The notes under the pieces: generated by a model
The model's database searches: none
Told to the model about the DNA's origin: nothing
What the model saw: the letters and a program-made list of their open reading frames with translations, nothing else
Shown: piece after piece, positions 1 through 64,000 of the stretch
Layout of the letters: every line of letters begins with the position of its first letter
Position numbering within the stretch: position 1 is the first letter of the stretch
NCBI GenBank assembly: GCA_020002185.1
Contig: CM034538.1
Location: 69,010,060 to 69,074,059, forward strand
Length of the DNA: 64,000 nt
Origin: Paraescarpia echinospica
Taxonomy: Eukaryota > Annelida > Polychaeta > Sabellida > Siboglinidae
Direction of reading: 5' to 3'
Program-made: the position numbers and the translations under genes

Positions 1-3000
1 AGCTGAAAGGGTAACATACATTCCCTTTGGCGGTTAATCTAGTTATATGTGTAGCTTGATATCAGTCTAACCTTCGTGAAGATTTGTAACATGCACGACA
101 TCAATTTGGGGTAAGACCACATTACTGATCCGTCCGAGCAAAGAGTGCACTTGAAAATACCGTTTTGGTGTGATATGCGTGAATTTGTTTCGATCACTTT
201 GTGATGGGACACGTTTGTTTCGAGAATACTGAATGTACTACTGCATTAGACAAGATAAAACATCAAATGGGAATGAGTTTTCACACCCATAACTTACGTA
301 CTATTTTCTTGTAACTTACGTGAAGGAGATGAAAGAGTACCATACATTCCCCTTTGCGGTTAATCTATTCATATGTGCAGCTTGATATCAGTCTAGCCTT
401 CGTGAAGATTTGTAACATGCAGGACATCAATTTGGGGTAAGACCACATTACTGATCCGTCCGCTCAAAGAGTGCCTTTGAAAATACCGTTTCGTTGTGAT
501 ATGTGTGAATTTGTTTCGATCACTTTGTGATGGGACGCGTTTGTTTCGAGAATACTGGATGTACTGCTGCATTAGACAAGATAAAACATCAAAAGGGTAT
601 GAGTTTTCACACCTATAACTTACGTACTCTTTTCTTGTAACTTACGTGACGGAGATGAAAGGGTAACACACATTCCCCTTTGCGGTTAATCTAGTTATAT
701 GTGTAGCTTTATATCAGTCTAACCTTCGTGAAGATTTGTAACATGCAGGACATCAATTTGGGGTAAGACCACATTACTGATCCGTCCGCGCAAAGAGTGC
801 ACTTGAAAATACCGTTTTGGTGTGATATGCGTGAATTTGTTTCTATCACTTTGTGATGGGACACGTTTGTTTCGAGAATACTGAATGTACTACTGCATTA
901 GACAAGATAAAACATCAAATGGGAATGAGTTTTCACACCAAATAACTTACGTACTATTTTCTTGTAACTTACGTGACGGAGATGAAAGGGTAACATACAT
1001 TCCCCTTTGCGGTTAATCTAGTTACATATGTAGGTTGATATCAGTCTAACCTTCTTGAAGATTTGTAACATGCAGGACATCAATTTGGGGTAAGACCACA
1101 TTACTGATCCGTCCGCGCAAAGAGTGCACTTGAAAATACCGTTTTGGTGTGATATGCGTGAATTTTTTCGATCACTTTGTGATGGGACACGTTTGTTTCG
1201 AGAATACTGGATGTACTACTGCATTAGACAAGATAAAACATCAAATGGGAATGAGTTTTCACACCTATAACTTACGTACTATTTTCTTGTAACTTACGTG
1301 ACGGAGATGAAAGGGTAACATACATTCCCCTTTGCGGTTAATCTAGTTATATGTGTAGCTTGATATCAGTCTAACCTTCGTGAAGATTTGTAACATGCAG
1401 GACATCAATTTGGGGTAAGACCACATTACTGATCCGTCCGCGCAAAGAGTGCACTTGAAAATACCGTTTTGGTGTGATATGCGTGAATTTGTTTCGATCA
1501 CTTTGTGATGGGACACGTTTGTTTCGAGAATACTGAATGTACTACTGCATTAGACAAGATAAAACATCAAATGGGAATGAGTTTTCACACCTATAACTTA
1601 CGTACTATTTTCTTGTAACTTACGTGACGGAGATGAAAGGGTAACATACATTCCCCTTTACGGTTAATCTAGTTATATGTGTAGCTTGATATCAGTCTAG
1701 CCTTCGTGAAGATTTGTAACATGCAGGACATCAATTTGGGGTAAGACCACATTACTGATCCGTCCGCGCAAAGAGTGCACTTGAAAATACCGTTATGGTG
1801 TGATATGCGTGGATTTTCTTCGATCACTTTGTGATGGGACACGTTTGTTTCGAGAATACTGGCAGTACTACTGCATTAGACAAGATAAAACATCAAATGG
1901 GAATGAGTTTTCACACCTATAACTTACGTTCTATTTTTTTTTAACTTACGTGACGGAGCTGAAAGGGTAACATACATTCCCTTTTGCGGTTAATCTAGTT
2001 ATATGTGTAGCTTGATATCAGTCTAACCTTCGTGAAGATTTGTAACATGCACGACATCAATTTGGGGTAAGACCGCATTACTGATCCGTCCGAGCAAAGA
2101 GTGCACTTGAAAATACCGTTTTGGTGTGATATGCGTGAATTTGTTTCGATCACTTTGTGATGGGACACGTTTGTTTCGAGAATACTGAATTTACTACTGC
2201 ATTAGACAAGATAAAACATCAAATGGGAATGATGCATTAGACAAGATAAAACATCAAATGGGAATGAGTTTTCACACCCATAACTTACGTACTATTTTCT
2301 TGTAACTTACGTGAAGGAGATGAAAGGGTAACATACATTCCCCTTTGCGGTTAATCTATTCATATGTGCAGCTAGATATCAGTCTAGCCTTCGTGAAGAT
2401 TTGTAACATGCAGGACATCAATTTGGGGTAAGGCGACATTACTGATCCGTCCGCGCAAAGAGTGCACTTGAAAATACCGTTTTGGTGTGATATGCGTGAA
2501 TTTGTTTCGATCACTTTGTGATGGGACACGTTTGTTTCGAGAATACTGGATGTACTACTGCATTAGACAAGATAAAACATCAAAAGGGAATGAGTTTTCA
2601 CACCTATAACTTACGTTCTATTTTTTTGTAACTTACGTGACGGAGCTGAAAGGGTAACATACATTCCCTTTGGTGGTTATTCTAGTTATATGTGTAGCTT
2701 GATATCAGTCTAACCTTCGTGAAGATTTGTAACATGCACGACATCAATTTGGGGTAAGACCACATTACTGATCCGTCCGAGCAAAGAGTGCACTTGAAAA
2801 TACCGTTTTGGTGTGATATGCGTGAATTTGTTTCGATCACTTTGTGATGGGACACGTTTGTTTCGAGAATACTGAATGTTCTACTGCATTAGACAAGATA
2901 AAACATCAAATGGGAATGAGTTTTCACACCCATAACTTACGTACTATTTTCTTGTAACTTACGTGAAGGAGATGAAAGAGTAACATACATTCCCCTTTGC

Positions 3001-4960
3001 GGTTAATCTATTCATATGTGCAGCTTGATATCAGTCTAGCCTTCGTGAAGATTTGTAACATGCAGGACATCAATTTGGGGTAAGACCACATTACTGATCC
3101 GTCCACTCAAAGAGTGCCCTTGAAAATACCGTTTTGTTGTGATATGTGTGAATTTGTTTCGATCACTTTGTGATGGGACGCGTTTGTTTTGAGAATACTG
3201 GATGTACTGCTGCATTAGACAAGATAAAACATCAAAAGGGAATGAGTTTTCACACCTATAACTTATGTTCTATTTTTTTTTAACTTACGTGACGGAGCTG
3301 AAAGGGTAACATACATTCCCTTTTGCGGTTAATCTAGTTATATGTGTAGCTTGATATCAGTCTAACCTTCGTGAAGATTTGTAACATGCACGACATCAAT
3401 TTGGGGTAAGACCACATTACTGATCCGTCCGAGCAAAGAGTGCACTTGAAAATACCGTTTTGGTGTGATATGCGTGAATTTGTTTCGATCACTTTGTGAT
3501 GGGACACGTTTGTTTCGAGAATACTGAATGTACTACTGCATTAGACAAGATAAAACATCAAATGGGAATGAGTTTTCACACCCATAACTTACGTACTATT
3601 TTCTTGTAACTTACGTGAAGGAGATGAAAGAGTAACATACATTCCCCTTTGCGGTTAATCTATTCATATGTGCAGCTTGATATCAGTCTAGCCTTCGTGA
3701 AGATTTGTAACATGCAGGACATCAATTTGGGGTAAGACCACATTACTGATCCGTCCGCTCAAAGAGTGCCCTTGAAAATACCGTTTTGTTGTGATATGCG
3801 TGAATTTGTTTCGATCACTTTGTGATGGGACACGTTTGTTTCGAGAATACTGGATGTACTGCTGCATTAGACAAGATAAAACATCAAAAGGGAATGAGTT
3901 TTCACACCTATAACTTACGTTTTATTTTTTTTTAACTTACGTGACGGAGCTGAAAGGGTAACATACATTCCCTTTTGCGGTTAATCTAGTTATATGTGTA
4001 GCTTGATATCAGTCTAGCCTTCGTGAAGATTTGTAACATGCAGGACATCAATTTGGGGTAAGACCACATTACTGATCCGTCCGCGCAAAGAGTGCACTTG
4101 AAAATACCGTTATGGTGTGATATGCGTGGATTTTCTTCGATCACTTTGTGATGGGACACGTTTGTTTCGAGAATACTGGCAGTACTACTGCATTAGACAA
4201 GATAAAACATCAAATGGGAATGAGTTTTCACACCTATAACTTACGTACTATTTTCTTGTAACTTACGTGACGGAGATGAAAGGGTAACATACATTCCCCT
4301 TTACGATTAATCTAGTTATATGTGTAGCTTGATATCAGTCTAGCCTTCGTGAAGATTTGTAACATGCAGGACATCAATTTGGGGTAAGACCACATTACTG
4401 ATCCGTCCGAGCAAAGAGTGCACTTGAAAATACCGTTTTGGTGTGATATGCGTGAATTTGTTTCGATCACTTTGTGATGGGACACGTTTGTTTCGAGAAT
4501 ACTGAATGTACTACTGCATTAGACAAGATAAAACATCAAATGGGAATGAGTTTTCACACCCATAACTTACGTACTATTTTCTTGTAACTTACGTGAAGGA
4601 GATGAAAGGGTAACATACATTCCCCTTTGCGGTTAATCTATTCATATGTGCAGCTAGATATCAATCTATCCTTCGTGAAAATTTGTAACATGCAGGACAT
4701 CAATTTGGGGTAAGACCACATTACTGATCCGTCCGCGCAAAGAGTGCACTTGAAAATACCGTTAAGGTGTGATATGCGTGAATTTGTTTCGATCACTTTG
4801 TGATGGGACACGTTTGTTTCGAGAATACTGAATGTACTACTGCATTAGACAAGATAAAACATCAATTGGGAATGAGTTTTCACACCAATAACTTACGAAC
4901 TATGTTCTTGTAACTTACGTGACGGAGATGAAAGGGTAACATACATTCCCCTTTGCGGTA
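1..4960. repeat. 326-bp tandem satellite, about 15.3 units
   Basis: The anchor string gtaacatacattcc recurs at about 11, 337, 663, 990, 1315, 1641, 1967, 2328, 2654, 2980, 3306, 3632, 3958, 4284, 4610 and 4936. Spacing is 325-327 bp except once (361 bp, at 1967-2328), where a 35-bp segment beginning gatgcattagac is duplicated. The array runs off the left edge and stops abruptly in the next unit near 4960. Units fall into types by shared variants (see findings). No coding potential. The 326-bp period is close to two nucleosome repeats, which suggests constitutive heterochromatin, but that is inference. Confidence 0.97.
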
Positions 4961-4982
4961 TAGGGTTGTTGTTTTGATGATA

Positions 4983-5575
4983 TTACACAGATGACAGGAC
5001 CATTGTAAATTCATTGATAAATTCGTTATAGTTTTCAGTTAAAGGCCTTGGTGGTCGGTATATATTTCCTATAGTGACTGTCTGCGATAAGCCTCCTCCA
5101 TTTACTTGTTTTATTTGTCCCTCCCATTGTTCATACATATTTAGTTTTATCTTTACTTCATAATCAAAGTGTTTATCTATATATATTAATAAATGCTGCA
5201 ACTTTTTCCTTGGGATATACAGTCATAGCCATTTAATTGAATTAGTGATAAGTCATCATTATCAGATAACCAGCTCTCTTGGAGACATATTATGCTAAAT
5301 TTAAAATTTAAGGAAGACAAGTCATTTACAAATGCTTCGAGCTCACTAAGCTTTGCTATAATGGACTGTATATTTGAGCTTAGGATACTGAAATGTTTAT
5401 TATTGTTTTGAACTAACAAATTTAATTTGTCAAAATCATAATATGACGATCTGCGTATTGTTGGCAAATCGTTATTTTCATCAACAGTGTTACTGATGTT
5501 TAGAATATTATTTAGACAATTATTTGTAATACCACCTGTAAATTGGAGAAAAGTTTCGTCAGTTATCATTTCAGT
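4983..5575 (-). pseudogene. LINE ORF2 endonuclease fragment
   Basis: Two overlapping minus-strand frames together resemble the N-terminal apurinic-like endonuclease (EEP fold) of a non-LTR retrotransposon. The 5' part contains SSNIQSI followed by CLQESWL, the Asn and Glu motifs of the fold. After a frame break near 5200 the sequence continues with GNIYRPPR. No reverse transcriptase follows, because the fragment is cut off by the satellite at about 4960. It probably belongs with the ORF1 fragment at 6604-7330 as one degraded LINE with its 5' end near 7680. Frame breaks show it is dead. Confidence 0.7.
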
Positions 5576-5885
5576 GTATTTTAAATTTTAATGAGATCAG
5601 CATATTTTCAATGTGCAGTAATGTTTCAGTAAGAGTGTGTGCCTTTAGTGTTTGAGTTACTAGATTTTGTTTAATAATATTTGCATTTTGTTCATGTAAA
5701 GCTAAAGCAGTGCATGATAAGTAGCTGCTTAAAGTGTCAGAAATAGAAAAAAAACAGATTATGTTTAGAAAAAAATGAAGGAAAAAAAAGGCGATGTAAT
5801 AGAAAAAAGTCAGGACCATTTGACAAGATGGCCCGAGAAAGAAAGAAAAACTTCAGAATACAACTGTATTTCTAGTGGTAGGAGC

Positions 5886-6510
5886 TACTGCATTCTACTG
5901 CATTCTACTGCATTCTAACCAACACATTTCCAACATATATAAATGCAAAAAATGCTAAAAGGTTATTATATTATAACAAATAAAAAAGTAATGTGTGGAA
6001 AATAAATAAACATTAAACAAAAAACGAATCACAAGTCACGACACAAGTGAGTGACAAATTGCACTAAGAGATTTAAAAAATGATTTAGAGAATACTGCAA
6101 ATAGCAAAACAAGATATTGAAAGTAAACGTACGTTAATACAAAAGCAAGGTACCCTTTAACTAACTTTTTTTACATACATATAGTTCCTATAGCTGACAT
6201 TGCAAATCCAATCTAATGCATTTTATCCAACGCATTTCCAATATATAAATGCATAGGTTATTTTAGTATAACAAATAAAAAGTCGTGTGGAAAATAAAGA
6301 AGCATTAAACAGAAAACGGATCACAAGTCAGGACACAAGTGAGTAATAAACTGCACTAAGATATATTAAAAAAAAGTTGATATACGGAACACTGCAAATA
6401 GCAAAACAAGATATTAAAGAAGAAAAAAACCTACGTTAATAGAAAAACAGGTACCTTTTAACCAACTTATTTACATACGTACAGTTCATATAGAAGACAT
6501 TGCCAATCGC
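5886..6510. repeat. Two direct copies of a ~305-bp segment, preceded by an 11-bp triplicate
   Basis: A segment beginning ccaacacatttccaa at about 5918 is repeated from about 6227 (ccaacgcatttccaa) with roughly 85-90 percent identity. Both copies pass through gcaaatagcaaaacaagatatt and end near a gacattgc string. Just upstream, ctactgcattc is repeated three times (5886-5917). The pair lies between the ORF1-like and endonuclease-like pieces of the LINE, so it may be a duplicated inter-ORF spacer or an independent insertion. No open frame of note. Confidence 0.8.
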
Positions 6511-6603
6511 AGAACTAGATTTCGTGTCAGTCAGAAATGTCACGTGAGCAACAACTAATTGTTCACATCATTATCACCGACATTTGGTGCTATGCCTTGC
6601 TTG

Positions 6604-7330
6604 TCATTGGTACTTGTCCAGCTCATTCGAGGTGTAAATCCTGTGAATCATGTTGTTGACATCCTTGATTACAATGTTCCCATTGTAAGTCCAACAGTCT
6701 CTGATTTTGTTAGCGTTTTTCAACACTCTTGTTGCGTAAGCCAACTTTGAGCGCATTATTGTCAAATCTTCATTTATGAATATCTTCAAACTTCGCTCGG
6801 CTACTCGTTCGTTCTTTTGTTTAAGTGAAGCTCTTGACTGAAACACTCTGTCGCGTGTCTTCTCCGATTGGAAGCGTACGATTACGGGTCGCGGCCGGAT
6901 GGAGGTGTCCGTTTTGCGACCAATTCTGTGTACCGGTTCAAAGTCGCTGGGCAATACAGCAGGACTGATTTTCATGTGCTCGTTGCAAATTTCGATGAGC
7001 TTTGACTCAAGGTCCTCCCCATGACCTGTCTCCTCGATGCCACTAAAACGTAGGTTTGTCCTACGGCCATATTGTTCATTGTCATCAATTTGGTTCTGGA
7101 GATGAGTAACCTTACCTTCAAGCAGTGCAATTTTATTGTTTTTTGCTGTTGGAAGATTTTAAACGTTTGTGTCAATTCACGAATCTCTTTGGCGAGTTCA
7201 TCCGGAAAGAGAACCTGTTTCATTTTGTTCAGCACTGCTGAATCGTAGAGGGCTGCAATTAGTCTTAGAACCAACTGATCTTCTTGGTTGTCCTCGACAT
7301 TGCTTGATCTATGCGACTTTGGCATGTTGT
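6604..7330 (-). pseudogene. LINE ORF1 (RNA-binding chaperone) fragment
   Basis: The minus-strand frame 6604-6975 contains HRIGRK, RPRPVIVRF and a C-terminal region like the RRM-type ORF1 proteins of CR1/L1-like LINEs, which bind retrotransposon RNA. A second frame from about 7330 supplies the N-terminal part, starting MPKSHRSSN, rich in charged residues and compatible with a coiled coil. The two frames join by a shift near 6975, so the gene is broken. The stretch 7330-7680 upstream resembles a leader and ends around the complement of aagatggctgcacgg, a plausible LINE 5' end. Homology is from motif recognition only. Confidence 0.6.
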
Positions 7331-7689
7331 AAGCCAACTTGCAAACGCAGGCACGCGGAACACAATAACAAGTGGGTGTCTGCAGTTCCACTGTCCGGCG
7401 TTGTTTGCCAGTGCCAGACGTTATTACGTAATGCACCCTGCTACACAGGCAGGCACTGACACTGAGGCGTAATGTGCGTCGATTTCAGGCTTAAGTTATG
7501 GAACTAATAGTAGCTAAGCAACCTCTATCTAGCACTTTCACAAAGTCCGAAAAGTTCATCGTGCTCTATCTCCTTCGGTCAGTCACCCACCTTGAAAACC
7601 TCCACCCTCCAACTATTCTATGCTCGGGACACACCAGAATACACGTCTATCTCCGTGCAGCCATCTTGTCCTGAATATTGACCGTATAT

Positions 7690-8408
7690 CAATATACATC
7701 GATGCACACCATATAGCTGTAGACTAAAATGATATGAAATTGCACTATTTAAATAAAACGTCATTTCATGTGGAGCAGTTCGTAGTGGCAGCACGCTATT
7801 TATGAAATATTACGCCACATTAATATACTCATCACCGAATGCTGAAACTAAACAGGTATAATGGAAACATAGACAAGGCAGTGTGTCACGTTGAAATACC
7901 GCATATAAAAGTGAACAAGCATATAGATATAAACAAAGTGTGGTGATACTATTTACATTAATCAACATTATATTTGTAACAGTTTGCACAAGAATTAGAA
8001 TCGGCAGGTGGAGAACATATATTAAAAATATATATGCTAAGGAGACCATTAGAGATACAGAAGAGCTCAACGATAGCATTTTGTAAAACAGCCTATGCCG
8101 TTGCGTTAATCTAGATAAAATGTGTTTGGATACAGTGTTATTTCGATAGTTACAAAAGAATAAAATAACAGGGATCATGCTATTTAACGATAACCTGTGC
8201 CTTGGCATTAAACTAGACAAAGAGTGCTTAGTCAACACGTTACAGAGGAACAAAACAAGCAAAAAACAAAACAAAAAACCCCACACAAAAAACAGGATGA
8301 ATAGGCATATTAATAATGCTAAAGCACGGTGGCAGAATGCCTACGGCTTGCATACACATTGCCATGTTATTATACATTACACCAGTCGTTGTTCGTTTCG
8401 GGAGTCAC
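7690..8408. other. AT-rich noncoding stretch with weak internal repeats
   Basis: No supported gene. Degenerate repeats of roughly 95 bp can be seen around 8085-8160 and 8185-8255 (similar ttaatctagataaa / ttaaactagacaaa strings). The open frames here are AT-rich and lack motifs. Confidence 0.5.
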
Positions 8409-9215
8409 TTAGCGTTCAAGTTGTTTGAGTTCGCGCTCGGTGATAATGTTTACCTTGCGTCCAGATGATAGTAGACACACAATGCGACCGTCCATAGTCC
8501 ATTTTGCTTGCACCCCGGCCGCAGATCGCGCTTTCGTCAGCAACACACTGCGTCTTTTTGATAAGTTCTCAGTTATGACATTTTTTGTTCCTTTCAGTTT
8601 TCGTTTTGCTGCGAAGATCTGTTGTCGCTGTTCGTATCGCGCGAACTTCACAATGATCGGGCGTGGTTTATCGCTTTGTGATTTTCCCAGTCGATGGCTG
8701 CGGTCGATGCTTTTGTAGTCTAGCGTGACCCCTAGCGACTTGCTGCACAGGTCGATCATCGCGTTGGTCGTCGTCTCCTTTTGTTGTTCAGGGATGCCAT
8801 GAAAAAGGAGGCAACTGCGCCGGCTGTACTGCTCCAAGTCGTCTAGCTTGTCAGCCAACGCCACATTTGCCTGTTCGAGCCTGCGTATTTTATTATCAAC
8901 TGCAGTTATTGTTGTTTTGGTCATGTCCATGCAGCATGCTTGGTACAACTCTTCCTTGATTTTGTTGAAGTTGTCAGAGTTTAAGATTGACGTGACGAGA
9001 ATGTCAATGAAAGTTGGCGTTTTTAGAAGTTCTTTGATTATTGTTTCACTGATTGACGTGACGATTGTCTGGATGGTAGTGCCATCCTTCAGGAGATCTA
9101 GCAGGGCTTTTTTCATTGAGAAATCCTCTTGTGGTCGCGGGCTTTCACACATGCCGTCGACACCGAGCTCACCCGTCTTGGCGCGCGTTCGTTGTGACAT
9201 TGTACTGCGCAACAT
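8409..9215 (-). CDS. Uninterrupted LINE-type ORF1 protein (268 aa)
   Basis: This minus-strand frame is open for 268 codons from ATG at 9215; a second ATG at 9200 may also serve. The N-terminal third is Ser/Thr/Arg-rich. A predicted coiled coil follows, ending in LDDLEQYSRRSCLLFHGIPE, a hallmark of ORF1 proteins from many invertebrate non-LTR retrotransposons. Next come SHRLGK and RPIIVKFARYEQR, the RRM-like RNA-binding part, and a short C-terminal domain. Such proteins coat LINE RNA in trimeric particles. No ORF2 follows on the same strand. It is either a 5' LINE fragment whose ORF1 escaped mutation or a retained ORF1. An RNA-seq match would separate these. Confidence 0.75.
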   Translation of the reverse strand: MLRSTMSQRTRAKTGELGVDGMCESPRPQEDFSMKKALLDLLKDGTTIQTIVTSISETIIKELLKTPTFIDILVTSILNSDNFNKIKEELYQACCMDMTKTTITAVDNKIRRLEQANVALADKLDDLEQYSRRSCLLFHGIPEQQKETTTNAMIDLCSKSLGVTLDYKSIDRSHRLGKSQSDKPRPIIVKFARYEQRQQIFAAKRKLKGTKNVITENLSKRRSVLLTKARSAAGVQAKWTMDGRIVCLLSSGRKVNIITERELKQLER

Positions 9216-9297
9216 GCGTTCCAGATAGGTGGCCGGGCGTGACTGATTACCTGGCAGGTTGTGCGCACCAGAATATGGATGCTGTTGTTGATTTCAG

Positions 9298-9398
9298 AAC
9301 TGGGAGAAAAGGAAGTCTTGAGATCGACGGATTCAGCTTTGTAGAGGGAGAATCTGGAGTACTACTCATGCTGAACACACACGACAACTTGTACATTG
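9298..9398 (+). CDS. Isolated exon of a laminin-G domain protein (perlecan/agrin-like)
   Basis: A 101-bp plus-strand exon candidate lies between the acceptor gttgatttcag and the consensus donor gtaagt. It begins in phase 2 and ends in phase 1, and encodes GRKGSLEIDGF and LNTHDNLYIG, the core of a laminin G (LamG) beta-sandwich as found in perlecan, agrin and neurexins: a two-residue strand pair followed by a Leu-Asn, then LY-I/V-GG. The proteins are extracellular matrix or cell-surface adhesion molecules. I see no flanking LamG exons in the window, so this may be part of a gene with very long introns or a captured exon. Confidence 0.6.
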
Positions 9399-9559
9399 GT
9401 AAGTCTCACAAATATCTTGTACTTAAAAATGTAACATGGAACAATCATAGAAAACATGCATGGCATTGCATACAACTGTCCCATGTTATGCAATCTTCAT
9501 CAAATGTCTCATGTAAATACTTCTTGAAACCGTCTCTTGCGTGTATTACCACTTTTATT

Positions 9560-9900
9560 ACTGGCATTTCAATGTGTATCTATAGGAAAATTTCAGTTTT
9601 TAATACAATGCTTTAACTAGACAAAAAGGTTACTGAATATTGAATGTTGACAGGAGAACAACACCCACCTGCGGCCCAATGTGTATCTAAAAGGAAATTT
9701 ATGTTTATAATGCAATATTTTAAATGGACAATAAGGTTTTTGAATCTTGAATGTTGACAGGAGAACAATACCCACCTGCAGCCCAATGTGTATCTAAAGG
9801 GAAATTTGTTTCTAATGCAGTGTTTTAATTGGACAATAAAGTTATTGAATCTTGAATGTTGACAGTTATAGGAAAAGAAGATGAGCCAATAGCACCCACC
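9560..9900. repeat. Three ~106-bp tandem units that copy an exon/intron junction
   Basis: The string tgaatgttgacag starts at 9641, 9748 and 9853 (periods 107 and 105 bp). Each unit carries cccacctgcggccca or cccacctgcagccca, which on the minus strand is GGGCTGCAG followed by GTGGG: the donor junction of the SART3-like exon at 9900-10083. The real junction is the rightmost copy; the other two are decoys lying inside the downstream intron. Confidence 0.85.
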
Positions 9901-10083
9901 TGCAGCCCAGCGAGGACGGCTGTTTCAAACTCATGGTAAGTTTCCCAGATCTGGGCGCCTTTATTCGGGTGGAGACCCACAGCTGTGATGGAATGCTCAA
10001 ACACAGTGCAGATCTTCTGTATATTGTCTGTCTCAGCCATGTCCCTGATGGAATACTGCATGTACTCCAGCCATATCCCACAG
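9900..10083 (-). CDS. SART3: SART3-like exon, HAT-repeat region
   Basis: The minus-strand exon lies between acceptor AG (10085-10084) and donor GTGGGT (10899-type consensus, here at 9899-9894). It encodes IWLEYMQYSIRD, then ITAVGLHPNKG and YHEFETAVLAG, which match half-a-TPR (HAT) repeats in the N-terminal half of SART3/p110, the U4/U6 snRNP recycling factor of the nucleus. Aromatic Trp/Tyr positions typical of HAT helices are present. As I read it, the exon begins in phase 2 (one leftover base) while the preceding exon ends with one base, a 1-nt mismatch discussed in findings. The next 3' exons are not visible at lower coordinates. Confidence 0.75.
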
Positions 10084-10416
10084 CTATAAGCACCAACACA
10101 TGTTGACTAGGCTAGCAATGCCGATCACAATTTGTTTCATACGAGAAATTGTCTACATATTCAGCAAATTACAGGTATGTAGCTTACAGACTTCTGAAGT
10201 TAAATACACACAAAAAAGCAGGTCAAATTACCAAGTGCGATTTCAGTGCTTACCCTTGTTCAACATTACAGATACACATTGCACTTAAATGCTTAGTATT
10301 TTTTCAAAAGTACTTAAATAAAATCTATTGGTCATTGGTTGACTTGAGTAAATTCTAAGACCCTGATGTTTTACCATTGGCTGATTTCACACAGAGTGCC
10401 CAGCCCTATTACTCAC

Positions 10417-10518
10417 AGAGGTAGTCCTTGACCGCCCAGTCAAACAGCATGTAGACTGACTGTCTTGCTTTGCTGTCTAATCCCGCCAACTTCTCCTCCA
10501 GCCATGACAGCCACAGCT
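10417..10518 (-). CDS. SART3: SART3-like exon, HAT-repeat region
   Basis: This 102-bp minus-strand exon is bounded by an acceptor after gtgacag (AG at 10520-10519) and donor GTGAGT at 10416-10411. It encodes LWLSWLEEKLAG and LFDWAVKDYL, a HAT-repeat helix pair that lies directly before the WLEY motif in SART3 proteins. Its 5' junction joins in frame (phase 1) to the exon at 11481-11605, restoring the Glu-Glu-Leu-Trp order expected of the family. Together with the neighbouring exons this supports a minus-strand SART3 gene or gene fragment. Confidence 0.75.
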
Positions 10519-11480
10519 CTGTCACATGACACGTCACATGACCAACCACATGATTCACAAGCAAAATGAATCAATAGCCGCTGAAGACATGTTACACGTT
10601 CAAATATCCAAGAAAGCATCACAGTGCACAACAGAGATAGAAATCATAATAAAACAATGTTTATTTAATATACACCTAAAAAAAATTTAAAACAAAAATA
10701 TACAGGTAAACATTAAATGATTACATTAATCAAAGAAATGGTTGTAAACAGGGGAGTTTGTAAATGACTGGTGGAGGCTCATAGTAAACACCTTCTAATC
10801 TATCAGTTGGTGAGGCATAAATCTGTGAAAGGTGAATTGTTTTATTAGAGAGGAAGAATATCAGAATGTTGTGACAATGCTGGACATTTCATATATGAAT
10901 TGTACTAACTAATGCACTGTAATCTTGTGCATTTCTAGTTTTCATTCTAATTTTAATTTCATTATTAACATTACCAGAAGATCCTTTACCAAGTAGTCGA
11001 CACACCTTGTGATAGTACGAAATTATTAGTTATTATGTCCAGGTATACAAATTAATTGACACAATTATTTCTTGATGTATCACACTTTATGTATAGTTCT
11101 TATGTTGAAAAAATAAACACAATTATTATTATCATTAATTACAATATAAATACGCTTCAATTTAAATTTACCATTTTAAAATAAGCAAATGACAATAATC
11201 TAGCTGTACCATCATAACGTGCACATAATAATGTATTTTTGCCCCAAAATGAGTGTATCTCAGTGGTATCACACTGAAACACATAGTTATTAGTTCTCAC
11301 CACAAATCTTTGAACATAATCTTTGAACATGTCATCCTTTTCTTTTCACACTCAGCTTAGTTTTCTTATATGTCACATTAGGACTTGCACTGGCACAACC
11401 CTGGAGAAATCCCATCCGTAACTTTCACAACAAAAACAATCAAGAAATGTATTTTCTAATAACGTGTTATTGTTGTGAAC
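10519..11480 (-). other. Intron between SART3-like exons
   Basis: AT-rich sequence between the donor at 11480 and the acceptor at 10519. I see no open frame or repeat of note. It has several AATAAA-like strings and a polypyrimidine-poor 3' end. Confidence 0.55.
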
Positions 11481-11605
11481 CTTCTATGAGTGGGAAGTAT
11501 TCAGCCATCTCCTCTCTGGCCACTCTCAGTCTTTCCAGCCCTCCGTCCTCCCTCAAGAGGCTGATCAGTTGCACGTGTGTCATACAGGTACCGATTAACT
11601 TCCAG
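11481..11605 (-). CDS. SART3: SART3-like exon, first visible HAT repeat
   Basis: The minus-strand sequence encodes HVQLISLLRE, LERLRVAREEMAE and YFPLIE, matching the first HAT repeats of SART3 (hydrophobic LIxLLR, RxAR and FPL-E positions). The donor GT is at 11480-11479. The acceptor is probably the tgcag at 11606-11610, but a second AG a few bases inside makes the 5' limit uncertain. SART3 binds U6 snRNP and promotes U4/U6 reassembly in Cajal bodies. I could not find the exon for residues N-terminal to this one. Confidence 0.7.
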
Positions 11606-12104
11606 CTGCACACAGACAATCACAACATAAACAGTAGCAGGCCTCGAAGTTAACATTCTGAGTTAGGAGCGTTGCGCTCCTAAAGTAAAGTAATTAGGAG
11701 CAAAACACATTTTTAGAAGCACACGTGCTTTGACTAATTAAAATGCAAAACAAACTCCCAAAGAAACTGTATTTATATGCGCAAACACCTAGCAGATTTC
11801 ATTTTCCAGTAAATGGCGCCGTTGTAGAACAGCTTTGTTAACATAATAAATTAACTTACTTATGCACAGGACTATGCGATAGATTTAACTGTTCATAATT
11901 ATATCTTCAGCACGTTTATCATTAGTACAGACACGACAGGACAATTGTTTACATATCTTCAGCACTCTCAAACGAAGCAACAAGATAATTGTTCACTCTG
12001 CTTATCAGTACATATAAACGTGAATGGATAACTGTTAATATTATATCTATAACACACACATCATCAGTACAGACGTGACAGGGCAACTGTTCAAATATCT
12101 TCTT

Positions 12105-12485
12105 GCAGAAGGGAAGGGGACAGTTCCCTCGGTTGGGACATTTGCCTGTTGTGGGACAGTTACTTGTAGTAGGAAAGGGGGGAGTTACCTCTGGTAGAAC
12201 AGTTACCTGCAGTGAAACAGGGGGAAGTTTCCTGTGGGGGGACAGTTACCTGCGGTGGGACTGGGGACAATTACTTGTAGTGGGATATAAGACAGCTACT
12301 TGTGGTGGACAGGGAGAGCTACCCGTGGTGGTACGGAGGGAGAGTTACTTGTAGTGGGACAGTTGCCTTTGGTAGGACAGTTTCCTGTTGTGGTGCAGGG
12401 GAGTTACCCGTGGAGAGATATTTACCTTCTTTGGAACAATTACCAGGGGTGGGACATGGGACAATTACCTGTTGTGAAAAAGTTA
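12105..12485 (+). repeat. Degenerate ~20-28-bp minisatellite (GGGACAGTTACCTGTGGT)
   Basis: Many imperfect copies of gggacagttacctg followed by a tgtggtg- or tgtagtg-like string occur in succession. The period varies because of short indels. Several overlapping Gly/Trp-rich open frames are simple consequences of the repeat. Confidence 0.85.
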
Positions 12486-13825
12486 CGGACAGTATGTGTT
12501 AATGACCACATCATGCAAGGTAAATATGTATACTACAGTTCAGTTGCCAAGTCAGTCCATCGCGAAATTCCGTGGCAATCAGGTATTGTGTTAATTTTCT
12601 CAAATCTAATCGTTTATAAACACAAACATATCGTACCAGCCAGGTTAATTGCCTATTATGAAGCAATCCTAAGCCTAAGGGGACACTGAATTGGACGATG
12701 AACGAATTTAGCCTTTAGTAGGGAGGTCGGAAGAAATCACGCAAACGCGTTTGCATTGGGACGCAATGTTAAATCGCCTATGTTTAAAACATTGTAAGTC
12801 CCTTGATTTATAAAGACTGATCATATATTTTATATCAAAAGAAACATAAATATGTCTTCTTTGTGATAAAAATACCTGCTTTTGCGAACTCGTAATGCTT
12901 CATACAGATATTCGTGATGAAACAACGACACCCGCAGAAATTTCATTTCGTTGCGGGCGCAGCCATATTTAATCTCGCAGAAGGGTGGCGTTTTCATAAA
13001 ATCATGTGCTCGCGCAATTACCCGCCATGCTATATTTGGCTGTATGGTTGAAATCGCAAAATTATACTCTTTCTTTCTGCGTGTTTCTTGTACGAATTGA
13101 AATAAAATTAAGAAAAATATGATATGTTGAACATTGAGCATATTTAGAGAGGATCCAAGGTATGAACAACTTGCGGAAACTCTGGCAAACTACATCTATG
13201 CTATTTAGTAATGTATAAACGTATTATTAATGCAAATTTGGCGGAGATACACCTTTGCCCATTTTTGCCCCAAGCTCAAACGTAGAGGTACCCCATGTCC
13301 AGCAAAGAATTTATTATATTATCGCTCACATACCCGGCGTACATATTATTGCAATCTATTATTCTTAAGTTGTGTTTAAGCCATGCATTTGTTATTCGTG
13401 TTTACATATGCACAGGCATGCCATCATATATTAAATGGTGGATGTTATATGAATATTTAAAGTTTATTTTCATGTTGTAATCATGCAAAAATATATTACA
13501 ATTAATAACAAATAAATGATAACCCCCTCCATAAATTAGACATATGATGTACTTCTAATTACACTGCATTGATCTTGCTGTAACTAACTGCAAGTATAAA
13601 CATTGGCTTGGTGGTGGTTTTTTATTGTATCTTCCTAGAACTATTTGTATATGAATATATAACATGATTTAACATTTCCTGGTGGTGGTACGATGCAACA
13701 TTTTGCTTCAGCGATGATGGGTATACATGCTTTTTCAACATTTTATTTTCGAATGCTGCAAGGACATTCTTTCTAAGCAATTAAATGTTGTGCTTTATGA
13801 ATAAAACAAGGTGCGTCAAAACGGT
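12486..13825. other. Noncoding, AT-rich interval
   Basis: No supported gene. A 103-codon minus-strand frame at 12830-13141 has no recognisable domain and no splice context. The interval ends near the start of a coding relic at about 13830. Confidence 0.5.
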
Positions 13826-13829
13826 TGTT

Positions 13830-14180
13830 GAAATCCGTTCTAAACGACTTAGAAACGCCACAGTTTCTCGCTGGATGTAAAGCACTTGGACTCGTCAGGA
13901 AGCTGATCACCTGCCCTCTCTGATGCATGATCGAAGACAAGAGTGTTCACATCTTGGATATGAACACTCACTACCAGTCATTCTGCCAGGAGTCATGCAG
14001 AAACATCAATGAGTTAATGAGTGGGACGAGTACGCCTATCTTTGAAGACGCTACTCGCATCAAGAAGGACAAGGTGTTTGGAATGCTGACAACACTCTCT
14101 GATGTAGATGCAGATGTGGAAGTGATTCTTCATATCCTACTTCCAACCATCGTTGTTCTCTGCAAACGGATGTTTGTAGA
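13830..14180 (+). pseudogene. Fragment of an unidentified, probably transposon-borne, coding sequence
   Basis: A plus-strand frame from about 13927 reads DKSVHILDMNTHYQSF, then STPIFEDATRIKKDK and VEVILHILLPTIV. The upstream frame (13835-13925) reads QFLAGCKALGLVRK-like sequence, shifted relative to it. Wording and composition look like a real conserved protein rather than chance. I recognise the type as a recurrent uncharacterised protein of invertebrate genomes but cannot name a domain. It is cut at 14180 by a hairpin and AT repeats, so it is a broken relic. Confidence 0.45.
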
Positions 14181-14273
14181 TACATTACATCAGATAATTC
14201 AAAGTTGCATAGCAATATGTATATATATATATTATATATTGCTATGCAACTTTGAATTATCTGATGTAATGTA
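14181..14273. repeat. Perfect 38-bp inverted repeat (hairpin) with AT loop
   Basis: The arm 14181-14218 (tacattacatcagataatt... to gcatagcaatat) is matched perfectly and inverted at 14236-14273, with a 17-nt loop made only of A and T apart from one G. It lies immediately after the coding relic and before a long TA microsatellite. Confidence 0.95.
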
Positions 14274-14460
14274 TATATGTATATATATATATATATATAT
14301 ATACATATATATATTTATATATATGTATATATATATAATGTTGTACATGCATGCTGTGTAGCGGAATGCTTATTGTTGCTTGCAGTAGTTGGCTATCCTT
14401 CTCACTTTACTAAGTTCACACACACACGCACACATGCGGACACACACACAAACCTACATA
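14274..14460. repeat. TA-rich microsatellite and short CA/CG-type run
   Basis: An uninterrupted run of TA with tatg variants (14274-14336) is followed by a short spacer and a cacacacgca-type run (14418-14452). These account for the open frames seen here. Confidence 0.9.
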
Positions 14461-15040
14461 TGTTTACATAATTATATGGTGCAAGGCCAAAGCAGAATGT
14501 TTACATCAATGCATGCAATATTTGGCTATGCTTATACTCTCACACACACTTTACTAACTTTGCATACATAACATGCACGTACTCATTAACGTCCACTTGA
14601 TTTTGCTGGTATACCTGCCACTTCTAAAACATGTCAGATTTTGTTGATATCCACTTAATGGAAACCAGTAGAGCATAACCTCTAACCTATGGGTAGCAGG
14701 CTTTCCAAGCTGGTTTTGTGCGGTGTATGACAATGAGCCAGATATATTGTGTACACATATTTATATGCTGGATGACGATTTGAAAGTGGTGACCTGGAGA
14801 TACTTTTGTAAGCTTTTCCGAAAGGTTAGTTGCTTAGTTAATTCACATAATGTTACGTAAAATTCATTTTGTAAATGATATTTAAAGGAAATACACAAAA
14901 TATCAATTCTTAGTTAAGATTTTTGTATTGTACAAGATTATATTTTCACATTCACATTAAATTACCTTTACATAATTGTCCATAACTTCGCCAATCACAG
15001 AGAGTTAAAATCGGTATGGCTGTCTATCTCTTAAATAAAC
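14461..15040. other. Noncoding interval before CR1 copy 1
   Basis: AT-rich, no supported feature. A plausible CR1 integration boundary lies near 15055. Confidence 0.45.
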
Positions 15041-15047
15041 CTTTCCA

Positions 15048-16909
15048 ATGGTGTATCACAATTGCCAATCTGATGAAGACTACAACAGTTATAAAGAAGC
15101 ACTTAACCAAGCTACACCTGAAATTAGAAATTCAAAGAGAAGCTATGAACAACAATTAGCTAGTAATATAAAACATGACAGCAAGAGTTTTTATGCGTAT
15201 GTTCGAAGCAAACAGAAAGTTCAAGATAAAGTCGGTCCTTTAGAAGATAGTGCTGGAAATATAATATCAGAGGGATTCTTAATGGCAGAAGACCTGAATG
15301 AGTACTTTAGTTCAGTGTTTACCAGGGAAGATATTAGTTCACTGCCAGTACCAGAGGCTAAGTTCAAGGGGGCAGATTCAGACTATTTAGGACAATTAAT
15401 TGTAACCCCGGAAATGGTAGGTAAGAAAATAAGGGCTATGAAGGATAATAAGTCACCTGGAGTGGATGGTATTCCACCCAAACTACTATTGGAAATTGTA
15501 GAACAAATTAGCATACCGCTTGCAACAGTTTTCAATTTGTCATTAGAAGAGGGAGTGGTTCCTTTAGAATGGAAAGAAGAAAACATTATACCGTTATTCA
15601 AAAAAGGTTCGAGAAACAAGTCAGAGAACTATAGACCAGTGAGTTTAACATCAATGATTTGTAAATTGTTAGAAAGACTAATTAAAGATCACATGGTGGA
15701 TTTTCTTGTTAAACAAAACCTGATAAACCCATCTCAACATGGTTTTTTTAAAGCGTGGTCATGCTTAACAAATATGTTATGTGTTTTGGAAGACATCACT
15801 AAGTGGGTAGATGAGGGATCACCAGTAGATATCGTCTACTTAGATTTTCAAAAAGCTTTCGACAAAGTACCACATCAAAGATTACTGCTTATACTAAAGG
15901 CCCATGGCATAGGAAATGGTATAATAAACTGGATAGAACAATGGCTGATTGACAGAAGACAACGTGTAGTAGTTGATGGGGAGGCTTCAAACTGGAAATC
16001 GCTATTGAGTGGGGTACCACAGGGATCAGTATTAGGTCCTATATTATTTTTAATATATATCAACGATTTGGATGATGAAATAACAAGCAAGGTGTTGAAA
16101 TTTGCAGATGATGCAAAAGTGTTTAGAAGGATTAAAAGTGATGGAGATAGACAGCATTTACAAGATGATCTTGACAGGTTGATCAAATGGTCTGAAAAGT
16201 GGCAAATGCTGTTCAATTTTGGGAAATGTAAATGCCTCCACACAGGACATGGGAACGAAGAAGTAGAATATACAATGGGGGGTACTGTACTAAGTACTAC
16301 TGTAAAATAAAAGGACTTAGGGTTAACCATCAGTGCTGATATGAAGGTTTCAGAGCAGTGCGGAATTGCAGCTTCAAATGGAAATCAAATCCTTGGATTA
16401 ATTAGGCGAAACATAACGTATAAGGAAAAAGAGCTAATAATACCGCTGTACAAAACAATAGTTAGGCCTCATTTAGAATATTGTATTCAAGCGTGGAGGC
16501 CATATCGCAGGAAGGACATAGATATGCTAGAAAGAGTGCAGAGGAGAGCAACTAAAATGATACCAAAACTGAGGGATCTTAGTTACGAAATACGCCTAAA
16601 AAATGCGGTTTAACAACACTAGAGACCAGGAGATTGAGAGGAGATCAGATAGAAGTGTTTAAAATATTGAAGGGTTATGAAAATATTGATAGAAATATTT
16701 TTTTCTCAGTTAAGAAAGATAGAAGGACTAGAGGACATGAACTTACATTGGCAAAGGAGCAGAGTAGATTGGATATAAGAAAGTTTTCATTTTCACAAAG
16801 GACTGTAAATGAATGGAACAGATTACCTGCTGATTGTGTGGGTGCTAGTAGCGTGAATATGTTTAAAAATAAAATCGAAACATACCTCAGACGGGCGGGA
16901 TACACATAG
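15048..16909 (+). pseudogene. CR1 ORF2 reverse transcriptase (two lesions)
   Basis: The reverse transcriptase starts around NKSPGVDGIPP (fingers), continues through NYRPVSL, LDFQKAFDKVPH (catalytic Asp), SGVPQGSVLGP and FADDAKVF, in which the usual YADD is FADD, as in many CR1 elements. The C-terminal part includes RPHLEYCIQAW and FSQRTVNEWN. The frame is interrupted by an in-frame TAA at 16308-16310, where copy 2 has GAA, and by a 1-bp deletion near 16600. The segment 15085-15430, absent from copy 2, is present here. The protein acts in target-primed reverse transcription. This copy cannot make it. Confidence 0.92.
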
Positions 16910-17012
16910 ATAAAAGGGTCGGACTCTCGATAAGCCAAAGGGCTTCCTTGTCCACCTGCCACCTAGAGTTAATTCTCTGGGTGGCAATCTTGTTTAATCT
17001 TGTTAAATCTAA
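15055..17012 (+). mobile_element. CR1-clade LINE, 5'-truncated copy 1
   Basis: The element keeps the reverse transcriptase and C-terminal part of ORF2 and a 3' end with aatcttgtt-type tandem repeats (about 16985-17010), typical of CR1 tails. It is about 95 percent identical by eye to copy 2 at 56099-59937 and ends the same way, including the string ccaaagggcttccttgtccacctgcca. 5' truncation near 15055-15070 is normal for target-primed reverse transcription. I could not define a target-site duplication. Confidence 0.92.
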
Positions 17013-18371
17013 ATCTGATGAATTATTGCATTTTCACCGACCTCCCTACCTTTAGGACACGCAATGATATTAAACAATGGTCACTACAAGACACATATAT
17101 GTAGCCCTCTAAATTGCGACTGAATTGTTCGCCTGTTTTTTTCTGTTTGGCGACTGACACATTATGTAGTCTACACTGCAGTCGCCCGCTGGCGACCGCA
17201 GCAACTCTCAGTCTGTAATAACAGATTATGCCGTTTCATAAACCATGAAATTTTGAAACAAACTCTGCAACGGTATTCGTTTTTTTTTGCAGGATTTTAA
17301 AAACGCGCAAAGCAAATTGCTACGAAATGTCATGGCACCCGTGGTACCTCGTGTCAACCGACGTAAACAGCGACGCGAGCGGAAGGCGCTAACGCAAACC
17401 GTTTCGCGATCGTTGTCTGTCTGTCCTCTAAGCGCATTGAAGACATGATGCTAATTAAATGTAGTTGTCACATTATTAGATCACACATAAGTGTACATAT
17501 TCCGGTTTCGAATACAAAACTCGAAGGAATAACAACAGCCTAGGATACGCTGGCTCAAAAAAGTTATATTCCGCGTTTCGTAGTTCTCACAAATTCCGTT
17601 GGATGGCGTCGTAATAGTTGAATAAAATTGTCAGTGAAACAGCATCAGTGATTTAAACATTCATAATTGTTAATAAAATTATGACTGCTTGTGTAATTTA
17701 AATTTGTCAACTTATATATGAAGCACTGTTGCATTAGAAACAACCAGTCATTCATGTTATTGTGTGAGGGGAATTATTTGATTATCTAAATTTATTATGA
17801 CCGGTTGTTACTGTGTTGCAAATATTGCACAAATAAATGTTGTTAGAAAACAGTAAAACAGTATTGTGATATTTTAAATATTTGACAGAATGTTTTATTT
17901 CTCAAAGTTAACTTCTTAACAGAAATGGGATTATTTTTCACTTAAAACATGCATTTGCCTTTTTCTGAAATAGAAAATACATAATTTGAAATGGAATTTG
18001 TCTTTTTTTTTACAGAATTAAAACGGAATTTGCCTTTTTTGAAATGGAAAATCAGTGTCCCTATACATACATGTGTATTTACAGTAATTATTGGTAATTT
18101 CAGGGATTCCACATATGACTGTTATTAATTTGGCAGTGTACCGTGTTATAGCCTAATGCATAAAGTTAGTATCTGGCCACATATTTATACATATTTTAAA
18201 TTTATTTATATTTCAAACGAACGTCTGTGATTAATTTGGATAACATTTGTACTGAAAACACAATTACACACATATGCAGACACAATTACTTAGCTCCTAC
18301 TTTTCTAATTTGGCTCCTAAAAAATGTAGGTTGGAGCCACTTGGCTCTTAGACAAAAAAAATTACTTAAAG
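17013..18371. other. Noncoding, AT-rich interval
   Basis: No supported gene. Short strings of the form ttggctcctaaaa near 18305-18350 echo gcgctcctaaagta near 11675, suggesting small dispersed repeats, but I could not define ends. Confidence 0.45.
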
Positions 18372-18490
18372 GGCTGATATCTGGAAGCTTGTACCGGGAT
18401 CTCTTTCAAACCACACCTTATGAAGATCAATATCTGGAAGCTTGTACCGGGATCTCTTTCAATCTTTTAAACCATACCTTATGAAGATCA
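18372..18490. repeat. Tandem duplication of ~53-60 bp
   Basis: tatctggaagcttgtaccgg followed by gatctctttca and a ccttatgaagatcaa string occurs twice. The second copy has a 9-bp insertion (atcttttaa-like). Confidence 0.9.
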
Positions 18491-18739
18491 ATATCCGTTG
18501 GGGAATTATGGAATTATAGAATTGTTGCTTTCATAGAATCGGAGAAGCAACATGAAAAACAAAACTAAACCATGTTGTTCATATACAGTTGCTAGAGACG
18601 CGAAAGTAGATGCTAGGCTGGCTTCGTTTTTAGATTAAAGTGATGACGCATGAATACATTTTGAAAAAGGTCTATCAGCAGCACAGACGCGACATACACA
18701 GGACTAGTTAAAATACCTTCGTCACTCTAGTCACTGTCA

Positions 18740-20790
18740 TCGTCTGACTAGACGTCCGAATCTTCTCCGTCCATCGCCCCGACGACGTCCTCGGCATCAA
18801 CGGGAGTTGCTGACAAAGATTCCGGGAGTGAACTCCCATGGAACCACCCCAGCTCCAAACTGCCTGACTTCTCTGTCCATATCCACAGTCGGTGGGCCTC
18901 GCCTCGCCTCGTAAGTCGGGTCAGGCTGGTCGGCCTTCTTCCACGACCGTGTAACAAAGTGTGCTCTCATGATGTGGTTGATAAGAGTCTTGCAACAAGG
19001 GGGGAGATATGCCCAGTTGATTTTCTGGATCTTGGCCAGTGGCTCAGAATCTCGCTTCGTTGACGTCGATGCACTTAAACCGACACAGGGAGCAAACAAA
19101 TGACGGTATGGCTGTTAGGTCGACTGCTTCTGAGGTCAGGGACCGCAGTGCCACCACGTGTTGATGCATTGGATCCGTTTCCACGACTTGGAAGGGCTTC
19201 ACTTTGCTCTTTCCAAAGAAGCAAGATGTAAAGTCACATTCTGTCAAAGTATGCAGACCCACGAATGCATCCGTGAATCCATGGTTTCTCTTGTCAAAGG
19301 TGGCAACTATTTTTGTCACATCAAAGTATCTATGGTTGTTTCCAGATCCATAGTCCAGGATGATGTTCATTCCTTCTGACTTTTTGACAAGCCCGAGAAG
19401 TATGACGAGTACACCTGTGTCAGTTGATCTCACCAGAATGTTTCCGGTGGAGACGCTGCTTGCATGAAATGTAACGACTGTGTCGGCCTCTGCTGACCTT
19501 GGAGATGATTCGGTTCTACTATTTGTACAAGTTCTTCCTCGTTGGTCTTCATCGCCATGCATTTACCACAATGTGATGCGAACAGGGTCATATATCCGCC
19601 CTAACATCGACCCGTACTGTGGTTTCTTCCATTCCTCCATGAGGAAATTGGCAAACTCTTCCTTGAATGCACCGTTCTTGAGGAGCTCCGTTCCACTCTG
19701 TCGCTGGGCCTGGTCGGGTCCAGTGATGATGAAGATGTGATGATTTCCAGAACAACGCAGTCTCCGCTCCGTCTTTCGTCGATGGTGAGTGGTACTTGTC
19801 GAGTACCAAATGGATTTGTTCACTGCGATAGGAACACACCTTCACCAAGATATCCCTGGCCATGACCGCATACGTTGATTTGCTATGCTGAAGCACGGTT
19901 ACATGGAGGAGGACCCCCCCTCCATAAATCACAGTGGCCGCAATTGGGTGAAGTGTGGCATCGGTGAGCACGACATCCTGTATTTTCTCAAGAACCTTGG
20001 TAAGTGCTGTTTTGTCCGTCTTCAGAGGAGTCCCGTCGTTGTGGGCGAGAGAAAGGGGGGGGGGGCCTCTGTGGTATGGTAGCTTAGCAGGTGCTGCAGG
20101 TTAACGGCATCACTTGTCATGGCAGCGACAGTCATAATTATCCGAAAGACGTCCCTGACTCCCTCTGCTGCATTTATCCGCCGCACCATAGTCTTTGATT
20201 CCTTTACGTTCTCTGCAGCGAAGTTCAACATCTTGGTCCTTGCCACTGTCTTCAGAAATCGTGATCCATCGACCACACACTCCCCCTCGAATTTCAGTCG
20301 AAGTGTTCTCCCCCGTGCCAATGGTCCAAGGAGAAATGTCTTGGTCTCTTCCTTCGCCGTCCTCGCCGATGACACATTGACCAACTCAGGGGAGTCCGCG
20401 GCGAATGGATTGCAGGTGTTGTTTAAACTGTTGGCGAGGGCATCCATGTCAGCATTGTCACATCGAATTCTCCATTTTTCCAGTTGGTTAGCTTGTTCTT
20501 CCCTCGATCGAAGACAGACAATTTCCCATAGTTCTGACAAGGCCATGCCGCGTTGGGTGAGATTGATGGATCACCTTCTGAAGGCACTCTCAGAGTTTCT
20601 GAAAGCCGTTATGCCTCTCGTTGGATATGCAGCGTCCCTGTTGACAGTCTGCGCCAAGCTCAAATCAACCGCTGACCTCGCGTACGATTTGTTGTGTGCG
20701 TCGAATGGACATTGCGCCATCCTTCAAGATTTCCGGTGCACTGGAATCCATCTACCCGGTGTTTGTCATCTATCATAATCATCTTACTTA
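18740..20790 (-). pseudogene. Multi-frame relic of an invertebrate transposon-type protein
   Basis: Reading the minus strand from 20790 down, several frames connect in order. One has DGAMSIRRTQQ at the start, then a 174-codon frame (20546-20022), a piece at 19971-19588, then 19562-19044 with LVRSTDTGVLVILL, DYGSGNNHRYFDV and LHTLTECDFTSCFFGK, and last 19099-18797 with LPPCCKTLINHIMRAHF. The DT-VLVILL block and the T-CDFTS-F-GK block recur in uncharacterised multi-copy invertebrate proteins, which look transposon-borne. At least three frame changes and stops show decay. A run of G at about 20050-20060 is one possible slippage site. Function unknown. Confidence 0.6.
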
Positions 20791-20812
20791 AGTGCTCAGT
20801 ATCCCACATTAC

Positions 20813-20855
20813 AGGGGTCGGCAACTTGCGGCCCGCGCAGATGTTACGTGCGACT
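20813..20855 (+). repeat. hAT-like terminal sequence
   Basis: caggggtcggcaacttgcgg followed by cccgcgc resembles the terminal inverted repeat of hAT-type elements. I did not find the matching opposite end nearby, so it is a solo terminus or a chance match. Confidence 0.35.
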
Positions 20856-22079
20856 CACGGACTAGATGCGAGATTGTACACAATGTGACCCGCGTGATGA
20901 TGACACTTAATTGGTGCACCTTCCGTGGGCGCAAGAACCCACTGTTTCATTCATTACGCCATCCCTCTAGAAAGTTTTGGTGGCATATACATGAAAATGC
21001 CAAACGTATTGAGCGTCATCATTAAGTCTACATTCGTGCTTGTAGCCTAAACCACCGGCAGTTCCAACACATTCTTGTCGATATAAATGCGCAATAATAA
21101 GAGACCTTCTGCGAAGCGTGCTGGCTGAGTTGAGGAGCTACGGTGCGCCGTGTGTATCAGCTGATCGAGCCACGGAATTAGCTTGTTTATGGAACAGAGG
21201 ATTCAGATTTACCGAAATTCGTTAACCCTCACATTCTTTGGACATTAAGGCGCATCTCAATCTGCTGAATGTTCAACTACAGGAGAGAAACCATCAATAA
21301 TATTTTTAGTTCGTCTCCGCTTTCCATATCACGACGCTTCTGCCGAACGCCAACAACAGTACCCAGAATAAACCATGGAAATCGGGACACATATGTATTC
21401 GCCTACTATTCAGAGCTCGCAACAGAAAGTTAATTGTTCATATCTTCCATTAGGATATCGACGACGCGTCGTTAGCTATATGCAATGAGCCAGCTCATCG
21501 AATTGACATGCGACTCTGTGATACTCAAGACGACGTCCAAAGAGTTCGATCTGTCGCATGCATTTGCCGACGGAACTGTACCCTCGTCTGATCAAACATG
21601 CCAAGCGCACATTGCCATCTGTTTGGCACAGCTTACCACAACAGGATTCGATTGAGAGTGCGGTGGTGTGAGTGCCGCTACCGCGTCCCACGTGTCCCGC
21701 AACAACCTAATTTAATTCATGTCCCACGCAAATATCCTACTGCAGTGCATCATAAGCTATAGGTATTGAAAATTAGCGTATCTTTGTTGTTTATCAATTG
21801 ACATCCTTTGACTGCACAATTGTGTGAAACAAACCATACGACACTTCTTTGGTTTCCATGTTTTTTTTATTACGAAATGGTGCATCAAATGACGAAAAAA
21901 GCACCGTAGGCAATCAACCAATAATTTAATAATAATAATATCGGAATTTATATATCGCCCGAATCCACTTAACGCTTTACAAAATGCAGCATAAATTAAA
22001 TAAAACTATAAAATATAGAATATTAAAAAACAGTGTAAAAGAATTGATTTAAACATAACAAATGAATAAATACATAGAA
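20856..22079. other. Noncoding interval
   Basis: No supported gene. A cggaatttatatatcgcccg-type string near 21941 with adjacent A-rich sequence may be the 3' end of the LINE whose coding remains follow on the minus strand (22080-23835). Confidence 0.4.
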
Positions 22080-23835
22080 ATTACAGTCCGCAGCACAGTA
22101 CACGAGAATTTACTTCTCCGTTGATCTTAAGGTATGAGTAGGTTGATGTTTCTGCACAATGTCACTCACGTATGGCATGTGCCAACCCGTTGAGCAGTTT
22201 ATACGTACACGTGTTGACCTTAAAGCTGAGCCGGTATTTCACTGGCAGCTAATGTAGTTCGCTCTTGCTTGTCCTGGTCATTAGGCGAGCAGCACAGTTT
22301 TGTATACCTGGGGCAAACCTTGGCGAGATGTTACCAGTGCCTGGACTGGAATCTTACAGGAATCACTTGTGATGTATTGTCTGACTTTGCCAATATTTCG
22401 GATGTGGTAGAAACAGGACTTGGAGATCGCATTTACCTGTTTCTCCATTCTCAAGCCGCTGTCCATAATAACTCCACGATTTCTCACGGATTGCACAGCG
22501 TGTCATAGTCTTCCCCCGATCACGAGGGACAATACTTTCACCTGATGAATTCGGTGTTTGGACGAAAACACAATGATTTCGCTTTTTTCTTGGTTAAATT
22601 GTAACATGTTTCTATTCATCCACCCGCCAACATCCGCCACACAGGCTTCAATGGCTAACCTTTCACTGGTCCATTTCTCGTCAGGCGTGATGGATAAATA
22701 TAGTTGTGTGTCGTCTGCATAACAGTGGTAACGAGGATGATCTTTATTCACTATATCTCCAACTGGTTTAGTATATATGCAGTACAGTTTCGGTCCCAAC
22801 ACAGATCTTCGTGGCACGCAGCAACATATATATGTGCCTTAAACGAAGTTGTTTCTCCATTGTCAAGCCGCTGTCCATAATAACTCCAGGATTTCTCACG
22901 GATTGCGCAGCGTGTAGTAGTCTGACCCCGATCATGAGGGACAAGTCGTTCACCTGATGCTTTTTTCTTGGTTAAATTTTAACATGTTTCAAATAATTCT
23001 ACAGTTACCAACAAAGATCCTTGTGGCACGCCGCAACATAGATGTGCCTAAAACGAAGAGAGGCCGACCGAGACACATTGTGTTCTGCCGCTAGTGTAGG
23101 ATCTCATCCAATCCAGGGCTTCTGCAGTCACGCCAAATGAGTGTTGAAAACGCTTTAGCATGATGCCATGGTCGATGACGTCAAACGCACTGGACAGATC
23201 CAGCATGACCAAGACGACTACACGTTTTTGATCAAGAGCTTCTGCGATGTCGTTCTGGACTTTCACTATAGCTGTCTCGGTTGAGTAATTATTGCGGTAC
23301 GCCGACTGGTGAATATCGTGTAGATTGTTTATGTCCAGGTGATCTTTCAAACGGTGTTCCACGCACAGCCAGATGTTCGCCGGAAGGGTTACCCTTTGTG
23401 TCACCAAGGCATGGCTCAGAAACTATTGGCATCCCGATCAACAAGGTACTAATGTCCCGGGTGATGACAACGTCCAAGGTATGGCCCATCTTGTGTGTGG
23501 GTCCCACCACGTGTTGTATCAATCCATGAGCTTCCAACGTGCCATTCAAGCGCACCGCATCTGCATCGTTAATGTTGAAAAATGTTGGAAATTAAGGTCA
23601 TCTGTTATGATTACATCGTTGGTTATAACAGCAAGACGGTCCAAGTACAAACTCCACTCGTCACAAAACACATTGTTCTGAAAACCGTATCGTTTAGAGG
23701 GAGGCGGACGGTAAACGATGACTCCATATGTTCGAAATGTGTCTAAGCCTAAAGCAAGCTTTGCAGCCGCTTCGTCAACTTGCTTGGTCCTGTTGCCGTA
23801 TCGCACGTATTGTAGAACTTGTATAGTCCACAAGT
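22080..23835 (-). pseudogene. L2/Rex-like LINE ORF2, fragmented
   Basis: Minus-strand pieces in order: endonuclease parts (23833-23546 with GVIVYRPPPS and VIITDDLNF; 23555-23289 with GHTLDVVITRD), reverse transcriptase fingers (23407-23048 with HQSAYR, LDLSSAFDVIDH), palm (22817-22503 with YHCYADDTQLYLS), and thumb/C-terminal region (22496-22281 with VIMDSGL and KSCFYHIRNIG). YADD is intact, but frames change at each junction and one segment is duplicated, so it is inactive. The family is non-LTR; an L2/Rex/CR1-group placement is my reading of the motifs. Confidence 0.8.
22436..23045 (-). repeat. Internal duplication within the L2-like LINE
   Basis: The segment with ctcaagccgctgtccataat at about 22453 recurs at about 22862. 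The string with gtggcacgcagcaaca near 22810 recurs near 23020 as gtggcacgccgcaaca. The copies differ at many positions, so the duplication is not recent. Confidence 0.75.
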
Positions 23836-23849
23836 CGAAGTCGTCGTGG

Positions 23850-24240
23850 CCGTTTACTGCAACAACAATACATCATATGTAGTTGCAAGATCTCCTCGTT
23901 TTTCTGTACCACTTTTGAAGTCTTTGCATTTGATTCCTGTACGATATCGTGTAATATTTAAGATATGTATCATTACATTCCAGGCGCTGTCCAGTAAGCA
24001 ACCATCTTATTTGCATTCACTGTTTATTCCTGTAAGAAAACCTATTCAGCTTCGATCATCTAGTTCTGACCTACTTTTTGTTCCTAGAGTCAACACTAAC
24101 ATTGGAACTAGAGCGTTTTCTATTGCTGCACCAACTCTGTGAAATATGCTCCCTCTTAGTGTTAGATCAGTTGAAAATATTACAAAATGTTGTCGTCATT
24201 TAAAAACTTATCTTTACAACCTTGCTTATCCGCTATAGCT
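23850..24240 (+). pseudogene. Second LINE C-terminal fragment, opposite strand
   Basis: The plus strand encodes LKSLHLIPVRYRVIFK, FQALSSKQPSYL and RAFSIAAPTL followed by a TGA where tryptophan is expected, then MLPLSVRSVENITK. This is the C-terminal tail common to L2/Rex-type LINE ORF2 proteins. It lies head to head with the minus-strand LINE at 22080-23835, so two elements abut. Confidence 0.75.
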
Positions 24241-25480
24241 CCCTAGCGCCTTAACCCATATGTTGACAACTGGAATACTGCTTATGGATTTTGAGATTGA
24301 CCAATCCTTTTGTTTTGGTGCGCCTCTGAGCTTGGTTTCCAATTATTTAGGTGCAATAGAAGTTATTTTATTATTATATGTACTGCCGCGGAACTATTTC
24401 GAATTCGAACGCCTCTGGTTGTCAAGTGGGGGGAAATGACGTCATCACCAGTTGTTGATACGCTAATCCGTAGCTACGCAGTGTGCAACTTCCTGTGATT
24501 GTCGCGCCAGTATAAGCATGCGCCAATTCTATGTTGCAGATTTACGACAAACGTCAATCCTTGCGTGCCATGGGACGCCGGTTGCGAATTACAATAACTG
24601 ACATAGGCGGATCCAGGGGAGGCTTGGGGGCACGTGCCCCCTACTCTCTTGGTCTTGCTATACCTGCGCTAGAGTGAGGTGCCCCATATATCTTTGGAAT
24701 GTGCCCCCGTTATGTGCCCCCTATACTTTGGAATGTGGCCCCGCTTAGGTTACTCTCAAGGGGGTGCAATTGGAGGTTTTTGGTGAGCTTCCGAAATTGT
24801 GAATAAATGTTCAACAGCATCCCCCCATCGTATTCCGATGTCATGATCCGACAGCGTGGTGTTGAAGCTATGGAGAAAAATTCTTCAATAATACCAACCG
24901 CGCTAGCTCTTCCATTGTCAAGATCCGACAGCGCGACGGCGGAGTGGCGACATCGCGATAACCCGACAGTGGAGTCATGCTGAAGCCCCGGCTCAGCCTA
25001 TTCAATATGAATTTGGTTCAGTGGAGGTTATATTTCGATCCTCAAGGGGGTACAATTGGAAGTTCCCCTAGATTACTCTCCCCACGGTCCCGAAGCGCCG
25101 ATGAAAAAGCCAAGGACCACAGCTCCCGGGGGCTCACTGAAGTGAGAAAAAATTCCTTGACTCCGACCGCCTCAGTCAAGTTAGAATAAATTAATTCCAG
25201 GGTAATCAGGTTAGAACAACTTTTATTCCAGGGCCCAGAGCTCCTTGTCTTTCGGTGGGGGGCTCACAATTTAAACTTTTCCCAAGGCTCCAATACATCT
25301 TAATCCGCCTCAGAGTCCGCGGATATAATGTTTCGTCTTTTGCGCCAATTGTTAAACTTGCGTAATGTGTGAAACAAGTTTATAATGGTGTTCAGGAAAG
25401 TTACATAGATGTGGGATGTTGATTCACTGGAAATCTATATTTAAAATATGGATGATCTCCGAATGCAACTTGAAACGCAA
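24241..25480. other. Noncoding interval with transposon-end-like strings
   Basis: The sequence ggcggatccaggggaggctt at 24606 with gggcacgtgcccccta looks like the terminus of a widespread invertebrate DNA transposon. ctcaagggggtgcaattgga (24763) recurs as ctcaagggggtacaattgga (25041). I could not delimit an element. No gene. Confidence 0.4.
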
Positions 25481-25489
25481 GGACACTAC

Positions 25490-26010
25490 AAAACCAGGCG
25501 GATTTTATTGTAGACTATGTCTACACGAATAGCTATAGCAACGCAGGCACTAAATAATCTGACAAATGTATGGAAAGGCCAAAACATACCAATAAAGATA
25601 AGAATTTTAAAAACTTGCATTTTTCCAACAGGTCTATACGGGAGCGAAACGTGGACACTGAACAAAGAAGACATGAGAAGAATGCACGCGTTTGAGATAA
25701 AATGTTACAGAAAAGTCTTAAGAGTGCCATGGATAACAACAACCAAAGCAGATATCCTTAATAGATCAAGAACTGCCAACTAGTGAATAGAATAAAAGGA
25801 CTAAAACTGAGTAGTTTTGGCCACATCAAAAGACACAATTCCTTAGAGAAAACAATACTAGAAGGCAAAGTGGAGGGAAAAAGAGGAAGGGGAAGACCAA
25901 GGAGAAGATGGGAGCAGGACATCGGCGACTGGTTAGTAAACGACGTCGTGAGAGCAGGGAGACGAACGGCAGACAGAGCAACGAATCATGGTGTAAAGTT
26001 GTTGTCCCCT
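25490..26010 (+). pseudogene. RTE/BovB-like LINE ORF2 C-terminal fragment
   Basis: The plus strand reads LYGSETWTLNKEDMRR, CYRKVLRVPW, then after an in-frame TAG near 25781 KLSSFGHIKRHNSL and GRGRPRRRWEQDI, a C-terminal arrangement typical of RTE-like endonuclease/reverse transcriptase proteins. Only the last ~170 codons remain, as expected for a 5'-truncated copy. A ccttccttcctt run follows near 26015. Confidence 0.75.
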
Positions 26011-27003
26011 CCGTTTTCCTTCCTTCCTTCCTTCAGTTGGGCGGTATGCAAATGGCTTAAGAAGACCGGAGTCTTACCTCGGGTATGTCGCTCGCCAAGC
26101 CGTGTGCATCATCGTTCTGTGGTGATGCATTGTCCCCTCACGGCTAAGGGTGTATTTGTTTGTCAATGAAATTGAACAAACAAGCGTTCCAGGTTCGTCA
26201 CGAATATATATGTTTTATTCATCAGTAGAAACTTCAGACACGATGTCCGTACAACGTTTACACATTCATGTGCGCCGACAGTCCAACTCAATTTTACATT
26301 TAAAGTGTCCGTGGTTTTTGAAGATCGATAGATAAAGCAATGTATAAACCACCGTGGTTTATATTTGCCGAAATTTTGAGAAATCTAAACTGTGGGAAAC
26401 ATTTTCCTAGTTTCCCCGTGGAGAGCGTCAACCGTCCCTCCTTATGTGTGTCAATTTCCGCCCTCCGCGTAATTCCAAAAATAGTTCCCTTTTAAACATA
26501 CTGGCTTGGCCGCAAGCCATATCCGGGAATTGTATTTAAACCGCAAGGGATCGAAACGCATAGTATGAAATTTGTAGAATTATGGCTCTACGCATGCGTG
26601 TTTTATGTCGTCATACTATGGGATGAGGGTGCTCACTCACGTGAGGGGGTCTGCATTTATTTGCATAATTTCATCTTTCCGGTTCGATCTTAAAACCATG
26701 ACATGGTCACGAAGTGAATCTAAGGTCAGGCCAATATATGTACCAAATTCCAGTCATGACTCTTAACTGTCAACTACATTCTGTTCCGGTAGACACCAAG
26801 AACTACGCCTACAGACGCGAAAATAAAAAAATCGTTCAAACATTGTTGCTTTAGAAACGCGCCCACAGTGACGGCGATCATATGCTTGCCTTGTGTCGCA
26901 TTCTTTTATATAATGCTTTTATATAATGCGAATCTGGATTTTCTGTTCTAGTCTTTCTCTAATAACTAATAATAATTGTAATTAACTAAATTAGCCACTG
27001 CAG
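26011..27003. other. Noncoding interval
   Basis: No supported coding feature. It ends in a polypyrimidine-poor acceptor at 27003. Confidence 0.4.
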
Positions 27004-27152
27004 GTCTGTTACAATGGAATCATCTGGGCAGCTACGTCTCGCAGAGATATGCTGAACTGAAGAAGAATGTATACACGAAGAACGACATCGATAATTTTCA
27101 TACTTTGCTTAACCGCGACTTCGCTAACAGAAACGTAGATTATGCTAAGTAG
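27004..27152 (+). CDS. Candidate terminal exon of an unidentified gene
   Basis: After acceptor gccactgcag, a 148-bp segment is open in one frame (LLQWNHLGSYVSQRYAELKK, then YTKNDIDNFHTLL and ending NVDYAK) and stops with TAG at 27150-27152. A polyadenylation signal AATAAA follows at 27234-27239. The amino-acid mix looks like a real protein. No domain recognised and no upstream exon found, so the call rests on the acceptor, stop and poly(A) arrangement. Confidence 0.45.
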
Positions 27153-27233
27153 CCTGGTGGTCAAGTGTGATCGTCTACAAACTGTCATATCGATGCATCC
27201 CTTGCAGAACGCATCGTATCAACGGAACTTATA

Positions 27234-27239
27234 AATAAA
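27234..27239 (+). promoter_or_regulatory. Candidate polyadenylation signal AATAAA
   Basis: AATAAA 82 bp downstream of the stop codon of the candidate terminal exon at 27004-27152. Confidence 0.4.
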
Positions 27240-27529
27240 GGTTTTTCCATATAAACTTTTAAGATATATTTTTCATTCTCATGCCATTGAAATTAATTAG
27301 TTGATTCATATTGCCTACATGAAGGGGTCTACGGGTGTCAGAACTTTACGAATACTGGGGGGAGGCGCCTGAGGCACACCAAAACCGCAAATTGACAGGC
27401 CTATTGCGCTATTGGGGTGGGGGTAGTGTCAGAGATTTTTCGCGGTGCCGATGGGGTAGTTTTTGGAGAGTTAATTGTTGCGGTGTTGTGTCGTTTCTCA
27501 TTCTTGGCGATTTCCTAGATAGCATTTCC

Positions 27530-27735
27530 AACTCGGGCCATTATTGGCCCAATGTGTGTTACTATATTTGGCCAATGTTGGCAGCCAACATTGGGGTAAG
27601 ATCGGGCCAATGTTGGTCCAACAATGGCAGTTCCGATGCTTGGCCTAGCACTGGCTTAACAACATTGGCCCATGGTTGGCATTCCAAGCTATAAGCTGTC
27701 ATTCTCTGCCAACCTTGGCCCAAGACGGAAATTTG
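27530..27735 (+). repeat. Degenerate ttggcccaatgttggc repeat
   Basis: Many copies of ttggcc(c/a)aatgttggc-like strings in both orientations give a palindromic texture (for example ggccaatgttggcagccaac). Looks like a diverged minisatellite or the core of a small foldback element. Confidence 0.7.
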
Positions 27736-27819
27736 TTATGGTATCTGGGGTGTGAATGTTGTGAACCTCCAACACCGGCGATATCACTGTGGGTTATCCA
27801 GCGTCTTTCTTCTTTGCAG

Positions 27820-27982
27820 TATGGAGAAACTTAATTGCATCCAGAACTCGGATTCACCACTACCACCCAGCATTGATATAATCACCGGCCTGAAAGGATA
27901 CACGGTGGAACATCAACCGCTGAATTTCCAAAGTCTTCTTTACGACGCCACCCAGCTGCCCGATAAAAAGTGTGACTGCTGA
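27820..27982 (+). CDS. Candidate exon of unknown protein
   Basis: A strong acceptor (tctttcttctttgcag) is followed directly by tATGGAGAAAC. The frame runs MEKLNCIQNSDSPLPP to PDKKCDC and stops with TGA. It could be a last exon or a small ORF. An AATAAA lies at about 28279. No domain recognised. Confidence 0.4.
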
Positions 27983-28451
27983 TCCCGGACAACCGGCTCG
28001 GAAGGTAGGACCGTGTCTTTGTAATTGTGTTGGCGTCCGTACTTCTGTTTATATTCAGTTGATAACTGAACATTGATACGATTCTAACCATGTTTTATTT
28101 GTCACAATATTTTCCTATTCGTTGTTAATACAATTAACAATTAGTTGTGTGTTTCGCCCTACGTATCGTTAGTTCCGTCTGTCAAGTGTTCTCCATAAGC
28201 ATTGCGCCTAGACCTATACGTCTGCGTAAATATACGTTTAGAAAGGTTTTGTCCAATTACAATGCGATCACATCTAAGAAATAAATAACACCTTTGTCCC
28301 AAGAACAGTGACGCAACTCGTCGGCAAAATATATTGTACTAGCAATAACGCCTACAGATACTTCACTAAAAACACAACGTTAGCTCAAACGACATAAATT
28401 CGAAAGACACCATATGCCTATTTGTCTCACACGCACGCATGCACGTAGGCA

Positions 28452-28457
28452 TGCACG

Positions 28458-28502
<45 letters not shown>

Positions 28503-28545
28503 ACACACACACACACTCATACACATACACACACGCACATATACC
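28452..28545 (+). repeat. CA microsatellite
   Basis: Long CA/TG dinucleotide run with few interruptions (tacaca, tcataca). Confidence 0.95.
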
Positions 28546-28561
28546 AAACACATACATACAC

Positions 28562-28672
28562 GCACCACGCACCACGCACCACGCACCACGCACCACGCAC
28601 CACGCACCACGCACCACGCACCAAGCACCACGCACCACGCACCACGCACCACTCACCACGCACCACGTACGC
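28562..28672 (+). repeat. 7-bp minisatellite (CACCACG)n
   Basis: About 15 copies of caccacg with single-base variants near 28622 and 28651. A paralogous array lies at 46117-46250 on the other side of the Polinton. Confidence 0.95.
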
Positions 28673-28889
28673 ACAGGTCATTTTGAGAAACGTTTGTAAG
28701 GCAAAACAAATAAATCTTAACACCAAACTGAGGATATATAACTCCAATCTCAAGTCAGTATTACTTTATGGCTCGGAGACACGGTGAATTACACAGAACA
28801 TACTAAAACACAACGTTAGCTAAAACGACATCAATTCGAAAGACACCATATGCCTATTTGTCTCACACGCACGCATGCACGTAGGCATG

Positions 28890-28895
28890 CACGCA
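28890..28895 (+). repeat. Polinton target-site duplication, left (CACGCA)
   Basis: CACGCA immediately precedes AGTAGATAGG and equals 46030-46035 after the right end. Polintons make 6-bp duplications. Confidence 0.85.
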
Positions 28896-29280
28896 AGTAG
28901 ATAGGAGGTACTGTTCGACCTCAAACTCCTACTTATAAAAAATAATTTAATGACCACTAAACGTTTTCGAGCATCTACTTATAAAAAAAGATCAAAGGCT
29001 TTTTTTGACACTAATTAGTTTCGGAAACCTACTTATAAAAAACACGATTGATGAGCGATGTAATTTGATACTAATTGGATGATTGATTACCCCTACACTA
29101 GAGATGCCACCTAGCGGTGAGTACAGAGAGTATTTTAGTCCTAGCGATCAACGTCGTACCTAGAGCGTGCTGACGTAAGCAATAATGCGTTTATCGCGCT
29201 AACCACGCTAAACCATTGTATAAACCACGCTAAAACCAATGTATAAACGTCGATTATCCAACGTTTAGTTTCGTACTTTT
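28896..29280 (+). repeat. Polinton left terminal inverted repeat
   Basis: 385 bp matching the complement of 45652-46029. I count about a dozen substitutions and a few indels, roughly 3 percent divergence. Three boxes of ctacttataaaa (28929, 28976, 29029) are spaced about 50 bp apart near the tip. The same boxes occur in the other TIR. Confidence 0.95.
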
Positions 29281-29403
29281 AGCGTCCTAGCGATCAACGT
29301 CGTACCTAGTGCGTGCTGACGTAAGCAATAATGCGTTTATCGCGCTAATATAACCACGCTAAAAACCATTGTATAAACCACGCTAAAACCATTGTATAAA
29401 CGT
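29143..29403 (+). repeat. Partial TIR duplication, left arm only
   Basis: 29143-29255 (cctagcgatcaacgtcgtac to the paired ccacgctaaa/ttgtataaac strings) is repeated at 29287-29403 with few changes. The right end has a single copy. Confidence 0.85.
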
Positions 29404-29719
29404 CGAACCCCGTTATGAATGGCGTACTGTACCCTATGTTGACAGCAAGAGCGACGACGACCGCTGCTGCTGCAGCGATAAGGCGCCGCCGCCGGCTGCT
29501 GCTCTAGTAAACTTTGACCCCTGGATGACAGCATAGCTGGCTAACGGTAAACAACGTTGTTCTGGTGGAAGGATTAAAACGAAACCAATGCGTTTAAATA
29601 CATCTAGTCGTGGGATTACAATGACAATCAAATGTATAAATACACTAACGTTCAGTAGGGTGTTTATGCATTGGAAACAGACTCGTGAAAACGTGAGTAG
29701 TGACTGAAATATGTTATTC

Positions 29720-30100
29720 TTAATCATGATAGGCGGCGAGCGTTCGGCCGCGGCCAACGGGTTGCCTGCTGCTCTGATAGGCGAGCATTCGGCCGCGGCC
29801 AACGGGTTGCCTGCTGCTCTCCGGCGGGGAACCGAAACCTTCCCGACGATACAGTTCGGGAGGCGTGATCGTTCTCCATAGTCCATTGGCCTGCTTTACG
29901 AGAAATACCCGTGCCAGATCGGGGATGATGTCATCGTCGTCAGAGCTGTCAGGCGTGACGTCGCGCGTAGGAGGTGGCGACGTGTGGATGTATGGAGCGA
30001 CCGCACATGTTGCCTGGGTCGACGTCGTCGATACGTCGGGCAGTTGGATCGGCCTATATGTCGTCGATATGCTGCTTGTAGGCAGTTGGATCGGTCTATG
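29720..30100 (-). CDS. Hypothetical Polinton left-end protein, minus strand
   Basis: A minus-strand frame stays open from 30247 to 29720. A good acceptor (tttattgtggttttatttcatag) ends at about 30098, so the AT-rich 5' part may be intron. The rest reads PIQLPTSSISTTYRPIQLP (a short internal repeat), PDSSDDDDIIPDLARVFLVK and GLWRTITPPELYRRE, and ends with two copies of SSRQPVGRGR. It is transcribed opposite to the other left-arm genes. No domain recognised. It is acidic in the middle and basic at the end, like a small regulatory or core protein, but that is a guess. Confidence 0.4.
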   Translation of the reverse strand, partial: HRPIQLPTSSISTTYRPIQLPDVSTTSTQATCAVAPYIHTSPPPTRDVTPDSSDDDDIIPDLARVFLVKQANGLWRTITPPELYRREGFGSPPESSRQPVGRGRMLAYQSSRQPVGRGRTLAAYHD

Positions 30101-30234
30101 AAATAAAACCACAATAAACAAAGGACCATTTAAACGATGAAATAAAATGAAACGGTAAAATTGTTTAAACGATGAATGAGACATTAAACGGTAAAATATA
30201 GTAAAAATAAAATGAGAGATATGCACGCACTTAT

Positions 30235-30500
30235 AAATAAAATTCATGCATGTTTAAACGGTAAAATACATGCAATTTAATGCGTACTTAAAACAACTGT
30301 AGTAAAAACGTGCATGCATTGTTTAAATAAAATGCATGCATGTTTAAACGGTATGTTACAACAACTGTAGTAAAAACGTGCATTTAAATAAAATGCATGC
30401 ATGTTTAAAATAAAATACATACTATTTATGTTGCGTACTACTGTAGTAAGCACTTACAGATGTTTAAATAAAATGCATGCTGCTTAAATGTCTTAACGTG
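30235..30500 (+). repeat. Repeated AT-rich units (aaataaaatgcatgcatgtttaaa)
   Basis: Four or more copies of ataaaatgcatgcatgttta interleaved with acaactgtagtaaaaacgtg strings. No open frame. Possible regulatory or origin-type sequence near the left end of the element. Confidence 0.75.
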
Positions 30501-30639
30501 GTGTTGTGGACGTGGCCATGTTAGATGGAGCGATGTGGAGGCGTCGTGCGCGCGTGTTTGTAAAAGTGTGTATGAAATGTGCGCGTCGTCAAACAGCGGC
30601 GGCGGCGGCGCATGACACTACGGCTTATCTTGATTGACA

Positions 30640-31095
30640 TGTGAACGGAGAACAAAGGATTTTTACAAACGATAAACGAAACGTTAAAAGCAAGAAATTA
30701 AACGTTATATACGATCACTACGGGGTCAGGAAACACGAGATGGATAGATATTAGAGAAATTCGCTGTAAAAGTCACATTTGACAATGGATGCACTGACGT
30801 GAACGCTAACTTTTTTCCTAAAACAAATTCCTCGGTAGACTAGGCGGAATGCGTTAAGCGCACATGTGTGACATCTGTTGCGCGTGACTTAACGAGATTG
30901 GAATGAGAACGGAGAACAATGGATTTTTACAAACAATAAATGAAACGTTAAAAGCACAAAATTAAACGTTGTATACGATCACTGTGGAGTCAGGAAACGG
31001 GAGATGTATCGATATTAGAGAAATTCGATGTAAAGAGAGATTTAACGGCGAATGTACTGACGTGACCGGAAACTTTTTTCTGAAAACAAAATGTC
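30640..31095 (+). repeat. Direct duplication of ~190 bp upstream of the RPA-like gene
   Basis: The segment from gaacggagaacaaaggattt (about 30643) to the acttttttcctaaaacaaa string is repeated from about 30907 with 85-90 percent identity. Each copy contains cgttaaaagca...ttaaacgtt, which also occurs at the inner edge of both TIRs. Confidence 0.85.
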
Positions 31096-31178
31096 TGAAA
31101 TGTTCGAGGCACTCACGCTGATAATTGAGTAAGATGACGTATTAGCGTGAAGTGCGCATGCGTGTTATTTGGAAAAGG

Positions 31179-31185
31179 TATAAAA
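31179..31185 (+). promoter_or_regulatory. TATA box of the RPA-like gene
   Basis: TATAAAA in the context aaaaggtataaaatgg, about 100 bp upstream of the ATG at 31282. Confidence 0.6.
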
Positions 31186-31281
31186 TGGTTGAGAAAAATG
31201 CTATATTGTATGACGCTGAATTTCTAACGTGTATTGTTTCTACAACAGCAGAGCAGCAAGCAGCAGACGTTCTTCCGCAAC

Positions 31282-32058
31282 ATGGCGGATGAAAGTCAAC
31301 AACAACAACAACCAAAAAAGACGAAGGCACCGCGCAAACAGTCGATGAAGGCGGCGGCGGCGGCCAGCAGCAGTCAACCTTCGCCACTGATTGCAGCCTT
31401 GTCAACGGGAGCGTCACCACCCGTTAAGCGCCCCGTCGCGCTCATTGCGGCCCCATTGACTGTCGGCCGAAAGCGGAGCGCTGAAGAGGCGTCCTTGGAG
31501 CAGCCCGACGAGACGGCCGAGCAGCCCCCGGTCCTGTCGCGGAGCGGTTCTATGGAACGTGAATCGTCGGCGTCGACGCGCGCCACAGTGGTGAGTCTGA
31601 GACATCTGAAATGTGCTGTCAACGGTGTGTATAAACTCCTGTCGCCCGTTATGATCGACCCCGTCTCGTACAAAGGTGAGCCCGGCACCACCTATTTGGG
31701 ATGTTCCCGTTGTCGCCGGAAATTGCAGACAAGCAAAGACGGGACCCTGATATGTCGAACGCACGGTGAAGTGTTTGTACCGAAATATTTCTTCGCGTTG
31801 CGTGTGATGGTGAAGGACGGCGAGGAGGAGGAAGACGAGCTTTGGCTTACGTTGTTCGATAGCCAAAAGTCTAATCTCGTCGAGTACACGGCCGAGTACT
31901 TGACGGAATTGAACGAGGAGGATCTCCGCGATACCGTGCTCGAGTTAGCCGGTACTAAAGTGGAGATTAGTGTGCAGAAGACGAGTTGGAACGGGGACCC
32001 CTCGTATACAGTCCGCACACTAAAAAGATACGTCATCGTCGACGACAACGATGACTAA
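31282..32058 (+). CDS. RPA70-like OB-fold single-strand DNA-binding protein
   Basis: 258 aa from the first ATG (MADESQ); an in-frame extension upstream has no ATG. Residues 1-100 are low-complexity (Gln, Ala, Ser, Pro) with two short basic patches. The C-terminal 150 residues have CSRCRRKLQ and LICRTH, a CxxC...CxxH zinc ribbon, then VPKYFFALRVMVKDG, LWLTLFDSQ and ELNEEDL. This order of ribbon, strand, LW-TLFD-Q and acidic helix is that of the third DNA-binding domain of replication protein A subunit 1 (DBD-C). It probably coats displaced strands made by the protein-primed polymerase encoded 1.6 kb downstream. Domain call by eye; the fourth zinc ligand is His. Confidence 0.7.
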   Translation: MADESQQQQQPKKTKAPRKQSMKAAAAASSSQPSPLIAALSTGASPPVKRPVALIAAPLTVGRKRSAEEASLEQPDETAEQPPVLSRSGSMERESSASTRATVVSLRHLKCAVNGVYKLLSPVMIDPVSYKGEPGTTYLGCSRCRRKLQTSKDGTLICRTHGEVFVPKYFFALRVMVKDGEEEEDELWLTLFDSQKSNLVEYTAEYLTELNEEDLRDTVLELAGTKVEISVQKTSWNGDPSYTVRTLKRYVIVDDNDD

Positions 32059-32085
32059 TGTGTTGTTGTCTTGTGTTGTTTGTAG

Positions 32086-33218
32086 GAGGAAAATTGGCCG
32101 CTACTGGTAGATTTATTGACGCACGCGAACGAACGACAACGAATGAGAGATCGTCGTGGTCTAGAACTAAGCAAGGAGAGCTTTGAACTATTAGCCGAGT
32201 CGGCCGAGCAATATATAAGAGCGTTTTGTTTGGCCTACGAAGCAAGCCTATTTTGTAGTAGTTTGATGTACTAACAGTTGTGCTTTTATATGCTTTAGGA
32301 AGTGCGCTGCGTACTGGAAAAAATGCTTGCAAACAACGAAAGGATTCGCGCTCAGTACGACGAGGTTGCCTCGTTCGTAAGAACGTTGTTGGAACGGAGT
32401 GTACAGGGGTCGATAAAAAGAGGAAGAGAACAAGAGGGAGGCGGACTAATCATAATAATGTGTTTGTAGGACGCTCTGATGCAACACACCAGACATGAGT
32501 GTATGAGCGACTTCCTACACGCGTTCCTGACGGTGATTCGTAAAGAGTAGAACTGCTTTGTGCTGTAGGGTAGTGGAGGAGTGCGTGACGCCCACGTATT
32601 GGAGGCGATCATCGAGGAGGCGCTGGGCGGCTGCTCGAACCGAATGCGCCCCGCTCCACCGACGTATAACGAAAGCCTGGGGACGATGGGACCGACGTGC
32701 TCGCCGTACTGGAGCGTATCGGAGGAGCTGGGGACGTGCCAACGGCAACTCGTCGTGCCGAGCCGGAGTCAGTTGGTCGGGCGTTACGAACGACTGGCGA
32801 TGGATCTCGTCGCCGAGACTCTCGGCGAAATGTTTCTGGAGAAGGCGCGGGATCATTGCGGGGTATGTGAACCGAATGAAGGCTGTCCATACGTTCACAT
32901 GCCCGGCTATCGCGCGGGGCGGCCAAATCGTGTATACATGCAACGTTTCGATAAGCCGGGCTGTATTGTGACGCGCTAATTCAACGGCGTCATCGAAACG
33001 TTCCTGCGTCGATCGCTCATCCCTTGTTTCACGAGACTAGTGCATATTCTACACGAGACTACGGTGTCGACTTCTTCCGGTGAACAGCAGCCGCAAACGG
33101 GCCGTGCAGGAGAATTGTATTTGGTGCAGTTTGTGTCGAACTGGTTATTGGGAACAAATTGGCGCGATTATATGAATCGCGTGCAACTCGAGTCGGCCGT
33201 GCACACGTACGTGTAACG
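32086..33218 (+). pseudogene. Split unknown Polinton gene with intron-like gaps and one in-frame stop
   Basis: Open segments follow acceptor-like sites: tgtttgtag (32085), a perfect branch site tactaac plus ttttatatgctttag (about 32300), tgtttgtag (about 32469) and ttgtgctgtag (about 32569). Segments encode ENWPLLVDLLTHANERQR, VLEKMLANNERIRAQYDE, DALMQHTRHECMSDFL and a long last part with AMDLVAETLGEMFLEKAR, CEPNEGCPYVHMPGYR and VQFVSNWLLGTNWRDYMN. The last part carries an in-frame TAA at 32977-32979 and then stays open to the TAA at 33216. Exon phases do not all agree, so exact joining is unsure. No known domain. Position suggests a replication or regulatory role. Confidence 0.5.
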
Positions 33219-33640
33219 CCGGAGCGGACTGGAATGAACGAACACTAGTAGAATAGAGAACATTTTATTAATATTTGCTTGCTATTGAAACAAAGGCTTC
33301 ACGACGCTGTGTTTGAATGTTGTAAGAGTACCGAATAAAACGTTGAAAATGTACTTTCCGTTTCCGAGTTACCTAGTTAGAAAAATTACCGCTAGTCGTA
33401 GTTATAAAAATGACCGCCATCCTCCCGCTAGATACCGCACACAGTTAGAAAAATTACCGCTAGTCGCAACCTCAGTTATAAAAACCACCACCGCTAGATA
33501 CCGCACACAGTTAGAAAAATTACCGCTAGTCGCAAACATAGTTATAAAAATGGCCGCTACCACATTCCTCCGTTAGAAAAATTACCGCTAGTCGTAGTTA
33601 TAAAAATGACCGCCACCACATTCCTCCCGCTAGGGTGTAC
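33219..33640 (+). repeat. Four ~62-bp repeats with GTTATAAAAA boxes upstream of polB
   Basis: gttagaaaaattaccgctag followed by tcg and, 2-8 nt later, agttataaaaa occurs four times at about 33377, 33435, 33510 and 33570. The spacer between copies varies. Each copy brings a TATA-like box on the coding strand of polB. Confidence 0.85.
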
Positions 33641-33677
33641 TTACCACCACCACCACCGTCACCGTCACCGTCGCTGT

Positions 33678-33685
33678 TATAAATA
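33678..33685 (+). promoter_or_regulatory. TATA box of polB
   Basis: TATAAATA 31 bp upstream of the polB ATG at 33716, closer than usual, implying a very short leader or an upstream start site. Confidence 0.5.
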
Positions 33686-33715
33686 GCGGTGCTCGAAAAA
33701 ATATCATTAGAGAGA

Positions 33716-36700
33716 ATGCCACCTACTAGATGGCAATGTCCGAAATGCGGGCGCTATTTCGTGAAACAGTCGACGTTAGAACGACACGTAAAGAGTTCGA
33801 AAAGTTGCGGCGACGAAGCGCTATGCGTAAAACGTCGAGAGTGTCCAAAATGTGGCACGATGTACAGTACGCGTTACGCTATGCTACAACATCTGAAGCT
33901 GCGGTGTGGCCGTCAGACGTCGCCAACTCCTGGTAGTAGTAATGAATCAGTAGCGGAGGCGGCAGCCGCTAGGGCGCCGTCGCCGCCGCCCGACGATCTA
34001 CAGCGTGTCGTGGACGAGCACATGCGTAGCATAGAGACGTCGGTAGCGCGCGGTGCCGTGCAGTCGCGTTACAACTATCGTATGACCTCCTGTACGAGTA
34101 CGCGCGTGCTCGAACCGCGTCTGAGTGAAATGTTTCGCGCGCAAAAGAACGCGTTTAAAATTAACGTAAGCTATGGTTTTGTATTACGCCACAAGGTGTC
34201 GGGTCGGTACCGATATTTTCATTCTTCGTGTATCTGTTGCGGTCGCCTCCTCGAAACACCCGCCCTAGTTACCGATAGCTGTTCATTCGAACGATTCCTC
34301 GACGCCGTGCGCACGACCGACGTACTGCAGTACGCCATCGCGCAGCGTCCCGACTCGGGATGGATCGTCGAGCTCGTAACTAACGCCACCTACTTCGTGA
34401 ACGTCATCATCAATCATCCTATCGGCTGCGTTGGCGTGACGACGCTTCCCGCCTACGTGCGCCTCAACAGGGCCATCGTGACGTTGACGAAAGATCATCG
34501 AGGCACGCCCTACGACGACCATCTGTGTCTCTTCCGATGCATCGGACTCCACCTGCAAGGTCACCGACGAGGCGAAATTATCCGCCACATCGATACGAAC
34601 CGTTTAACGAAAGTCGCTAAACGTCTGCACGCGCAGTATTGTCGCGCCGCGCGCACGTCGGCCTCGAACGGGGTGCACCTGAACCAACTGGATCGCGTGG
34701 AGACGGTTTTCGGCATCAACGTCGTCGTCTATCGTCGACTGACGAACGACGTCGCCGAACTAGTCCGTCGATCGCGCGAAGCGCACCCCACGATGCTGAA
34801 CGTCAACCTGTACGAGTCGTACATAAGCGATCCGCGCGCGTACATGAAAACGTACAAGTGCGGGAAATGTGGCAGCTCCCTCTGGCGGGACGTGTGCCAT
34901 TTACGACGTCACGAAGCGACGTGCGAAGGTGGCGTTCGTCACGTGTTCCCCGGCGGCGTCTACCGACCGTCGCCGTCCGTTTTCAAGCGGCTCGACGACG
35001 AAGGCATCGACGTCGGTGACGACGACCTGCGCTACTACACGTACCGCGCGACGTTCGATTTCGAGTGCTATTTCGCCGATAACGATCTGCCGACGGATAC
35101 CGACAAATGCCGCTGAATCGCGCGACACGAACTGCTCAGCGTGAGCGTCGCGTCGAACGTGCCCGGTCACGAAGCGGCGCGGTGTTATGTCACGACCGGG
35201 CGATTCGACGGAACTCGCGCGTCGCCTCATCGACGACCTGGAAGCGGTGAGCGCGGCGGCGTGCGCGATTCTACGTCCCCGCTACGACGCGACCTTCGAA
35301 GCGCTCGACGCGCTCGACGCCGACTGGGGGCGACGATGCATCGACGACGACGCCGACGCGTCCACGTACGCCACTCTCGCCGACCGACTGTGGACGTACC
35401 GTCGTCAAATGCCCGTATTGGGATTCAATTCGGGTAAGTAGGACCTGAATGTCGTCAAAAAGTACTTGACCCCCCTGCTCATAACCGACGACGCGCAGCG
35501 CACGTCGTCGGCGTTTACCATTAAACGTCAGAACAATTACATGTGCCTGTCGACGACGACGTTGAAGTTCCTGGACATAATGAATTACCTCGCGCCCGGC
35601 GTTAGCTACGATCGCTTTCTGAAAGCGTACGGATGCTCGGCAACGAAGGGCTACTTTCCGTACGAACATATCGATACGTTGACGCGTCTGGACGAAACCG
35701 CCCTGCCGTCGCGCGAAGCTTTCTACAGCCAGCTGAAACGCGAGGGAATCTCCGCGGAGGCGTACGAGATTTGCGCGACGGCGTGGCGTGACGAGGGCAT
35801 GACGTCGATGCGCGATTTTCTTGTGTGGTATAACAATCGTGACGTGGCGCCGTTTCTCGAGGCCGTCGATCGCCAGTTCGCCTTCTATCGGCGCCGACGT
35901 ATCGACATGTTCAAGGACGCCATCAGCGTACCGGGGTTGACGTTGTTGTATCTGTTCAACGACCTGCCGACGTCGATCCATTTCTCGCTCTTCAACGAGC
36001 CGAACAAAGTTCTGCACCGTCTGCTGCAGGCGCAGATCGTCGGCGGCCCGTCGATCATCTTCGCGCTCCACCACGAGGCCGACGTGACGTCGATTCGAGG
36101 CGGCGACGGCGCGCCGTGCCGATCGACAGTAGGCTTCGACGCAAACGTCCTCTATCTGTGGGCGATAATGCAGGAGATGCCGACGGGCTGGTACACGCGC
36201 CGACGCGCTGAGAACGCCTTTCGAGCGGAACGCGTGCACCACTACGGTCGTATGGCCGTGGAGTGGTTGACGTGGGTGGAGGCGGAAACCGGCGCGCGTA
36301 TACGTCACCAGTTGAACGGACGCGAGAAGCGCATCGGAAAGCACCGAGTCGACGGCTGGTGCGCCGCCACGCGATCGGCGTATCAATTTCACGGCTGCTA
36401 TTTTCACGGCTGCCCGACGTGTCAGGCGCACGTGACGACGAACGCCGTCAACGGTCAACCGATGACGACGCTGTACGCCGCGACGATCGCCATGAGCGCC
36501 TACCTGCGCCGTTTCGTCTACGACGTCGTCGAAATGTCGGAGTGCCAGTGGCATACCGTGCGACCGCCGGCGGTGCCGACACCACCCGACGCGTCACGAT
36601 GGCAACCACCGCCGAGCATTACGCTCTCGACGATACTGGAGGCAGTGCGCGACGGCTCTCTGTTCGGCCTCGTGCAGTGCGATATCGCCGTGCCGGAAGC

Positions 36701-37871
36701 GCTGCGCGACAAGTTCGCCGAGATGCAGCCCGTATTAAACGTCGATATCGTACGCGACGATCTCAGCCCGTTCATGCGCGACTACGCCGAGTCGCACGAT
36801 CTCCTCACGCGACCTCAACGGACACTCGTCGGTAGCAACTTCGGCGCCGCGATCGTGCTTGCGACGCCGCTCCTACCCTGGTATCTGGCGCACGGTCTCG
36901 TCGTCGAGCGCGTCTACCAGATCGTCGAGTACGCGCCGATCGCGTGCTTTCGCCGCTTCGGCGACGCGGTTTCGACGGCGCGACACGAGGGCGATATCGA
37001 TACCGACAAATCGATCATCGCCGATACCTTTAAACTTCTCGGCAACAGTTCCTACGGGAAAACGATTACGCGCGTCGATCGGCACAGGGAAATCAAGTAC
37101 GCCACGCCGGTCGGCGCGTCGATGCTCGTTAACAATCAGCGCTTCCGGCAACTCGACGTCGTCATCGACGACGCGCTGTACGAGGTGGCGCTGAATAAGC
37201 GCAAAATCGTCTACGGCCTGCCGATACATATCGGCTATTTCGTATTGCAGTACGCAAAATTGAGAATGCTGGAATTTTATTTCGATTTTGTCGACGCCTA
37301 CATTCCCCGTCCGCTCTTCCAGTACTGCGCTATGGATACGGACTCGGCGTACATCGTCCTAGCCGGACGTGACGTCGACGCGCTCGTACCGGAAGAACGT
37401 CGCGAACACTACTTCCGGAATCGTTCGCTCTGGTTTCTGGCCGAATGCTGCGACGCGCACGTGGACGCCTACGTACGACGGCGCGTCGCCGGACTAGCGT
37501 GGGACGACGCGGCGGCCTGCTGCGCGCGCCGACGCCTGATCGATCGTCGAACGCCGGACCTCTTCAAAGAAGAGTGGCGCGGCGACGGAATCGTGGCGCT
37601 GTGCAGCAAGACCTACTACTGCTTCGGCGGCGCCGCCGATCGGAAGTACAGCACGAAGGGACTGCGCAAGCGACAGAACGCCGACATCGACGAGCACACC
37701 TCCCTCGCCGTACTGCGCGACCGTCGCAACGGCGTCGGCTGGAACCGCGGTTTCCAAGTGAAAGACTCGTCCGTGTTGACGTACGTTCAATAGCGCGCGG
37801 CGTTGAGCTACTTCTACGCTAAACGCCGCGTGCTCGACGACGGCGTCACTACGGCGCCGATACTCGTCTAA
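33716..37871 (+). pseudogene. Protein-primed family-B DNA polymerase (Polinton PolB), four breaks
   Basis: Start chosen at ATG 33716; the frame upstream begins only with GTG. Order: two C2H2-like fingers (CPKCGRYF, CPKCGTMY), a block with DDHLCLFRCIGLH, a third finger (CGKCGSSLW), exonuclease motif I FDFECY (35054-35071), exo II region GFNSGK, polymerase motif A FDANVLYLW (about 36135), motif B KLLGNSSYG (37032-37058), motif C MDTDS (37332-37346) and KTY (37608-37616). The enzyme copies the element from a protein primer at the TIR tips. Breaks: TGA 35114-35116, a 1-nt frameshift near 35200, TAG 35439-35441 and TAG 37791-37793, after which 25 codons remain to TAA at 37869. All catalytic residues are kept, so decay is recent. 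Confidence 0.95.
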
Positions 37872-38019
37872 CTCGTAAACAACTCTCGTCTAACTCGTCT
37901 ACTACTAACCTAACCCCCACCACCCCCCCCCCTAGGGGTAGTTTCTGTATGTATGTATAGGTAGGGTAATAATAAACACCAACAATTGTGTTTTTTCTGT
38001 ACACGTAAAAGCGGCATAA
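37872..38019. terminator. Convergent 3' region between the two arms
   Basis: Contains a run of C, a gtatgtatgta run and AATAAA at about 37971-37976 that could serve polB. The minus-strand protease gene ends at 38020, where attaaa-like sequence on its strand may act as its signal. No gene. Confidence 0.45.
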
Positions 38020-38475
38020 TTAATGAGGTTTTAATAAATCGTATACGAGACAGTCATTGGTCACCCGATTGGTGCCGAAAAGGCTCTGGAACGTCGTCAA
38101 CGGCATACCGCGACATCGGAGGAGAAGGTAGGCGACGCAATATTGTCCGCACACGTTAGAGATGACGCTCTGCAGCAGCTTGTCGTTGTACGTCCACGCG
38201 TCGCCGCAGTGACGGCGCAGGAACGCGCGGAAGTCGGCGTGCAGCGGCGGCAGACCGTACGAATCGAAGTACTCGCCTCGTCGGTCGGCGTCCACGTAGA
38301 CGGCCACCCAGTGCTGTCCCGGTTCGCCGCCGTCGTCGGTGTTGCACACGAAGGCCGTCGGGTAGGTAGCGGCGGCGGCGACAGTAAGTAGCGCGTCTTT
38401 AGGCACGACGCCGACGACGATACGTTTAGCGTACGTTTCGCGTTCCAGACGACGCATCAGTTGAAACGTATCCAT
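38020..38475 (-). CDS. Adenain-like cysteine protease (maturation protease)
   Basis: 151 aa from ATG 38475, two bases past the capsid stop. Motifs of the C5/adenovirus-protease family are visible: GQHWVAVYVD with the catalytic His, YFDSYG with the Asp, a Gln at LQSV and VCGQYCVAYL with the nucleophilic Cys. In Polintons this enzyme is thought to cleave capsid precursors, as adenain does. The frame is intact. Any 5' extension is unlikely because the upstream frame lies inside the capsid gene. Confidence 0.92.
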   Translation of the reverse strand: MDTFQLMRRLERETYAKRIVVGVVPKDALLTVAAAATYPTAFVCNTDDGGEPGQHWVAVYVDADRRGEYFDSYGLPPLHADFRAFLRRHCGDAWTYNDKLLQSVISNVCGQYCVAYLLLRCRGMPLTTFQSLFGTNRVTNDCLVYDLLKPH

Positions 38476-38477
38476 AG

Positions 38478-39731
38478 TTACCAGTCGTACACGACGTTCC
38501 GGTTCCGGTCGATCTCCATCACCGTCTCGAATTCCGCGTACACGAAGACGTTCACCGGAAGCGGTAGCGGCGTCCCGAAATGCATTTCGACGCCCACGCT
38601 CCCCTGACGCACGACGTTGAAATGATCGCCGTCGCAACAGTCGGGGGTCAGGTCGAAACCGAAGATGGTGTAGCCGGCACCGAAGTCCGTGCGCGATACG
38701 TCGTTCCCCTCGTCCTCGAACGCCTTTCCGGTCGCCTCGAAGAGATTCATGTAGCTCCGCACGTACCGGTTGTGCGGGAAGTCCGGCTGCAGCGGCTTGC
38801 TCTGCACCTGACGTCCGTCGACGACGAGCGTCAGGAAGTTTGTGTCGTTGTGACGCGCGTCGAACGGATTTATAGTGTAGTCGCCGTTGTAGGCGACGTT
38901 ATCGATCATCATCAGGAAGAGGCGTTTCGGAATCGCACCCTTGTACAAGTTCTCGTGCGTGTGCGATAGCGTACCCGCCGTTCCCAACCCCCACGCTTTG
39001 ATATGTCCCATCTGGACGGCCGGGTTCAACTTCACTTTTCGCACGTGCAGTCAAATCGCCTGCAGCACGACGCGCCACCCCGGTACGGCTTGCGCGCCCA
39101 TGAGCGCGAAGGCGTCCTTCGCGCGCATTATGCGTATTTTCTTGTCGACGCCGTTCGGTATGTGTCTGTTTAGCATAAACGCGTCGATGTGCAGGCGTCC
39201 CATCATCTCCACCTCGTTGCTATCGGCAGTCATGACGCGTCGTGCCTCGAACCCGACGTTGGCGTTGCCGAGCGTGTCCATCCGTCCGGCGGTGTCTTTG
39301 TACCACTACGAACCCGTGAGATGCGAACGTTTCGCGTCGCTACCGTAACTTAGCAACGTCTCGATGTAGGCCCGGTACGCGTACGTATTGGTCGACGGCG
39401 TCACGAGGGTGTTGTTCAGCGTCACGTCGATTTGACTGATCATCGAATGCAGGAAATTGTTGACCGGCGCCACCGCGGCGGCGGCCGCCAGATCGGTACC
39501 GTTCCCCTGCTTCACTTTGAAGCGCACGTACAATTGAACACTCCCCAGGTCCGTATAGTCTTCGCCCGAACCCGGGACGAGGAACTCGATAGGGCCGCCG
39601 GCGTCGAGAGTCGTCAGCGGCTGGTAGACGGTCCACTGACTACTCTCGATGCTCGTCTGCGTCACCGGTCCGCTCAACAGCTCCAGTTCGGTCTTCACGC
39701 CCTCGCACGTCGAACCGTTCACGAACGCCAT
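38478..39731 (-). pseudogene. Major capsid protein, double jelly roll (two in-frame stops)
   Basis: One frame runs from ATG 39731 to the stop at 38478 (418 codons including two premature stops): TAG at 39306-39308 and TGA at 39051-39053. Conserved Polinton capsid blocks: VYQPLTTLDAGGPIEF, VNNFLHSMISQIDVTLN, NTYAYRAYIETLL, MGRLHIDAFMLNRH, GAIPKRLFLMMIDNVAYNG and FPHNRYVRSYMNLFEATG. The fold is the hexon-like double jelly roll. Each stop is compatible with a single substitution, and coding sense continues on both sides. The protease gene follows 2 nt downstream. Confidence 0.93.
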
Positions 39732-39739
39732 CGTCGTCG

Positions 39740-40250
39740 AATATGTCCGTTCGACGCGCTCTCTTCCGCCTACTGACGACCGTCGCCGCTAGGCGCGCTC
39801 TCTTTATGCCGCTGCCACCGCGGTGCTGGTGCGTTTGTTTCTTCCGTAGGCGCGGTACGCGTACGTATTGGTCGACGGCGACACGAGGACGTTGTTCAGC
39901 GACACGTCGAGTTGACTAAATATCGTATGCAGGAAATTGTTGACCGGCGCCCCCGCGGCGGCGGCCACCAGATCGGTACCGTCCCCCCGCGTCACTATGA
40001 AGCGCACGTACACTCGAAGATCCGCATAGCCCGAACCCGGGAACTCGATAGGATCGCCGGCGTCGAGAGTCGTCAGCGGCTGGTAGACGGTCCACTGACC
40101 GCTCTCGATCACCGGCGCGCTGTCCATCGTCGTTACTCGTCGAATATGTCCGTTCGACGCGCTCTTTTCCGCCTACTGACGGCCGTCGTCGCTAGACGCG
40201 CTCTCTTTACGCCGACGCCGCCGCGGGGACGGCGCTGCTGCGTTTGTTTC
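39740..40250 (-). repeat. Tandem duplication spanning the pX-like tail and capsid start
   Basis: The stretch 40250-39843 (end of the pX-like gene plus the first ~95 codons of a capsid copy) is repeated as 39838-39340. The strings cgaatatgtccgttcgacgc and cctactgac(g)gccgtcg occur at 40140 and 39748. The breakpoint lies at about 39838-39843, where capsid sequence runs into the pX-like tail. Copies differ by several substitutions and small indels. Confidence 0.9.
39804..40127 (-). pseudogene. Truncated extra copy of the capsid N-terminus
   Basis: 107 codons from ATG 40127. They repeat the capsid start (VYQPLTTLDAGDPIEF, VNNFLHTIFSQLDVSLNN, NTYAYRAY) and then read GRNKRTSTAV from the duplicated pX-like tail in another frame. 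The segment before NFLH has lost about ten codons compared with the full gene. A product could still fold only as part of the first jelly roll, so a function is doubtful, although an interfering fragment cannot be excluded. Confidence 0.85.
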
Positions 40251-40579
40251 TTTCTCTTCTGATTCTTCTTTGGCGGTGCCTGCGAATTCAATAGGCCGTC
40301 GAAAAGATCGGCGGCGGCCTCCTTCTCGCGCCTTTTTATCGACTGTTTCAGATTGCCGCCGGCGACGACGTCGCGCGCCACGTGCATGCCGGTGTTGAGC
40401 GCGCGTTTTCCCAACGCCAACGCGCCTCTCTTGATAAGCGGCATGGCGCTTCGAAACAGACTCCCGAAGAGATTACCCAGACCGTGACCTCGTTGACCCC
40501 GAGCACCGACGAAGACCGGCAGCTGTCCGCCGACCTGACGAACGTAGTAGTCCACGTACGGGTTCTTCGACGGCGACAT
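40133..40579 (-). CDS. Basic pX-like minor virion protein
   Basis: 148 aa from ATG 40579. The first half has YVDYYVRQVGGQLPVFVG, GLGNLFGSLFRSAMPLIKRG and ALNTGMHVARDVVAGGN, a Gly/hydrophobic pattern conserved in Polinton minor virion proteins likened to adenovirus pX. The C-terminal half is strongly basic (KKNQKRKKQTQQRRPRGG), fit for binding DNA. The role as a core or membrane-active virion component is by analogy. It lies upstream of the capsid genes in the same direction. The frame is intact; its tail is duplicated downstream. Confidence 0.7.
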   Translation of the reverse strand: MSPSKNPYVDYYVRQVGGQLPVFVGARGQRGHGLGNLFGSLFRSAMPLIKRGALALGKRALNTGMHVARDVVAGGNLKQSIKRREKEAAADLFDGLLNSQAPPKKNQKRKKQTQQRRPRGGVGVKRARLATTAVSRRKRARRTDIFDE

Positions 40580-40583
40580 GTTA

Positions 40584-41462
40584 TTAAAACAATTTCGATT
40601 TACAGCGTCTGAAGTGAAGCGTCGTCACCACCTTCCCCTGCTCGAATGGTATCGGTTGGCCGTGATCATCTCTTATATCGACTTCGATCTCGTCGAATTG
40701 ATTCCGCAGCAGCTTCACGTATTGCACGCGATCGAACGTTTCCGAAATAACGTCACCGTTCTCACCGCGGACGGCGATGTTTCGAAGGAGCGGCGCGTAC
40801 ACGTCACCGACGACGCGCGGTTCCACGAGATCCGTGTACACGTACAGACTCTCGATGCCCGCCGACATGGTCACCGTATCGCGACCTTCGTACTCGAACG
40901 TGTACGAGGCGGGCGACGTGCTGATGACGGGCCTCACCGCCGGCTTGGGACCGTACGCGGACGAACTCATGATCGTGTTGCTATGGAAAACTAGCACGTG
41001 CCTCAGACGGCTCGAATGAGGTATGATAAATTCGACACCCGGCGACATACGTAGCGTAAATCGGTTAGAGACGGCGCAGTATTCTAGCACGGCCTTGACC
41101 TTCCTGGTGGATAATTTATCTAGCGCCTCGTTGATCCTGTTCAACAACGTATAAACGTTGTTGTAGAAACCGTGAGGAATCGTCGTCTGACGATATATCA
41201 GCACGGTCGAGCCGTCTTTGTCTATCTGCGTGTAAACACCCGGTTGGCCCGCCGCGCAAGTCAGATAGAATTAGGCGTCCTTCTTTCTCACGTTGTACCA
41301 CGTGTGCGGATACTGTACCGACACCGCGCCGCATTCCCACTCCCCCGACAGGTCGAAACGTCGCGGCAACATCGTGACGTAGTGCGTTAACGTATTTTCG
41401 GGGTGACGTTTCATAGACGCGTTGCTCGGTAGCGTCAGGTAAAAGTCAGACGAGACAGCCAT
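40584..41462 (-). pseudogene. Minor capsid (penton-like) protein, one in-frame stop
   Basis: From ATG 41462 the frame reads SDFYLTLPSNASMKRHP, GEWECGAVSVQYPHTWYN, then TAA at 41271-41273 and on with FYLTCAAGQPGVYTQ, and ends VTTLHFRRCK at 40584. FYLTLPSN at the start and YPHTWYN after the first strand pair are signatures of Polinton minor capsid proteins, single jelly rolls thought to form the pentons. The first ATG overlaps the 3' end of the upstream membrane-protein gene by 17 nt. The lesion is a single stop with sense preserved after it. Confidence 0.88.
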
Positions 41463-41799
41463 CGTGTCGACGTTCGCCGCCGCCGCCGACACTCATAGAC
41501 GGACTCGGAAGCAGGTAACCGAGAGAGCTGCTCAACAACGCCGTCCACAGGTTGGAGTCACCTTGACCTTTCGTCAGATTGTATATACTAACGGCGATGT
41601 CGAAGTACAGGACGACAACCTGACAGAGGAATACGATTTCGGCCTTAGGGCATTCGTTGCCGCAGATTCGCCATGGAACGGGTTCGGCAGTGGTTGTAGC
41701 GTCGATGGAGTCGTCGTGCTCGTCGACGACGGATGATTGCTCGGCGTCGGCGTTCGTTCGACGATCGCCACTCGAGGTAGTTTCGTCGTCGTCGCACAT
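41446..41799 (-). CDS. Conserved Polinton membrane protein
   Basis: 117 aa from ATG 41799. An acidic, Thr/Ser/Asp-rich N-terminal 50 residues is followed by CGNECPKAEIVFL, a hydrophobic segment (CQVVVLYFDIAVSIYNL), NLWTALLSSSLGYLLPSP and a Gly/Arg tail. Cys-x3-Cys-Pro before the membrane segment and the LWTALLSS-LGYLLP block recur in Polinton proteins of animals. One or two membrane passes are likely. It might act in virion envelopment or exit, but nothing here proves it. The gene ends inside the start of the minor capsid gene. Confidence 0.65.
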   Translation of the reverse strand: MCDDDETTSSGDRRTNADAEQSSVVDEHDDSIDATTTAEPVPWRICGNECPKAEIVFLCQVVVLYFDIAVSIYNLTKGQGDSNLWTALLSSSLGYLLPSPSMSVGGGGERRHDGCLV

Positions 41800-41920
41800 C
41801 GTTGCGCCACTGCGCGCTGTCGATGCAGCAGGGACCTTTATACGGTAAGAACGAAGATCGTTGCATATTCCCGCCTCGTGCAGTCGCCAGCAGCCGGTGT
41901 GACGCATCCAACTATTCATC

Positions 41921-43051
41921 CTATAGGTCCACGAGCGACTCGGCGTCGATACAGCTGTTGAATGAGGCCGGATATCCGCTCCATTTTACGAGCGCCTCCG
42001 AACCGCCGCCGCCACGACGCCGACGACGCCGTAGAACCGCCTCCACGCGATATAGTTTGTCTTTCGGAACGACTACGCGTTGTAGTTCCGGTTCGTAGAA
42101 GGTGCCCTCTATCGGCGTCTCGGCGTCGTCCTTCAGGCGATAAACGGGCGGTTCGGACGGGTGCACCTCTACGACGGTGAACAGCTCCTCGCTCCAGTTA
42201 GCCATGTATCCTTTTTTTAATTGACCCCTCGTCTTGCTGATACGTACGCGATCTCCCACGCGTAGTTTCGGTTTTCGTCGTCGTTGATCGTCGCCGCCAC
42301 CCCCTTACAGTCGTTGCCATACGGCCTCCTGATTCGTCGCGTCGACACTCGCCGGCGTCCTACCGATGCTTCGGTGGTAGGCGTTGTTGTACGATCGCAC
42401 GAAATCCGGTAACGCCTCTACGTAGCGCAGCGTTTCGTGTTTCGTAAAATAGCTCCACAATCGCGTCTTCAAAGTTCGATTAAACCGTTCCACGACGCTC
42501 GCTTTGGTCTCCTCGTTATGCGTCACGAAATGAAGAACGCCGCGACTCTTTAGCAACGTTTGCAGGGGTCGGTTCAAAAACTCGCTCCCCTTATCGGTCT
42601 GCAGCGTGTTCGGCGTCTCGTCGTCGTCGCTCAGCAGGCGCTCGAAGGCCGCGACGAGCGACGCGCCGGACTTATTCTTCAACGGAACGCACCACGCCCA
42701 CTTCGAAAACACATCGATCACCGTCAATAGGAATGTTATACCGTCGTTGTGCGTTTTCAGTCTAGTCAAGTCGACCAGATCGGCTTGCCACTGCTGGTTT
42801 CGACCGCCCACGATGACGCGATGTCGTTTGAAATGACGTCTAACCGGTTTGTGTAGAGTATAGGCGTCCTGCGACGCTAGCCACCTCTCGACGGCCGGAC
42901 GTCGGAGCTTCGACCATCGGTGCAACGCGTCGACGCCTCCGTAACTCCCCACCCGTTTCGGATCGAAGTACACGTTATTCAGTTCGTCATCGTCGTCGTT
43001 TCGTTGCTGTCGAGGCTTTCGATTTGGACGACGACTCCACCCGGACACCAT
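41921..43051 (-). pseudogene. Retroviral-type integrase with C-terminal chromodomain (one in-frame stop)
   Basis: The frame runs from ATG 43051. RNase-H fold catalytic residues: Asp in WQADLVDL, Asp in LQTDKGSEF and Glu in VVERFNR, the last two with 34 residues between by my count. The core ends VWQRL, then TAA at 42305-42307. The same frame continues with a basic link, VGDRVRISKTRGQLKKGY and NWSEELFTVVEV (the SH3-like/CT region) and a chromodomain (YRVEAVL, ALVKWSGYP, ESLVDL). Where chromodomains usually have Trp after Asn-Ser/Thr, this copy has Cys (FNSC). The enzyme inserts element ends and makes the 6-bp duplications. A basic insertion of Arg and Gly sits inside the chromodomain. Confidence 0.93.
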
Positions 43052-43152
43052 GACGACGACGACGACGATGATACGATGATTATTATATAGAGTGCGATAA
43101 GCGCGATGGTGAAGCCGACGATGATGATGATGATCGCGCGTCGTGACGGCAT
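42979..43152 (-). CDS. Small single-pass membrane protein
   Basis: 57 aa from ATG 43152: MPSRRAI, then a strongly hydrophobic helix rich in Ile (about 25 residues), a Ser run (7), and a polar tail. It overlaps the integrase start by 73 nt in another frame and starts at the last base of the preceding gene. Short membrane proteins are frequent in Polinton right arms, but I do not recognise this one. Chance coding in a CAT/GAT-repeat region is possible. Confidence 0.4.
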   Translation of the reverse strand: MPSRRAIIIIIVGFTIALIALYIIIIVSSSSSSSWCPGGVVVQIESLDSNETTTMTN

Positions 43153-43928
43153 CACGACAACGTATCCCACGCCGTGACGCCCAACAAAGAGGATCGTTGT
43201 CTGCGTTTAGGTTCGCCTCGCTTCCGACGACGTCTCCACTCCGTCGGCGCTGATGAACTAGACGTCGTCGGCATCATCATCGCCTCTTCTAGTAGCTGCT
43301 TCTGTCGTCGCTCCATGTACGATCGATAGCGCGGGTTGCCTACGAATTCCATAGGGATATTCATATCCTTCATGTGCAATCCGAACTCCCGCCATCCTAC
43401 GGGCGTCGTCGTCTTCGATCTCGTTCGCATGAGATCGTTTACTAGATCTACCATATTACTCCCCGCGATCGTTTTACCGTCGTACACGAATTCACCGCGA
43501 TCGTTCCATCGAGACAACGGATCGGCTTTCATTTTTTCGATAAGCAGTCCCGCCTTCCCTTTCAACATTTTAGGCATACTGGCTATGATTTCGCGCTCTA
43601 TCACCTCCGACGATGGTGGCGCCACCGCCGCCGCCGCCGCCACCGCCGGTACCGCAGGCGTCTCGCCGCCGCCGCTGTTGACCACCGACACGCGTACCGG
43701 TTGCGCCGCTCGAGCCGCCTCTATCGTATTGTACCGACTCAGCAGTTGATTGTACGACGCTACCTTTTCGCGTTCCGATAAATCCGAACGTTCTAGAATG
43801 TCCTTCATGTCGCTGTCAAGGTTACTCAGCACACGTGATCGGGGCGTGCTCGGCGACTGATCGACACGTGGCAGAAGACTTGCCACCAATCGTGGATCGA
43901 CCAACGCCATCTTCTTCGCGTACTGCAT
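43152..43928 (-). CDS. Conserved Polinton protein of unknown function (258 aa)
   Basis: Start taken at ATG 43928; one codon earlier is only TTG. Blocks typical of Polinton-encoded proteins in animals: KKMALVDPRLVASL, LSNLDSDMKDILER and EREKVASYNQLLSRY (helical, charged) in the N-terminal third; an Ala/Pro-rich linker; then PKMLKGKAGLLIEKMK, DRGEFVYDGKTI, NMVDLVNDLMR and PVGWREFG in the second half; and a basic tail. I recognise the arrangement from many invertebrate genomes but no activity is established. It lies between the 136-aa protein and the integrase in the late gene cluster. The frame is intact. Confidence 0.65.
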   Translation of the reverse strand: MQYAKKMALVDPRLVASLLPRVDQSPSTPRSRVLSNLDSDMKDILERSDLSEREKVASYNQLLSRYNTIEAARAAQPVRVSVVNSGGGETPAVPAVAAAAAVAPPSSEVIEREIIASMPKMLKGKAGLLIEKMKADPLSRWNDRGEFVYDGKTIAGSNMVDLVNDLMRTRSKTTTPVGWREFGLHMKDMNIPMEFVGNPRYRSYMERRQKQLLEEAMMMPTTSSSSAPTEWRRRRKRGEPKRRQRSSLLGVTAWDTLS

Positions 43929-43931
43929 CAA

Positions 43932-44342
43932 TCACCCTCCGCTGCCGCCGCCGAACACCTGTCTGAGCAGTGGCAGGCTAACTGTACTCGCTAACGGCGC
44001 TAGCAGGGCCGTCAGAAAACCACCCGCACCCTTTTGCAAGATGACACGCTTCTGCTTACGCGTAACGTGTTTGTCGACGAGTTTACGCAGGTGATCCCGA
44101 TATTTCGACAATACGCGTATCTGTTTCGGCGACAACTTCACGTTCCCTTTCAGAATGTTGTACGCGCAATCGCACAGACTACAAATGAGACCGGTGTCCG
44201 CGTGGGCGAGTAGGGCTTTTCGCAGAGCGATGTTCCGTCTATGTCTCTCCAACAGCTGCAGGGCGATGATGTGTCTCTTTGTTTGATTCGTCGGTCCCGC
44301 CACCTTCGGTCGTCTCTTCGCTGCCACCGCGCGCCCCGTCAT
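43932..44342 (-). CDS. Conserved small Polinton protein with hydrophobic C-terminus
   Basis: 136 aa from ATG 44342. Basic start (TGRAVAAKRRPKV), then ALQLLERHRRNIALRKALL, ICSLCDCAYNILKGNVKLS, QIRVLSKYRDHLRKLVDK and QKGAGGFLTALLAPLAST. The C-x-C-A-N-L-G-N pattern followed by a basic helix and a QKG-GFL--LL-P tail is common to Polinton proteins. The C-terminal stretch could contact a membrane or be a protease substrate. Function unknown. The stop is 3 nt before the next gene ATG, which implies a tightly packed late cluster. Confidence 0.6.
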   Translation of the reverse strand: MTGRAVAAKRRPKVAGPTNQTKRHIIALQLLERHRRNIALRKALLAHADTGLICSLCDCAYNILKGNVKLSPKQIRVLSKYRDHLRKLVDKHVTRKQKRVILQKGAGGFLTALLAPLASTVSLPLLRQVFGGGSGG

Positions 44343-44380
44343 AGCGACTAATAAACGGACGCGTCGTCTTCTCTCTCTTC

Positions 44381-45042
44381 TTATAGTCCGCCTACGCCAC
44401 CACCACCACCACCACCACCACCGCCACCCTTCCGTACGTACACGTACTGAAGGCGATCGTCCGGAAATATGCACGTACGCAGGCGCATGTCCTCTTCCGT
44501 TTCCTGTTTCAGATCCACGAATAGATAGCCGTACGCCGACGACGTCGCGTCTTTGAAAGCCTCTATCATGTAGTTGACCTTTCCCGGGTACATCTGTACT
44601 AGTGACCTACTTGACCGGCGTCTCGAGGGCTCTTGAATAGCACTATGTATTGAGCGTTCAGGCTGATTGTACGGTTTTCTTTCCCTTTCGGAAACATGTT
44701 CTGTCGCAGTTGTACGACCGACGTATTACAATGATGACTTTTTTTAGTAAATAGTACCGTCACCCGGCTATCGGTCTCCTCCATGAGGTCGTCGAGTACT
44801 AGAAGCGTTCTCGCTTTACCGTCTAAACGTTTCGGATCCGGCAGGCCGTCTACGAACTCTATTTTCGAAGACATAGACGCGTAGCCGCTCTGCCACTGTC
44901 CGTAACACCACAGGATTTTCTCCGGCGGCGGATCGATCATAGTGTCGTAACGTATCAAACGCTCGACGAACGTCGTCTTACCGCATCCCGTAGGACCGGC
45001 TACTATACACGTAAAAGGATGCTTCAACGACGGTTCGTTCAT
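44381..45042 (-). pseudogene. FtsK/HerA-type genome-packaging ATPase (one frameshift)
   Basis: From ATG 45042: a short N-terminus, Walker A GPTGCGKTTF, then KIEFVDGLPDP, Walker B LLVLDDLMEE and sensor-like NRTISLNAQYIVLFKSPRDAG, the classic Polinton/adenovirus-IVa2/poxvirus A32-like packaging ATPase. The frame then hits TAG at 44599-44601. The expected C-terminal part (PGKVNYMIEAFKDATSS, YGYLFVDLK) continues in the next frame to 44381, so a 1-nt loss near 44601 breaks the gene. The C-terminus ends in a run of Gly caused by a GGT/CCA repeat (about 44397-44427). Confidence 0.93.
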
Positions 45043-45094
45043 TTTTCACGACTGAACGACGAACACTTTTTTACGCTTCTTTATAACCATCGCG

Positions 45095-45524
45095 CTACTT
45101 CATCAACAGTTTACCGAGCGTGTTCTTCCCCACATCACCCGCGATTCCGCTATCCCAGAAACCTTCCCTACTCGCTACCCATTCCACCAATTCGGCGTCC
45201 CCGGTCGCCAACAGTGCAGCCTTCAAATCGCTCGATCGATCAAACTTCCTCCTCAACAACATCTTCATACATCTCACCCTAACGTCGGTCCATTTGGTTT
45301 CCATTCTCTTTTTTCGAATGTCGTAACCGCGTCGTTTCGCTGCATAAGAGCTTCGCGAACTTTTGATTGTTTCGGCACATTCCACGTCGTCGTACAATAT
45401 CGCTTTCCTATACTGATAGGCGTGCTCGACGGATCGAAAGCCCCGACCGAACGCCGACACGCGACACATACATATTCGACAAGAACGACCGCGATCCACC
45501 AAACCTTATAGGCGACGACATCAT
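45095..45524 (-). pseudogene. NADAR-domain protein (ADP-ribosyl-glycohydrolase type), one frameshift
   Basis: Family signatures are clear: FRSVEHAYQYRKA (with the Glu of the active pocket), KWTDVRVRCMKMLLRRKF, LLATGDAELVEW, FWDSG and GKNTLGKLLMK at the end. The upstream part, from ATG 45524, has SFLSNMY, matching the usual N-terminal strand, but it lies in the neighbouring frame; a 1-nt break sits near 45470. Total length (~143 codons) equals a stand-alone NADAR domain. Bacterial NADARs reverse guanine ADP-ribosylation in DNA made by DarT1 toxins; others act on riboflavin intermediates. It is the last gene before the right TIR, transcribed away from it. Its coding composition matches the element, so it is cargo and not host. 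Confidence 0.85.
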
Positions 45525-45651
45525 ACCGACTACCGATCATCCGCTACCGCCACCGCTTATAAACTGCGACTCGACCCCTAGGCTCCTAAGGTCAATGGTT
45601 TTACCCCGGTTATAGGTGGCAAGGTCGACGACATTTCAAAAACGAAACGTT

Positions 45652-46029
45652 AAAAGTACGAAACTAAACGTCAACGTTTATACAATGGTTTTAGCGTGGT
45701 TTATACAATGGTTTAGCGTGGTTACCGTCATAAACGCATTATTGCTTACGTCAGCACGCTCTAGGTACGACGTTGATCGCTAGGACTAAAATACTCTCTG
45801 TACTCATCGCTAGGTGGCATCTCTAGTGTAGGGGTAATCAATCATCCAATTAGCATTAAATTACATCGCTCATCAATCATGTTTTTTATAAGTAGGTTTC
45901 CGAAACTAATTAGTGTCAAAAAAAGCCTTTGATCTTTTTTTTATAAGTAGATGCTCGAAAACGTTTAGTGGTCATTAAATTCTTTTTTATAAGTAGGAGT
46001 TTGAGGTCGAACAGTACCTCCTATCTACT
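45652..46029 (-). repeat. Polinton right terminal inverted repeat
   Basis: 378 bp, inverted match to 28896-29280, ending CCTATCTACT. Three ttttataagtag boxes are kept. An 8-bp gap near the inner edge and about a dozen substitutions separate the two TIRs. Confidence 0.95.
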
Positions 46030-46035
46030 CACGCA
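46030..46035 (+). repeat. Polinton target-site duplication, right (CACGCA)
   Basis: CACGCA directly after CCTATCTACT, identical to 28890-28895. The context is itself a CACG repeat, so the duplication alone is weaker evidence than the uninterrupted paralogue at 28439-28460. Confidence 0.8.
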
Positions 46036-46037
46036 CG

Positions 46038-46077
<40 letters not shown>

Positions 46078-46255
46078 TACATACACACACACCCATATAC
46101 CAAACACATACATACAAGCACCACGCACCACGCACCACGCACCACGCACCACGCACCACGCACCACGCACCACGCACCACGCACCACGCACCACGCACCA
46201 CGCACCACGCACCACGCACCATGCACCATGCACCACGCGCCACGCACCACGTACG
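46036..46255 (+). repeat. CA microsatellite and (CACCACG)n minisatellite, unit B
   Basis: A CA run (46042-46095) then about 19 copies of caccacg (46117-46250). Paralogous to 28452-28672. Confidence 0.95.
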
Positions 46256-47080
46256 CACAGGTCTTTTTGAGAAACGTTTGTAAGTCAAAACAAATAAAGC
46301 TTAACACCAAACTGAGGATATATAACTCCAATCTCAAGTCAGTATTACTTTATAGCTCGGAGACACGGTGAATTACACAGAACATACTAAAACAGACTTT
46401 CATCAACAAATGCCTGCGCAGAACCTTACATCTAAAGAGGTCAGACAAGATGCCTAATACAACACTATGGGAATGGACCAATCAACTACAAATAGAAGAC
46501 GAAATAAAGAAGATGACATAAGTGGAGCGCAGTAGCGCAGCGATAACAGCTCCGGACCCTCGACTGAGAGAACGCGGGTTCGAATCCTGTGCGGCGGTGT
46601 GGAACCTTGGGCAAGTTCGTTTACTCAACATTGCTTCAGTTCACTCAGCTGTATGAATGGGTACCTGGCTATAGACAGTCGTGGATATTTGTGTACGAAA
46701 AGTCTTCGCGCATTAATTGCAGTATGGCTAAATTCTTCCAAGAGAAGTCGAGATGGTGGAGGTAGTAAAGTGTAATTAAAGCGCTTTGAGCTGGGGACTG
46801 GATACTGCGCTATATAAGATATATTTATATTTTTGACATGGAGATGGATAGGACATACACGGAGGAAACCGACAACAAACATCACACGACAAGCAATTAC
46901 ATGGAACACCCAGGGACGAGAAGAAGAGGAAGGCCAAGAAACACCCGACAGAAAGACATGGAAAACGAAAGAAAGCAGATGGGATGCATCGGCAGAGAAA
47001 TCAAGAAAATGGCATCAAACGGACTAGAATGGGGGACCATGGTCGATGGTCTATTGCCCCCAGCGAGAAAACAGGCATAA
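46256..47080 (+). pseudogene. LINE ORF2 C-terminal fragment, interrupted by a SINE
   Basis: The plus strand reads SNLKSVLLYGSET, FINKCLRRTLHLKRS and LWEWTNQLQIEDEIKK up to 46519, and resumes at 46834 in the same sense with [17 protein letters not shown] and a [14 protein letters not shown] end, losing frame near 46915. These are the last 200 or so residues of a non-LTR endonuclease/reverse transcriptase protein. A second, shorter scrap of the same part is at 28700-28795 on the other side of the Polinton. Confidence 0.8.
46520..46833 (+). mobile_element. tRNA-derived SINE, 314 bp
   Basis: Pol III promoter boxes are visible: A-box-like gtagcgcagcg (about 46532) and B box GGGTTCGAATCC (46576-46587). 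A central part with ccttgggcaagttcg and aatgggtacctggc follows, and then a tail with aaagcgctttgagc and gcgctatataa, as in SINEs of marine animals. It is flanked by TGACAT (46514-46519 and 46834-46839), which restores the reading of the LINE coding fragment when removed. Not a functional tRNA gene: no cloverleaf 3' half. Confidence 0.9.
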
Positions 47081-47235
47081 GTAAATAATTACATCAAACA
47101 AAGAATTGACAAATTTGTCTTCAGAACAGTGACGCGTCTGGACGGCAAAATATGTATTGTAGCAGCAATAAAGCCTATCGATACTTCACAAAAAACATAA
47201 AACGACTTAAATTCGAGACACCATATGCCTACCTG

Positions 47236-47299
<64 letters not shown>

Positions 47300-47335
47300 C
47301 GCGCGCGCACACACACCCTCACACATTCCCATATA
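47081..47335 (+). repeat. LINE 3' tail and CA microsatellite
   Basis: agaacagtgacgc, ggcaaaatatgtattgtag and ccatatgcctacctg repeat the tail at 28300-28430. A CA run follows (47240-47325). Confidence 0.85.
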
Positions 47336-47965
47336 TACACACCATCCCTGCCCAATATACAGAAACATACACATAAAACCACAACCATCAAATTGTTGAA
47401 ATTAAATCTTATTTGCAGAGCCCGCGATCAACCGATTAGATTGCTCCTTTCAGCATAGAGCCGACCACCCAGCAAAGATGGAAGCCACGAGGTAATTGTT
47501 GTAATAAAATATACGTTTTGGGATATATATTACCATGCTTAATGTTTATTTGTTGACAACATGTATGGATGTGTATACTTCATCCTTTCACTTCGTTTAC
47601 AGTGCAGAAAAGGATCATATTCTTTACAAAACTGTGAACTATTGAAGGAACAAGTAATTAGGCAGGCCAGCTGTAGTCCCTCTCCAGTTATTGTCCCATA
47701 AGTATCGTATAGATCTCGTCGCAAGATTCGGCGCTGTCTGTTTAATGACTGACCAAAATAAGCGTGACTGGGGAACAATAGACGCAGAGCCAAGCAGGAA
47801 TCTGCGAACTACGCTATAGCGCACATATTCGAACACATATTTTGTCAAATTTCCGCAAATAAATACTTACGTAATTGTACTATTTGTATTGCTACTAGCA
47901 GAGGACAATACGGTGATCAGTTGTTTTAAAATTAAGCCAAGTCGTCTTTTACATTCCTGTTTTAG
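47336..47965. other. Noncoding interval
   Basis: No supported gene. ctgcgaactacgctatagcg at 47796 recurs at 49627, so a small dispersed element is present. It ends at the acceptor attcctgttttag. Confidence 0.45.
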
Positions 47966-48232
47966 GTGTTTGCATTGTCAGCATGGGTGACTTCCAGCTA
48001 GGAAAACAATTTCGATATTGGGAAGAGTTTGAAAGTGCCCTTGCCATCTACCAGCAAGAAAAGTTGGTCCAATACACAAAACAGGTTCGCGAACTATTGT
48101 ACAGGCGAAGAAACGCATCAAAGATGGACAACCTTTGGATGCTGAACGTCTGCAGGATGCATACGTCACGTTTGGCTGCAAACACTTCGGCAAACCACGA
48201 CTTTCTGGGCATGGTGTCCGACCACACCAGAA
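47966..48232 (+). CDS. Exon of a FLYWCH/ZSWIM-like protein, with a likely 1-nt frame break
   Basis: The exon lies between the strong acceptor ttcctgttttag and the consensus donor gtaagtatt. From ATG 47983 it reads MGDFQLGKQFRYWEEFESAL then IYQQEKLVQY. At about 48083 sense passes to another frame: SRTIVQAKKRIK, DAYVTFGCKHFGKPR and ends RPHQ at the donor. A G-x-F-W-EFE-AL start followed by a C-K-H-G-PR core is seen in ZSWIM/FLYWCH zinc-binding proteins, many of them derived from MULE transposases. The frame break suggests a pseudogene or a sequence error. Confidence 0.5.
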
Positions 48233-48372
48233 GTAAGTATTTTTCGTGCAGATTTTTTGGGTCATTATTTTATTACTGCATCGCTTTTAATATTTGATAT
48301 AATATTTTTTATCAGGAATGAAATTATGAAATGTGAAAGGTGTTCTAACACAGAAACATTGTAAATACAAAA

Positions 48373-48453
48373 TTGTTCGATGTGTGTGTGTGCGTGCGTG
48401 CGTGCGTGCGTGCGTGTGTGCGTGCGTGCGTGTGTGCTTGCGTGCGTGCATGT
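48373..48453 (+). repeat. TG/CG-rich microsatellite (tgcgtgcg)
   Basis: A run of gtgtgtgtgcgtgcg units, intronic if the exon at 47966-48232 is real. Confidence 0.95.
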
Positions 48454-49346
48454 GTAGGAAATGTTCTGTGACATGTATCTTTGCCAGATGGTTAGAAGTT
48501 CAATCAAGAAAAGTATTTAAATTTGTTGTTAATAGTGTGTTAGTAAGCTGTGGCTGGATTTCAGTTGTTATTAGTTTATACAAATATATAGTACGTCCCG
48601 AGTTAATGATTTTAATACAATCAGTCAGATTTATGCTTCCTGCGTAGATATCATGAGTCTTTTGACGCTTTTCCCTGTTCCGTACACGAGGTTTCGCTTA
48701 GGCTTTTCCCCTTCATAAATCAAAGGTGGACAGGGTATTAGTGCGTTAAATAAGTTGTGTATGCATTTGTGATGGACGTTGCTAGGATTTAGTGTGTTCT
48801 ACATTACTATGTTCCATGTGTTGATATGTAGGCAAGCATGTCGTGTATTATTATGTACCATATGTGTATAATATGATTTTTGTATTAATACGTTGATGTC
48901 GAGATTTCATGTAATATGTTTGTCAGAATATATGTTGTGAAAGGATTTTAGTTTTTAATAGTTAGGCAAGTGTGATTTAGTATGTTATGTGTGTTACTAT
49001 TTAGGCCAGTGTTGAAATACCGGGGTATGTATGTTTATAAGTTAATAAAAACTGTTCTATTGATTTTGGACTGCATAATTGCGTTGTGTTAATAATATCT
49101 TGGAATATATAACAGTATAATAACTAAGAGCGGTAGCAATAATCATAATAATTTACCAGAAGTTGTAACTGCACCTATCTAAATTAAAAGTCGCATATAT
49201 AGACATTGGAATATCGAAGAATGTATTTACAACTACAAGGTCTATTTGCAAGGAAGTATTCATATGCATAATGAAACTTAATGCAGAAATAGCACAAAAA
49301 TACCTTTGTTTCTATACAAAAACACCAAGTACCCAATAACATATCA
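48454..49346. other. Noncoding interval
   Basis: AT-rich, no supported feature. tgttatgtgt/agttaggcaag-type strings give weak local repetition (48770-49020). Confidence 0.4.
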
Positions 49347-49790
49347 CCGGGGCCAAATTTACAAAAGGCCGCGCCAAACGCAGAGCCGGTTGGCTATGCG
49401 AGCTCTGCGAATAAGAAGTGGAATCTAATTCGCAGAGCTAGGTTCTACTAACTACGCTTAGCACCGCATATGGCTGAGCCAGCTGCCCGGCTATGCTATT
49501 ACTTAGCGTCACGTGTTTCATTAAACTCCTATGTTTGTTTATATTTAACAAAATCACGTAATTTACTAAGACAATCATCTTAGCGTTAAGAACATTATTA
49601 GCCGCTTCATGAAACCGGCCCTTGGGCTCTGCGAACTACGCTATAGCGTGCTCATTCGCTGAGCCGGCTGGGCTTTGTGAATAAGAAACGAATTCTAATT
49701 CACAGAGCTCAGCTCGGCTGTCGTGTGCCGATGGATGCCTCCTGACAGCCGCTCAGATCGGGCCGAGGGTGGCGTGCTGGCTGGGAAATG
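49347..49790. repeat. MITE-like palindromic sequence
   Basis: accggggccaaatttac near 49349 and catgaaaccggcccttgg near 49608 look like an imperfect inverted pair. gcgaataagaagtggaatct (about 49408) pairs with gtgaataagaaacgaattct (about 49677) in direct orientation, each with attcgcagagct/attcacagagct. The whole is probably one or two miniature elements, ends uncertain. Confidence 0.4.
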
Positions 49791-49970
49791 ATATGTTCAA
49801 ATGCCATTGCGAGTACCACTGAAATCTGATTTATCATTGAATGGTTCAATGGTACTGAATGATATGTTCAAATGCCATTGAGAGTACCACTGAGACACAC
49901 AGGTGTTTCATTGAATGGTATATTAAAATACCATTGCGAGTACCATTGAAACCTTTCATTTATCCGGGCG
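49787..49970 (+). repeat. Three ~66-bp tandem units (caaatgccattgcgagtacc)
   Basis: atgatatgttcaaatgccat with gagtaccactga occurs at 49787 and 49859, with a third variant (atggtatattaaaataccat) at 49915. Confidence 0.85.
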
Positions 49971-49975
49971 TTATG

Positions 49976-50016
<41 letters not shown>

Positions 50017-50024
50017 CACTATCT

Positions 50025-50280
50025 ACCGCATTGCCTGTACAGTGCCTCATAATACCGCATTACCTGTACATTTGTAATGACGACTATTACACAAATTTTC
50101 ACGCTCGAATATGCATAAATTATGCACAGTATGAATTCAGTTAACTATTTATATAAATCTAGGTGCTTGTTTTTGGTTTCAATTGCATATTTATAATTAT
50201 CCTAATTTTTATGTACAGGTAATGTTGTTTTAATTAAAACCATATTACCTGTACATATGTATATGTACAGGCAATGCGGT
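50025..50280. mobile_element. Miniature inverted-repeat element ACCGCATTGCCTGTACA
   Basis: accgcattgcctgtaca at 50025-50041 is matched inverted at 50264-50280. An inner pair, accgcattacctgtaca (50054-50070) and ...tattacctgtaca (about 50243-50255), adds a further repeat. The element (256 bp) is flanked by TA-type sequence and a TA microsatellite. Half-copies recur at 63371-63636. Confidence 0.75.
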
Positions 50281-52384
50281 GATTTCATGTATATAAACTT
50301 ACAGCCAATGAGCGGTCACTGGCTGACCTTTTATGACCTACGACACAGTTTTTCATGACAATAAATGGCGCCGGTGTTTTGTGTAGAGTTGCGCGAAACT
50401 GTATTTGTTTATATTCGATTCCTTGTCATAGTCGACTGCATTTTACCCCGGCATCAACCTGCTATGCTAGTTACACAACTTTAATGCTTATTGAGTGTAA
50501 TATGTGTGAGGTAAGCGACTGCGTTACCGACACTGACAGTTCTAACGAAGCCCATCAGCGTCGAACTCGACGAAGGTCGACAATATTAATATAATTCACG
50601 ATCAACAAATCCATGGCCCTTCTGGAATAACGTCATTCTAGAACGAGCTCGTATTGATTCATGTTCGACATTTTTATTCATATATCAATATTATTCTTGG
50701 AAAATTGTCAATGGCATATTTATATATATTGTAGGCTACTGCCCTTAGAACACTCACTAGTAGGAGTCAGACACACGATTTTTGAAGTAGGCGTCTTTTT
50801 CGGCGATTTGTTATTCAATATTTAGCACATAGAAAACCTTACGGAAGAAATGGTCCAGGTTTTTGTTAAAACTGCATAACACAAATTAGGACGCACGATT
50901 CAATACCATACATTACTAATGGGTGGGGGGATACACTGTTTATATGACAAATTGGAGCACCCAAACAAGCACTACTTGACTCTAATCCTAAGTTTGTATA
51001 TGTTCTACTGATCTTTACGTGTTGAATAAAATGAAAATTATAATCAAAGATATATTAATAAACTGTCATCAACATTTAAATGTTTGCTTCGATTTGCTTA
51101 AAATCAGGCCACAAAAATGTGATTAACAAATAATTTGATTTATATTAAGTCAGATTTCATTGCCATATTGTATTACTCGTGGACTATATGTGTGTTATAT
51201 AAAAACAGTCAACATAAACACTTTTTGTATGTAAATCAATTTATTAAGATACAAAATAATATACATGCATACATCTCATTTATTCAGAACACAACTCCAC
51301 ACAAAAATTAAAGTATTTGTCCCAGTAAAACATGTGTATACATGGCTATATTTAACACACCGGTATGTTTGGCCATGCAGTCTAGAAGACAAAAATGTAA
51401 TGGCTACTGCAGTATGCATACGAAACAATCTATTGCAGCAACTAGCACCATTTTAATAAAATAACAAAGACACCTTTACAAATACATCAAAGACAAACGG
51501 AACAGACTTCATTTGGGGGAGGGCCTGTCTGTTTCATGAATGCCGGGGGGGTGATGCATGCATCAATTTGTGTCTGTAATATATTTATTATGTTCTGTGT
51601 GTTTCACTGTTATCTATCAGTTTCCGGTCAATGATACTGTTGCTTTGCTATATTTAAAAAAATGTTTTTGTTGAAATCCTTTCATTGCCCAATCGTTTAG
51701 GGGGTGTCCGTCTCGTACACCTATGATCATTATCTTTGAACTGTTAAACTTTATTTGTAAAGCAGGACCCCAAAGGGTAATGTGACTGACATGTATAAAA
51801 TACATAGTTCCAAAATGCAAACAATCAACACAAAACGTGTAACTTACATAATATATAACTACCACCCTAAATAGTTAAATTATTAATTGCATGTTATCAG
51901 ATGGTAACAACATAGATCTACTACACAATTGTATTTGTTTGCATCAGCGTGGAAATGATGACAGTAGTATGCTACATTCAGTCACAGTAACATGCTTATT
52001 GCAGATCACTTGCTGAACCAATTGACATTAACAGTTGTATGCCTGTTGCTTTTTAAATAGTATTCTGGTATGAATATATGCCTATTTTCTGCAAAGAAGG
52101 TATGGTCAAACATGTAGTGAAGTTCGCGTCAGGTGCAATACTAATTACATGTGCACTTTACGTTCTATCACTCATCTAGTTTGCCAGGCATTTGCATTTG
52201 AGAACAACATTAGTCAGTCTGTATAACCAAACATTTTATGTAATTCAAGTACTTCTATAACAATAATACCTAATCAGTGTATAAACTCTAGAATGTATAT
52301 TTAATTATTATCCTACAGCACATTCTTAATGCAAAAGGAAAGGCAATGTTGCATTTATTTTTACTTTCGATAAGATCTTATCAA
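50281..52384. other. Noncoding interval
   Basis: AT-rich. A possible short exon-like stretch at about 50500-50595 (GC-richer, ending TAA) has no domain. Nothing else supported. Confidence 0.4.
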
Positions 52385-53060
52385 AAATGGCTTGCATGCC
52401 ATCAATGTCATTATGGCTTGTATACCATAAATATCAGCATGGCTAGCATGCCACCAATACCACCATGGCATGACTACCCTCAATACCACCATGGTTTGCA
52501 TACCATTAATACCATCATGGCTTGCACACCACCAATACAATCATGGCTTGCATACCATCAATACCACCATGGCATGCATACCATCAGTACCACCATGGCC
52601 TGCACAGCATCAATAAAATCGTGGTTTGCATCAATACAATCATGGCTTGCATATCATCAATATTACCATGGGAAAAATACCATGTGCATAATAATGGGTT
52701 GCATACTGTCAATACCATTAAGGGATGCATGCCATCCATACCAGAATGGCATGCATACCATCAAGAGCACCATGGCCTGCATGTCACCCGTGCCATCATT
52801 GCTTACATTCCATCAATACCATCATGTGTTGAATCGTATCTCTAAAATCATGCATTTTGATACCACCATGGCATGCATACCATCAATATCATCATGGGTT
52901 GCACACTGTCGATACCACCATGGCATGCATGCCATCCATACCATCATGGCTTGCATACCATCAATATCGCCATGGATTGCATACCATCAATAGCATCATG
53001 GTTTGCATACCACTATGGCTTGCATACCATCAATATCATCATGGTTTGACTACAAATATG
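52385..53060 (+). repeat. 26-bp minisatellite, about 26 copies
   Basis: Units of the form atggcttgcataccatcaat plus accacc repeat with substitutions. 26 bp is not a multiple of three, so three units give a 78-bp coding period and stay open in two frames; that explains the long Ile/His/Tyr-rich frames here. Confidence 0.95.
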
Positions 53061-54045
53061 TTGTCTTTATTATGGTCCAACTCTGCTTTGTTTGAAGGCT
53101 TCTATCTCTGTTTTCCTGTTGAAAGAAATGTCGGTGCAACAATTGAGCAAAAACAAGTTGTTAGAGAAAATCAACAGCACACAGTGTCATCTTATATGGT
53201 TTACTTAAATTGCATCACTGCAAACATTTAAATACATAGTATTGTTTAATTAGTCAAACCATCACTCAGTGTAATCATCCAATATATATTTTAAAAGTAA
53301 CGCAATACAACTGTGAAGCAGATGTACATAATAAGATCCATTCAAGCATCATCAAACTTTACGGTGCAGTATCCTTATCACTCGGATCAATGCAAACTGT
53401 TGGTAGAATGTTTTTCCTGTCTGATATCCATGAAATAAATGTGTGTTAAATATTAAAAATACTAGCATGAAACTTTATTGTAGTGGTTATTTTATTAACT
53501 TTAAAATATGCAAATGTAAACATTGCATTTTCTTCACTTTACTATAATAAACGTGTCTAGATAAGAGAAAAACGTCTGGGGCCACAGCACTATTAGCCTT
53601 CCTGTTGTGTTGCAATAACACTGTACCTTGTAATTTGAACTTGTAACTGGTATGTTTGAAATTTGTGGTAAATGAATGCAATATATCTAGCAGGTTGAGT
53701 GCTAGCATGTATTGGTAGTGAAACGATGTATATTTGGAAGAGTGTAGTTGGCGTAGTGGTTTTTCGCCATTTTTATTTATATGTCACGTGCGTGCAGGGA
53801 ATCATGTCTATTTTGGTAAATATTGATGGGCACCGAGCATGGATGTGTTGTAAAAGAGCTGGTGGTATTTGCCATTTCAAAAATTTGGTCAACATATCAT
53901 TTCTGAAAATTCAGATTTTTGAATAGTAGTTTCCTTATAATCTAACAAAACAGTAACAAGGCTGTCAGTGGAAAAGTTAGCAGTGGTCTGTGCCCTTCTT
54001 TGTTGTATACAAGTACAATAACTAACCAGGTAATCGTCCTTCATC
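53061..54045. other. Noncoding interval
   Basis: AT-rich; no supported feature. Confidence 0.4.
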
Positions 54046-54046
54046 A

Positions 54047-55180
54047 GTCATACTATTTTCAACATATGATGAGGTTAGCATGGTCTCCTCCTAACTCCAT
54101 CATGTGTATGGCCGAAGCTGAAAGGGAAAACAACATTTAAAAATATGACCTGTTGGAAACATCTTACAATTAAAATTAATTCAATGTATTTATTGTATTG
54201 GTGGTATTTTAGGCGTTTTTGCATGTCTATGCTGCCATTTTAGTTTATAAATGTCCTTAAATCCATATTACTTATGTTACATAATATTCCATATATGTCA
54301 TAATAGTTATTATCAGATTAAAGTGTAAAATATAAAAAAAACAAAGCCTGTTGTGGGATAAAATTGGTTGTCCAAATATGGACTTTCAGCTTTTTTCACA
54401 ATGCAACATGTTTATGAGGTTTTAGGTGGTCAATATTTGATATTTCAGATGAGTACGCAGTTGAAGATGCTCTGTAATGTCACACGTTAGTCAATTTAAG
54501 TCATGTGCAATTTGGGCATTTCATATACAGATTAACTGTCAACTGAAGACATTATAATCACCTCTCTACTGCTCCGGTTGCAGTTCATTTGTGGCAATCG
54601 AAGACATCCCAAAGCCTACAAATGTTATGTGCACACATTCAAACACATGATTGACATTTATACATTTTATACAATACAAAGTTACCTTATTATTTAGATT
54701 CTACTGCACAGAAAAATGAACATAAATTAAAGGTGCCCGGGAAAAGACACTTGAAAAGTAAATTTACAAAATATTATCAAAATGTGTGCCTTCACATTGA
54801 TTTGTTGAAGTAAAATATAAAAGTATGCATTGACATTTGTTCAATTTATTGTTGCTGCTATCTTTTCGGGTTCATATTTTAGTGGCTTGAACAGAAGCAG
54901 CTATGTGGCCATGGGGAATCCGGAAAATCCAATAAACAAAACAGACAAAATCCCACAATGTTAAAAGTGCACAAATCCTGCGACAAAATGAAATGTGTGC
55001 AGGTCTGGGATCAATTACATTACAATGCAATATATTGCACTTACATAGCTTCCTTCCTATTATTATTACATGCTGAAGAAAATGCATTGTGTATAGAAGA
55101 CTTCCCTTCCAGCTTCGGCCATACACATGGTCGAGTTAGGAGGAGACCATGCTAACCACATCATACATTGAAAATAGTTA
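54047..55180. mobile_element. Inverted-repeat element, ~1.13 kb
   Basis: The sequence at 54050-54125 (tttcaacatatgatgaggtt... through gtctcctcctaact to gccgaagctgaaaggg) is found inverted at 55101-55178 with about 90 percent identity over 73 bp. The interior has no transposase. It contains the left copy of the direct repeat described below. A non-autonomous DNA element or a large foldback. Confidence 0.75.
54680..54990. repeat. Dispersed direct repeat, copy 1
   Basis: Matches 55820-56098 and, after the CR1 insertion, 59937-59965 (shared strings: ttagattct, gaaaagacac, agtggc(t)tgaa(c/t)aga, tggccatggggaatc, gcacaaatcctgc). Further similarity continues at 55230-55290 versus 60395-60455. Confidence 0.8.
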
Positions 55181-55819
55181 TGATTGATTTTAATGCAACA
55201 TTCTACAAAGAACTATTAATTTTGGTGCAAGCCAACTTACTCTAAAATAAGGCAGAACACAAGAAATGCAGCCTATAACACTGCAGAACTAAATTAAATA
55301 TGATTATAGCATGTAATGTTACAACAGTTCCCTGAGTAAACCACTGGTGCAATTCTCTTGACTGTAGTTGTAAATCACTGTGTTGTATTTGCTTTAAAAG
55401 GTGTATGCCTACCAATGTTGTTTAAGATTTCAATAAACACTTAATTTCAGTATGGTTGTATGAATAAGCAGCTGGAATAGATAGTGAATGATGTACAATA
55501 AATACCAACCATGTTTTGTAGACATGGTCTTAAAGTTGTCGTTATCAGCCCCCAAATGACACCACCAAAGCGTATCTTCAAGTTCAATGGGAGATTTCTT
55601 CTGAAATGTCAGGAGCACCAATCATAATGATGTTTATACGGTATTATATCAAGCAGAGAACACCAGTCATAGTGGTGTTTATAAGATATTATATTAAGCA
55701 GACAACATTGTTTTTATAAAATGCATATACTTATAGGTTGCTCTTGCCATATGACAGACAATAGCTGCTGAATAGCAGGTGTTACAAATAGTCTGATATT
55801 AATAAATTTGATAAAACTT
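55181..55819. other. Noncoding interval between repeats
   Basis: caccagtcatagtggtgttt and caccaatcataatgatgttt strings at 55613 and 55659 form a ~45-bp tandem pair. No gene. Confidence 0.45.
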
Positions 55820-56098
55820 TACCTTATTTTTTAGATTCTGCAAACAGAAAAATGTACGTAGGTTACAGATGCCCGAGAAAAGACACAAAGCAAATTTAGA
55901 AAATGTTATCAACACCTTATTAAACAATACCTGTGTATACAAATTGATTTATTGACATAAAATATAACAATATTCATATTTTTTATGTTCTCAATCTACA
56001 GTGGCTGCTATCTTTTTTAATTACTTCAGTAAAATTTTAGTGGCATGAATAGAGGCTATGTAGCCATGGGGAATCTGGGACAAAATCCAATTTAGGAT
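55820..56098. repeat. Dispersed direct repeat, copy 2 (split by CR1)
   Basis: Same repeat as 54680-54990. Interrupted at 56098 by CR1 copy 2 and continuing at about 59937. Confidence 0.8.
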
Positions 56099-56106
56099 AA
56101 ATTCTT

Positions 56107-57285
56107 ATGGACGAAACTAAATTCTTATGGACGAAACACCACACGAGAGTTGAGAATTCTACAACACAGAAGGAGCAGAGTTGTGACACGGAGACTGAAG
56201 AAAGGAGACTGAGAGGAAGGAAGGTGACCGGTGTGAAGGAACAAGACATTGAGAAAACAGAGGGACGGAGGAAAAGTGTTCGGCAGAGGAAAAGAAAACG
56301 GGCCAGTGGGGATAGATCAGCAGGTAGTCAGACTGTAGAGAACGAGGAGAGACACGACAGCGATACAGGTGGTGACGAGGTAGATACCACAGAGGCAGTT
56401 GGTAAGACTGTGAGACAGAAGACTGATGGAAGACGGTGTTCAGCAAAAAAACAAAACATGACAGGCGTGAAGGTGACACTGGAGAAAGTGACCGTAGGGA
56501 AGGAGGTAGCCGGGGAAAAGGGACGGGAGAGGAGAGAAGAAAATGTGATGGGAGGAAAGAAGGGACGAAAGGAAGTGAGAGTAAATGTGCTAGAAGAGAA
56601 GATGACAGGAGGAAAGGGGACAAGAGAAAACGCGACAGGAAAGAAGGGAATGGAAGAGAATGTGACAGGAGAGAAGAAGACGACAAGAGGAAAAGACAAC
56701 AACCAGACATATGCAAACCGGAGGAGCTACTCCGAGGCAGTGATTGAGGGGGCAAGGAGAAAAGAGAGAGTGTTTATGGGCGATTCAATTCTGAGAAAAA
56801 CAGACAAGACTATATGCGAGGGGAAGGACGTTGTTGTATGTCTACCGGGGGCTAGGATAGAGCATGTGACCGAAAGGGTAGAGAAGGTATTGGAGCATGG
56901 CAAGGGAGGGTCTATACTAGTACACGTTGGGACAAACAATGCAGACAAGGAGGGAACAACTGGGATAGTTCAGAAGTACAGACATCTAGTGAGGAAGCTA
57001 AAGAAGACAAGAGTGGAACAGGTTATTCTCTCAGGAATTTTGCAAGTAATGGGAGGAAGGGGGGCAAGATACAGAAACTGTAAGAGGATGGTGATCAACG
57101 CACTAGTTGAGCAGATGTGTGAGGAAGAGGGCGTGGGATTCATAGATTTATGGGGGTACTATGTTGGGAGAGAAGATGTGTACATGAGAGATGGCCTCCA
57201 TCTAAGTGGAAAGGGGGCAGCAGTATTCTCAGAGAATCTGCTGCGATCTGTTGACAGTGGGACAGGTTGCATCTATTTAAACTAA
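56107..57285 (+). CDS. CR1 ORF1 with SGNH/GDSL esterase domain (392 aa)
   Basis: The first 210 residues are highly charged and repetitive (Glu, Lys, Arg, Gly, Thr). From about residue 220 a GDSL/SGNH hydrolase-like esterase domain follows: FMGDSILRK with the nucleophile Ser, HVGTNNAD with the Asn of block III and RDGLHLSGKG with the Asp/His pair of block V. Esterase-type ORF1 proteins are known in CR1 and some relatives, where they are thought to act on lipids or in RNP targeting. The frame is intact. It overlaps the ORF2 frame by about 19 nt, so ORF2 may be reached by reinitiation. Confidence 0.88.
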   Translation: MDETKFLWTKHHTRVENSTTQKEQSCDTETEERRLRGRKVTGVKEQDIEKTEGRRKSVRQRKRKRASGDRSAGSQTVENEERHDSDTGGDEVDTTEAVGKTVRQKTDGRRCSAKKQNMTGVKVTLEKVTVGKEVAGEKGRERREENVMGGKKGRKEVRVNVLEEKMTGGKGTRENATGKKGMEENVTGEKKTTRGKDNNQTYANRRSYSEAVIEGARRKERVFMGDSILRKTDKTICEGKDVVVCLPGARIEHVTERVEKVLEHGKGGSILVHVGTNNADKEGTTGIVQKYRHLVRKLKKTRVEQVILSGILQVMGGRGARYRNCKRMVINALVEQMCEEEGVGFIDLWGYYVGREDVYMRDGLHLSGKGAAVFSENLLRSVDSGTGCIYLN

Positions 57286-58346
57286 ATTCGCAGGGGGGAC
57301 TCGCAGAGAAGCCTGAAACTGGAGGCATAGATAAAGGCAGCAAAAATAATTCAGCAAAGAACAGTCTGGAAAACTGTTCTGAAGCCGGGTATAAATGTGT
57401 TTGTTTAAATGCAAGGAGTATAGTAAACAAAAGAAATGAACTAAACATTATGGTAGAAGATATTGACCCTCACATAATAGGTATAACCGAATCATGGGCA
57501 ACCACCGATATATCAGATGCCGAATTGGGACTGACAGGATATGTAATGTTTAGGAAAGATAGAATAGGAAGAAGGGGAGGTGGAGTTATTTTATATATTA
57601 AAGAATCTATCCAGGCTTATGAAATAAAATTAGACAGAGAAGCAGATTGCGAAGAAGCTGTTTGGTGTAACATAGTTACAGGAAACTCAACGTTAACGGT
57701 TGGATTAGTTTATCGAAGTCCAAACATAAGCATAGAAGAGAATGAAAAAATACAAAACGCTATAAGGGAAGTTAGCAAACGGGACTGTGTTATTATGGGG
57801 GATTTTAACCATGGGCATATAAAATGGAAATCTCTACAGAGTATGGGTAGTGAGGACCACAAGTTTTTAGTTTTAGTACAAGATAGTTTCCTTTCTCAAC
57901 ATGTGCTAGAACCAACCAGGGGAGAGAATGTGTTAGACTTAGTTTTGTCCTCACAGAATGAATTAGTTGACAATGTTAAATTAGGTGAGCCTCTGGGAAG
58001 TAGTGATCACAACCAGATACATTTTACCATCAAAGTAAAATTAGAAAGAAATAATAAAAAGCAGTTCAGGAGAAATTTCCACAAAGAAAGATATAAGGAA
58101 ATGTGGAAATATTTAGCAAATATAGACTGGAATAATACACTGAAGAATAAGACAGCAACAGAATGCTGGAATATCTTAAAGAATGAAATAGAGTGCATCG
58201 TAGATAAATTTGTTACCTTCAAAAAACAAGGGAAACGGACCAGAAAGAAATACTTATCGAAAGAAGCCATTAGAAAAATTAAGTATAAACAAATGATGTG
58301 GAAGTCATATAGACGTACTGGAAATGACGAAGACTACAGCATTTAG
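57286..58346 (+). pseudogene. CR1 ORF2, endonuclease part
   Basis: The frame overlapping the ORF1 end has no ATG near its start. Endonuclease motifs: CLNARSI, GITESW, GLVYRSPN, VIMGDFNH and SSDHNQIHF, i.e. the Asn, Glu, Asp-Asn and Ser-Asp-His sets of the EEP fold that nicks the target. After GNDEDYS the frame ends at TAG 58344-58346 because of the ~350-bp deletion. Confidence 0.9.
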
Positions 58347-59824
58347 GGCTATGAAGGAAAATAAATCACCTGGAGTGGATGGTATTCCACCCAAACTACT
58401 AGTGGAAATTGTAGAACAAATTAGCATACCGCTTGCAACAGTTTTCAACTTGTCATTAGAAGAGGGAGTGGTTCCTTTAGAATGGAAAGAAGCAAACATT
58501 ATACCGTTATTTAAAAAAGGTTCGAGAAACAAGTCAAATAATTATAGACCAGTTAGTTTAACATCAGTGATTTGTAAATTATTAGAAAGACTAATTAAAG
58601 ATCACATGGTGGATTTTCTTGTTAAACATAACTTGATAAACCCATCTCAACATGGGTTTCTAAAAGCGAGGTCATGCTTAACAAATATGTTATGTTTTTT
58701 GGAAGATATCACTAAGTGGGTAGATGATGGATCACCAGCAGATATCATCTACTTAGATTTTCAAAAAGCTTTCGACAAAGTGCCACATCAGAGATTACTG
58801 CTTATACTAAAAGCCCATGGCATAGGAAATGGTATAATTAACTGGATAGAAAAATGGCTGATTGACAGAAGACAACGGGTAGTTGTTGATGGGGAGGTTT
58901 CAAACTGGAAATCAGTTTTGAGTGGGGTTCCACAGGGATCAGTACTGGGACCTATATTATTCTTAATATATATAAACGATTTGGACGATGATATAGCTAG
59001 CAAGGTGTTGAAATTTGCAGATGATACAAAAGTGTTTAGAAGGATTAAAAGCGATGGGGATAGACAGCATTTACAAGATGATCTTGACAGGTTGATCAAA
59101 TGGTCTGAAAAGTGGCAAATGTTGTTCAATTTTGGGAAATGTAAATGCCTTCACACAGGACATGGGAACGAATATGTAGAATATACAATGGGGGGAACTG
59201 TACTAAGTACTACTGTAAAAGAAAAGACTTAGGGCTGACAATTAGTGCTGACATGAAGGTTTCAGAGCAGTGTGGAATTGCAGCTTCAAAGGGAAATCAA
59301 ATCCTTGGATTGATTAGGCGAAATATAGCATATAAAGAAAAAGAACTAATAATACCGCTGTACAAAACAATAGTTAGGCCTCATTTAGAATATTGTATAC
59401 AAGCATGGAGGCCATACCGCAAGAAGGACATAGATATATATGCTAGAAAGAGTACAGAGGAGAACGACTAAAATGATACCAAAACTGAGGGAACTTAGTT
59501 ATGAAAAACGCCTAAAAGAATGTGGTTTAACAACACTAGAGACCAGGAGATTGAGAGGAGATCAGATAGAAGTGTCTAAAATATTGAATGGTTATGAAAA
59601 TATTGATAGAAATGGTTTTTTTAGTTAAGAAAGATAGAAAGACTAGAGGACATGAAGTTACATTAGTAAAGGAGCAGTGTAGATTAGACGTGAGAAAGTT
59701 CTCATTTTCACAAAGGACTGTGAATGAATGGAACAGATTATCTGATGATTGTGTGAGTGCTAGTAGTGTGAATATGTTTAAAAATAAAATCGACACATAC
59801 CTCAGAAGGGCTGGATATATGTAG
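58347..59824 (+). pseudogene. CR1 ORF2, reverse transcriptase part (several frameshifts)
   Basis: Reads RAMKENKSPGVDGIPP, YLDFQKAFDKVPH, GVPQGSVLGP and FADDTKVF, as copy 1. Breaks: a 1-bp deletion near 59227, a 4-bp insertion near 59437 (tatata) and a shift near 59620. The C-terminal part ends at 59824. Inactive in cis. Confidence 0.9.
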
Positions 59825-59965
59825 ATAACATGGTTGGACCCTCGATAAGCCAAAGGGCTTCCTTGTCCACCTGCCATCTAGAGTTAATTCTCTGGATGGC
59901 AATCTTGTTAAATCTTGTTAAAATCTTGTTAAATTATTGCACAAATCCTGCAACAAAATTAAATT

Positions 59966-61637
59966 AGTAAACATAATTTTCTTTAATTCATATAAGTAGA
60001 TATTTTATTCCAGATACCGGCCATGGGCACTGAATCTGTAGAGTAAATTGTAATTTACCAGAGCATTTTGTTTTCTTTTAGCAGGACTTTCCTTCAGCTG
60101 CAATAAAACAAGATTGTCAATTGGAAAATATATTGAGAATTGAAAAAGATACAGTTTGCTTTTAAGTCAAGTTTCATATAATGTACAGATTCATATGTAG
60201 GGTCGTTCCTACATTAGTATAATGACCCCCTGTATCTCAACACATTTGTTTTTTCATGTGTGTACACAAATAATAATTCTATAACTCAATGATACTTCAG
60301 AAAAAGTATATTAGTTATGCTACAGGAGCTTATTTACCAATATATAAACACATTCATACTAGTTATACATTCCTGCAGCTGATATTAATTATATTGCAAG
60401 CTAACTTACTTTAAGAATAATGTTGGAACATAAGAAAAAGCAGCCTAAGACAGGCTAGAGAATTGTTATGCCAATAGTCCTGTGCCCAAAGTTATGACTA
60501 TTCTCTAAACATAATATATCTACTGTCTGTATCACATGGTGTCGTGTATAAGACTATACTTAGTATAAATCATGCAGACATAGCCAATAGCCATACAAAT
60601 AGGACACAGGCCTAGGTTTCGCAAGTGAGGTAACTTCTGTATGATATGGCCACAGACCTGTCACGGCAATTTCCTTTGCCAACTTTAGAGGAAAGGGCAA
60701 ATTAAAAAAAAATACAGTACAATGTATACAGATAGCTGCCTACGGATATGAGCCACATAGCCATAAGGGGATGGGGCATGTCCATGGCATGAACATTAGT
60801 CATGCCTGGTCAGTCATGGATCAGGGCATGAGCATGGATGATATTATTAGGATTATGTTTGTATGTCTATGAGGGGTAAAGTAAAGAGTAGGCCTAGCCG
60901 AGATTTTGTGTTTTCACGCCGTCTTTACCTTTGCCCTCTACGCCCACGGCCCCACGCTACGGCTTTACCTATGGCTTATGGATACGAATCTGCCCAACAA
61001 CCCTCTACTAGAGTAGACTACAGTCTATGCTTTGACTACAGACAACAGTCATCACTTCCAGTAACAGTGACAACTGACAGTCATTCACTGATTCAGATGA
61101 GCATGCCTTGAGTGAGACAACACAACTTATACAGAGAAGGTTAGGCCCTCACAACAGTCGCCAAAACCCAACTGCTAAACTCACAATGACAGTTAGTTGT
61201 TGTGGACTGTGGCCTTTGAACTAGTATAGCTATAGTTTGTCCGTCAATTTTGGTCTTAATGTTGATGAGCGGTGAAGTCTAGTGAATGGTGAAGGGAGAG
61301 CTCTGCAGATGTTGCGAACAAAAAATTGTTTTGGCAAACTCAGCTATGGATAATCATGTTAAAATATATGTGATTCAAAATATAACATGGAACATTTTCA
61401 TGATAAATTACATAAATAAAAACCAATATTACTAATAATTAAAATGATAAATTAAACACTACAAATACAACAGGAATAAATCATGTCAGCTTGCACAAGC
61501 GACCGGACCTTCATCTTCGACTTAAGTTTAACGTTTCCCAATAAATGTCTATGTTAGATTTTATGAAGTAGCACATATATATATACATAATCACTGAAAT
61601 TCAGTCCATCATCATTTCAAATTTTTTTATAAATTAA
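59966..61637. other. Noncoding interval
   Basis: Contains the rest of the dispersed repeat (to about 60460) and GC-richer sequence at 60860-61110 with an 82-codon frame lacking any domain. No supported gene. Confidence 0.4.
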
Positions 61638-61860
61638 ACGGTTAACTTACATGGCCTCAATAAACAGTTACCCAGACAGGTTGGCTGTTGTCATCTTACC
61701 CGGCTTACTGGCTTTCTGTAAAATTTGAACTCTGAATTGCTCTAAAATTAGAGAACATTTAAATAATTATGAAGATGATCCCTCAAGTGGGTAAGATGAC
61801 AACAGCCAACCTGTCTGGGTAAATGTTTATTGAGGCTATGTAAGTTAGCCATTTAATTTT
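61638..61860. repeat. Foldback with ~70-bp arms
   Basis: The arm 61640-61708 (ttaacttacatggcctcaat... acccagacaggttgg... atcttaccc) is repeated inverted at 61785-61853 with about 93 percent identity, separated by ~77 bp. Confidence 0.9.
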
Positions 61861-62158
61861 TCATAAATAAAAATTGTATCTACTCAAAGAAGCATAAATT
61901 GTATGTTTTACAATAATCAAACACTTTAAATATAGCATGAATAGTGACCAATATTTGACACGTCAGCTTTTAAGCTAACACGTAGTCGCTATCAAAGGAG
62001 CCACCTTCCTTTTATATGCTATTTATTAGTTTGACCAGCAGTAATCTTGAACACTGATATTAACATAAAAATAAAAAAAACAAAATGTACATTAAAAAAA
62101 TATTCCATACTAATAAGCAGGTCTCAATAAGTTCAGATAGCACAGTAACGCTACTCAC

Positions 62159-62211
62159 TAGATACCTTCTTTGCCTTTTGCTCGGAGGGATGTTACAATC
62201 ATCGGCCTTAC
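62159..62211 (-). CDS. Candidate exon of an unidentified minus-strand gene
   Basis: 53 bp between acceptor gtgttttag and donor gtgagtag. Two frames are open; one reads KADDCNIPPSKRQRRYL, which resembles a nuclear-localisation stretch, the other VRPMIVTSLRAKGKEG. It may be the second exon after 62910-63032. Joining from that exon (phase 0) would use the latter frame. Confidence 0.35.
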
Positions 62212-62909
62212 CTAAAACACGAGAGAGGCATAAATAGAGGAAGCAATCTACATGTACAGTTAATGTACTAACTAAGCAATGCCGTTTGTTTTCCAGAATC
62301 CAACTTAATGCTTTGAACATTCAGAAGTCCAAAAAATAAATTTACCAGACACACCATTGTTTTGGACTTGGAGACATCACACAGTTCAGTTAATTACAAA
62401 TAACACAATGTTTTAATTGATTTTATCACCTTGAATTATACTTGATAAAAAAGTTCGATGACGATGCAGGATTAATATATCTTAAAGTTAATTTAATAGA
62501 CAATACTCAATAGTACTATAAGTGATACATTTTGAACAAAGTCAAAGCAGCTATTATTCCTAACAGGGATTACTTATTTAAATTGTTCTAATTTACATGA
62601 TATTCAGAACAAGTTAAGTATTTCAATTCATACAATATCCAACACCATACTCCGTTCAAGGTACAGCGAAAATGCTTCCAAAAAGATGCCTCTGCAGCGT
62701 CAACATTTCACACATCCTTTCATAAAGTAAAACACAATTTATATGCCGAATGTCAGTGTCGCGAGTGTTGTATTTTAAACAACGTATACTAGTGCCGCTA
62801 GTTCGTGCATCGGAAAATTTCGTAAAACTGCCACAATACCGCATTGTTACGGAATTTCGCTATGCACGAACTTGACACTCGAGTCTAGTATGTAAATTAC
62901 AAGCTGTAC

Positions 62910-63032
62910 CTGTGCCACTGTGACGTCTGTGTCTGTGGGTGGTTTTCTCGGCACGCGCCACTTCTTTGATAAAATCCGCAACTTTCTCAACTCTACTTCT
63001 TCGCTCGGGTGCATATTCTGTCGCGCTACCAT
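62910..63032 (-). CDS. Candidate first coding exon of the same gene
   Basis: ATG 63032, 41 codons (MVARQNMHPSEEVELRKLR, ILSKKWRVPRKPPTD, TVAQ) to the donor CAG/GTACAG. Basic with many Arg/Lys. The local sequence is richer in CpG than its surroundings, in line with a promoter-proximal exon. Protein not recognised. Confidence 0.45.
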
Positions 63033-63039
63033 TTTTGCT

Positions 63040-63370
63040 ATCTGCCTATAGTAGTTTGGTCAAATTCTACAGAGAATCATCCACGATAAAGCTAAATCAA
63101 TATTTGAAGTGAGAACTTTGATAGCAAGACGCTTCCGCCATTTTCCTCACGCGTGACCTAGATTCTGAGGCATGCGCACAATTCGCGTATGAAATATACA
63201 CAAACGACACTCTGGACGCGGTTATTGTTAACCAAAACACAAAATACGTAATATTCTCTGTTTTATTCGCGCAACGTTTCATTGATAGTAGTAGTTTGCA
63301 AAATATGCGATCTAATCTCAGATATACACTCGATTAAAGCTAGCATAACACCATATATGATAAACGTATA
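63040..63370. other. Upstream region of the candidate gene
   Basis: No coding feature supported. A few CpG-containing strings at 63120-63260 may be promoter sequence, but no TATA is evident. Confidence 0.35.
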
Positions 63371-63745
63371 TGTACAGGCAATGTTCGACACAAAAAGTAT
63401 ACGCTCAGAAATTTCCAGTTCGTGTAAATATAAAATTTTACGCTACAACACACAATAAACTGCAGAATTCCCCAAAATAACACGCACTTAATGTATGTGA
63501 CTAACAAAAAGTCAGTATCTGCACCACAGAAATGTGTGTGGAAGGTTAAAATATTGCCTGTACACGTATATGTACATGTAATATAAATGTACAGGCAATG
63601 CGGTGATTTTTGGCACTGAATGTACAGGTAATGCGGTATATAGACTTATATATATATATGTATACATATATTATATATATATATTTATTTATGTTGGTAG
63701 TTTTGGCTGCACTTGTCGCACTTAGATGGATATATATATATATAT
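63371..63745. repeat. ACCGCATTGCCTGTACA element remnants and TA microsatellites
   Basis: tgtacaggcaatg at about 63373, attgcctgtacacg at 63553, tgtacaggcaatgcggt at 63590 and tgtacaggtaatgcggt at 63622 belong to the element at 50025-50280. TA runs follow (63645-63755). Confidence 0.75.
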
Positions 63746-63746
63746 A

Positions 63747-64000
63747 TATATAATTTGGCCTGTTTGTGAGGATGTAGTCAATTTTGTTCTTCTTTTCTTC
63801 ATTTGGGTTTCTACAGGTCCATCTCCTCTTTGCTATCTTCTGGAACATGGTATACATAATTTTGTACTTTTTTGATGTTGCTCATTCTACCAATGTGTCG
63901 CCTCTTTCGTTTCTCACACGTAGGCCAAATTTGTGTGTTGTCGTTTCCGAAATGTTTGTTCGTTTCCCTACTTGCGCATTAAAGTGTCCCATCACTATCG
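63747..64000 (-). pseudogene. LINE endonuclease fragment at the window edge
   Basis: The minus strand reads IVMGHFNAQVGKR, FGLRVRNERGDTL, an in-frame TAG, then KRRWTCRNPNEEKKNKIDYI. These are the GDFNA-type active-site block (here GHFN, with Asp replaced by His), RNERG and the W-S/N-P...IDYI end of RTE-like endonucleases. Open to the right edge. Confidence 0.7.

What the first reader, a model, noticed from the sequence alone, without database searches (positions are those of the whole stretch)
45095..45524. A Polinton carries a NADAR gene next to its right TIR
The sequence shows an almost complete NADAR domain (SVEHAYQ, LLATGDAELVEW, GKNTLGKLLM) in the element's own gene array and composition. 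Family knowledge: NADAR enzymes paired with DarT1 toxins remove ADP-ribose from guanine in DNA. Some shellfish make pierisin-like proteins (for example CARP-1 of clams) that ADP-ribosylate guanine. Inference: the polintovirus may carry NADAR to clear guanine ADP-ribosylation placed on its DNA by a host or microbial enzyme, or to act on NAD-derived signals. I do not know of a described Polinton example, but cannot search.
Basis: partly seen in the sequence, partly recalled or inferred. Interest (0 to 1): 0.88.

Follow-up and report, generated by a model that had tools for sequence, protein, structure and literature searches.

The report
Polinton family carrying a NADAR enzyme
A virus-like mobile element of an animal genome carries, in many copies, a gene for an enzyme (NADAR) of a kind known to strip ADP-ribose off DNA guanine, possibly as protection against a host defence.

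Summary
Confirmed and extended. Window 45095-45524 (-) is a NADAR gene inside a Polinton (28896-46029), between the packaging ATPase and the right TIR. The window copy has a frame change and an early stop; intact relatives exist. In the window's own 1.08-Gb genome the gene is high-copy: 149 other scored matches at 86-95% identity. NADAR is directly upstream of the ATPase in 15 of 15 copies sampled by NADAR and 15 of 15 sampled by ATPase (all of the window's own subfamily). A second NADAR type lies near genes of another Polinton lineage; a third is on a contig of a tubeworm-symbiont assembly, with polB and an RPA-like gene. Catalytic residues are kept, the fold is that of YbiA, and dN/dS between type A subfamilies is 0.18-0.35 but about 0.87 within the young window subfamily. 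My searches found no paper on NADAR in Polintons or adintoviruses; NADAR in other viruses and retrotransposons is published. Removal of host-placed ADP-ribose is inferred. DarT was not found.

The parts
28890..28895 (.). putative left 6-bp target site duplication CACGCA
   Evidence: read from sequence; lies in CACGCA-like repeats, so weak
28896..29406 (.). left terminal inverted repeat, begins AGTAGATAGG
   Evidence: the repeat finder arms I1, I2, I3, I17, sequence
31234..32058 (+). RPA70-C-like protein
   Evidence: PF08646 E 1.5e-8
33689..37793 (+). DNA polymerase B, in at least two frames (33689-35116 and 35466-37793)
   Evidence: likeness by eye to the 1401-aa polB of L001, which matches PF03175 with E 2.8e-9; the window pieces themselves have no Pfam polymerase match
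38020..38637 (-). PRO, adenovirus-type protease
   Evidence: likeness by eye and place against L001 PRO, which matches Peptidase_C5 below its cut-off; the window ORF itself has no Pfam match
38478..39731 (-). major capsid protein, broken into pieces (39306-39731, 38478-39044)
   Evidence: likeness by eye to the 437-aa ORF of L001; the name MCP is recalled; no supporting Pfam match
40584..41204 (-). minor capsid (penton) protein
   Evidence: likeness by eye and place against L001; name recalled, no Pfam match
41921..43051 (-). retrovirus-type integrase with chromodomain, in two ORFs
   Evidence: PF00665 E 1.3e-13, PF00385 E 1.3e-5
44599..45042 (-). A32-type packaging ATPase, frame-broken towards its 3' end
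   Evidence: PF04665 E 2.9e-6; remainder in another frame; P0222, 99% identical over 77% of the query, runs through
45095..45524 (-). NADAR gene; N-terminal piece (from ATG 45524) and the rest (to 45095) in different frames, early stop near the C-terminus
   Evidence: PF08719 E 1.6e-21; frames; shared slot in sampled copies
45671..46029 (.). right terminal inverted repeat
   Evidence: the repeat finder, sequence
46030..46035 (.). putative right 6-bp target site duplication CACGCA

Best explanation
A family of Polintons (virus-like, self-synthesising elements) carries a YbiA-type NADAR as a standing accessory gene, in the window's lineage placed directly upstream of the packaging ATPase on the same strand. 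Shown: the gene, its place, its high copy number, its presence with two ATPase lineages in this genome and on one Polinton contig of a tubeworm-symbiont assembly, conserved catalytic residues, and constraint on the protein between subfamilies. Inferred: the protein is an ADP-ribosyl glycohydrolase that removes ADP-ribose from nucleic acid bases (guanine the best candidate) of the element or its transcripts, placed there by a host or microbial ADP-ribosyltransferase, so that replication and packaging can go on.
For: Family and fold. Catalytic residues (PnNADAR E43, K50, E125) kept in 42 of 43, 42 of 43 and 41 of 42 letters among 45 aligned rows (40 pieces from genome loci, the window, four database proteins). 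Slot: NADAR then ATPase in 15 of 15 NADAR-picked copies, 15 of 15 ATPase-picked copies, 7 of 20 first regions, and L114. Copy number. Another assembly: L130/L131, NADAR, RPA-like gene and an N-terminal polB piece on one 4,088-bp contig. dN/dS 0.18-0.35 between type A subfamilies. The four E. coli-host or phage NADAR subtypes tested in PMC11125620 hydrolysed guanosine-ADPr and not thymidine-ADPr (section 5 read).
Against: No activity, expression or substrate is shown. DarT was not found by Pfam and no host guanine transferase was identified. PMC11125620 reports that activity in vitro does not predict protection in cells. The residue R79 of PnNADAR, which contacts the ligand, is Y or K in 39 of 42 letters and R in 1. 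Within the young window subfamily dN/dS is about 0.87, close to neutral, as expected for dead insertions but no evidence for function of those copies. A Polinton of the Escarpia assembly (L001) shows no NADAR on its 11.8 kb.
Confidence: 0.55

Rival explanations
1. The Polinton NADAR destroys soluble NAD-derived signals (such as cyclic ADP-ribose variants made by host NADases) rather than base-linked ADP-ribose, as an anti-signalling gene.
For: [quoted passage not shown]
Against: The same passages argue for macromolecular targets in animal RNA viruses; guanosine-ADPr hydrolysis is the activity measured for the family.
Confidence: 0.2
2. It acts mainly on RNA: clearing ADP-ribose from element RNA or RNA ends, as suggested for NADARs of RNA viruses and retrotransposons (this overlaps the best explanation, which allows transcripts).
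For: NADAR-like folds in nidovirus replicase proteins and NADAR domains in Gypsy Pol and Tx1 LINE ORF1 proteins (PMC12477816, passages), which have an RNA stage.
Against: Polintons are DNA elements with a DNA polymerase; no RNA substrate was tested.
Confidence: 0.15
3. The protein is a housekeeping N-glycosidase of the YbiA sort (reactive riboflavin intermediates), carried as a metabolic gene.
For: YbiA is one of the two solved relatives found, and PMC11543638 cites that activity for E. coli YbiA (passage).
Against: No riboflavin gene among the element ORFs scanned with Pfam; YbiA itself also cleaves guanosine-ADPr.
Confidence: 0.06
4. The gene is passive cargo that was trapped once and multiplied only because the element did.
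For: Near-neutral dN/dS inside the young window subfamily; loci with NADAR and no other Polinton gene in 10 kb, 5 of 20, two of them with NADAR in inverted arms.
Against: dN/dS 0.18-0.35 between type A subfamilies and presence with two ATPase lineages.
Confidence: 0.08

Closest known systems
Polinton/Maverick elements (adintovirus-like)
   Same: TIRs, possible 6-bp TSD, polB, rve integrase with chromodomain, A32-type ATPase; PRO and capsid genes by likeness
   Different: carries NADAR and an RPA-like gene; the Polinton L001 has polB, not NADAR, ahead of its ATPase, though its contig is cut at both ends
YbiA-subfamily NADARs (E. coli YbiA 2b3w; Phytophthora NADAR 8bau)
   Same: fold (TM 0.80 and 0.73 by query length for the model of P0001), catalytic E/K/E with Glu at the E125 position
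   Different: separate clade; the R79 position is Y or K in 39 of 42 letters
DarT1-NADAR toxin-antitoxin systems
   Same: NADAR domain
   Different: Glu at the E125 position, not the Asp of the DarT1 partners (PMC11543638, passages); no DarT match in the genome
NADARs of other eukaryotic viruses (nidoviruses, giant viruses)
   Same: viral carriage of the fold (PMC9503650, passages)
   Different: in RNA viruses a polyprotein domain, in giant viruses genes of large genomes; the words polinton, maverick and adintovirus do not occur in PMC9503650
NADAR-bearing retrotransposons (Ectocarpus Gypsy, Crassostrea Tx1 ORF1; PMC12477816, passages)
   Same: NADAR spread by a mobile element
   Different: part of Pol or ORF1 of RNA-stage elements, not a separate gene of a DNA virus-like element

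Membership tests
NADAR superfamily | PF08719 above the curated cut-off | tested here: met
   77.7 bits, cut-off 35.1; P0001 89.4 bits
NADAR superfamily | NADAR/YbiA fold | tested here: met
   model of relative P0001, mean pLDDT 92.3, best PDB matches 2b3w and 8bau; the window copy itself was not modelled
NADAR superfamily | catalytic E43, K50 (PnNADAR numbers) | tested here: met
   alignments; residue roles from PMC11543638 passages; the mapping of numbers is mine
NADAR superfamily | ADP-ribosyl hydrolase activity | not testable with these tools
   needs an assay
YbiA subfamily | Glu at the E125 position, not Asp or His | tested here: met
   41 E, 1 A of 42 letters
DarT1-NADAR toxin-antitoxin | partner DarT gene | tested here: not met
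   PF14487: 0 matches in the genome, six frames, introns not modelled
Polinton/Maverick | terminal inverted repeats | tested here: met
   arms of 271 nt at 97% and 111 nt at 92%, outer ends 28896 and 46029
Polinton/Maverick | 6-bp target site duplication | tested here: inconclusive
   CACGCA on both sides, but within similar repeats
Polinton/Maverick | rve integrase and A32-type ATPase | tested here: met
   PF00665 and PF04665
Polinton/Maverick | protein-primed DNA polymerase B | tested here: inconclusive
   likeness by eye to L001 polB, which matches PF03175; the window pieces alone have no Pfam polymerase match; protein priming not testable
Polinton/Maverick | double-jelly-roll capsid genes | not tested
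   named by likeness to L001 ORFs and recall only

The most novel reading that the evidence does not exclude
NADAR is a near-core gene of a large Polinton radiation: held in the ATPase slot in perhaps thousands of copies (first-look candidates only, unconfirmed: 2749), kept in at least three NADAR types over deep divergence, and, as type B, spread in inverted-arm elements without other Polinton genes. That would make it a selfish counter-defence module against an animal immunity that ADP-ribosylates foreign nucleic acid bases, a defence I know of no description of in worms.
Probability: 0.3. Interest if true: 0.9.

Novelty: new variant of a known kind. Interest (0 to 1): 0.72.

Why it matters
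It adds an enzyme of a kind that removes ADP-ribose from nucleic acids to the gene set of an animal Polinton family, in high copy. PMC11125620 states that the role of animal NADARs is unclear (section 7 read). An enzyme kept by virus-like elements points to something in the host or its microbes that ADP-ribosylates nucleic acids or signals through ADP-ribose, and gives a direct way to look for it.

Tried and rejected
IMG/VR scans with the window NADAR, P0001, integrase, P0114 and the ATPase alignment found no relative. A host gene fused by chance was rejected. DarT as host partner: not found. My note that the frame change is private to the window was wrong: one other copy (C12:58172937, L115) also matches from query residue 1. 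Neighbour controls at +200 kb could not be fetched, so the 15 of 20 rate of Polinton genes has no background rate; the constant slot does not rest on it. In the window itself the NADAR and ATPase profiles hit nothing outside the element. A match of the host to Paraescarpia (1.09 Gb, 14 pseudochromosomes; PMC8476170, passages) was considered and not established. The adintovirus survey PMC11071296 does not hold the word NADAR. Passages of PMC11287256 added nothing on Polintons.

Full report
Observation. The ORF at 45095-45502 (-) matches Pfam NADAR with E 1.6e-21. A 66%-identical relative, P0001, has both parts in one frame, so the window copy is broken by one frame change; it also ends a few codons early. 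Other genes of the element lie in more than one frame too: ATPase, integrase and chromodomain, capsid and polymerase ORFs. The window element is a decayed copy.

Setting. The element runs from 28896 to 46029 with TIRs, begins with AG, and is flanked by CACGCA on both sides, a weak target-site duplication because similar repeats surround it. NADAR lies between the ATPase (44599-45042) and the right TIR (from 45671). Element GC is 53.9%, the flanks measured 41.1 and 36.9%, NADAR 50.7%. Its codons fit six other element ORFs better than three LINE-like ORFs.

Copy number and slot. The window lies in a 1.08-Gb genome. PF08719 gave 2556 first-look candidates, of which 150 were scored, all above cut-off. 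The window NADAR as query gave 2749 candidates and 150 scored matches: the window's own copy and 149 others at 86-95% identity, most in open frames of about 155 codons, 17 of 150 with a stop inside by my count. The two lists share some places. First-look numbers are not confirmed genes. Twenty 10-kb regions were taken from the top 21 rows, one row (a short contig) skipped: 7 of 20 have NADAR directly ahead of the ATPase on the same strand, 8 more have another Polinton gene within the region, 5 have none. A further region, L114, has the slot. Fifteen of the 150 places, spread down the list, all have the ATPase next to NADAR; the HMM envelopes are 34 nt apart in 14 and overlap in one. There the NADAR domain runs in one frame in 12 of 15 and the ATPase in 9 of 15, but the sample was drawn from the best NADAR matches. 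As a test without NADAR selection, 15 of the 150 ATPase matches, about every tenth row, were fetched with 800 bases upstream: all 15 have NADAR there, 13 over nearly the whole domain in one frame, one in two pieces, one as a partial piece. The rows of that list are 98-100% identical to P0222, so this speaks for the window's own subfamily only.

Types. Type A is the window type (L097, L102, L107, L108, L111, L114, L115-L129; P0001 and P0113 are near it). Type B (L094-L096, L098-L101, L103-L106, L109, L110, L112, L113 and P0114) often has a longer frame, about 287 codons, with an N-terminal extension. Type B sits ahead of the ATPase in L099 and L106, and within some kilobases of PRO, MCP or polB in others. 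Many type B loci share with L099 only about 1.2 kb round NADAR, ending near the same point downstream. In L095 and L103 NADAR lies in both arms of long inverted repeats with no Polinton gene between. A third type is P0115 and L130 (51% identical). L130 is on a 4,088-bp contig of the assembly that holds L001, titled an endosymbiont of the tubeworm Escarpia laminata and, I infer, containing host DNA; it holds NADAR and an RPA-like gene (PF08646 E 1e-9). The neighbouring piece, L131, matches the N-terminal part of L001 polB with E 5.5e-69 and the window polB ORF at 40% over 197 residues; Pfam sees mainly C2H2 zinc fingers and no polymerase domain in that piece. The Polinton L001 of that assembly has polB ahead of its ATPase and no NADAR on its 11.8 kb.

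Phylogeny and selection. In a tree of 100 rows the window, P0001, P0113, P0114 and P0115 form one group with support 100/98, apart from 95 other database and IMG/VR NADARs, most without an organism name (146 columns, bootstrap not settled). In a smaller tree the element copies and these four proteins form one group (99/94; 92/74 without P0115), with a warning of long branches, and type A is not resolved as a clade. The ATPases of types A and B fall in different places: the type B ATPases group with database Polintons, among them those of the Escarpia assembly (100/98). So NADAR is either old with losses or has moved between lineages. Among five type A copies dN/dS of NADAR is 0.18-0.35 between subfamilies and 0.54 for the one close pair (L107, L108), and 0.07-0.46 for ATPase, partly on fragments; type A against type B is saturated at silent sites for NADAR. 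Within ten copies of the window subfamily mean dN is 0.043 and mean dS 0.049 over 44 of 45 pairs, one dropped for low dS: near neutral, so the constraint is older than the recent burst.

Function. The model of P0001 has mean pLDDT 92.3 and matches YbiA and the Phytophthora NADAR. Residues E43, K50 and E125 of the latter are kept; their roles come from passages of PMC11543638. R79, which also contacts the ligand there, is not kept. The Glu at E125 places it with the YbiA subfamily. PMC11125620 (abstract, sections 5 and 7 seen) reports guanosine-ADPr hydrolysis by all four E. coli-host or phage NADAR subtypes tested, finds that this does not suffice for protection in cells, and leaves the role of animal NADARs open. 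From this I infer that the Polinton enzyme removes ADP-ribose from nucleic acid bases. Soluble-signal and RNA readings remain (PMC9503650, PMC12477816, passages). No DarT match was found in the genome; other transferases were not searched for.

Known or new. Searches of the held library for polinton with NADAR, polinton with ybiA, adintovirus with NADAR, and polinton-like virus with auxiliary and ADP-ribos found no paper. Maverick with NADAR gave 15 papers, none with either term in title or abstract; I opened none, and one is on fungal transposable elements. Subscription journals are mostly missing from that library. NADAR in phages, giant viruses and RNA viruses (PMC9503650) and in retrotransposons (PMC12477816) is known. 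A Polinton family with NADAR as a standing gene is, on this evidence, a new variant of a known kind.

Noticed in passing
window 31234-32058 (+): RPA70-C-like protein (PF08646 E 1.5e-8) inside the Polinton; a 28%-identical relative lies beside NADAR in L130.
   Followed up: partly
window 39306-39731 and 39804-40127 (-): Two ORFs share a similar stretch (near TVYQPLTTLDAG), which looks like a partial duplication of the capsid gene start.
   Followed up: no
L097:4668-5856: Two NADAR copies in tandem ahead of the ATPase, the second in broken frames.
   Followed up: no
L095 and L103: NADAR type B in both arms of long inverted repeats with no Polinton gene between: possible non-autonomous elements.
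   Followed up: partly
L115 (C12:58171937-58173464): Appears to share the window copy's NADAR frame change (matches the query from residue 1), so a copy already broken may have been multiplied.
   Followed up: no
   Followed up: partly
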